From: Odontesthes bonariensis
Lineage: Eukaryota > Chordata > Actinopteri > Atheriniformes > Atherinopsidae
Reading direction: 5' to 3'
Length of the DNA: 64,000 nt
NCBI RefSeq assembly: GCF_027942865.1
Contig: NC_134524.1
Coordinates: 19,397,536 to 19,461,535, forward strand
The translations under genes and the position numbers were made by a program. Below, piece after piece: positions 1 to 64,000 of the stretch. The notes below the pieces were generated by a model. The model had not been told where the DNA came from, did not search any database, and saw only the letters and a list, made by a program, of their open reading frames with translations. The stretch's first letter is position 1, and each line of letters starts with the position of its first letter.

Positions 1-1868
1 ACATTGAGCTGTGACTGATTCCCTAAAGTGTGTAAGGATGACCCTGAAATACAAAGAGATTTGGGGTACCAGGATGTGGAGGGAGGAGGGAGACGCATAG
101 ATCCAGATCTAGTAGACCTACAGACTGTCTCCTGAGTTCAATTATTTGAGGTTTTTTATGTCAGTTTTGACATTTAAAGAATAAGGGGGAAGGCTTTTGT
201 GTGTATGGTTGTTGACAGCTTCAGAAACGACACAAACATGGCCTTATATAACTATCTTAAATAACCAAACATCTGGAAAATCGATTCAGTTGAGCCAGTT
301 CTGGTGCTTGAAACAGACACAGAACACTGGAGGCAATTGATATGTTCACACAAACATGAGGCTAAATGTAAGTGGCCTACATGGTCAACTAAGAGCTATC
401 TAGTGTGCATTTATCTCAAATAGCTGAGTAACTGCAGCCACAGTACTGCCAGCATTACTTCATTTTCAATTTACTGTTAACACTTTTAGCTTCTCTTTAT
501 ATTCAATTTCACACACATGAACTTTTTTGCCAAAGATGTATTTTAAGAAAAGAAAATTAAAAAAAGATAAAACCCAGCTGCGCATTTATAGAGTTATGTC
601 ATCTCATGTATTTCTGTTTCTTTGTCAATGTTTCTAACATGCATAAGCTTATAAATACTAAACAGACTTAAGAGAGACACAAAGGGAATTTCCGTGGAAC
701 TATAGAAGAGTTTTTGCTTCAGTTTTACACTGTATAAAATGTAACTCTTTTCTATTGGGCCTAACTCTATGGGATTAAACACACCACCACCTCACCACAC
801 TAACAGGATGTACACCAGCTGTAGCTGCCTCCCTACTAGGATCTCCCAGAAACTTCTATTGATCTATTCCTTCTGGCAAGTGCACATCTCACTCCAGTTG
901 AGGCCTGCTGATTATTTACAAAGGTAGAGCTCACAGAATCTGTCTGTTCCACTTGAATGTATTATTTTTCTTTCTCTAACAAGAAAAATGGAAAATATCT
1001 TCAAGGTAGAAGATGGACATATAAAACGCAAAAGTTTCACATGATAGAAAATAATTTCAAATGCAAATACACAATATGTTAAGCTGACATACATAATAGT
1101 TACAAAAGAAGAAAGAAAAAAACAGCAGGATAATACCAACGAACACATTTCTCCTCCAGTTAAAACCTATGTAAAACAGCAATGTGTTTCCTTCTGGACA
1201 GTTCTTAAAACAAATTTAAGAGTATGTAAAGAGGGGATTGAGTTTCTCTAATATGATGATATTGTACAGCTTGTTCCATGTAAAACGTTTGGGCTACTAA
1301 ATCAGAAAAGCACATAAATGAATTCTGTAAATTCAGCATAAAATTAAGATATTCTGAACATGATAATTACAGGATTACAGTTAACTTATTTGTATAGGAA
1401 TAAAATCAGTATGATTATGAAGATAGGAAGATGTGTAACAAGTACGTGATCGTGTCCATTTGTTTAAAACGTGTGCTTTTGCTTTTGCTTGTGAGGCTGA
1501 AGGCTGAGTATGATGAGGGTAAGCAGAACAGGGCCGCTGTGTTGTAGCAGAATTTAATTTTCAAAAAATTCTGGTCAGGCCTTCTGTTTTCATGGTTTTT
1601 CCAACTGAAGGATATCGATCCTGCTTAAAACAAACCCCCCCACCAAGATAAAAGACGCAACTTGAAATCTCTTCAGTGGAGAATATTGAGTTTGAGGGGA
1701 ATAAAACTGATTTGGTGGGCAGTTTTATTGCAGATAGCATAATGTCTGGAGGAGAAATTGTGTTTTTATGTGTCCCTTTCGTAATAGATTATAATCTCAG
1801 TGGGACTAGCTGGTTAGAAAAGAATAAGTATGAAAAGATGTAAAACAATATTTAAGACAAATACTAGT
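1..1868. other. No gene recognised
   Basis: This AT-rich stretch holds only short open frames with no recognisable protein domain. No splice-consistent exon chain, tRNA fold or clear repeat terminus was seen. It could be distal upstream sequence or an intron of a gene that begins to the left of the window. Confidence 0.5.
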
Positions 1869-1870
1869 TA

Positions 1871-1918
1871 TCTGGGCCCTGTGATAGACTGGCGACCCGT
1901 CCAGGGTGTACCCTGCCC
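1871..1918 (+). repeat. Fragment of a dispersed fish repeat (Expander/RTE-like 3' part)
   Basis: The segment around GACTGGCGACCCGTCCAGGG is the core of a very common fish repeat. That repeat usually continues into 'cagctgggataggctccag' and a GGAT-rich tail. Longer copies lie near 15.2 kb and 16.3-17.1 kb in this window. The family name is from memory and less certain than the repeat status. Confidence 0.6.
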
Positions 1919-4320
1919 AATTAAAGCTGATTCCTTATCAAATACCTCTGGAAAGACCACAGACAGAGACAAACAGCCGACTTTGTTCTCCCCCTGCAGG
2001 TTGGAACCAGATATAGCACTGTGTCTAGTGCACCGCATGAATGTAATACTGCGGTTTTTGACCACAAAACACAGCCCTTATGCCACATTTATTGATATCA
2101 TCGCTCCCACAGTATTTTCAGTACTTTTCCTTCTACAGCCACAATGAGTATATCAAATGCCTCTCTGATACCAACAGTACTTGTTCCAGATGAAGTCGCA
2201 AGCAGCAAGTTTGCAGAATTGGTCCCTTATGTTTGGTGAAGCTGGAGCCCTGACGGTTTGAATGTGTGGTTTTATGTTTGATTGAGGTGGTTTTTGCTGC
2301 TTGTCTGTTTTGTTTTGTTTGGGAAGCCTCTTGCAGATTAATTCTGTCAATCCGCTGTCTCTGCCTCTCGTAAGTATAGATGACAAATACTCACGAATAC
2401 AAAAGAACGACCACAGTTTGAAACAAATTTCTTAAGCCCTCTTTTCCATTTCTCTCTGGGCCTGTACCACAACCCTCTGACACCAGACAGGCTAATTTAT
2501 TTACTTCAAACCATTTAATGGAAACAAGTCTGATGCATATTTTTGGCTCAGAAACATCTCAGCGACTTGAGTAAACAGCTATTGATACATCACACATCAG
2601 AGATGAACGTTTTGTTCATGGCTCAGTAATTCCTTAAGGGAAGCATACAATAAATGTTCCCTTTTCTCCCAGAAAATCTTTGATCATGTTGTTGATCTGC
2701 ATGTCCTGAGACTGAATGTTTAAGCCAGACACTTTGAAGGGACAGCCAGACTGAAGAAGTTAGAGTTGGTCAGAGTGTGGAAGGAATCTCAAGCTGGCAA
2801 TTCGGCATAAGAAAATGGGATATCTTTTCAAAAGACAATTAATACTTGATTATTAGGTGTTAGTTCATCAAGATACGTGGTGAGTGGGGCCGAGTCCTTG
2901 GCCAGAGTAGAGTGAGAGACATAGTCAGTGAAAAAAAGACTCAAACTGGCAAATTTATATGAAATCTTAATGCAATTTTTTAAAAACAGTTTGGTGTTTC
3001 CCTCCAAAACGGACTAATATGCCGTCATTAAGAACGTTTTCAGCTCCAGTTCTTCAACCAGAACAGCAGAAGATGAGGCCATAACCAGATCATGTAATTA
3101 AAAGTGCACCAGTCAAATCTGAAGGGAATTGAACTGTGAATACATGAACTCCAGTATACTGAACAGTGAAACTTGAGTCCTGACAACAATGTACACACTA
3201 GAGCTCTTTTTTTTACAACTTTACATGAGCCGCACCAATAACTGCCAAACAATCATACCGACTCCTCAATCCTCCCCACGACTCTGTACACCCGGAGCTG
3301 GGATCACACAGCGCAAAGTCAATTTCAGGACAAAATTTACAAGAACATAGATATTAAATGTCAAATGGCCAGAGATCCTCTGTATGATGATTAGTAAATT
3401 GTGACCAAAAATGAAATGCCTTACAGTGTGAATGGATTTCTAGTTTATCAGTCACATATGCATGCTCCTCCTAGAATATGATAAAAACACCATATGGACT
3501 GATAAAAAAGTTAAAAACCGAATTTAAGTTTGAAGAGAACTTGAAATATGCGCATAGCACAACCATCCTTTGTCACAGGTGGGAACAAGTAAGCACACAG
3601 GGATTTGGGCACAACTCAGACCAAGAGAAAATCTCTTCAATAAGTCATCGGAACTTCAGAGATTCATCGGCTCTGACCTCCCATCCATGCAGAGCATTCT
3701 CAGTGACTGACACCACATGTTCAGATGGAGGAATACACAATTCAGCCTGAGACACTATAAATTCAAGACACTGTAAGTCAGTTTGAGCCCCTGAAAAATA
3801 GGCCTCTACATGTTAAAGCAATTCCCCTCAACCCTTCCTCCAGTTTGGGCAAGAATATCCTCAAATAAAGAACTCGAAAGAGAAGAAGTTGGGAATCTTG
3901 TGAGGGACTGGCTTGAAAATTTGAATTAATGCAACTACCCGTCCCTCTCTGCTGTGCTACAGCCCTGCCTCAAAAGCCTCTACAAGAAGAGGCAAGTAAC
4001 CAGGGCCATTGTAGGTCTCAATTGACACAGGCTAGACATGACTCTTGACTCTGACTTGTTCGTATTCAGTCAGGCACTGTGGAGTGTTATAAGTCACAAG
4101 AAAGACTTGAAGAGAAAACCTGAAGCACTTTTTTTTTCTCAGGTTATTTATTTAACATATCACTGTCAGGGACTGGTGCCAGTTTCAGAGAATATAACAA
4201 AAAGTATTTTTCATTCAGCCAATCAAATTCTGCTTTAAATCCACGTTATATATTAATTAGCTAAATAACAACAACTGTGGACATTTTCGGAACTTATTTG
4301 TTGTGCCAACTGCAGCTGTT
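1919..4320. other. No gene recognised
   Basis: Only short frames without recognisable domains are present. A block of about 50 bp near 3780-3835 (TTTGAGCCCCTGA followed by a CTACA-GTTAAAG stretch) resembles one near 12180-12235, suggesting a minor dispersed repeat. Confidence 0.45.
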
Positions 4321-4520
4321 TTAAAATAATACAAAGATAGTTAAATTGGTGAAGAGATTAAAAAAAACAAAAAACAGAAAGTGGTGCAAGCGTATGTATT
4401 CAAGTAAAACTGTTCCAGCTCCTTCAAGTTGGACGGGTTCCTCTGCAATCTTTACGTCATGCCACAGATTCTCAATTGCATCGAGGTCCGGGCTTTGACG
4501 AGGCCAATCCAGCACATTTG
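4321..4520 (-). mobile_element. Tc1/mariner transposase C-terminal relic
   Basis: Read on the minus strand from about 4515, the frame begins [17 protein letters not shown]. This is the DD(E/D) catalytic tail of Tc1-family transposases, whose usual form is DWP-QSPDLNPIENLW. The match decays after about 40 residues and no terminal inverted repeats were identified nearby. It is a dead fragment next to the L2-like LINE that starts at about 4610. Confidence 0.75.
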
Positions 4521-4609
4521 AACATTTCCCCAGAAACCACTCAATTGTTGCTTTAGCTGTATGCTAAAGGTCATATCCTATTATAATATTTCCTGTCCTA
4601 TCTCGAGGA

Positions 4610-5775
4610 CAGGAAATATTTTGTTGAAATCGGTAACTGTGTCTCAGACCAAATGGCTATGACCTGTGTGGTTCCCCAGGGGTCAATCCTGGGACCCCTA
4701 TTGTTCAATCTGTACATGCTTCCATTAGGCCAGCTAATACGCAGCTATAATGTGTCATAACTATGCAGATGACACTCAGATCTATGTGTCACTGACAGCA
4801 AGAGAACTCGGGCCTGTAGATACATTGTGTCGCTGCATCGAACAGATCAGTGTGTGGATACAAAACAATTTTCTCCAGCTAAACTCAGACAAAACTGACA
4901 TCATTGTCTGTGGCTCACAGAAACAAAGAGAAAGTGTTATCAGTCACCTTGAGACTCTCTCTCTAAAACCTAATAATCAAGTTAGAAATTCTGGGGTAAT
5001 ATTGGACTCAGACCTGAACTTTAACAGCCACATTAAATCAATTACATCAGCAGCTTTTTACCATCTAAAAAACATTGCCGGAATCAAAGGAATAGTGTCT
5101 AAACCAGACTTAGAGAGACTTAATCCATGCGTTTGTCTGCAGCAGGTTAGACTGCTGTAACAGCCTGCTCACTGGGCTCTCTAAACGGGCTATAAGACAA
5201 CTGCAGTACATCCAGAACGCTGCTGCTCGAGTCCTGACTAGAACCAGGAAATATGACTATATTAGTCCAGTTCTCAGGTCTCTGCTCTGGCTTCCTGTCG
5301 CTCAGAGAATAGACTTTAAAACAGCTCTGCTTGTGTACAAGTCTCTTCATGGTCAAGCGCCAAAGTACATCTCTGACATGTTAGAGCCATATGAACCAAC
5401 TCAGGCTCTGAGAACCTCAGGGAGGGGTCTTCTGCTGGGGCCCAGAGTCAGGACTAAACAAGGTGAGGCTGCGTTTCAGTTTTATGCTCCGCACATCTGG
5501 AACAGCCTTCCAGAAGATGTGAGACAGGCCTCAACTCAATGTTTAAATCCAGGCTGAAAACAGTTCTATTTAGCTGTGCATATGACACCTGAAAGTATTT
5601 TATCTGCACTCTTCACTTTTAAATTAATTAATTAATGATTATTTTTATGGGTTTTTTGGAATGATTTTATTGCCTTCTTGTGATTTTATGTATCTGTAAA
5701 GCACTTTGAATTGCCTTGTGTACGAATTGTGCTCAACAAATAAAATTGCCTTGTCTTGCCTTGCCTTGCCATTGT
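4610..5775 (+). mobile_element. L2-like LINE, 5'-truncated, frameshifted reverse-transcriptase end
   Basis: The plus strand encodes, in broken frames, VPQGSILGPLLFNLY, the catalytic YADDTQIY box, a W..NNFLQLN-DKT block, and the C-terminal NAAARVLTRT and LHWLPV-type blocks. A stop and frame changes near 4755 and 5160 break it. The sequence ends in AATAAAATTGCC and a TTGCC-type short repeat (about 5740-5770), the typical 3' terminus of L2-type LINEs. Similar but older 3' ends lie at about 20.45-21.19 kb and 47.2-47.8 kb on the minus strand. Confidence 0.85.
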
Positions 5776-6889
5776 CCAATGGGGGAACCTCTGTCCCAGT
5801 TAGCTTCTCCAACACGACACAATCTGTGAAAGACTGAAACAGGTTATCCTAAGGAATCTCCAAATATGTAGTACCATCGATCATCTCAATTCTTCGTTGC
5901 CTCTCTCATTAATGCCCTCTTTGCCCAGTTTTTGCCCAGGTCCTCTCTTGGCATGTTTGCCGTGGTGCTCTATTCTTTCCATTTTGTGACGATGCATGTA
6001 ATGGTGCTCTTTATGGCGCTTTTTTATAACTGAACACTGATTAGTTCCTCTCCACAACGCTGTCCCTGACCTGTTTGGTCTTCATGGCATTTCAAAACAG
6101 GTGCATATAATGCAGGGATCATTTGAAACTGAGACTGCACATGGGTGAACCTTATGTAACTAATTAAGTGATTTCTGAAGGTAACTAGTCACACTTATTT
6201 AGGGGGCCATGCTTAAGAGGGTGCATTCCTATGCATCCAACACTTTTAATTTATATTTCATTTTTTTAGGATTGTTTAAAAATACAGGTTGTAAAAAAGG
6301 AAGAACACCAGGGTGGATGGATAATTTTGCATGCCATTGTAAATCTGTTTCTATAAGCTTCTACGATACAAGTTCATTTAACTATTGGATCCCTCTTTTA
6401 ATACAGTTGGCAGTAGTATACAGTATTCTAACAATTATATCATGATATTAGTATGGTGCAACCTCTGATGCTACTGCCACAACAAGAATCAGTATAACTA
6501 CTAAAGTACGGTTAATGTTGCTTCATATTTCTATTTGGCTGTCTAATTCTCCTGTGGTTGGTTGTCACCGTGATGCTCAAAGTACTCAGTGTTGCATCCT
6601 ATGTGAACCTGTGCTGTTAATTCTTTTACTACCTTGAAAACAATCACTTTTACTGGCATATGCGTAAACCTTCGGCTGTTGCTACATTTGCAACAAGTAC
6701 TGGCATAAGGAGCTCGGTGCATTGAACTACGGCTATACCAAAACGGTAACAGGCTATAGACAGAAACATATTCCTGCTCGACAAAGATCTGGAAAGTCTG
6801 TTTTTCATCAACAGAAACCAGTTTTCTTTCAAAAGTAGAACTTGGTGGTTTCTACCGGCGCAAAGTGCTGTGCGAACCCAGGGTTAAAA
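5776..6889. other. No gene recognised; possible older DNA-transposon remnant
   Basis: There is no exon-like frame. The stretch about 5800-6330 reads like degraded DNA-transposon sequence, but no termini were found to delimit it. Confidence 0.35.
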
Positions 6890-7247
6890 CATAAATCTGA
6901 TTCGTTTTTGCCATGCAAAGACACACAGCATCTCGCTCTCGCACACAAACACACACACACACTCTCACACACAGAGAGAAAGAGAGGAGGCGGAAACCTC
7001 CATCTGCCCTGCTCGGTGACCGACCCGTCATCCTCGGGCTCGGGGAGGAGACGGATCATCTCCTCGCTGGTATCATTTTTGTTTTACTTTGACACCGTGG
7101 ATGCGGAAACAACAGGAGGAACCGCGGAGGGCTGAGGTGACAAAAGAAAGAAAGAGGAATTTTGCATGGGAGAGATCTATAGTCTATATATAGGCTATGC
7201 CCCGGACTGCACCAGCGCCGCCGCCGCCACCTGCCCCCCTGGTACCG
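6890..7247 (+). promoter_or_regulatory. Candidate promoter/first exon of the znf827-like gene
   Basis: Composition changes sharply here from AT-rich to CpG-containing sequence that continues to about 7860. It includes CACAC and GAGA tracts and a GCCGCC run. An ATG at 7197 opens 17 codons (MPR followed by an alanine/proline run) ending at a good donor, CCG|GTAAGT, at 7247/7248. Known ZNF827 proteins also begin MPR. This supports a first coding exon, but the basic RRK motif that recruits NuRD in mammalian ZNF827 is absent and the peptide is low complexity, so the assignment is tentative. Confidence 0.4.
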
Positions 7248-9272
7248 GTAAGTCACGGAGCGAAGATGTGCGAATCATCTTGTCCCGGGGCGGGTTGGTG
7301 TCAGCTTTGACCGGGCAATGATGCTAACTGACCCGTGAAAATTGACTTTAGAGGTCTTGTGAGGTCGGGTTACCGTTCAGCCATGTTGCAGGAGATGAGA
7401 GGGGGGTGGGGGAGCGGAGGTGGAGGGGTAACGGTTGGGCTCTTGACACCTGCCCTTGTTCCCGGTAACAGGAGACAGCGCGAGGGAAAACCGTTGATAA
7501 TGTCCGAATAGGCAGTTTCAGCGGCACCAAAAAGCGCCCCGACATCCCACACCGGGAAAATGACTTTCTGACTTGGTGTGGCGGGGTGTCGGACTGCCGT
7601 TCAGCCATGTTGCAGTGGGAGGGAGAGGTAACTAGCTAACAGCGGGGCTCCGGGAGTTCTGACACCGACCGACCGACCGACACCGCGGGGACAGGAGGGG
7701 GAGGAGGAGTGGTGGTGGGGGGGTTATGGAGAAACTGGTGCCCGGTGATTTCTCTCTCCCCTGCCGGATGCAGCGGCAGCAGCCCGCATGGTGTCGCCTA
7801 GAGACAGGGGCGCGAGGCTGAACAAAACGGGGTCGAGGGTAGTGAGAAAACCGAGACGATAAACACCCTGCCTATTTAATTTGATTTAATTTAATTAGAT
7901 TTTTATCTTGGGTCCATTTTTTTTGTCTACAGCAATTGATTATTTCTTTAGAAATCAATCTTAGTTTCTATAAAGCCAATGCTTTTCACATTTTTATTTT
8001 CATATTGTTTTCAGTTGATCACTTGATTTTGATCTTTTCTCTTATCAGTAATTTGCTTGTATTATATATTATTTTTAATGTCCCCTTGGAACAATGTAAA
8101 ACATGTTCAAATCTGTTAATAAGGTCTCATCTCAGCTGTAGATGAAATTTTACCCCCCCCCCCATTTCTATATAACTCCAGTTATATACATTTCAGAGCA
8201 CGAAGTGATCAGGACTAACAGATGCTGGCAGGCTGAAGTGGTTATTGACAATTATTGATCATAATTGATGATTGTTTTGTCTCAGTAAGGTCAGGGCAGG
8301 AGATGACACAGCCGGTTTGTTACCATGGCGATAACAGGAGTGATTTATCCCCTTATTATTAGGCCTTATCCATTCAATAATTTATTCATTCACAGATTCA
8401 CTTTGTTCATGTTCCTCTTCTTCTCCTCCCTTTCTCTTTCTCTCCCCTGTCCTCTCCCGCCCTTCATCCTTGCTGTTCGGTCCCTCTCCTCTCTTCCTCC
8501 CTCAATCCATCTTCTTTCTCTCCTCTCCCCTCGTTCACCTCGTTTCCCTCCATCCGTCTCTTTCTCTGTCTTTCAGGTCACAGAGAGCCAGCAACAGCTC
8601 AGTGTGAAAAGCAAATCCTCCCTCTGCAATCTCCCTTATTTCTCTACCATGCTCTCCTCACTTCCATATGTTAGAAAACACGCTCGTCTTATTTTAGCAA
8701 CACTGCCTTCCTCCTCCTCTTCTTCCTCCTCTTCCTTCTCTCTTGCTCTCCTCTCTTTCTGAGTTTTGACTCCTGTTTTTTTTTTTTCCAAACACACACA
8801 CACACACACACACACACGAACACGCTGGAAAATGAAGCGTGGGTCGAGTGTGTTGCAGCCTCCCTCTGATGCAGCCAAACGACACACACACCCTGCAAGC
8901 GCACACACAAAGACACACGCCAGCGTTGATGATCGCTCGCTCGGTGTGTCTGACGCACGCGCAGATCGCACGCCGGACACGCACGCCGCAGGTTCAAGTC
9001 CTTTCCCAGCAGCCACCTCTCTGTTCAGCCCTGATGTCAGCACCAAGATGGCGTCTGACCTCCTCATCAGGCTGTCAGGTACCACACGCACACATGACAC
9101 ACTTTGTGTTCATTTGCTCCCATTCTATCGATGACACCACAGAATTGAGTGTTGACGCAATCAATCAGTGACTATCTTTATTAAAACATTATATAAATTA
9201 GCTTCAAATGCGACCTTCATATCCAAATCATCGACAGTGACTTTGTTACTGACACAAATTTGTATGTGAACA

Positions 9273-9319
<47 letters not shown>

Positions 9320-12300
9320 TGTGTCTTTGTTGCAGCCATTTTTCAACATAATGTTCCCGTGCACAACCAACTCATGACACTTGTATGACAGTAGAGTATA
9401 CTATGTTAGGGTTTGGAATACTGTGTACTGACAGGGTTTAAATACCTCAAATAGCACTCAAAGGCTGACATAAGGCACCCATGTGTGATTCATTTTTGGA
9501 AACTGACACGATTCATATGTTGCCTCCGAACAGCCAGGCTTTCATGTAATCTTTTAACATGGTCTTGCACAGTAGTTCTCCAGGCTTTCTGAAGGTCTTT
9601 CAAAGTTCTCTTTGAACGTTGGCTGCGTTTTGAATCATTTGCAGTCCGGTCCAAGAGATGAACCAGTGCTGCGTCAACGTATTAACAGGCAACTTGGCAA
9701 AATAACCCATTGTAAACGGTATCTTTAGGCACTTTGTCACTAGCAGCCTGTCACAAAGGCATTTGTTCCCATTTCCTTCGTTGCATCTATGAAAAATGCC
9801 AAAGGTAACACAGTTTGACAGACAGAAAATAGTATTTTTGCACCGACATGGTGGTTCTCAAAGAACTTTTAGCTGAAAACGTGGTATATCTCAGCATGGT
9901 GTGCAGTGTCAGAAGTGCAATCCATTTATCAAATTTTTATTTTATACCACGACTGGTGGTAAAGTCACATCCCTGCGTGGTGAAGTTGGTGGTATCCGCG
10001 ACGGGGACGCAGGGGCAACAGTCCAAGCCGAGATTCCCAGACCTCTGTCCAGACACTTCCTCCAGCTCTTCCAGCTGGACTCCAAAGCGTTTCCAAGCCA
10101 GAGAGTCCGATGTCTGCCCAGAGGCCACCATCTTGGGAGATTTTCTGAAACACCGCTCCTGGGAGGTGTCTGGAAATCATCCTGACCAGATGCCCAAACC
10201 ACCTCAACTGGCTCCTTTCAGTGTGTAGGAGCAGCAACTTTAGTCTTAGCCCCTCCCAGATGCCTGAGCTCCTCACCCTATCCCTCCATGGAAAGGTGGT
10301 TTCAGGAAGCAAATCTTAGGGAAGGAAAACGGGGAGAAAAAGGCTGAATATGCCAAATGACACCAAAGCTGGGCTGAAAATCAATAGAGCGAGGTCTCCA
10401 AATGTGAATTTTTTTTAGTTTAAAGCATCATAGATAGGAGGTCTGGACAGCGTCTGCATCCATCTGTAAATTACAGTGGTGTTTGTGATTTTCTCAGCAG
10501 GTTGAACGAGTTTTTTTGCCTGAGGGTGTTGCTGGGTTTGAAGTCCACTGGGATGTTGTGTTTGTCGCATATCCCGTCTGGGGCTTCTCAGACTCCTGTC
10601 CCATATCAAACGACAACATTTTCTGTATCTGTTAAATATAATGTTCTGATAAAAGACCCAAACACAAGTACCCTAGAAATCTAGACGCCCCTAGCGGCCG
10701 CAAATGGAATTTGCTCCGGGGCTAGTCTAGTCACTTGTGGTCGTTTTGCAAGGTTCCAAATCAAAACTTAATCGAGCCAATCAAATCGTGAGGAGCGGGG
10801 TCGGAGGCCGGGCTACCTAGTGACGACAGAGGTGCGACGTTTCAGTGTGTAGTTTCAGAGAGAGGTTAAAAAAAACTCTCTTTAGATTTATAGGGAAACG
10901 AAGTAAACTTACATCTGAGAGCAATCCCCAGTCAATTGCGAGCATGATGTACCAAAGACAGCGGGCCGATCTTCGTCTCAGAGCTGACAAAACTCTCCGG
11001 TAAGGCATTTGAACGGTCAAATTCCGTTAACGGGACGAGAGTAGTCAAAACGGCAAACCGGAAGTGCGTTGCTCACTGCGGCTAGCTTTAGCAGCGCCGA
11101 ATTCGTGGGAACAAAATTGTAAATTGCCGGTATTTTGTCAGATTTTCAACACCTTGGGGATCTAAACGACTACTTTCTCGCCTGAAAATGTTTCGAATGT
11201 TGCTAAAGTTTACAGAGTTTAGAGCTTAAAGGCAGGGTAGGGGATCTTTTTCTGGAACATTTTTTTACATATTGCTTGAAATACTCTTCACACCCCCATT
11301 GCAACCAATTAATTAAAAGTTTTGACACAAATATGAAAAGTTTTAGTGGCCTCTTGAACGTACAATCTAGGAAAAACAGTATCCAATCATTGTGAACGGA
11401 CCGTTCACAATGATTGGATTCTGATGCCGTCTATCAAACTGCAATCTGCTCCTCCCTCCCCCTCCCCCTCCTTCCCCCTCCTTTCCCCTGTGCGCGTACC
11501 CTGCTCCGTGAACGAAGCTTGGCAGGAAGCTAAACTAGAGCCAGCTTGGCTAGCACCTAGCATTATTAAACGTATAGTTAGCATAACCTAAATACTAAAT
11601 ACTAAATACGGCAACGATCGATGCTTGCTGTCAGAACAGCGCTCGTGCACCTTCGTGCTCGTGCGCGTTCATGTACTCTAGAGGCGTGCCTTCGGGGGAA
11701 AAGTGAAGAAAAGGGTTGGGACTTTTTACCTGTGTATTTTCAAAATGCAGCTTTGCTGGACTCAAAATCCAGGATCTCCTACCCTACCTTTAAGAGAAAT
11801 CAGCTTTTCAGGCCATAGACTACTGACCACAATGTACATTCCGTCGCGTTGACTACGTAAAACTTCTTCATTGCTCTGATTGGTTGTTGCGCCATCCTAT
11901 TGAGTGGCGTTGAACTTGACAGACAGCCGTTTATCCCGCCCACACTGCTATCCAGCGTCACTAGACCCCTGTACAGCTTTTTGCTGTACGGGTCTGGCTT
12001 GCTAGGCTAAAACACAAGCTGAGTGGCTTTTTGTATTCTAGTCCAGTGCAATTAATAGTGAACGAAGACTGGAGAGCCAGCTCTTCAGGTTAAGTCCACC
12101 TGAATCTGAAGTATAAGTGACACTCTTTCGAGGACAGCAATTCATACATTCTAGTCAGAGATATCAACTTATATTTGAGCCCCTGACACAGAAACATCTA
12201 CAGGTTAAAGAGAAGCTATTCCAAAACACCATCTAGATTAAATTTGGTTATGCATTTAGCCTAAGCTGCGAGCAAAGCTTGAGACCATGGGGGGAAAGCC

Positions 12301-14888
12301 TGGAACAGAAAGAGCGGAGGTAATTCTTCTGTACGTTGAACTCGAATCGCATTCACTCATTCGGCACCTTTTGCCTCTCTCTCTTTCTTTAGAGGCCACA
12401 CAGAAAGCCCAGATGCATTCCGGGAGCCGAGAGGAGGTGGAGCAGCAGGACGAACCAGGCGTCGCACTCTCACCGGACGGCCCAGGGGCGAGTCCCGAGC
12501 CGCCATCCCTAACACACACACCTGATGGCAACACAGCCACGGACACGCTGGCTTCAGACATGCTCAGGAAACTAGCAGGTACAGATATGTTCCAACCAGA
12601 AGGCTTTTTGTCTGCTTGGTAATCCAAAAAAACCCAACAATGTAACATTTGATTTTTGACCGTAGCTGAAACTTGTGTAAGATAGTTCTACCTTGTTCAT
12701 AAAGTTTAAGACCACCTAAAGAAATACAAATTAACCGAACTTTTACAGAGCGACAGGAAGTGAACGGCCACACGTTGAGGCTTAAGGAGGAAGAAGATCT
12801 AATGGAAGTTGACACTGTGGCCCAAAACCTACCAGTCACAGAGATGGGGAGCCACCATCTCTTCACAGTTAAAACAGAAAGCAGAGGGCTATCTGGAAAC
12901 AACATGGCTGACCAATTGCACCCTGCAGCCAAAATGTCTGCAGACCACTGTCTCCTCGGCGTTAAAGTAGAGGATAGATTTTGTGTTGGAAGCTGCCAAT
13001 CTGCCTCTAAAGCGACAGTCAGCACCGTCTCTGGAGCTAACAAGTTTCAGTATCGAGTAAAAATCGAGGACCACGGTGTTTCTGGAGTCGAGATTGGCGG
13101 CCACCTTCTGACTGGAGTCAAGGACCAGCTTCCCTTCAAAACCAAAACTGCGAAGATGCCTTTCTCCGGGGCTAAGATGAGCAACAGCTTTCTCCCTGGA
13201 ATCAAGATGGAGGACCACTTTCCCTCAGGGGTCACGATGGAGAACCAGCTTGTGTCTGGAGTCAAGATGACAGCCCAGGTTCTTTCTGGAGCAAAGATGG
13301 AGGAGCAGCTTTTCTTTGGAGCTAAGATGGAGGACCAGTTCACCTCTGGAGCCAAGATGGCCGACCAATGCCTCAGAGCAGTGCTGTGGCAGGACATGTC
13401 GGTGAACCTGGCGTCTACGCTGCTGCACCAGCTCTCAGGTAACCAAACCCACACTTTGTTGAAGACCCATTATGCTCATTTTCAGGTCTTTTCAGGTCTA
13501 GAAACTTGTCATGATTTCTGGTTTTAAAATGTCCCTCTTAATCCTACACTAGTCTTTTAGCCCCTCAGTTCACATTCTGTCTGAAATGAGCTGTTTTAGC
13601 TGCAACCTGTTGAAGCCCTTCCTCCCTAAAAGCCCACTTTCTTCTGATTGGCCAACGTCTGGAGGCCTGTTGGAGTCAGTACCCAGTGCTTGTGAGCTTT
13701 ATTGTCTTTACTTTGTGGGGGTGCTGCTCCGGTTGAAGGTTGCCATAAAAAAAAGTAACAGGATTCCCGCTGATGTCATCTGATATTATGAGGTGCCAGA
13801 AAACAGAGAAGAGCACAAAACGGCCCCTTTAACTTAAACATTATAGCCAAAACTGAAAAGAGGTTATCTGGATTCACAGCATGTGGGAACAGGTGTGCAG
13901 TTTGTGTTTGTTGCGATCGAGGAAAATGTCTTAATTTGGCAAAAGCCATTCCCTAAACTCAGATTAAACTTGATTAAAAGAAAGGAATACAGTAGCCTGT
14001 GCTGGAGCACAGAGAAATACTTTCAATGCGCTGTAGAGCTGCCACATCTCTGTGACATGTTTTTTGGCTGATCGTTCGGCTTTGATTCGACACTTTGTGC
14101 TCTCGTGTTTGTGCTGCTGTGGCACCAGAATGACTTTTCCCATTGTGTGTCTGCAGAGAGGGTCGGTAAGCCCAACAGTCAGCAGGTGGAGAGGACAACT
14201 CCGCCCATCAGAATTAGGTAGCGGCGCACTTCCTGTCATCAATCAACAATCTCATGTGGGCACTTTGACCTCAGCCTGTCCTGATGATATCCTGTGTGTG
14301 TGCGTGGCTCTGTGTTTGTGTGTGTTGCCCTCTCTGTAGTCCTGTTTTCAAGGCAAACGTGGACCAACTCCGCTCTTCCCTTCTATCGACCTCCCAGGCA
14401 TCTCCAGATGGTAATAAACTGTACATGTCTTGGCATGTTTAGCTCAGAAACAGGAGCCGAGGCCTCTACGACACCGCACATTGTTCACATCAGTCATTTA
14501 CATTTAATCGGCTTATTTTCCAAAAAACTATTGTTATATTCACACATCTATTGCACCAGTTTACCGTGAACAGAAATGAACACTTACTGTACCATCTGGT
14601 TACAAAGCGGTGTCCTCCTTGGTTTTTGGCATTCATGTAGATGTCGGTTACAGCAGCAGATCGCCCAGAATGACAGTTTGACATAAAAAAAGAGCAAAAA
14701 CTGCTCGGAAGCAGCTTGAGGAACTCAACAAAAAGCCCAGCATTAACCACACCACCGAGCTCCCCAGATCTTGAGTCATGTCCTGCTGCTACACGTCACA
14801 TGACACCCCTAGAGGTCCCAGGCCCGATGGGTCAGAGCCGCTTCGTCACCATACTGGGAACCAAAACAACAAGGACGTTTACATGACA

Positions 14889-14929
<41 letters not shown>

Positions 14930-17900
14930 TTTTGCTACTGTATAGAATTATGCTCTTAAGCCTGATTTACCCTGTTCTGTAAGGGTTTCTTTCTCAGGAG
15001 ACATCTCAGGGGGTCGTTGAAGTGATGGAACGTTTCGTCGAAACTCCTCAGTGATTGGTCCGGAGTCCAGTTATTGTGTTAGTCTGACCAAAAGCAGGCT
15101 TTAAAAAGGCACGTAAAACACGTTAGCTGGACCAAAGTTGAGCGTGATCAGTCCTTTTAAACTGGACCGACACACTCGGATGATGCAGTTGGGCCTATCC
15201 CAGCTGTTATTGGGCGAGAGGCAGGGTTGTACCCTGGACAGGTCGCCAGTCCATCACAGGGCAACCTCACACTCACTCCTCTGGACAATTTAGAGTCACC
15301 GGTTAACCTGACATTCATTTTTTTTTTTTTGGAAGGTGGGAGAAAGCCGGAGTTCCACGTCCACAGTTTAGCACAAAATGAAGTACTGTGCAAATGCTTT
15401 GAGCAACCCCTCATCTCTTCTTAGACTGCCAGGAAAACAGGAAATTGGTGCAGTGATTTACTGAGATGGAAACCTAAACTGAAATACAGCTTATAAAGAA
15501 ATAGGACGCCGGATAACCAGGCAGTTTTTATCACCTTTCATGACTCTGTCCCAACAATCCGATCCTGCTGATCCATCAGTTTTAGGTGCCCCTATTTTTC
15601 AGGAAGCGATTCATCACGATGTATGTGATGATGAGGGTTGTATGATACGTGGTTGAAACTCTCCAGAAAGCAGAAAACATTGAATGAACAAAGCGTGTGT
15701 TTTCACGCACTCCGCACACACAGGTACCGCGGAGCACATGACGATCACCAGACAGATCATAAAGCTGTAAGTGTGAGAGGAGGAACGAATGCCCAGCTGC
15801 TCTGCTCGAAGAGGCGCAGATCTCTGGATGCTGATAACCGTCTCGTGGGACAGTTTTGTCTTAATCACGTGCTGAGCCACTGTGTGTTGTGCTCGCCTGC
15901 CAGTGCCAGCGTAACATGCAGGAATGGAAAATGGCGCTGCCTGTCAGGGAGGAAGGAATAAAGGGGAGCTGACGGACAGAGACACTGATCCATCTAAACT
16001 TACAGTGAAAAGTGGCACAGCGGGGAATCATGTCAGGCTGGAAAGACGACAACTCCCAAAACTACGGAAGCATCTTTAACCGAAGATGCTCTGTAGCGGC
16101 ATCATTGGAAACGGCCGGGGACATCCTCAAACTTATATGAGTTAGTCCGCCTCTAAGTGCTTTAATCTGAGGGCTGTGGATCGCTGACTGGGACGCATGG
16201 GGAAGCATTCCGTTCTCCAGTCAGTGAATGAAATTGAGTGCAAATGTTGAAAGCTTTTGGGTCAGAAGTTTGTTGATCGAGTCTTTAAGATTTGAAAATA
16301 GTTGATTATATCTTTAAGGGGGCTGCACGATGTGGCGTGGTTCTCCCCGTGTATGCGTGGGTTCTCCGGCTTCCTCCTACAGTCCAAAAACACGCATGTT
16401 TAGATTTAGATTTAGATTTTTAGATTTATTTATTTGCACAAATATAACAAACAAACAGCTAAAATACAGCAAACCAGATCTGCAGGTGAGATTAAAAAAA
16501 ACCAGAGGTTTATAAGTATATCTCACCTCATAGGAACAAAAACTAAAAAAAAATTACAAGCCACAACAATAAATAAGACAAAACAAGCTATCTAAAAAGG
16601 CATAAAATCAAGAAAAAAAATACAATATAGAACAGAGCTAAATTTAAAAGTGAGTATATGTTAGTGTGATGCATGCTTCAGTGTACGTGTGTGTGTGCAT
16701 GTGTGTGCGTGCATATCTGCGTGTGCATGAAGGTGTCTAGCGAACATGAAAAAATGAAACTGTAGGCTACAAGTATTCCAAGGCATACTTCAGTTCAGTC
16801 AAGTCCTTATAGTGAAGGGAGAATAGACGGTTTTAGTCAGGTAAGAGTTTGGTTCATCAGATAGGACCGAAGCCTTTGTTTGAAATTTGAATATGTTAGG
16901 TTAATTGTCGACTCTAAATTGTCCCTAGGAGTGAGTGTGAGCGCACATGTGTCTCGTTTGTCTCTGTGTGGCCCTATGTCTCGCCCAATGACAGCTGGGA
17001 TAGGCTCCAGCCCCCCCCCCCCCCCCCCCCTTGCGAGCCTAAATTAGATTTAACAGGTATAGAAAATGGATGGATGGGTATTTTTATGGGAAATTATTTC
17101 TTCACACTGTTGCACAACATGGCTGTGTAGAGAAAGAGAGTTCACACTCACGGCTTACTGATATAATAAAAAATGGTCCGGTCATAAATGGGGCTAAACG
17201 CAACCTCAAATGACATATTTCACCGTGTCTTTATTTATTGAACAAAATCTAAGCCGAAATGCAGCAGCATTAAGTATTCAATGAATCAAGTGCATTTTAT
17301 TAACATCACCTGGCTGCTGTTTATCCTCTTTTAAGCAGTAAGGATGGACTTGGAAGGACACAGAGTAATATGTCATGGGTTCATCTGAGGTTGTAGTTAT
17401 CTAATATTAAAACCTGGTAAAGGCCAGATTATTTTACTATGTCCTGATACGTGATACCTCACGGATTTTACATGTAGTGAGAAGTCTTAAAGTTCTTTTT
17501 TTGTCCTCTACCAACCCTATTTTTTCTCACGCTCCACCAATAACACATGCCGTATTATCACAGTGAAGCCTGAAATGACACAAACCCACACCCAATAGTG
17601 ACAACTTGGATTTTTTTTGGTTTGATCAGTAGGTTTCCTCTGATTGGGAGCGATATAAATACGGGTGACATGGCAGTGGGTGGGGCAGTTTTAAATTGGA
17701 TAAAATCTGATTTTTCCAACCACAAAAGTCACTGCCGAAGACGAGCGGTCCAAAATCCCAGCGGAGACACGCGCGACGCTCGTTAGCAGCTATAAGGACT
17801 GTGTGATTGCTGTGGTGACAACAGAAGATTACTGAGAAAAAGGGTTTGAGTCATTTTGGGAACGCATGAAAAACGCCTGTTTTTTTTTCCCCAAACGCAG

Positions 17901-20900
17901 TAATTAAAGAATCATGTGTTCCAACAGCCGCAGACCAAAATTGGCACAGTTTGTTTGCTTTCATGTTTTATGATATGGCCGCAAAATGGACATTCAGGGA
18001 CATTTTTTACGTGACCTTTTAAAAGGCATTAAAAAAAAGTCCAACACTTGACCTTCTGAATCCTGCAGAGACGCCATGCCTCACACACCTTCCACAAGTG
18101 TTGAATCTGAAGCGTGTTGCGATGCAGGTTCAGACGGGAGTTTGATAATCAACACCTCGAGTCTGCGCTATGCATGTGTTTCCTGCGTCTGGCCACTGCA
18201 GGCTACCTGTTATGAGTTTTAACCAGCACAATCAACCCTGCACTGACACTTCCTGAAAAAAACACTCTCAGGAAATTTGAGCATTTAGTTTGCCTGCAGC
18301 GTTTTTTAGTTTCCCTTATTGTTATTGTTATTAGTTTTTAATGACCGTCTTCCGGTGCACTGCTTTTGTTTGTGTTATGGATTTATGCTGCCGCCAGATT
18401 GCCCGTTGGGCGTATAATAAAGATGGAAGTGAAGTTAAATGAAGCATTCTGCGCTCACTGAGAAGTTTAACTCTAATCACTTCCAGAGGGCCTCATCATT
18501 TGTTGATTTATTTCACGAATCGGTTAGCAAAATTATAAACCCCCTCTTTCTTCCCACAGAAACCCAAACCAGCCTCAGCAGACGTCAAACCACAGGTGGC
18601 TCTTACTTCTACAGGTAAGACACACTTGTTTTTTTTTTCTTCTACTCATTCAGCCTGAATCTTAAAATCCAGGCCTAAATAGCCTGTTGTAGGGTTCTAA
18701 CAGAAGACTCCCATCAGAAAATGTGAAATAGGTACGTTTGTACCTATGCAAAACTTGGCAAAGTCACAATCTATTGTTAACCAGTCCGTTGTTTAATGTT
18801 GGCCAGCATCCTCGTGACACAAAAGAACCCCAGACCATGAATAGTAAAAATACTAACGCCACGACGTTCTGAGAAAACCGATTAAGACTTTCGGTTGCTT
18901 CGAGCTTTATCTGTTGGAGATCATCGCGCGTGTGCGTACAGCTGAATTCACCACTCAGGCGTTGCCTATGAGTTACCTGAATGGTTGTTTTTGTCAGATG
19001 ATGATGATCCAGTCATAAAATCAGGATTTTATTAGAGCAGAGCGACTGTCTGGAAATGTTTTAAGTGAACGTGACTTGACGCGTAGTCTCATTGGACTGA
19101 TTTTGAGTTGCAATTTCTTACACGTTTAGTAGGTCTGGGCAACGATTCAAATTTTTAATCTAATTAATCACATGATTTCCCTGATTAATCACGATTAATC
19201 GCATCTGTACGCAAAATCCAAAAATGAATTCAAAAGTAGTGTATAGCTTTTAGCATTTAGTTTTATTTTAAATGTGCTGCCAGATGAATGAAAGTGCCAT
19301 AACATTTGTTGTGCAAACACACCTTTAACATCAGCATTTTTATGTAGTTTTTATGTAGAAGCCTCACTCCTCTGTCTATTTCTTTGAATGACTTGCTGCT
19401 ATCAGTTGTGTGTTTTGCCTTTAAGTGATATTTTAGACTGGAACTACTACAGTGATAAGACAATTCAACTTGGCAGTGTTTACAGATGACTTTATTTCTG
19501 TCGACTCCGCCGTCTGGAAGAACTTTAAAATGAAAATGGCCGAGTAAAAGTTCCGTACCCTTCTCCATGTTTGGTGGATCCGCCGATTACATTCTTTTCT
19601 GGTTCCGCAGCAGACATCAACAGACTTTTACAAAATAAAAGCCTGTGAGCAACAGACTTTTACAATAACAGAATAAAAATAAAACAGGGGTGGTCCATGG
19701 CGTAGTGGGTTGGGCAGGCGCCCCATATACAAGAGGCTATAGCCCTCGATGCAGCTGGCCCCGGTTCGAGTTCAGCATAGGACGGCCCCATGCTGCATGT
19801 CGTTCCCCCTCTCCCTGTCAAAATTAAATTAGTATTATTTTTTAATTTTTAAAAATAATAATAATAATTTAAATAAAGAAATCATGCGTTGATACGCGAT
19901 AAAATATTTATCGGCGTTAAATAATTAATGAGTTAACGTGATAATAACGAGTTAACTCGCCCAACCCTAACGTTTAGTCGTCTGACAGAAAAAAAAAAAA
20001 CAGGAAAATTAGATGAATGAGAGCAGATTTATTGGGAATTTGGCTGTAGTAATACACTCTTTGGAGGAACTTGTGTGGAACACCTAGATCTGTTTAGGAA
20101 TAGTTGAGCGTATTTATGCAGGAGGGATTCGATCCCCGACTACTTTATCCGGGTGTTTTAGTCCGGTTTTGAAAAGATCCACAATCTTCTTCCGCTCTTA
20201 ACAAAGAGCTGTGATCCCCTTGCAATTTTCACAAATTCCAACCATTTCTTTGGTAAAGTTGACCTACTTGTGGCCTCTGTTTAGGAGCACAGCTTCCGCC
20301 AAACAAACTGGGGTGATTGATGCTTTCTGCTCTTCAGTTGCGCCTAGCTCTTTGATGACGTTGCTCATAAACCCTTCGTTATCAAAGATAAGAACGTGGT
20401 GATCTGGAAATGGCTTAAAGTGCAATACAACCGATGGCCACTAGGCAAGGCAAGGCATCTTTATTTATATAGCGCATTTCATACCACAGGCAACTCAATG
20501 TGCTTTACATAAAGACAAGGCATTTAAAAGAACAGCATAAAGCAGCAATTTAAAGAGAAAAAAAATAGAATAAAAATTAAAAACACAGTGAAAAGCAATC
20601 AAAGAAGAGGGGAAAAAGAAAGATATAAACTCAACCATAAGCACACCGAAAGACAAATGTTTTTAACCTGGATTTAAAAGTGCTTACAGTTGGGTCTGAT
20701 TTCAGTTCTGCTGGTAGTTTGTTCCAGTTGTGTGCAGCATAACAGCTAAAAGCTGCTTCACCGTGTCTAGTTTGAACTCTGGGCTCCACTATCTGACCTG
20801 AGTCAGCAGATCTCAGAGCTCTACTGGGTTTATTCTCTGCTAGCATGTCATTAATGTATTCTGGACTTAAACCATTCTGTGATTTGTAGACGAGTAGCAG

Positions 20901-23900
20901 AACTTTAAAATCTATTCTGTATCTGACCGGGAGCCAATGTAAAGACTTGAGAACTGGGGTGATGTGATGTGATCTCTTTGTTCTGGTTGAAACTCGGGCT
21001 GCAGCGTTCTGAATGAGCTGCAGCTGTTTGAGACTCTTTTGGGGGAGTCCAGTCAGAAGACCGTTACAGTAGTCAAGTCTGCTGGAGATGAAAGCATGAA
21101 TCAGCTTCTCCTGATCTGTTTGGGACATGAAACCCTTAATTCTGGATATATTCTTAAGTTGATAAAAGGCTGATTTGGTGACTGATTTGATATGGTCTAA
21201 GCATCTCTGACCTACAACAATAGATTAAGACAGAGGTCTTCAACAGGGGGTCCGCGGAGGTACTGCAGGGGGGTCGTGAAATCTTTGGTTGATTAGACGA
21301 TTTTTTTTTTTTTTTTTTTTTTAAACAGTTTTTTCTCACAAATTGTGTTCAAACGTGTGCCATCCACAGATGGTTTGAGGATTCATTGTCCCATCTACAT
21401 GCATGTTTAAAGTTAAAATCTGTGTATTATTTGAATAGCTCAGTGTTGTATGCAAGATGTTTGTTTATAAATGGCAGTGGCACGGCCACCCTGTACCTTG
21501 CACATGTTTAAAATAAAAACATGAATATATTAACCTGTGTATTATTTGAATAGCTTAGTATTGAATGTACAATAACAGAGTAGCTATGTTTATACACGGC
21601 ACTAGGCCCCGTTAAATATAAAACACAATTGTATGCCATATAAATAGTAGGGGGGTCCCTGCTCCAACTCTCCATCAGTTTTGGGGTCCCTGGCCTGAAA
21701 AACGTTGAAGACCCCTGGATTAAGAGATGTCAACTTCTCTCACGGAATATCAGCAAATTTATTTATTTCTTAAGTCATTTTGGTTTTGTTAGCTGAATTC
21801 ACTGAAAATGCTATCTCTGCTCAGCTTCACCTTCTTGTCCAAATACAGTTATTTCGTTTGCAAAAAAAGCACCCAAGACCCAAGCATCTGGATTCTGTTT
21901 TTGCCACAGTGGATATGTCATAAAGCGCCTGTTTTAGCTCATGTGAAGTCATGGGAAAAATTAGTTTACTGTAAATCCCAGTGTGAATTCATAAAAATGA
22001 GAGTTGTCTTATCTGTGAAAGATTTTCCTAGATTCGGGGGATTTTTTTTTTTTTTCAAATACAAACAAGTTGATAACTGCAACAGTTTGACTTTAACACA
22101 ATGTGTCAAATATGCTGTTTCATTTGCTTCAAAAGGGGGGGAGGGATAAGGCATATAAAACATCAGCAATAGCAGCAGCACAGCAAGGTCTTGGTTCAAG
22201 GCTGGATGTATAAAGCAGGTCTCTGTTACCATGGCTACTGACAACACAGTTGGTCCCTTGTGTCATTCCGCCCTCCTTCAGGTGTCACGTGTGCGGCTTT
22301 GAGACCGAGGGTCACGCCCTTTTCCAGAGTCACATGACGGAGCACCGCCAATGGGAGCACGGCTCCTTCTCGCTGCACTGCTGCGTTTGCGACCACTCGA
22401 CCAATCAGGAAGCAGAGATGAGGGCCCATGTGGGCACGCACATACGGGGGGACACGGGAGAGATGAGGTGGGTTTACTTTTAAAGTGTTTTGTCTGTAGA
22501 AGATGTTCGGCCCGTAGGAACCCTGATGGCACACGTCATTGCCGTTATATGCTCAGAAAGCCGACCTAAAGCAAAGTGCAGGATGTAGTCACATCTGTAA
22601 GCATCATTTCCTCCACCTCACCCTCTCCTGATGAGTGTGGCTGGAAAATAAACAAAAAAAAAACTCAAAACACCCACACTTGAACCCCTGCTTTGTTTGT
22701 CACCTGTGGGCTCCTGTAGTAGCACGGCAGAGGGGCATCTCTACCAACAGATCACTAAACACTCTTTAAAGGCGGGGTAGGGGATCTTTTTCTGGAGCAT
22801 TTTTTTACATATTGCTTGAAATACTCTTCACACCCCCATTGCAACCAATTAATTAAAAGTTTTGACACAAAAATGAAAAATTTTAGTGGCCTCTAGAACG
22901 TACAATCTAGGAAAAACACTATCCAATCATACTGAACGGACCGTTAACGATGATTGGATTCTGATGCGTCTATCAAACTGCAATCTGCTCCTCCCTCCCC
23001 CTCCTTCCCCCTGTGCGCCTATCCTGCTCCGTGAACGAATTACGCGTCCAGAAGCTCGGCAGGAAGCTAAACTAGAGCCAGCTTGGCTAGCACCTAGCAT
23101 TATTAAACGTATAGTTAGCATAAACTAAATACTAAATACGGCAGCGATCGATGCTTGCTGTCTGAACAGCGCTCGTGCACCTCCGTGCCCGTGAACAAGC
23201 ATTGCACGTTCATGTAGTCTAGAGGCGGGGCTTCGGGGGGAAAGTGAAGAAAAGGGTTGGGACTTTTGACCTGAGTACTTTCAAAATGCAGCTTCGCTGG
23301 ACTCAAAATTCAGGATCTCCTACCCTACCTTTAACACTGTAATGGTCAAATTTATGACGTCGTTTACCAAGTAAAATTGACCCAGATTTTGTTTCAGGTA
23401 TGAATATTTGATCTTTTCTGTGATTGTATACTTGACATCTTTGTTTGTTTGTTCTTTTTTAAAATATTTTTTCTTTGGATGTTAACTTGGGCTTTAGGAT
23501 GTTGTTCTTTTCTCGAAAACTATGCTTTTATCCTCAAACTTTCACAAGTTTGTTTCACAAGTTCATGACTTTCTCACGTGTTTATTTCTTTATGAATTGC
23601 AACTTATTTAATTGGGACTTATTTCCTTAAGTCCATGGGGAATTGGGTCATTCATTCAAGAGAGCTTACACAGGTTTAGTAGTTAAGTTATTTTGAAATC
23701 TTTATTCGTGAACAAACACTCATTAAGATCTCAATAAAATACGTTAAGCACTTAAATCCAATATAAGGAGGTGCGTCCTGTTCAAACAGTGTATGTAATC
23801 ATTTTTGTATTGAGTCGATGTGTCCCAAAAAACAAAAACGAAAAAAACAAACGGCATGTTTTCATAGAGAAAGTATTCTAAAATCCTATAAGAGGAGTGT

Positions 23901-24961
23901 CTTGTGTTTGTAATGACAGTTTTTGGTGTTGATTATGTGGCTGTGTCGTGTTACATGCAAGCTATTCTAAGAAATGCCACTATTCTCTAAATTTTTGTTG
24001 GAAATGAATAAATGAAACATCATCATTCAATGTATGTGTATTACATGAGACCACTTTAATATGATTATTTTAGATTAGTTCAACGTGAGTTTGGAAGAGT
24101 CAGAAGTTACTGATAATAAAAACATTTGTACTGTGTCATTTAAACAGTCTGCAGTGTTTTATGTTCTCTTTACTTTCGGTATGTGTGCTCTGTGTGTGTG
24201 TTGTTTTTTTTTTTGGTCATGTAATGTGTGTCTGTGTGTGCGCGCGCGTGTATTTGCGTGTCTTCAATACCACCCCCCCACCCCTCCTGACTTCCAGATG
24301 CCCCGTCACCCTTCCTGCCGCCTCCAGCGGTGCTCTGGCAGTTGTCGTGGCAACCCAGCCGGAGAAGAGCACCTCTGAGCATCGCTGCCGCATCTGCCAG
24401 AGGTCGTTTCCAGGGCAACAGGAGCTGCTGGTTCATTTCCAGGGTCATCGCCAGGGCAACCAGTACCGGTGCGACCGGTGCGGCCACCTGACGCGGACAG
24501 CCAACAAGCTGGTTGAGCACGTGCGCGTGCACACCGGGGAGCGGCCGTTCACCTGCGACCTGTGCCCCTACAGCGCCAAGCGGCGGGACAGTCTGCGGCT
24601 GCACTGCAAGGTGAAACACGGCGCACACGTTAACGGGAACGCGGCGGCCGATGCGCCAGGCGACGTGCACACGCACCGGTCGTACGTGCACAGAGACAAT
24701 CAGCGGACGAGCAAGCACGTTCAGTGGCTGCATACACCGCCCAGCACACACACTGCCGCCGCCTCTTCCTCCTCCTCTCATCCTCCTTTTCAGCTGTCGC
24801 TCTCTGACCGCACAGGATGGAGGGATTTATCTCCGCTCCTCCCCATTACAACGCTCATTTCTCTGAAGCCACGCTCACCTTCGTCCTCCTCCTCCTCCAC
24901 TTCGTCTTTCTCCACTAAACACTCTTTCCTTGGTTACCTCGGCCTGGCAACTTCTTTGTAA
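7197..24961 (+). CDS. znf827: Zinc finger protein 827-like, C-terminal two thirds (N-terminal fingers not found)
   Basis: ZNF827 is a nuclear C2H2 zinc-finger protein linked to NuRD recruitment and DNA-repair signalling. Phase-consistent exons: 8992 (or 8862)-9078, 12393-12578, 12749-13438, 14157-14217, 14340-14410, 18560-18614, 22282-22467, 24298-24961 (stop TAA). A tentative first exon is 7197-7247. A phase-0 exon at 8579 is possible, but its frame stops at 8760. From 8992 the chain encodes 665 residues. Three 'D(I/V/M)S-K-AS-LL--LS' helices (9020-9078, 12540-12578, 13390-13438) and an LKEE-DLMEVD linker match ZNF827. The fingers are CX2CX12HX3H twice in 22282-22467 and three in the last exon, the final pair joined by a TGERPF linker. 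The mammalian N-terminal fingers and the CDVCGK finger pair were not found. A 30-bp repeat array expands the 12749 exon. A truncated paralogue, or 5' exons left of the window, are both possible. Confidence 0.75.
8792..8816. repeat. (AC)n microsatellite
   Basis: This is an uninterrupted AC dinucleotide run directly after a poly-T tract, in or beside the uncertain second exon region of the znf827-like gene. Confidence 0.95.
9275..9318. repeat. (CA)n microsatellite
   Basis: This is a continuous CA dinucleotide run in the intron after the exon ending at 9078. Confidence 0.97.
9510..10430. mobile_element. Unnamed DNA-element relic, interrupted by a LINE fragment
   Basis: The block at 9560-9650 (AGTTCTCCAGGCTT, then GTTGGCTGC) is similar to 35080-35150. 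The block at 10320-10385 (GGAGAAAAAGG, ATGCCAAATGA) matches 53560-53620 in reverse complement. Together with 34930-35150 and 53405-54175 they define one dispersed family. The copy here looks split by the Rex3-like fragment at 9950-10315. The exact ends were not resolved. Confidence 0.5.
9950..10315 (-). mobile_element. Rex3/RTE-like LINE C-terminal fragment
   Basis: On the minus strand, frames carry QLRWFGHLVRM followed by a run of residues typical of the C-terminal tail of RTE/Rex3-type LINE proteins (the usual form has L-WFGH--RM, then a W-LGLLPL-P-like end). About 115 codons are open but there is no reverse-transcriptase core. It is a dead, 5'-truncated fragment in a znf827-like intron. 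Confidence 0.75.
10672..12006. mobile_element. DNA transposon with imperfect terminal inverted repeats, hosting a nested MITE
   Basis: The left end CCTAGAAATCTAGAC is an imperfect inverted match of the right end GTCTGGCTTGCTAGG (11992-12006). A hairpin (GACCCCTGTACAGC, T5, GCTGTACGGGTC) lies just inside the right end. Residues 11040-11229 and 11790-11815 are homologous to 50990-51190 in reverse complement. The MITE at 11230-11789 splits this homology. The superfamily was not determined because the flanking duplication could not be read clearly. Confidence 0.6.
11230..11789. mobile_element. TTAA-flanked MITE, copy 1 (560 bp)
   Basis: The ends AGGCAGGGTAGGGGATC and GATCTCCTACCCTACCT form terminal inverted repeats bounded on both sides by TTAA (11226-11229 and 11790-11793). 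Two further copies lie at 22770-23330 and 33404-33951. The central part holds a 19-bp perfect palindrome (11381-11419). No transposase frame is present. The TTAA target is typical of piggyBac and Kolobok elements; the termini do not settle which. Confidence 0.85.
12895..13377 (+). repeat. 30-bp coding tandem repeat inside the znf827-like exon
   Basis: Seven uninterrupted 30-bp units (13168-13377) encode ten-residue repeats of the form G-x-K-M-E-D-Q/H followed by three variable residues. Degenerate units extend upstream to about 12895 (for example GVKVEDRFCV and RVKIEDHGVS). Several match the SUMO consensus psi-K-x-E: VKTE, VKVE, VKIE and IKME, plus LKEE just upstream. Mammalian ZNF827 has a few VKEEP/IKEEP motifs at the same place, so this looks like a lineage expansion. 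Confidence 0.85.
14891..14933. repeat. (TC)n followed by poly-T
   Basis: This is a pure TC dinucleotide run ending in a run of T. Confidence 0.95.
15172..15340 (-). repeat. Dispersed fish repeat, minus orientation (Expander/RTE-like)
   Basis: The plus strand reads CCCAGCTGTTATTGGGCGAG, then GTCGCCAGTCCATCACAGG, then AATTTAGAGTCACCGGTTAA. These are the reverse complements of the blocks seen in order at 16.9-17.0 kb and 1.87 kb. It is a transcribed-element relic without coding capacity. Confidence 0.7.
16318..17075 (+). repeat. Dispersed fish repeat split by a 0.5-kb insertion
   Basis: The 5' part (16318-16398: GTTCTCCCCGTGTATGCGTG, then CTTCCTCCTACAGTCCAAAA) and the 3' part (16896-17075: GACTCTAAATTGTCCCTAGG, then GACAGCTGGGATAGGCTCCA, ending ATGGATGG) are consecutive blocks of one well-known fish repeat. 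About 500 bp (16399-16895) separate them, flanked by ATGTTTA on the left and ATGTTA on the right. A C20 run (17011-17030) interrupts the 3' part. Confidence 0.7.
16399..16895. mobile_element. Insertion within the split repeat
   Basis: This begins with GATTTAGATTTAGATTTTTA and an ATTTATTTATTTGCACAAA stretch, which reads as the A-rich 3' end of a LINE in minus orientation. A TG/CA-rich core lies inside. It is inferred to be a retroposed insertion because the flanking halves are contiguous in other copies of the repeat. The family was not determined. Confidence 0.5.
18870..19065. repeat. Unnamed dispersed repeat, copy A
   Basis: Blocks such as TAAAATCAGGATTTTATT and GACTGTCTGGAA occur in the same order in reverse complement at 44235-44470. 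No coding capacity or termini were seen. Confidence 0.55.
19130..19969 (-). mobile_element. Non-autonomous hAT element with BED-finger remnant
   Basis: The element runs from TAGGTCTGGGC to GCCCAACCCTA and is flanked by a perfect 8-bp duplication, ACGTTTAG (19122-19129 and 19970-19977). On the minus strand (19568-19263) a frame begins MEKGTELLLGHF and includes VICKHCQVELSYH...LKYHLKAKH, the C2H2-like BED finger at the N-terminus of hAT transposases. The catalytic body is absent. A tRNA-type SINE (19686-19822) lies inside. The whole sits in a znf827-like intron. Confidence 0.88.
19686..19822 (+). mobile_element. tRNA-derived SINE relic
   Basis: A degenerate A box lies in TGGCGTAGTGGGTTGGGC and a B box, GGTTCGAGTTC, at 19763-19773. 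These are followed by CATGTCGTTCCCCCTCTC, the body typical of fish tRNA-head SINEs. It is nested within the hAT element at 19130-19969, so it was either inserted there or carried along. Confidence 0.7.
20442..21190 (-). mobile_element. L2-like LINE 3' end
   Basis: On the minus strand, 165 open codons (21128-20631) read from a DYCNGLLTGLP block through NAAARV, LHWLPV, a KVLLLVYK block and HNWNKLP to KSRLKTFVF. This is the C-terminal tail of L2-clade reverse-transcriptase polyproteins. The 3' terminus at about 20442-20455 is a GGCAAGGCAAGGCA run, the TTGCC-type tail in reverse. The catalytic core is missing (5' truncation). Confidence 0.88.
21231..21717. mobile_element. hAT (Charlie-like) MITE, 487 bp
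   Basis: The ends CAGAGGTCTTCAAC and GTTGAAGACCCCTG are inverted repeats. The element is bounded by a perfect 8-bp target duplication, GATTAAGA (21223-21230 and 21718-21725). The 8-bp duplication plus CAG ends are diagnostic of hAT. No transposase frame is left. Confidence 0.9.
22770..23330. mobile_element. TTAA-flanked MITE, copy 2 (561 bp)
   Basis: The ends (AGGCGGGGTAGGGGATC and ATCTCCTACCCTACCT) and internal order match copy 1 (11230-11789). TTAA flanks both sides (22766-22769 and 23331-23334). The internal palindrome is degraded here. It lies in the last intron of the znf827-like gene. Confidence 0.88.
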
Positions 24962-25034
24962 TGGCTTTTCTTTTCCTCTCTTCGTCCTTTCCCGCCCCTT
25001 CATCCCCTCTCCTCTTCAATCCATCCTCTGGACT

Positions 25035-25040
25035 ATTAAA
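25035..25040 (+). terminator. Candidate ATTAAA poly(A) signal of the znf827-like gene
   Basis: ATTAAA lies 74 bp after the stop codon and is followed by a GT-rich stretch. It would give a very short 3' UTR. Canonical AATAAA motifs further on (for example near 26646 and 29149) are alternatives. Confidence 0.4.
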
Positions 25041-28000
25041 GTGATGGATGTAAAGCTCTGTAATGTATCCAAGGTACTGTCACTCAGCACTATGTATGAG
25101 AATGTCAAACTGCTACTGTAATACTCAGTGCACTGAAAACACAAACAGATAAGGAACGTTTTGTATTTATTCAACTTTTGCATCATGCTCGTGATTTTTG
25201 CTGCATTCCTGCCTGCTTTAGCCCATCGTATAAGCACTGAACTCTAAGCTATTTAACCGTGTGACATATTTATTGCCTGTCTTTCTCGTCCTCCAGAAAC
25301 CCTGACCTTAAAAATTCTATTTTGACCCTTTTTAAAAAAAAGATCTTTGAGGCTGAGTTTTGACACAGTTGTTCATAGAGCTAAAGGCTACCTTTGGGAT
25401 TGAAAACAGCCCCACAATGACAATCTTAACATGCTGACATTTAGCAGATATAATGTTGGCCCTATTCAGCATCCTGTGACGTTTTCCGTTTGAATTTGGA
25501 AATAGAATTTTCCATATTCCCAGTAAGAGCAACTCAAAGGGAACTCCCCTGAACGTTATGTGTCTGATTTGGAAAGTTGAAGACACTTCACAAGCTTCGA
25601 CCCCAAAATCCAACATGGCTGCCCTGCGCATAAAAGTTATATCTGTAGTATTAAAGACTTTATTGGCATTTCTGTCAGCTTGTGTCTCGTTACATCTGTT
25701 GCATAGTACTACTAGGAGTATTTATCGATGTGTTTGCATTTGCAAAATGCAGCTTGATATGCTGCTATTAGCTTGTTTTGCTAATTATAGCTAGTCTGGT
25801 TGGTAAGCACAACAAGCAAATCGTGATAGTTTTCAGCCTTGCCGCTGAAACAAGGTAAACTAAGATGTGACATCAGTGCCAACTCCGATCTCCAAGCTCC
25901 ATCTTCCGAGGCTAACCAAACATAGCATTAGCTTAACTTGGTAAGTTTAGCTAATTAGCATTAAACATGAGGTACAGCTGAGATATATGAGGTATTTGCA
26001 GGTATTTGTTCATGAAAATAATGTACTAGATAAGTATGAGTTATGGTGTGACACTTCTTCCTGGAGGAACATAAATTCGTTTTAAGTTTAGTAACATTTA
26101 CATCTTATTTTAATAGCACCAGTCTAATCTCCTGCAGTGACATGAACAGATTAGCATGCACAGTGGATTTTGATTTTGAATCAAATCCGCTTTCAAGAGA
26201 AATGCTTTTTTTTTTTTTTGCTTAAGAAATAACTCAATGATTGATTTGTAATTAATTTCTCAGATATTTTATGATCAAGTTTTATTGATTGAAGTTAGCC
26301 TCCTAAAGGAGCATCAGTCAGCTGTCTCCTTGTTCTTTTAGGATTTTTAAAGGTGCATCGTTTCTGGAGGACAGTAATTCAATTTTTAATATTTGTGTTG
26401 TATATTGATAATGTATTTGTGTTTACAAAACCACACGGGGATCAGAGGAGTCTAAAAGGTTTTTAAGGTGCACTATGATGTAGTTTGGCAGAGACTAAAA
26501 AAGAGAATCAGCTAAGAACATTTAAGTCATTTTTTTTACCTCTCCTCACTAAACCTGGAATCTACAGCCAAGTAGATTCAGTCCAGAGATCCAGGTTTCA
26601 TGGCGTTATCCAGTTCTAGCAGCAGATCCGTGGCTGGCAGAGCTCAATAAAGTGTCACACATGTATTTGAAATATGATAATTGAATAAATTATAGAGCTG
26701 TAGAGGTGTTATAGAGAGAAAAAGAAACTTGTGTGCACAAATATCTTTTTCATGTCATAGATTTAAAATCATGTTGAAAATTTTTTCTCCTCCCTTCCTA
26801 TAGAGGGCAACAAACACCTGTAGTTTGAAGATAACGACAACCCAAAGCTACGTTTTCGAGAATTCGATGACACCCTCAGTATTGCTGCTTTGTTTGCTTG
26901 TTTGTTCGTTTGAATTTATCGTTTGAGCCACCAGCAACGAGTTTCACACATGAAATAGGACAAAAAACTATACATAGTGAGTCAAGCCTGAAAGGCAATG
27001 TTCTGCTGCCTTCTGTGCTTCACAGATTAATGTCTTATTGGCGTAACCATAATTACCACAATATCCCGTTTTTCATAGAGCTCTAATGCCGCATACCCAG
27101 CAAAGTGTTGACGAAAGGAAGTAAACATGGGAACCTTACGACAGCTTTAGCTTTTCTTGTTCAAGCTGATTAAATGCTGCATTGTCACAAATAGAAAATC
27201 TTTATTTTCAGCTTTGTTTTCAAGAAAGTTGGGAGGCTGTGTGGAATGTAAACAAAACCAGAATGCAATGCCTTGCATGTCGCCGAAACCCCACATTTAA
27301 CTGAAAATAATGGAAAGACAACATATCTAACGTGGAAACTAGCTTCTGGGAAGCATTTAGTCTCTCGAGGAGACTAATTGCTGTATATCTTATAGCATAT
27401 TTACTAACGGCCCAGTCTCAAAAGAAAAAGAAAGCGTGTAATATGTACAATTGTCCGCTTGTCCAAAAACGTAGTAGTGTCACAATCTATAGATGGTAAC
27501 ACATCCTCGGGCTCTTGTTTTCTGTTGGACAGCATTCACGTGACACAAATATAAAAGTAATGTAAAATCCATAATATGTCTAACTGTATATTCTTAACAT
27601 GCAGATCCAATCATGTATATTAATTCTAACCCTAACAATGTACTTAATGGTCTAAGAATTCACGGGTGAGAGTGCAGTAGAAAAGTGAGGAACTGCGAGT
27701 AGCATGAGTCTCACACCAGCAATCTCTTGCACGAGGATCCCAAAGGTCTGTATTTTGTCACCTTCCGCCATATCCTTCTTCCTTTTTAAGCAACACTAGA
27801 GACTTTTGGCAGTTTTTTTTTTTTTTTTGCTCTTTGGCCTCCCCTACAGTACTAGAATGTAACACCACTGAACATTCTACTGAACTTGTACAGCCTTACA
27901 CATGAATTTGTTGATGAGGCAACAAAGACGCCATCCAAAGCCCAGAAAGCAAAACAGTGTGGTGCAGGGCTGGAATTTGAAGTAGTAAACTGCTGTAACT

Positions 28001-29760
28001 CAGCCTTTGCGTGGTTTTATGCCCGGGAATGTCCATTGCGATGTCCATCAAGTCAGAAGGACGCAGTTTTAAGGTTCACAAACTTCTTTAGTGTCGCTTT
28101 AAAAGCATTTGTGGCCAAATAAACTCCAGCACGTTGTGGAAAGCTGAAGTCATTGACGAGGAACACACGTGGAGGTGTAAAACATTGATGTACTTACGAA
28201 TCAAAACTTAAGCTGTATCTCTGTAGGAGATGTACTGAGCATTTATTTATTTTTTTTTTTTATTGCAAACCTGCAACATTTTTGCGCTATGGACCAATAT
28301 GGATATTATACGTTCTGTTAAGACACTGGGTAACGAAAAAAAGACACAAAATTACAACGATAAAAAGATGTATTTTTTCAATTTGAACATTTGGTGTGTT
28401 GGTTTTGTACTTTTTTAAGAAATACAGGGTTTAAATGATTTGTCGCTCTATTTTGCTTTTCCGTTCTTAATTTTTCTCAACACAGCATCCCAACGTTTTT
28501 TAGAAACAAGCTTGTGACCACGAATAGTTTTCCGATTTATTTTAACCTTAAGTAACAATGTTCATCCTCAAGACATCAACTTATCTTTCCTGCTTACAGG
28601 CAAAGATTTCATTCAAGTGAGTCAGAACTGGTGTTTGCTTCCTTACTAGCTCAAAAAGTCCAGACGAGACCTATTGTTTATGTTGTTGTGGTTTATTGCA
28701 GATTTATGAGATGTAATCTGACTTTTCAAATTTACTCTTTATTCATGTTTTTCTCGCACAGTTTAGCGCCTGAGCATGTGCAGTGGAGGTAATGTGTGTC
28801 GTTAAATGTGGTCCTCACAATCCTGCAGAAGGGAAGTTATGTGGTGAGAGGACTAACGCAGCCACCCATTAATGTTGCAGCTCTGAGAAAGACCTGCTCA
28901 AATGTTTTTTTTTTTTGTATGAAATTCAATCAATGGTGCTAGACTCTGCAGAGCCTGAGAGCAGATTTCTGCATGCATGTTTCATTTTAACACTTTATTT
29001 TCACTCCCAAGAAGCATGAAATACTAAAAGCTCCCCACCTTTTAAGACCCATATTCATCTCTCTTTGTCGTTTACCTTTACTTTTCCGTTTATTTTTTTT
29101 CTCTCTCTCTCTGCTGTATCCTATTACTGTGTGCTGCTGCAATAATCAATAAAGTTTAATTTCATCTGATGCACCTCTGCTCCCTCATCTTCTCTTGTCA
29201 AATGTGCCCGCATGCACATGAAGAAAGATCATGTTACTGGGCAGTAGTGGGTGTTGAAGGAGTCTAACCTGTTCGCTGCTGCAGTGATTTCATAAGACGG
29301 CCAGATAGAAACACTGCTCACCGCTGCTGTGCAAAATTACAAAGGCCTATTATCCGCAGCAGAGACACAAAATCACGCAAGTTTGTTTCACAGAGACAAA
29401 AAACTGAGAATATCAGAGAGAAAGAGAGGGATGAAGGTCACTCACAACGCGAGTGGGAGGATAAGTGTCAGTCGCCATGGGTTCTGGCCCCTCCTCACCC
29501 GTTGCTATGGCTACCTGGCATGTTGTAGGTCTCTACAGCAGTGAGCAGGAGCAGCTCTGGGCTCGGCAAATCGTCACGCAGCGCAAAGGTTGCACTCTGC
29601 CCTGCACAAAGGTCATTATTAGATTTTAGCAAATGGTATTAGAAGAAGAGGAGCTGGTGAGTAGAGGGAAAAGGGAAAGTATGTCAGCTAAAAGTGCAAA
29701 CATGTACCTCTGATTTGTCTTTTATTCACAACGTATAAATACAGGTAAAAACCCTCTTTA
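25041..29760. other. No gene recognised
   Basis: No exon-like frames with domain matches were found on either strand. In particular, nothing resembling SMAD1 or MMAA, which lie between ZNF827 and OTUD4 in mammals, was seen. Part of it could be 3' UTR of the znf827-like gene if a distal poly(A) site is used. Confidence 0.5.
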
Positions 29761-30080
29761 CTGCTACAACTCTTACACTATTGATTTGGGCCTAACCTGG
29801 GCTGCATTTGGTTCTTTTGGCTGAGGTACATGGCCAAAAAGGCCATAAACCAGATATAACTTTGGTTACAGCAAGTGTTGCATTGGGCAGATGTTGCGCA
29901 ATTGACCTGGGACATGTCAAGCATTGGTAGAGCCCAATGCAGCCCAGTGTGGCATATTTCAGCCACATCACAAATACCAGTCACCATCAACACAATCATT
30001 CATGGCCAAAAGTGGACCATTGCAAAACTACATACGTGGGTCATATTTGGGCCAACGATTCTTTGTTTTCTTACTGAGAA
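29761..30080. repeat. TGGGCC-rich degenerate repeat block
   Basis: Short motifs of the type TTTGGGCC, TGGCC and GGCCCAA/AGCCCA recur several times over about 300 bp (for example GATTTGGGCCTAA, ATGGCCAAAA, AGAGCCCAATGCAGCCCA, ATTTGGGCC). It looks like an old low-copy tandem or transposon remnant. No termini were identified. Confidence 0.35.
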
Positions 30081-30195
30081 TTAGGCCTTGTTCACATTTG
30101 GTATTAGCATTCGTCCGATTATTTACACTTATGTTTTGAGATGGTAGCTCCATTGTTGGGGGTTGACAGTGTCTGGTACCAAACAGTTGTGTTAA

Positions 30196-30862
30196 AGGGA
30201 TAGTCCGCCACTTTTGACATGAAGCTGTATGACATCCCATATTAGCAATATCATTTATGAACATTGACTTACCCCCCGCTGCGTCCTGTGAGCCGAGTTC
30301 CAGCCGAGTTTTTGCCTTGATGAAGGTAGTCCGGCTAGTTTGCTAGGGTCCCGAAAATAAAGCGTCTTGCTTCTCAAAACAATATGCGTTCAAAAGAGTA
30401 ATACATTTGCATCACAAAATCGTCCCTCCAGAAAAAGTTAGACCTCACAATCGCTTGGTGCTATTTTTGCCTCCCTTCATATCAATGCGTACCGCCACCT
30501 AGCGATAGCCCCACCTGTTACGATGTTTACTGCTCAGTCTGCACTTCGGTCTGTACAGTTTACACAGCCCGTAATGATACGAAGGGAGAGAGAAATAGCG
30601 CCAAGCGATGTGAGGTCTGACTTTTTCTGGAGGGACGATTTTGTGATGCAAATGTATTACTCTTTTGAACGCATATTGTTTTGAGAAGCAAGACGCTTTA
30701 TTTTCGGGACCCTAGCAAACTTGCCAGACTACCTTTGTCAACGCCAAAACTCGGCTGGAACTCGGCTCACAGGACGCAGCGGGGGGTAAGTCAATGTTCT
30801 TAAATGATATTGCTAATATGGGATGTCATACAGCTTCATGTCAAAAGAGGCGAACTATCCCT
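30196..30862. mobile_element. Palindromic foldback DNA element, TTAA-flanked (667 bp)
   Basis: The left arm (30196-about 30490) and right arm (about 30570-30862) are inverted copies with only scattered mismatches by eye. They meet around a loop of about 80 bp. The ends AGGGATAGTCCGCC and GGCGAACTATCCCT are bounded by TTAA on both sides (30192-30195 and 30863-30866). The TTAA duplication suggests a Kolobok- or piggyBac-type non-autonomous element. There is no coding sequence. It lies in the gap between the znf827-like gene and otud4. Confidence 0.88.
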
Positions 30863-30869
30863 TTAAAGC

Positions 30870-33399
30870 ACCAGTTTTTCACGGTACTCCATGGCAACTG
30901 GTATCAGTGCCACTGGCTTAAAGTCATTCTGTGTGTATGTTGTTTTTTTTTAGGATGTACATAACCAGTTGCGTGCCAACGATAGCATCATATCAAGATT
31001 GTTTCTATACAAATGGAATTTCATACATGAAAAATTAGGCACAGCTATCAGCAAATTACCAGCAGTTGCGATTTTGTTTGCAACTAATGAACACCCACTT
31101 CAACCAAACGCTTGTATACACAGCAAAGTTATGTAGAAACAGCTGACAAGTCCTTTAAGGGGCTCTGTAACATCACAAATAGTTTATTTTATGCTATTTT
31201 ACTTTAATTTCATGTCTGTTATATAACTGAGCTCGCTGAAGAAATTCTGCTATAAATGTGACGAAAATGTGATGAATCTGAAAGGTGTTACTCATCTGAG
31301 TAATGATGAAGTTCACTGAGTGTATCTGGACACATCTGAGGACACATTGCAACAACACATGCACATGTACGTTGAACTGTCCATTTGTGATTTAATCACT
31401 CAGGATACATGTTTGCATCAAATATGAACAGAGCCTTACAGGAAAAAACCGTCACCCATTTTATGTATGTATGCTAAACATGAGGTCACAGCTAAAAGCT
31501 TGCTGTCTTAACTTAGCATAAAGACTGGTGTGTTTTCAATAGTTAGCGGGGTTCTGTCCAAACATGGCCAAATTGACTGTGAAGGAAATGTTTTTTTCTA
31601 CTTATTTTAAGGGGGTTACAAGAGACCAATTTAAACCCACTCTCATGTTTGTTACAAAAGACAAAGCTGGAGAAGAAAAATAAAAGTAAATAACTTCGTC
31701 TCAAAATCCATTAACAGCTTCAATAGCTCACTAATTAACATGTAGTTTAATCCACAAAACAATTTGAATTTAAAAACGAAAAGCCTGTTGCCCATAGTTA
31801 CAACATGACAGTACTTGTACAGCTTTAATAAAAATGTATATCCCAAAAAGAAAACCCTAATGTGTTAATTAGTTTGTTTTAGAGGTGTTACTTGATGGAT
31901 ATTGGGCAGACCAAAACTAGCTGTGCTAAGCTAAGCTAACCCTCTTTAACTTAGCAAAAAACAATAGTGGTTTTAAATCTCTCGTCTGACTCTGTTGGGG
32001 AAAAAAATGAATATGCACAATTTCTTTTTCTATTCAAAATAGAATTTTTTTTTTATAAAAAAGAATATTCTGTTGTATTTTGTACCACCCAAGGGTTTGC
32101 AGAAATGCTATAGCAGTTTTGTGAGGCTAGCATGACTCATCATCATTGTGATAAATACATAAAAGACGTTTTTTTAAGAAAGTGTTTTGTTTATTGGTGT
32201 AATTTATCTTATTTCAATTGGGGAAATGTTTAACTTTTCATACATTTGACTCATTTTCACAGTTTTGTCAATTTGAATGCTACTTTTTAATGGTGGTGGA
32301 TTTGGTTTCCTTAAAGCACTTCAATTTGAAATATAAAGTTTATTCATTTTTATCACCGAGTCACAGCAGTGCTGTGAGCATACTACCAATCCTCTCATGC
32401 TTGTATTCATCATGTTCATTATGTTAATGTTTTTTAATGCAAGCCACACAAAATTATAATGAAAGAAATTAGTTGAAAAATTTATTTTTTTGTATTTCAT
32501 ACAGAACGGTGGAAGATGACTCGTCTTGAATACCTCTTTCTCCCCGAGATTCTGCTGTAACATTGTGACGAAAACCACCTCATTATGTGGGTTTTGCTTC
32601 ATATGCTCATTCACATTGAACAAACCAGAGCCTGTGTCATGCCAGCATACAGTTAACAATCAGAAGTGTGACACAGAACAGCATCGTGTGGTGTATGCAG
32701 TCATGCTGGTTCTCCCTTCCTCACAGACGTCATTTCACCTCCGTGTCAAACCCTGCTGCAATACCCCACCAACCCGTATCAGTACCTTTTAAGGTCAAGA
32801 TGCTGCATCTTGGCCTTAAACAAGATGTGTGTAGTGGGCTAAAGGCAGCTGCTCATTTGACATATGACATGAGTTTGCAAAAAAGTTGGTTAGCCTCTTT
32901 ATTTGTTTCTATGTTGTAAGGTCCACTGCACATCCTCATTAGTGTTCCCTGGAAGGGCACATAAATTATAGATTAAAATGCCCAGCAGTCTATAAAGTCA
33001 TTAAAATTAGCTCCTGTTGCAACGGTTAAATGATGTACGCAATCATAACTATAATCCAATAATGTGATATGAGGTTTATACAAAATGAGCCTTTCTGCAT
33101 TTTGATTAGTGTTGAATTGCATGGAAATGAGAATTGTTGTGCTTTCCTCACCTTAGAACAAGCAATTTAGTTGTTTTTCACAGCCACTGTTATTTGGTGG
33201 TAGGCTTGAGGTATTCACTTGCTTGCAATTTGCTGTTTAAGCCACTAGATATCTCTACATCATACACACTGGACCTATAAGCATGAGCGTATTTTCCTAA
33301 TGGGCTCATTTTTAATTTTTTTTTCTTACTAAAGCTGAGTTGTGAATTTGGGACTTCTCCTTGTAGCATAGTGTTTTGACTCCGGCGTTTTACTTTCAC
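30870..33399. other. No gene recognised
   Basis: This AT-rich intergenic sequence holds short frames only; nothing with a domain match or splice-consistent chain was seen. Confidence 0.5.
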
Positions 33400-33403
33400 T
33401 TAA

Positions 33404-33951
33404 AGGCGGGGTAGGGGATCTTTTTCTGGAACATTTTTTTACATATTGTTTGAAATACTCTTCACACCCCCATTGCAACCAATTAATTAAAAGTTTTGAC
33501 ACAAATATGAAAAGTTTTAGTGGCCTCTAGAACGTACAATCTAGGAAAAACAGTATCCAATCATTGTGAACGGACCGTTCACAATGATTGGATACTGATG
33601 CCGTCTATCAAACTGCAATCTGCTCCTCCCTCCCCCTCCCCCTCCTTCCCCCTGTGCGCGTACCCTGCTCCGTGAACGTCCAGAAGCTTGGCAGGAAGCT
33701 AAACTAGAGCCAGCTTGGCTAGCACCTAGCATTATTAAACGTATAGTTAGCATAAACTAAATACTAAATACGGCAACGATCGATGCTTGCTGTCAGAACA
33801 GCACTCGTGCACCTTCGTGCTCGTGCGCGTTCATGTACTCTAGAGGCGTGCCTTCGGGGAGAAAATGAAGAAAAGGGTTGGGACTTTTTACCTGTGTATT
33901 TTCAAAATGCAGCTTCGCAGGACTCAAAATCCAGGATCTCCTACCCTACCT
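33404..33951. mobile_element. TTAA-flanked MITE, copy 3 (548 bp)
   Basis: It has the same ends and internal order as the copies at 11.2 kb and 22.8 kb, with TTAA at 33400-33403 and 33952-33955. The central palindrome is best preserved here, with arms of 23 bp (33551-33573 and 33575-33597) and a single-base centre. Confidence 0.88.
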
Positions 33952-34929
33952 TTAATCAGAGAACCTTAATATTTCTTCCACAGCTGCGCAGAGAACCGCT
34001 GACCCGAGTGTCATCATGTTCACGTTTTTTGATTATGTAATCACAATTAAAGAACTGGACACATTTAAGAAAAGAAAAAAAAAAGCTTCAATGTTGCTCT
34101 TGGTCAAAGATATTGCTGAAGTGTCCAAATTTTGGACACACCTAACCATTCATATTGAATAAGTAGGTGTGCCAAACATTTGTTTTACTTCTTGTTTTCC
34201 ATGAATCTCCACAATGGAAACAGAGAGCACAAAGTTGGCACGACCCACAGAGAACATGATAACAGAGAATGGGTCCGGTTGAAAAAAATATAGAACTTTA
34301 TTCTTTTAAGAGACCACCGACGTTTTAGAATTCATCCTTTAATTGTAATACATAAAATAGCATCAGTGACTGAAAAAGGTTTCCCTCTACACTTTGGCTC
34401 AAACAGCTGAAGGTGTGACGCCCCCTGCTGCTGGAGTTGAGCATCAACAGAATATGTACGCGTGAGGATCTCAACTGTGATCAACATGATGACTAAATAA
34501 GACTGGATAATGACCAACAAAGAAAAAAAACAAACAAAAAAAAAGGATAAGTTGAACCTAGATTAGAGACTACAACGCAAACGCACACAGCGTCCACACA
34601 GTGTCAACCAACACCTGGTCCCTCTCTGCCTCACAGCACTGAACGCTCAAGACAGAAAATCAATGCTGCCGCAAGTGACAGGAAGAGGGAGAGGATAGGG
34701 AGAAGGGACTGATGAAGGAAACAGAAAATCACAAAAAGGAGAGAAGGGTTGATACCTTTAAATGATTATGAAATTTCCTCGTTTACTCTTCTCCCCTGTT
34801 GTTGCATGTATTATCGAAGCTTGACATGATAGATTGTTCAGTACACAGGCCTCCTTGTTTTCCCATGGTGGCCCTTCAGTGTCATGCTGTGCTTCATAAA
34901 AAGTAAAAAGTGTATTGATGGTATGCGAC

Positions 34930-35250
34930 GTACTGTGCAAAAGTTTCAAGCCACCCATCATTTCTCACCATTTCTTTCTTTATAATGCCTGGAAAAGGAT
35001 ATACTTGTTACGAAAACCTTTATTCTTCAGCCCTGAACCCTCTTAGTCGGGCTTTCTTGTTTCCTGAAGTAGTCTTCAGGAATAGTTCTCCAGGCTTCTT
35101 TAAAGACATTCCAAAACTCTTCTCTGAATGTTGGCTGCCTTTTGTTCACTTCCTCAAAGGATAAAGATTGTTTCTGTTTTTTTTTGTTTTCTTTTACATG
35201 TATGGAAAATGGAGATTCCAAACCAAAAAAAAAATAAAAACACATAAACT
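34930..35250. mobile_element. Unnamed DNA-element relic, same family as 9.5 kb and 53.4 kb
   Basis: It begins near TACTGTGCAAAAGTTTCAAG and CCACCCATCATTT. The reverse complement of this end occurs at 54135-54165. The internal block AGTTCTCCAGGCTT...GTTGGCTGC recurs at 9571-9635. No transposase frame was identified. Confidence 0.5.
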
Positions 35251-36438
35251 AAGTAAAAAATACTCTTAAAACGTATAATTGTATAACTTCAGTTAGTAAA
35301 ATATCAACTGATTGTATGAGGGTAGAACTGGGAAAAGAAGATGAGGACGGAGATCTCTGCCGATATGATGACCTGGAGAGATTTTTGGTTTTGGACCATG
35401 TCCACATATGCTGGTACGTGTTAAGCCTGTCAGGGAAAAAGTGGGACATTTCACCCCAGGAACATGCTTGTTTTCCTTTTTGTTAAACACAAATATCTAA
35501 TCCGTAACAGAAAAATATTGGACAACTAAGACCATTGTACACACAGATTTCATGCTTTATCTCCTCTTTTCGGACTTTAACACTACACTGTTTGTTCAAC
35601 TGTTCTCCTTGACCAAATGTTTGCACTGTTTTTGTTAGTTAGTTTTAAGATGCTCCAAACACATCCTTAAAGAAATGTTTTGCGTGGTCAGGCAGCCTGA
35701 AATCATAGATGGACATTTCTGCTCCTCTTATACATCCTATGTGAAGTATTGACAATGAATTTAGGCGAGACGGTTGGGAGCTTTGGGAAACTTTTATTCG
35801 ATGAAGCCCAATTTTCGGTGTCCCTGTTATTGTGACACTCTGATGCACCACGTTGGGTAAGTGAGGCTTTTTACTGTATTTAGTGCAACTGCAGCACACT
35901 TGGTAAAGCATGCACTTGGTATTTTAGCATTTTATTTATGACATGATCCAAATCCGATAGTGTCTTTGTTGTCAGTCTAATGTCAGGGAGGTTGACAACA
36001 AAGACAATGGAGCATAACTTGATTGGCTGCCGTTGGATGAACTTTTGGTGGTTGGATCAATTTTGATTAATTGTTTTCCACTGATTTTTTTTTTTAGATG
36101 TTGAATTTTTTTACACTGATTTTTGTTTTTGGAAATTGATGTTTTTTTACACTGTTGGTTTTTCAAATTCAAAGTCGGATTTTGATGCTGTAAAAATCAA
36201 ATATTAGAAATTCGTATTCAAACTCGGATGGCACAGAAAAACTTCCATAGTTTTTCACCAATAATTTTTTTTTTTTGTTTTGACAAATGTCAGGTTTCGT
36301 CGAGTTGCCTTATTTTATTTTGAAAAATTACACTTTAGCTTGTTTTTTCTTTAACGGTGAACAAAACCCGACGCGTTAGACTTTTACTTTGTGATAAACA
36401 GGTAGTGCCGTCTTACATTGTGTGAAACTTGACGCAGG

Positions 36439-36443
<5 letters not shown>
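35251..36443. other. No gene recognised
   Basis: Short frames only; nothing identified. Confidence 0.45.

Positions 36444-36519
<76 letters not shown>
36444..36519. repeat. (TA)n microsatellite running into TG/TA repeats
   Basis: About 38 uninterrupted TA units are followed by mixed TGTG/TATA to about 36560. Confidence 0.97.
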
Positions 36520-36525
<6 letters not shown>

Positions 36526-36603
36526 GTGTGTGTGTGTATATGTGTGTATGTATATATATTGCACAAGTATATATAAATATAGATAAACATGATATAATTG
36601 TCA

Positions 36604-36726
<123 letters not shown>

Positions 36727-36739
36727 TTGACGCAGTTCA

Positions 36740-37063
36740 AGCAGAAGGGGGCGTGTTGTTAGCTGTTAGCCCTGGTGCTAAACTGCCGGCCAAACTTTCA
36801 CTTTCCAGCAGTTAGACGCAGGAATGCTCTCTCTGCTGGAGGAGTAGCAGCAGCTCTTCCCGTGAAACGAAACTAGTAGTAGTAGCCTCGGTAGCAAAAG
36901 CAGCCGCCGCCGCGATAGTTCTGTCTGACAGCGTTTAAGTCGCATATGTCCGATTTCAACTCTTTTCGGTCGCGATATTAGCAGTGTTTAGTGTAAAAGT
37001 TTTCCCCACTGACCGTTTATACCGTCATTTCACCAACTAGCTTTAGCGGCTAGCCCCGCTAGC
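36740..37063 (+). promoter_or_regulatory. otud4: otud4 promoter / 5' UTR region
   Basis: This is a GC- and CpG-richer stretch (GCCGGCC, CAGCCGCCGCCGCGATAG) between the GA tract and the otud4 ATG. No TATA box was seen. The transcription start cannot be placed from sequence alone. Confidence 0.5.
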
Positions 37064-40000
37064 ATGGACAGCGGCGGAAACATGCAGAGTAATGAGGAAA
37101 GGGGTGCAGAGAAATTGATGGATAACTACTTGAAATCAATTGGTTTGCATCGGAAAAAGATCGCCAAAGACGGGTCGTGCTTATTTCGGGCTGTTGCTGA
37201 ACAGGTAAAGAGGGAAAATGAAAGAAAAAATTTTGCGTAAAGATGTTTTTTTTTTTTCTCTAGCTAGCTTGGTGTCACAGGTGAGGAAGGTCCAGTTGTT
37301 ATGCTAATGAGCGCTAGCAAGCTTTCGATTAACATTTCGAAACTGTATAACTTGAAAAACTTTGAAGTTGGACGTTTCCAAACTGACCTAACCCCTAACG
37401 CGTTTGTCTTTACGTTGTTTTATACGTATTACAGTGTATTCACTCGAGGTGAATGGGATATTTTCTCATTTTAATATGCCAGGAGTGTGATATTTGCTGT
37501 TTCTCTTTATATTATTAACCCTTGACCCCGTTTAGGTGCTGAATTGCCAAAGCCTTCACACTGAAGTTCGGGCCAAATGTGTTGAGTTTCTGAAGAAGAA
37601 CAGAGACAGCTACGAGGCGGTATGTACAGTCTGAGCTTTTTAACCAATACCAAACAGATTTTGTGTCCTGTTTGGAACCAGTTTGTTGTGTTCTTTTTAT
37701 TTAAAGGAGATATTTTATGCTCTGTTTTTACAAGTCGACAATTTCCCGAGGTGCTCCTTAAAATATCTGAAAATTGCTTTGGTGAAAATATCACAGCAAT
37801 AGAGTTTTACTGCACTCTAATACACTATTTTACAGCTCGGATCATCCCAGAGGTGTGTCTCTTTTTTAATAGCATGGTGCAGCTTTGTGCTATCATGCCA
37901 TTGCAAATTAAGACACAGATTACGCACACTGACTTTTGAAGCATATAACTTTACGATGGAGTATAATGTGAATAGCCTCAGAACTCACACATGCGCACAG
38001 GTATCCTGACTAAGAATGCCACACCTCAAAACTAATGAACTGTGACAAATGACAATAGGTACTGATCCATCTTTATGGACACAGTCTTGTTGCGAGTTAC
38101 GCTTTGAACTGGTCCAGGTTATTAAAACAGGTACCACGGGTAGGATTGCAAAGTAACCCGATGGTTCATAGGCATGTCAAAATATTACTTGAAGTCCCCA
38201 CATCCCATATAGGATATCAAGTCCACGCTAATAATCTTTCATCTGCTGTTCCTGATCTGAAAAACATGAAACAAATTCCGTTATGTCAAAATATTTCGGT
38301 TAGTAGTGACTTGAGACACGCAAATATGTGCTTTTCATTTCTTTTATTCCCCTTATTTTTGTAGTATTTCCCTTTTTTTTAAAAAAAAAAAAAAAGTGGT
38401 ACATGAGTATGTTTAGTTCAAATTAAGCGCGTTTTTTCCAGCTTAGTCCCAATCGCATGCATCAAGAGAGAAGTTGTCTGTTTGTGGACAGACAAATTAA
38501 ATTTGAGGTATTCCAAGCTCTTCTCTGATAGTCACCTGTGTTACCGGCTCCTGGAACCAGGTGGAAAAGTTGCTGAAGTGGATCATTGAAATCTAAAGGT
38601 CAAAAATACTAGAATTATATGTAAATATTAGCGTGGGATAATTGTGCACGTTTTGGTTTCATGTTTGGGTAACAAAAACAGGAGGAACAGGAGGAACTGA
38701 AAGCAAAACTTTTGCTTTAATGGCGGTATAGCAGGACCACATTTCCCAGAATGCTTTTCAGTGTCTCGCAAAGCAGGGCTTTGAGCCAGCTGCCTTCAGT
38801 CTGATCTGTGTGCACAGGTGGTCAAATGTGACTCGTGGGGTCGACTACTTTTAGACACGAGTCTTATTAACCTGTGCTGTTGCTGCACTGATGTCCGCTT
38901 GTAAGCGCCTGAAGGGGAAGATTTAATATCCTCACGCGGTGTCACAGTTTCATGTTGACGGTTCTCTGATTCTGATGAATGAAACCTTTACAAACGCCAC
39001 AGATATTGTTCGGAGTTGGCCCAAAGTCCACCTCTAGTTTTTGTTCCTCGATGAGTCTGAGTTTGGTCGATACGGCGAAGTAAGGCTTGTATTGATGTTG
39101 ATTTTGTTTGTCACAATAAAGCAGGAAGTCCTCATGACTGCAGTGTTGGATTGCATCACTGTAATTGACAGTTACTTGAAAAACAGGAAAGGATTTGCAC
39201 AATGCAGCCCGCACTCACCAGATGTTATGTCAGCGCCATCTGTGTGGAGTCAAAAACAAAAAATGACAAACAAACAAAAAAAAAAAACACAAGAAAGTTA
39301 CCTCTGCAGTCTCAGCCCGTATAAGAGCAGCTCAACCAGTCCAGTATCCAATCTGAATTACAGAAAGGGACGGACAGTTTCAGAACGCTCCGGAACCGAA
39401 GCGGTTCGGCGATACCGCAGACCAGAACTGCAAAAACAACCCGTTCCCTCTGTGAGCTTCATTTTTCTAAATTCTGAACAAATTAGGAATCGGTCCTCAA
39501 TGTCAGAAGTCATAACGGCGGTGGTGCTCTAAGTAAAAGTTTTCATTTCATCACACAAGTTAATTTATTCTATAAAATGCGGTCAAAAGCCAAAAGTTTT
39601 AGCTCTCGGATGTTTTTGTTTTCATGTTTCTGTCGACTTCAGGCTGATTAATCTGAAGAAAGGTCAAACACGACCGTTACTGTAGTTTTACTGAAAGATG
39701 CGGACTTCTCGACAAAATTAACTCAACTTGTTTGATTCTGAACTGACGATGTCTCATCTGGTTACAGTTTATCGAGGGCGACTTCGATGAGTACCTCTAC
39801 AAGCTTCAGGACCCGCAGGTGAACCTCACTCTGTCATTATTATTTTTCTTGTTTCAACGCTGCATTCGTTTGTTGATGAATGAGCGAAATCTGACGAGAA
39901 CGGTGGCGTCCTTTGTTTCAGCAATGGGTGGGAGAAGTTGAGATTAATGCGCTGGCTGTCATCTACAAGTAAGTAAAATGTGGACTTTTCACTTTATTTT

Positions 40001-43000
40001 TGATGCATTTTAAATCGCACGACATAAAACTTTTTTTTTTTTTTTTTTTTTATTATGAAGATTGCTTCAATCTGTTGAATGTGACGACGCCAAACAATGA
40101 AATTTTTTTCCCAAACTTCATAGAAATATTCATGCCAGAAGCCCACAGGCTTGTTCCCTGTAGGATGAGTTTATAAATAAATAAAAAAATGTGAGGGAAC
40201 TCCTCTTCGTGCACAGTTTCAGGGTTTCTGTTTTCTGTTCCCGAGCTCGGAAGCAGATGCTGATGAGGCACCAGGGCTTCGTCTCCAGGAAACGCCCACA
40301 TTTAACCCCCCTCTTTGCCTTGGTTTTGTTGTAGGAGGGATTTTCTGATATTTCAGGAGCCTGGCAGAACACCAGTCAAAATCACAGACAACAACTTCGA
40401 GGAGCAGGTGAGAGCGATCACATCCTTTGGACTGAATGCTTCCCTCTTTAAGACCCGACACTGTGTATTAGCTTTGTGTATTTGGAATCATGCTGAGTTA
40501 CTTACTTATTTTCTTTAGTATTTGTTTCTAAAATATAAAAGAAAGGAGTCAAATATCAAGGATTTATGTATTATGGGTTTATGGGCGCAAACATCCCAAG
40601 AATGTGGGCAAGTGTCAAGCAACAAATCTGAAATTAGCAGGAAGTCTGTTGCATTGTAATTTTTACTCAACTCAACTTTATTTATAAAGCCCTTTAAAAC
40701 AGCCGTGACTGAAACAACATGAATAACTGCACGAAGTATAAGGCATAAAACATAAGAACGATGTAAAAACAATAATTAACAATATTAAAACCATAACAGA
40801 AACAGAGTCTTTTTAAATCAAATATGAATATATATATTTTTTTCTTCCTTTCAGGTGCAGTTGTGCTTCCTGAACGGAAATCACTACGACAGCGTTTACC
40901 CTGTAAGCCACATTAAGAGCGCCGCCCTCTGCCAGTGTAAGTGTTCATGTTTGACGCCGGTAACAAAAAAAAGTTCTATTCCTGCGTCTATTGTTACGTC
41001 TGTGGCTCACGGCAAACCTCTTCAAACTCTTTGTCCGAGCTCATGGACTGTAAATAAAGGTATTTTGCGTCCAAATGATACGCGCTTAGTATTCAGTGAC
41101 GTGAGATGGATCAAGCAGCAGAGATTTAGGAAAAGAAACGGGAGGCCGATTTTTAAGATTGGAAAGCTTGATAGTCAGCTGTGAAAGACTCTGACCCCAC
41201 AGTTCCTCACTCAGCTGGAATATGCGTCTCTTCCACAGCCATCCTCTACGAGCTGCTGTATGAAAGGGTGTTTAAGGTGGACCGGAGAACCCTGCAGCCG
41301 TGTCAGCGCGTCGGCCGACCGTCCAATTTCCTGAGTGACGACAGCATGGCTGCCTGTGGCAGCAGCGACGAGTCCGACGTGGACGTGCAAGAGCCGCTGT
41401 GGTAGGAAGCGCGACCACCTACGTCACAGGAGTTCTGCTTCCCTCATTGTTTATGTACTCGGACAGTAACTTAAAACAGCCAAAGCTATCAGCTTTTCTG
41501 TTTCTCAGAAGCTGTATTATTATTCAGTCAGAAGTACACTCTTGCACTAAATCACTCGCAGTCTTTACATACTTATATTTCCTCTCTTCTTTTGATGATT
41601 GGCACACCGCTAGTTAGTTTATTATTCAAGATATTTTTCTTGTATGACAAACCCGACTAACATTAGTTTTATATGGAGTAAAACTACTTGAATTGGCTCA
41701 TGACAGGTGCATTTTTCTGATGCAGGGTGGAACATGGAACAACTTCCTCGAGACACAGTCAGAACTACAGGGTAAAGCATGCAAATGTTTTTACACGCCC
41801 ATACATCCCATACATTCTGGAGAAAAACGTCACTTAGAGTCGTGTCTGCGTGCGTGTGTGTGTCTAAAGGGACGGGGGCGTGGTCAGCAGCTGCCAGAGA
41901 GGGTGAAACGCTCTCTGAACCCGACTCTGCTCAGAAACGTGGAGTACGACGTCTGGCACAAGAGCAAAAAAGGTGACGCCAACACGGCCGCAAAAACACA
42001 CATTCTGTGTCTGTTTATTCATCTGATTTACTCAAAAGTTGGCTTAAAAAGAGGATGGGACTGACCTACATCAAGATCAAGGAGTGTGTACTCGCATTTC
42101 GGCTCAAGAAAAGCCTCTATGTTTATAAGAGCTGAACTAATAGGAAGAGTACAGTTATGGTTGTTTGACTAAACTCCCAGGGTTCATTCAGATGTGACAC
42201 AGACATGCATTTGCCATCAAAGTAGTGCATCTCTGAAAAGGGTTTCTGATGGGAATGATGATTCTGTTTATCTCTGACTGTTGAGCAGGTGGTGCAGGTC
42301 CTGTTTATGGTTTGAAAGGGACGTATTTTGTAGGGAGACGATAAAACGAACTGAGATCAGATTCTGTACACAGCCGGGCCTCATCGTATCTTCAATTTAG
42401 AATCTTTGGAGCTCTGATTAAGCTTATGTTGGATTAAATCACCCGTTAGCCACAGAAATGACTTTTAAGGCCAACATACGCATGTTAATGGAAACTAAAA
42501 ACGGGAAACTTAAAGTGTGTGTTTTGTTTTGTTTTCCTTTTAGCCCAACAGAAGATGGACTACGGCATCGCTGCTGCGATGCAGTTTACCGTAGGAGATC
42601 GCTGCCAAGTGCGTGTGCATTTTTGTTGCATTTAAGTAAAACTCGATCAATTGAAATGTAGGTTTACTTCATTTTTTTAAAATTTATTTTTTTATTTAAT
42701 TTGTGCGTGACCTGCAGGTTCGTGAGGGCAAGGGACGCAGCTACAGTGCCACCATCAAAGAGGTGGCCCCTGGTAACGGCATGGTGACGGTTCACATCGA
42801 AGACGTGGGCAAGAAGTAGGTGACATTACTAAACGCACGCTTCACTCAGCCACGGGTGGGTACAGACTTGTCACCAGGTGGTTTTGGGTGCAGACAGGTC
42901 CCTCTGTGGAGCCTCCGCCCTCCCAGCGTCGAGCAGAACAGCTGGAGCACCGTGGTCAACCGTGACAGGAGGCTCAGCAACGGACACGGAGGTGGAGCAC

Positions 43001-46000
43001 GCACGCCTCTGTCGGCTTTGCTGTGTGCGCTAACTGATACGCAGGCGTGAACTTTGAAGTGTGTTTCTTTCAGAGTGGGAGGAGAGGGGTAAAGGGAGAG
43101 GAAGAGGGAAATCCATCCCAGCACCCTCCTCTGTTTCCCAGGAAACGGCAGCGGGAACCAGTGGGCGCATGCAGAAGCAGAACTCGTGGCCCCCCCAGGC
43201 CTCGGAGCAGGGAGGCGGGAAAACCATCAGGTTCGTGTGTGATCACAGTCCTTATCACAGAAGCTTATCATTTATGTTGCTGCTCATCTTGATAAACCCC
43301 CTGAGCCATTTCCGACTGGTTTCAGGATGTTTTTGTTAAATTCACCAAATTTTATTAGAACATAACAACCAGATTAACATCCTGCTTTCTTAATTTGTGT
43401 TTATTGCGTTCTTGTTGTTTTGACATGGTTAGTTGTGTAAGGAGGGCAGAAGAGAGGTTTTCTTATTATAGTTTCCCCAATTTCCTAACAGGAATTAAAG
43501 GTCCACAGTGGGAATTTCATGAAATCTCTAAAAATGTCTAATCTTTTTGTAGCATTTTAGCATCTTTAAACGCTTCACTGAGCTGTTGAACATGCAAACT
43601 GCACTGATGTTTTTACAACTCTTACAACTTAAGCTCATTTTTATTGATAGTGCAAGTCCAAAGTTGCTGTCTGAATACATCTATGATCTTGTTAAACAGG
43701 TAATGTGTGTGTGTGTGTGTGTGTGTTTCTGCAGGAAGTCAATGAGCACAACAGAGTCTGCTCTCAGTCTAACGGAGAAGCATTTGGCCAAAGAGGCGGA
43801 GGAGACGAACATGGAGCCCTTCAAGATCGAGCTCGAGCTCGAGCTCAAAGACGAGAAAAGCTTCCCCGCCCTCGGGGTGAGTTAAGACGTACCGATAACG
43901 ACGCTAGATTAGTCTGACGGATTAGCAGTGAAAATCTCATTATCTGGGCCTGGACCAGAGGACCTGCGGCAATAAAAGTGCTTTGCTTTTTTTTAAATTT
44001 TTTTTTCAGATCCTACTTCAGAACAGGAATTTTCCCAGCTTGAGTGAAAAGTCTGTGTTAAACTAGCACACCCAGATAATGCAGTTGCATTATGCACTTT
44101 ACACATGCTCTAAAGTTCCCTTCTAATAGGCAAGGAACAAGCTGGTGGCAACAAAAAAAATACCATAATGGAAAGTGTGCATAATTTTATAAAACCATTA
44201 AAGTTTCAGACGTGTCAGAAACTGTCACTGAAAATCAGCCCATCAGGACTAATTATGTTAATCCGCAGTCACTTCCAGACTGTTGCACGAATAAAATCCT
44301 GATTTTACGACCGCATCATCTTCTATATCATTTGCCAAAATCGCCATTTACGTAACTTACGAGTGACTGCATGGAGATTTGAGCTTTTCTTACACGTACG
44401 ATGTTCTCGAGCGCTTTCTCCCAGTCCAGTCGGTAACTTGAGCCCACTCTTGTCCGTATAAACTGGCACGTGGGCTGTTGTGCCATAACTGTAGCTCGAC
44501 TTGGTGCATTTGAATGTTCTTACTGATTCAGTCGCTTTATAAGCAGATGCTTCTGCTCACTTTGTGAAAGATGGTGAAAGGGAATACTCAAGATCGGAAA
44601 TAATCAGCCTGCCTCGTTGATCTCTAGAGGAGAGCTTGTTGAGGACATCGGATGTTTCAGTCTTTCAGTTTTACTAACTCCTGTGAATAAGTTTTTTTTT
44701 TTGCCCCTCACCAGTTTGATGGAGCAAGAAAGAAGGGAGGAGAGAAGAGACAGCCTCTGAGGAACAAAACGGTGAGTTCACATCATTCACAAGGAAACAA
44801 AAACTGGTTTGTTCCATATACTGATAAGACGTTTGAGTGATTGATGAACATCGTAGCAGCAGTTTGTAATAACTTCGAAGGCAGCTGTCCCTGCCAGCCT
44901 GTCAGCTCCTGCTTGGCTGAGAGCTCGATTAGCTTCCGAGCCGTTTGAGCAGGAAGAGGCGAAATAGCTTCTTGAGCTAACTTACCTCAGCGGCCTCCTT
45001 CCAATAGTCTGTATGTTCATGTTGTGTAACACAAAAGTAACTTATTGTCATGTTAAAAAGTATAAAGTGATAGCACTGGGTTTACATTTGGTGACGACAA
45101 ACTAAAAGTACCGTGTTGCATTTTTCTCTGTTTTTGTTACCGGACACGCCGCTTTAATTTCCCAAAGAGCAAATGCAGCACTTCTCTGTTGCATTTTAGT
45201 ATCTTAAGATGAGCGATAAAGAAACAAAGGTTTAGGATGTATAATCTGGTGCATAAATGGGGATATATTGCAATACAGTGAACCCTTGTTTTCCGCGGGG
45301 GTTACGTTCCAAAAAGAACCCGTGATAGGCGAAATCCGTGAAGGAGTAACCTTTATTTTTTTTACAATTATTATACAATGAAATACTCCATAATACATTG
45401 AAACCAAAGAACAAAACCTTTTTACAGGCCCAAGCATTTGTTTAACACATAAAAGTACTGTATAAAGTTTTTTTTTTTTTAACAAATAACTACTGTACTG
45501 TAAAATAATCATTTTAATCATCAATACGAACTGAAGGCTTCAAATTGTGGAGATCAGAGCCGCCCCACCGCGACCCGAGTCACTGGATTAGAATGGGAGA
45601 AAATGAAAAATGATTATGAAAAAAAATACAAAGTACAGTGGGACAAATAGTGACTCATGTGTATTTCACTGCTCTTCTGACTGAGCCGCTGCATCCTGAC
45701 TCCGCTCTGTAGCGTTTTTTTTCTTCTAAAGCCCGCGGTGCAGGTGTGTTGTTTCGAGAGAAGAACATAGTTATCGGTAGTTGTTGTCGCTCTTTTTTCT
45801 TCTCTGCAAAAAGATTCTTATATACCGACATGCCACCATCGATTATGTTTGAGATCTGTAATGTACGACGTGTACATATTAAACCGCAACGTTATTGACA
45901 CACAGGTAGAGAAGAAGCGGAGAGACTGTTTAGCCAATCAGAATGCAGAACACAATGCACGATGCAAATCCGTGAAGCAGCGAGACCGTGAAAGGTGAAC

Positions 46001-48012
46001 CGCGTTATAGCGAGGGTTCACTGTACTTTTTCCTGAGGAAGTTCCTCTGTCCGGGAAACTGTAGCAGTTTGAAATCTGACGTTATCACACAGAAACGCAG
46101 TTTTTTTTTTTTAACCGAAAGAGATGACAGACTGACCGACTTCAGTACAAATCTGACTTGTATGAGCCATGCTGTGCTTTGACTTTAGTGTGTTTTATTT
46201 CAAAGTAAATCTCACAGATTACCATTAAGTTAACATAAGGATCAATCCTCAGACATTTTATGTTATGGAGACAAACTTGTAAGCTGTTTCATCTTTAATA
46301 ATTCATGTTCTGTCCTTTACGTCTTCCTCTTATCTGTTTTATTTTAATTTTTTTCAAATAGAAAAGTCCAGTTGAAGACATTGGCTCCACCGCACCTGTT
46401 GCAACCACCTCTGCTCCATCCGCTCCCAGTACAAACAGTACTACAGCCACCAATCCCACCCTTCCTGCTGCTCTGTCTGCAAACTCTAACTCTGCTTACC
46501 TGAATTCTCTTAAAGCTTCGCTGCCCAGCGTAAACATGGCCTCCGCAGCATCAGGCTCCGCCTCCAGCCGGCCACCCACCTCTGCTGCTAAAACAAACGC
46601 GCAGTCCTATGCCTCAGCTGCTGCTGCACCAGCTTCTCCTCCACCTGCCGCCACCCTGAGCACTAAACCCATCCTGTCCCCCACCAGCCACCCCTCCTTT
46701 GTCACCCCTTTTCTGCCGGCTGCTTCATCACCCCCAGCACCCTCCACTTTATCCTCTTCCTCTCATCCCACGTTTGCTCCTTCCCCACCACCCTCCTCTG
46801 TTTCGCCGCCAACTTTCATAGCCCCTATCGCTCCATCTCCCACAGCCGCGCAGGTTTTCCCGCGCTCATTCTCACCCCTCACCTCTCTACCTCACTCCCC
46901 CAGCCCACCCTCCTCGTCCTCCCTTATTCCTCCTTCTGTTCAAGTCAAAGAGGCTCCACCAGCTCAACCTACAAGTAAGAAATCAGCTCACACCTTAAAG
47001 ATGTTTCGAATCAGTATTCTCACAGAACTTATATGTATAGCTTGATGTTTTGTCTTCAATTAAACCCTCAATAGAGAAGTCGTAACGTGGTTAAGGCTGC
47101 CAAAATCATGACAAATTAGTAGGCAATAAATTGTTCTACAAATGGGTTTAAAATGATTTAAAACACTCTTAAGGCAAGGCAAGTTTATTTGTATAGCACA
47201 ATTCAACAACAAGGTGATTCAAAGTGCTTTACAGATACATTAAAACAGTAGAAATAAAACGCATGATTTAAATTTTAAACAAAAAAGAAAGAAAGAAAGA
47301 AGAACAATAGATAAAATCAGAATTAAAATGTGATTAAGTTTTGAAATTCAAGCTTCAGATTTGGAGCTTTATTCAAATGCAGCTGAAAATAGGTGTGTCT
47401 TCAACCTGGACTTAAATACACTGTGTTTCAGCTGATCTGAGGCTTTCTGGGAGTTTGTTCCAGACATGTGGAGCATAGAAGCTGAATGCAGCTTCTCCAT
47501 GTCTGGTTCTGACTCTGGGAACTGATAAAGACCGGATCCAGATGACCTGAGGGGTCTAGAAGGTTCATACTGGGTCAGGAGGTCACTGATGTATTTTGGT
47601 CCTGGACCATTCAGAGCTTTATACACCAGCATCAGAACTTTAAAGTGTATAGATTGAAGTTCTGTGGTGACCTGTAATCGTTTATCTAGACAATTACTTC
47701 AGTTTTGTTTAGCTGGAGAAGGTTGTGGCACATCCAGTCATTAATCTCCTCAATACATTTACCATTTACCTTAAGACCCCATGAAGACCACTTTTTGTTT
47801 GTTTTTTTTACTTCGGAACAAAGATGCTTGGATCTGATTTGCCATAATTTGGAAGTCTGGTTGCTGCTGCAACTTTGAATCATCATTAAACAACTGTTGC
47901 AGTGGGGTCAAAAAGCTCGATCATGCTACTGCGTCATCATCGCAACATCTTTTCATGGCTGACTTTTTTTTTTTTCGCTTGTACAGTGCAAAGATGGACC
48001 ACACTGAAGCAC

Positions 48013-48047
<35 letters not shown>

Positions 48048-51000
48048 TCATCGTATGCCTGCTCCTCATTTGGATGCAGGTCACTTTAATGTCTGTTTGG
48101 TTCAGAAACCACACCAAGCCGTGTTTAATCAAGCATGAGCACAATAAAGACCTGTTTGATTTAGGAAACATAGCTTTCCTAAAAACGCATACTTGGCCTC
48201 CACAAAAGATGCGCTCCCGTTCGCTTTTGAATTATCTTTGTGATTATTGTTGAGCATATCCAGGAAATAGTGTGTTGGGTTAAGTTTTTTTTCGTATGTG
48301 CAGGTGCTTTTACTTTGTCTTCACGTTGCTCAATTTTTTTTTCAGATTCTTTGCCAAAAACTGAAGGAACTCTGGCTTCTGAAACTTTCCAAAGCTGGAC
48401 GCCTCTGACCCAGATGCTCCCTCAAGGCTCTCTGCCGCAAAACCCGTACCAGGTCCCCGCATCCCGGGCTGAGAAAGAAACGCAGCACTCTCTATCAGAG
48501 AGCCATCCTGAAAGTCGAGCTTCTATCTCGCAAAGCGAAGTCACGATGCCCCAGATGCAGACAGAGTCCTGGTCCTCTGTCCCCCAGCACCGACCACAGT
48601 CCCACACCGAGGCGGCCTCTGAGCCACAAACACTCCAGCCGCAGTCTGAGGTGGTTCATATTCCATCCTCTCATCCACTTCCAGGAGCTTCCCACCCTAT
48701 CGTCCAGCCCCCTCACCCCTCCCAGGTCCCTCATCCTTCCCTTTCTTTCTCTGCCTCCACAACCCTTTCCAGTCTTGAGTCCGCCAGCACCCAGACCCAA
48801 CCTGAGGCTCCGACTTCTCCACCTCCGAAGCCCCAGTCTCCATCTCAGCCTCCCTCCCTCCCTCCCGCTCAGCCCTCTCATCCACAGTCTGCACCTCCAC
48901 TTCCTCACCTTCAGTCCATCGTTCCCCTGCAACAGATGTCCCAGATCTACCAAGACCTCCTGTACCCTGGGTTCCCGCAAGGAGAGAAAGGCGAAATGGC
49001 TTCGATTCCTTCCTACTCCTCCATCAAGTCTGGTGATGACCTGCCTCAAGGTGAGCCGGCCGCAGTGTTTTTTTTTTGTTTGTTTTTGTTTTTTTTTTAC
49101 AGATCAGTAGATTAGGATTTATTTTCACCCTCGTAAATGCAAAAATTTACAGTTCTGGAGTGCGAAGATGAGCTTGGAATAGGATGAGTAACTGTGACTT
49201 AACTTGTTGAGGGAGACATTTTTCAGTTATGTTCCCTCTTTAGTTTAGGAATCAGTCGTCCAGATACTGGATTCCTTCCTTCATAATACCACGCTTCCAG
49301 AGGGTTAGGGGTGCCCTATAAGTTGTTTGTTTTTATGTCTCAGATGAGTTTTTGGTGATGGAACAACTTTCCAACTATATTTCCTAAGAACCCCCCCACA
49401 CCATATTCGAACCACATTCCTAAAAATGGGGTTGCAAAAAATAGATATTTGATGTTTTTATATATAATGTGTTCTTTTGTCCTCTGCAGATGTTAACATC
49501 TTGAGGTTTTTCTTCAACTTGGGTGTCAAGGTAAGCGCTCTTCTGTTAGTGTAGAGACGAGCGAGACACTAGGTAGTTTAATTTACATAACAAAAAAATT
49601 AAAAATCACTAAAAATCAATCCCTGAAAATACTGGGACCTAAAGGCTTAAAATTTGGGCTAAAAAGTTCAAATTGGCATCTAAAGGGTTCATTTTTTGAA
49701 AATAATTGAAAACTTGGTAGTTATGATCAGAACTGAAGTGGAATAAAAGATTTATGAAAAAAAAGTGGAAAAATATTAATATGATGTTTTTAGGTTGTTT
49801 TAAAAGGGGACAAAAATGTCCCTTTTCAGAAATTAAGTTGTGTTTTAAATCAGGTGTGAGGGTTAAATATTTACCCTATTTTGTATGTGGATAAATGACA
49901 AACTTTCAAATCTTCAGGTTTTGCCTAAAACCATAAAGTTGTAATAACTGCTGAGAAATTTAACTCTGCTTCTGCTCTGCTTTCACTCAGGCCTACTCCA
50001 TGCCCATGTTCGCACCCTATTTATACCTCCTCCCCCTGCAGCAAACCTACACTATGCACCCCAAGCCCTCCTCCCACTCTCCGTCCCCCCAATACCCTCC
50101 GTCCAACCCCCCAGCCAGGCAGCAGGAAGCTTGCATGCCCCCCCAGTATCCTCCAACTTCAGTGTCGGTGCCCTCTCAGTACAACAATCAGACTTCAATG
50201 GCGGAATCCCCCAACCCCAGTGAACCGACCTTCAGCCAGGCTGGTTACCAAGCGGTCACCCAGCCACCGTCCCACGGGATGTCCAGCCCCTTGATGCCAT
50301 GGCAACAGATGCCTCCACCGAGAAACTCCAGCTTTCCTGTTGGGTATCCCTCCCCTCCTCCTCCATACTCTGGTCCCCCACCCTCATCTCAGGGTTACCA
50401 CCCAGGACAAGGCCCAGTTCACTCCATATACCCCTCAGCTACGCCTCAGTACCCCCCCTTTGCTATGGGATATCAGTCTTCATCTACCCCTGAAGAGCTC
50501 CAGGTGACACAGGGGGTGATGGAGCCACTTCAGCCCACCAACGGGGACCAAATGCCTGGCCACGGCCACGTCAGAGTCCTGGGTCCCCTGGACAGTCCTG
50601 GTGCTGCTAATGTTGCTAACGCTAACAACAGAAGAATGGTCGTTTCTCCCAATTATGGTAAGCAAACCGCTTTCATTCTAAAATATCAACACCATACCGG
50701 GCTTCTGTTTTTTTTTTTTGTTCCTGAGGTGATAACGTGCAAATCTCTCTTACAGCCCTGAAGGAGGCAGGAGATGGTACAACCAGAGTGGTGCTGCTAG
50801 TGGACCCGCCACTCGACAATAAACCCATAGTATGGCGCACACACTTTCTACAGTTATGCATAAGAATGAATCACTGACTGTGTTCGAAACCGCATACTAC
50901 ATACTACATACTTGCATATGGCATACTCATTATCAGACAGTGTGCAGAGCGTTTACCCACAATGCATTTCGTTCCTGCCCGAGCCGAAATCAGCCGGCCT

Positions 51001-52253
51001 GAAGCTGATTTCGCTTAAGCTCTAAACTCTCAAAAACTTTAGCAACATTTGAAACATTTTCAGGCGAGAAAGTAGTCGTTTAGATCCCCAAGGTGTTGAA
51101 AATCTGACAAAATACCGGCTATTTACAATTTCAACGAATTCGGCGCTACTAAAGCTAGCCGCAGTGAGCAACGCACTTCCGGTTATTTTCAATATCCGCT
51201 GCCTTTTATCATAGGGAAAGCCATTACGATACAATTGGTGCTTTGGGAAAAAAGTCGGTATGAATAGTAGGAGAAGTATACGGTATCGAACACAGCCACT
51301 CTCTTTCAATTCTGAGGTTTTACATATGAAGACCTTTTAATAAAACCATCTGGTCTCTACCAGATCTAAAAATGAGGTAAATATAACCTCAGATAAACCA
51401 GAAGACATGACCTGTTATAGTATGTTATCATTTTTTTCAACAAAAAAAAAAATAAAATCCCACATCATTTCATAAAATCACCATTCAGGTAACTAAGAGA
51501 ACTGTGTGGTGAATCCAGCTGCATTTACATGTAAGATGATCCTTTTCTGATGTCTTTCCTCCTTGGCAGTATGTTAGCACACACCAGGATGCCCCAGACC
51601 AGCAAACTGCCCAAACTTCAACTTGACTGTACATGTGGGGACCCTTCTTTCACATTCTGTATTCTCTTTGCCCCACTTACCCAGACCTTTACATCTAACA
51701 CCCAACTCTTAAATGTGTTGGGCTTCAGCACACACGTCTACTTTATTAGTTCAAGTATTTTGTCCCAACATTAACATTAGTTGAATGGTTTAGTAGTAAC
51801 CTTGTCTGTCTGTCTCAGCTTGCACTGATTTCAGACCCTGAAATGAAGGATTCCTCCGTCTCCAGGGCAACCATGAAGCCCGGGAGCAGCCCAGGCTCTC
51901 CATATAGTTACCGGGGTCACCGAAAACAGTTCAACGCCACAAAGCCGTACGTCGCTCTGGGCGGCCCAGAGCCCAGCCACATGAGCTACCCGCCGACTTT
52001 TACCGTGGGGGAGCCCATGTCAGTGGCCTGCAGCACGGAGGACGACTACGAGGAGATGGAGGGATTCAGACAGCCAGCCATGAACCACATGGGGCAGAGG
52101 AAGAGCTACAGAGGACGAGGAGGAGGAGGAAGAGGGAGGGGAGGCCATGATGCAGGGAGGGGGGCACAGAGGAGAAGATACGGCGATGCAGGGGAGGGGC
52201 CAAACTCTGTTCAGTTTAGTTCCTCCTACAGGATGCGGGGTCGGAGATACTAG
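37064..52253 (+). CDS. otud4: OTU deubiquitinase 4 (complete, 21 coding exons, 1313 aa)
   Basis: A cysteine deubiquitinase and RNA-associated scaffold. Exons: 37064-37204, 37536-37619, 39768-39818, 39922-39968, 40335-40407, 40855-40936, 41239-41401, 41726-41771, 41870-41972, 42544-42608, 42718-42815, 42894-42991, 43074-43230, 43735-43876, 44715-44771, 46362-46974, 48346-49050, 49490-49530, 49991-50657, 50756-50829, 51819-52253 (TAG). Every junction is GT-AG and phase-matched. OTU domain about residues 20-170: [13 protein letters not shown] gives Asp36 and the nucleophile Cys39, and NGNHYD gives His142. The acidic SSDESDVD stretch (201-208) sits where CK2-type phosphosites lie in human OTUD4. 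GDRCQVREG (about 281-289) opens a Tudor-like segment to about 330. Proline/serine-rich linkers follow, then conserved LYPGFP and [14 protein letters not shown] blocks, and an RG-rich C-terminus ([11 protein letters not shown]). It is about 200 residues longer than human OTUD4 (1114), mainly in the low-complexity exons. It is tail-to-tail with abce1. Confidence 0.96.
40667..40780 (-). repeat. Short LINE 3'-end fragment
   Basis: ACTCAACTTTATTTATAAAG followed by AAGTATAAGGCATAAAA resembles the reversed 3' terminus of L2/Rex-type LINEs. It is short and diverged, and lies in the otud4 intron between the exons ending at 40407 and starting at 40855. Confidence 0.35.
44235..44470. repeat. Unnamed dispersed repeat, copy B
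   Basis: Reverse-complement blocks match 18870-19065 in order (AATAAAATCCTGATTTTA, TTCCAGACTGT, AACTTACGAGT). It lies in the otud4 intron between 43876 and 44715. Confidence 0.55.
45276..46023. mobile_element. Tc1/mariner (Tigger-like) MITE, 748 bp
   Basis: The ends CAGTGAACCCTTGTTTTCCG and GCGAGGGTTCACTG are inverted repeats flanked by a TA dinucleotide on each side (45274-45275 and 46024-46025), as expected for the mariner superfamily. Internal 'CCGTGATAGGCGAAATCCGTG'-type sequence is typical of Tigger/pogo-derived MITEs. No transposase frame remains. It lies in the otud4 intron between 44771 and 46362. Confidence 0.82.
47175..47775 (-). mobile_element. L2-like LINE 3' end, degraded
   Basis: On the minus strand, [19 protein letters not shown] (about 47755-47690) is followed by a gap, then [18 protein letters not shown] and KSRLKTHLF (47632-47369). 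These are consecutive C-terminal blocks of L2-type proteins with an internal deletion. The 3' terminus at about 47175 reads GGCAAGGCAAG. It sits in the otud4 intron between the two proline-rich exons. Confidence 0.82.
48015..48045. repeat. Poly-T tract
   Basis: This is an uninterrupted run of T in the otud4 intron before the exon at 48346. It could be the A-tail of an antisense retroposon. Confidence 0.8.
50874..51300. mobile_element. DNA element with terminal inverted repeats (hAT-like), carrying an empty MITE site
   Basis: The ends CTGTGTTCGAAACCG (50877-50891) and CGGTATCGAACACAG (51281-51295) are inverted repeats. The core 50990-51190 is the reverse complement of 11040-11229 joined directly to 11790-11815, so it lacks the MITE. 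The exact target duplication was not resolved. It starts about 47 bp after the donor of otud4 exon 20. Confidence 0.7.
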
Positions 52254-53106
52254 CTCTTAGCCTATAAAACGACAGAGGATGGTGATATATTATTATTTTT
52301 TTTTAATCCTCATGGTTTTTTTTTCTCTCCGTCACACTTGAGATCTGAATGTTGGTTCCTTATGTTGAGTCTCAGCCGCGGACATTTCCCTAAAAATCAC
52401 AACGCGATCCAGGTTTTTGTTCAATTTAGCCAACCCATTAGCCTAGCTAGTATGCTAAAGTGGAGTTTACATTTCTGAGCAGTTTGAATGTATGTATGGA
52501 TTAAACAAACATGGAACTCAAATTGACGAACAATAAAACCCCGTTGCTAACGTGAGACGGTGATACGCTTGAAATGTGTAGAGTCGGTTTATAAAGAAGC
52601 AAAACGGAAAGAGAAAATAATAAATCTATCAGGCTCAGAAAGCTTCACAGCTGCTAGTCGCTGGGCAAAAATGATTCCCCAAAACTCGTTTCCTGTAAAT
52701 AAGCATTAGAATGTCTAAGTCTCCGTCGCCTAAATGCACTGTAAGGTTTCAGAGAGAACAGCGGGAAGAATGTTCTCTGAGCTGAAAACAAGTCGACAAA
52801 AAAGGTGACGGCACCGAGACGTTAGGTCTCCGAGCAGCTTTAAGGGCGGTATGTTTGCGTTTGGGGGCTCAGGTTTTATTCAAAGCTGCGTGTGTGTGTG
52901 TATGCCGTTTGTATGTGTGTGTGTGTGTGTGTGCGTTGTGCTCCTAGTTTCTTGTCCTCATTTCTCCCTTAACTCCTAGATCAATTTACCTCTAGATTCA
53001 GTGCCTTATGTTTAAAGCTTTTACTTTTATTTTCTGAGAAACACTACTGTACAGAGCAAAAATGTGTTTTTTGTTGTTTTTTTTTCTAAGTGGTTGAATA
53101 AATAAA
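52254..53106 (+). terminator. otud4: otud4 3' UTR and poly(A) signals
   Basis: Overlapping AATAAA hexamers at 53097-53102 and 53101-53106 are followed by a TTGG/GTTGG stretch. This would give an 850-bp 3' UTR. Earlier AATAAA motifs near 52531 and 52616 could give shorter forms. A TG microsatellite lies at about 52885-52935. Confidence 0.65.
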
Positions 53107-53404
53107 ACTTTGGTTGAGATTACTCGTTGGTTCTCTGCTGAAATTAGTTGTATATTCTTCTGGTGTGTTGAAGGATGGAAGGCCGACCTGGCCAAAGAAT
53201 ACGCGGCCAACTTCAGCTTAAATCGGCTCTCTGGGCTTTCTTGCCAAGAGCAGGAAGAGTTTGTTTAGTTGAATGCTGTCGGTGGGTCAATGCCGCTCAA
53301 AGTCTGCAGAGGAAACGACAACGGGCTCGTTTTAAGTTCCAAATGACGGTTTTTCACTGGGAAATTGTGCATGATTCATGTTTATGGCATCTCAAACACA
53401 AATG

Positions 53405-54175
53405 TAGAGTACTGTGCAGTAAAATACAAATTACAGTATATTAGGAAAATAACAAGTTTGTACAATTCTAATGAGCTTGAAATTACCTTTTGTTCTGTCA
53501 GGATGATCCTGGGCTCTGGGGAGGATACCTCCCTCCATCAGACCTGTCGTTTCATTTGGCATACCTCGGCCTTTTCTCCCCGTTTCCCTTCCTTAATAAT
53601 GGCTCCTTGACAGCCACCCTTCCATGGAGACCATTTCTGATGAGGCTTCAGTGAACAGTAGATGGATCATCTAAGATGCATATCTCAGGTCTTTGCTGTA
53701 TTTTTATGTTTTCTTAAAGACATCACTGTCAGCTACTGTTCATCCGCTGTAGAGTTTTTCGGCCTGCGACTTCTCTTGTTCACTTTCCTCAAATATTCTA
53801 GGGATTCACTGCACGTCTAGTTTAAAAATGCCAAGTTTTCAGCTAATGGCTCTTTAGGAATCGCCTGGTACTATTTTATGTCCTTCAGACTTGTTTTTAA
53901 CACTTAATCCAACATCGGATAGGGTCAATTTGTGCCAGGCTAATAAAATGCCGGAAAATATCATTTAACAAAAAAAAAAAAAAAAGTTGTTACGCGTGGG
54001 CACAACACTGTTTCATTAGGTGCCTCGAATGATTCATGGGTCAGCATTTCGTGGCTTAACACACAAAAGACAGTCTGGAATCTTTAGACGCAGGCTGCCT
54101 TAAGTGGTCACTTGAAAGCAAATATTTAAAATGACGGGTGGCTTACAATTTTTTGCACATATATATATGTATATG
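53405..54175. mobile_element. Unnamed DNA-element relic in the gap between otud4 and abce1
   Basis: The left end GTACTGTGCAGTAAAATAC and the right end GGTGGCTTACAATTTTTTGCAC match the terminal sequences of the 34.93-kb copy in inverted order. Internal blocks match 10320-10385. It fills much of the space between the two convergent poly(A) sites. No intact frame was found. Confidence 0.55.
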
Positions 54176-54406
54176 CGCAACATAAAAGGTTGGTTAACTA
54201 CTATGAATTGGTAAGAATGCCACCTCAAGGTGCTTATATTATTTAAAACAAGCTTGAATATAGAGCAAGGTTAAACTGGCAACATGTTTTAATCGTGGCT
54301 GCCACAGTTAAAAAGGAATCCTAAAGGTTTGACTCCATCTCTGCACACAACAACGGGCTTTGTACAGAAAAGAGCAGAGAGGCCGTGTCAGGTCAGGAAG
54401 CATCAG

Positions 54407-54412
54407 TTTATT
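54407..54412 (-). terminator. abce1: abce1 poly(A) signal candidate
   Basis: Plus-strand TTTATT is AATAAA on the minus strand, about 330 bp after the abce1 stop codon. Confidence 0.5.
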
Positions 54413-54743
54413 ATCACTTTGCTGTAAATGCATGAGTGTTAAAATATGCTGCTTAAATGTTCCACAATATCGCCTCCCCGTGACTTCAGCCCACGCGGTC
54501 GGGCCAACAGACACAGGAAGCAGTGCACCTCATTATTTTTACACGTCACAACATTGCTGGCAATTGAACGCAGCCCGTTACATGAAGGCTGATGGGGGGG
54601 GTTTAATTTTTGTGGTTTCTTAACGATTTGAACACATCCGCTGTTTTGATGAACGCAGTCTGGCCGCAGATGTCGGGGCGCCGCGTCGGGCAGGCGTCGA
54701 ACGGCAGCCGGGAGCTCGCAGTTGGTCGCGCGGGACGCCGTCT

Positions 54744-63792
<9,049 letters not shown>

Positions 63793-63955
63793 CTCTCTTC
63801 AGCTCCCTTGTCCCGCTTTGGAATAAAACAGGCGAGAGGCAACGTTTCGAGATGAATAATCGGGGATGAAACTTCTTTTTTTTCCAGCAACGTGTTTCTC
63901 TCCTAGAAGCCGGCTGAAAGATGGCGGGAGACACGCAGACAACTCGCGACCCGAC
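63793..63955 (-). other. abce1: abce1 non-coding first exon (5' end approximate)
   Basis: The donor GAGAG|GTGAGT on the minus strand fixes the 3' end of this exon. The 5' end is a guess based on the YY1-type and CRE sites just upstream. The cap site cannot be read from sequence. Confidence 0.5.
63918..63927 (+). promoter_or_regulatory. YY1-type element AAGATGGCGG
   Basis: An exact AAGATGGCGG on the plus strand is a classic YY1 element found at or just downstream of start sites of housekeeping genes. Its plus orientation fits initiation toward the right as well as the left. In mammals ANAPC10 is transcribed divergently from ABCE1. Confidence 0.65.
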
Positions 63956-63961
63956 ACTGTT

Positions 63962-63969
63962 GACGTCAT
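63962..63969. promoter_or_regulatory. Full palindromic CRE, TGACGTCA
   Basis: A perfect CREB/ATF site lies about 35 bp beyond the YY1 element, at the right edge of the window and upstream of abce1. No TATA box was seen between it and the inferred first exon. Confidence 0.7.
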
Positions 63970-64000
63970 TAAAAAGCGACTTCGACAGTCAAAAGTGGGA

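Follow-up and report, generated by a model that had tools for sequence, protein, structure and literature searches.

A 560-bp MITE at 11.2 kb of the window, by which we mean the whole 64-kb stretch of DNA analyzed here (C24:19397536-19461535), interrupts one copy of a host repeat that occurs uninterrupted near 51 kb, and the locus raises the questions of what the insertion does to its TTAA target and which kind of transposase moved the element. The comparison of the filled and the empty repeat answers the first question within a single window, at textbook quality and with genome-wide backing, and the insertion is an unexceptional but very clean example of TTAA-specific targeting. On the second question, we favor, with a probability of about 0.72, the reading that the MITE is a young, high-copy, non-autonomous cut-and-paste DNA transposon of the Kolobok type, moved in trans by a TTAA-specific transposase.

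Three copies of the MITE lie in the window exactly where the preliminary description had placed them, and all three have TTAA on both sides and AG...CT termini. Their pairwise identities were 94.5% (11230 versus 33404), 90.3% (22770 versus 33404), and 88.3% (11230 versus 22770). The inverted ends, which had been put at about 20 bp, are present but measure 17 bp with 2 to 3 mismatches (AGGCRGGGTAGGGGATC / AGGTAGGGTAGGAGATC). Allowing up to 3 mismatches, the end motif was found 6 times in the window, at the two ends of each of the three copies, while shuffled sequences contained it 0.11 times on average and at most twice. The copy at 11230-11789 has no apparent coding capacity, its longest overlapping ATG/GTG/TTG frame being one of 65 amino acids, in agreement with the earlier claim that the copies lack a transposase. 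The element is thus what the definition of a MITE describes: short, with inverted ends, a target duplication, a high copy number, and no transposase.

Table. Features of the window (positions are those of the window)
Feature	Positions	Strand	Remarks
Host repeat, left part including TTAA, broken by the MITE	11056..11229	+	
Left TTAA target-site copy of MITE copy 1	11226..11229	.	
MITE copy 1	11230..11789	+	560 bp; sits in the host repeat; about 1% off the family consensus
Left terminal inverted repeat, MITE copy 1	11230..11246	+	AGGCAGGGTAGGGGATC
Near-perfect palindrome inside the MITE	11377..11423	.	DNA fold -21.7 kcal/mol, z -8.8
Right terminal inverted repeat, MITE copy 1	11773..11789	-	AGGTAGGGTAGGAGATC
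Right TTAA target-site copy of MITE copy 1	11790..11793	.	
Host repeat, right part	11794..11814	+	About 21 bp, then truncated
MITE copy 2	22770..23330	+	561 bp; more diverged variant, 4.3% off consensus; TTAA both sides
Second TTAA-flanked fold-back element	30196-30862		667 bp; ends AGGGATAG...CTATCCCT; TTAA both sides
MITE copy 3	33404..33951	+	548 bp; TTAA both sides
Host repeat paralogue, uninterrupted	50996..51184	-	Single TTAA

The two parts of the host repeat that flank MITE copy 1 align with the reverse complement of 51184-50996. When the MITE and one TTAA were removed, the 11-kb flanks aligned across the junction with all 30 copies fetched from the genome, the best alignment reaching 95.9% over 195 bp; support from the right flank is short because homology to the right of the MITE extends for about 21 bp, after which the 11-kb copy is truncated. 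The junction alignment comprised 35 rows representing 34 places, the 51-kb copy being present twice. One uninterrupted TTAA was found at 33 of the 34 aligned empty places, and the junction of the 11-kb site recurred in these 33 empty copies. The exception (L081) has a 5-bp deletion over the TTAA, which is either an ordinary deletion or a footprint. Host-repeat copy L070 shares with the 11-kb site the CTTTTCAGGCC variant on its right. With the same intact TTAA in 33 of 34 empty copies, the absence of the MITE at 51 kb is most simply ancestral, and the 51-kb site is most simply read as one host-repeat copy that was never filled. The comparison shows that a single TTAA becomes two on insertion, as the preliminary description had proposed. 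Its further statement that one window holds the pre- and the post-integration state needs rewording: the filled/empty pair is real, but the 51-kb site is a paralogue within a dispersed repeat family and not an allelic pre-integration site. The repeat belongs to a family with 354 genome candidates, 40 of which were scored, and 4 of the 6 copies inspected are delimited on both sides by inverted ends of the GGCTGTGTTCGAAACCGC type, with a spacing of about 630 bp. The host repeat (L032:1194-1822; window 50996-51184) is an inverted-repeat element in its own right, about 630 bp long and with GGCTGTGTTCGAAACCGC ends.

For seven further MITE insertions among the loci fetched, a relative aligns across the site. 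For four of them (L067, L083, L015, and L017), at least one relative carries a single TTAA, and for the other three (L011, L012, and L029) the relative carries a changed tetranucleotide, as do 2 of the 8 relative rows of L083. Neither a doubled TTAA nor a MITE remnant was seen in relatives of the seven insertions among the rows listed (4 of 8 for L083). The relative alignments of L011 (70.5%) and L017 (68.8%) are weak.

The same target was found throughout the 945-Mb assembly. Of its 187 contigs, 24 are 30 Mb or longer, and together with the transposon content this suggests a teleost fish. The left-end pattern GGCRGGGTAGGGGATC, which leaves out both the TTAA and the element's first A, gave 1,225 exact matches genome-wide, compared with 0 for the reversed control, and TTAAA precedes 1,200 of them (98.0%). 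Among 30 loci picked by this TTAA-free pattern, TTAA was present at 30/30 left flanks and at all 28 right flanks found. All 59 two-ended sites examined had TTAA on both sides, a count that is partly not independent of TTAA because about half of the loci came from a TTAA-containing query; one split copy (L064) and two copies that had lost the right end (L072 and L073) were left out of the two-ended counts. These flanks agree with the TTAA on both sides that the preliminary description had expected of other genomic copies. Outside the TTAA, no clear base preference was detected (30 left and 27 right flanks). In a sample chosen by the exact left end, a choice that favors young copies, 26 of 30 copies (3 from the window and 27 from other loci) were within 2% of the consensus; of the remaining four, W22770, L061, and L084 were 3.7 to 5.1% from it, and L076 had a replaced middle. 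The MITE family is young and high-copy, with more than 1,200 exact left ends, and was recently amplified.

The split in L064 is caused by a different inverted-repeat insertion, and the middle of L076 is replaced by sequence that is also found beside L072. Reading L064, L072, L073, and L076 by eye, we saw no transposase in these odd copies. The element nested in L064 (L064:1771-2441) has the inverted ends GGCTGATTCATACTCGGCGC. The internal palindrome retained at least 20 of its 22 pairs in 51 of 59 copies. W22770 and L061, both of them diverged, kept 17 pairs. Deletions run through it in L062, L069, L088, and L090, four copies that are young in other respects, an arm insertion is present in L016, and part of the palindrome is lost in L076. 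L084, at 3.9% divergence, has 22 of 22 pairs, which counts against a simple rule by which perfection is confined to young copies. As to the cause, template switching is a guess.

The assignment to a superfamily, on which the preliminary description had been silent, rests on the target and the termini. One source (PMC9587614) gives TTAA duplications for piggyBac and Kolobok and contrasts the Kolobok termini 5'-RR...YY-3' with those of piggyBac; another (PMC6004289) describes TTAA and a terminal AGGRR motif for the T2-MITEs of Xenopus and, for 10 full-length Xenopus Kolobok elements, AG ends in 10/10 and a left end of AGG in 6/10. Measured by these descriptions, our MITE has both the TTAA duplication and the RR...YY termini of Kolobok, and it shares the TTAA target of piggyBac but not its non-RR...YY termini, since it ends in AG...CT. 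The T2 motif is absent: the ends read AGGCR and AGGTA, with a pyrimidine as the fourth base. The ends AGGCRGGG/AGGTAGGG therefore fit the Kolobok rule and not the strict T2 motif, and we file the element as Kolobok-type and not as a T2-MITE. A literature text search with 12-letter stretches of the MITE ends returned no transposon paper by title, and a search for TTAAAGG with transposon returned no paper on such an element by title. Under the Kolobok-type reading, a TTAA-specific transposase supplied in trans would recognize the 17-bp ends, excise the MITE, and join it into a TTAA, and filling in of a 4-nucleotide stagger would leave a TTAA on each side. This enzyme would be a Kolobok-superfamily transposase, a DDE enzyme of a kind that usually bears a THAP domain.

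The genome in which this young TTAA family sits is rich in open frames of the other TTAA inserter, piggyBac, and this weighs against the Kolobok-type reading. There were 1,328 piggyBac (PF13843) candidates, and among the 116 scored, many had open frames of more than 500 amino acids, some of them falling into groups whose scores are the same or nearly so, which suggests that piggyBac was recently active here. The alternative that one of the genome's piggyBac transposases moves the MITE, whose AGG ends would then be atypical for piggyBac, shares the TTAA target and stays alive because open piggyBac frames are so plentiful. Nevertheless, we consider it unlikely. piggyBac termini are typically CC...GG. 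The RR...YY ends of the MITE are of the kind that the literature contrasts with piggyBac (PMC9587614). Additionally, none of the 11 scored C1 piggyBac hits lay within 160 kb of a listed left end. In this proximity test, which used 100 listed left ends covering C1 and C2 to 28.06 Mb only, the nearest of the 11 scored piggyBac hits was 161 kb from a left end and the nearest of 11 scored THAP hits 32.7 kb. At C23:3016611-3019677, a piggyBac DDE frame is followed, about 1.8 kb downstream and in the same orientation, by a frame with a THAP domain.

Also against the Kolobok-type reading, incomplete searches that used the end pattern, the THAP and PF20700 domains, and proximity recovered no autonomous element with the MITE ends. 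The end-pattern search kept the TTAA and the 17-bp end with at most 1 mismatch and demanded a non-MITE interior, so that it is blind to a partner that shares more of the MITE sequence or has a diverged end. It returned 14 places, and most of these, judged by eye from the matched letters, are ends of the MITE itself that carry small deletions or indels; the place at C28:21984505 is different. The THAP search (PF05485) gave 1,545 genome candidates, with a longest open frame of 324 amino acids among the 150 scored. PF20700 (Mutator-like), which we take to cover part of Kolobok, had two matches in the genome, 6.2 kb apart and taken as one locus (C2:30549108-30556259); the first has an internal TGA. 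L091 covers the 3' part of this locus, where a 251-amino-acid frame matches PF20700 at 8.7e-42, and the 159-amino-acid frame that follows, which has no Pfam match, looks like its frame-shifted continuation. A second full relative of the 251-amino-acid piece was not found, two partial matches of 25 and 31 amino acids being the only ones, and the 3.0 kb read at this locus contained no MITE ends at up to 2 mismatches; like the stop codon, this counts against the Kolobok-type reading.

A second element bears on that reading as well. The fold-back element at 30196-30862 has inverted arms of 269 nucleotides that are 95% identical, and its ends conform to AGGRR. Its 4,701 genome candidates yielded 40 scored matches, the 39 non-self ones being 91 to 95% identical over the full query. 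With two such families, AGG-ended and flanked by TTAA, in a single window, Kolobok-type machinery in this lineage would be more plausible. Across 10 frames, the only protein match in the window was a C2H2 zinc-finger exon, plus a weak TOC159 match below the cutoff, and RNA families gave 0 matches. The zinc-finger frame (24161-24961) is probably an exon of a host gene.

The family could also owe its amplification to an enzyme from a superfamily other than the one its ends point to, for instance a piggyBac transposase that recognizes RR ends like those of Kolobok, or to an undescribed lineage of TTAA transposases with an autonomous source that was lost or is very rare; we regard this as quite improbable. 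A 2-nucleotide TA duplication by a mariner-like enzyme that strictly prefers TTAA, acting on an element with A...T ends, is a far more doubtful proposal. TTAA is palindromic, and the filled and empty sites parse equally well as T-TA-[A AGG...CCT T]-TA-A, so that sequence alone cannot separate a 4-nucleotide TTAA duplication from a 2-nucleotide TA duplication with a TTAA target and fixed A...T ends. However, in 59/59 copies the outer T and A vary no more than the inner TA does, and mariner preference beyond TA is softer. An origin of the 51-kb copy by excision, whether footprint-free or imprecise, deserves hardly any weight: piggyBac-type transposons that use TTAA can excise without a footprint, so that precise excision may have occurred at any single site, but the uninterrupted TTAA recurs in all empty copies apart from the one deviant, and the imprecise loss that the preliminary description had considered fails on the same observation.

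Among known systems, the short inverted-repeat elements of teleosts were reportedly described by Izsvak et al. in 1999 and bear the name Angel. By description they resemble our MITE, being from fish and being cited for the TTAA/AGGRR type in PMC6004289. The piggyBac superfamily and its MITEs share the TTAA duplication, and open piggyBac frames are abundant in the same genome, whereas the RR...YY termini of our MITE set it apart in the terms of PMC9587614. Autonomous Kolobok transposons share, by the same source, both the TTAA duplication and the 5'-RR...YY-3' termini, and they differ in that our MITE has no transposase and no linked autonomous copy was found. The T2-MITE family of Xenopus (PMC6004289) differs at the termini, AGGRR there versus AGGCR/AGGTA here in a comparison of the ends alone, and resembles our MITE in its TTAA target, its AGG-starting ends, and its non-autonomous, abundant, and recently amplified nature.
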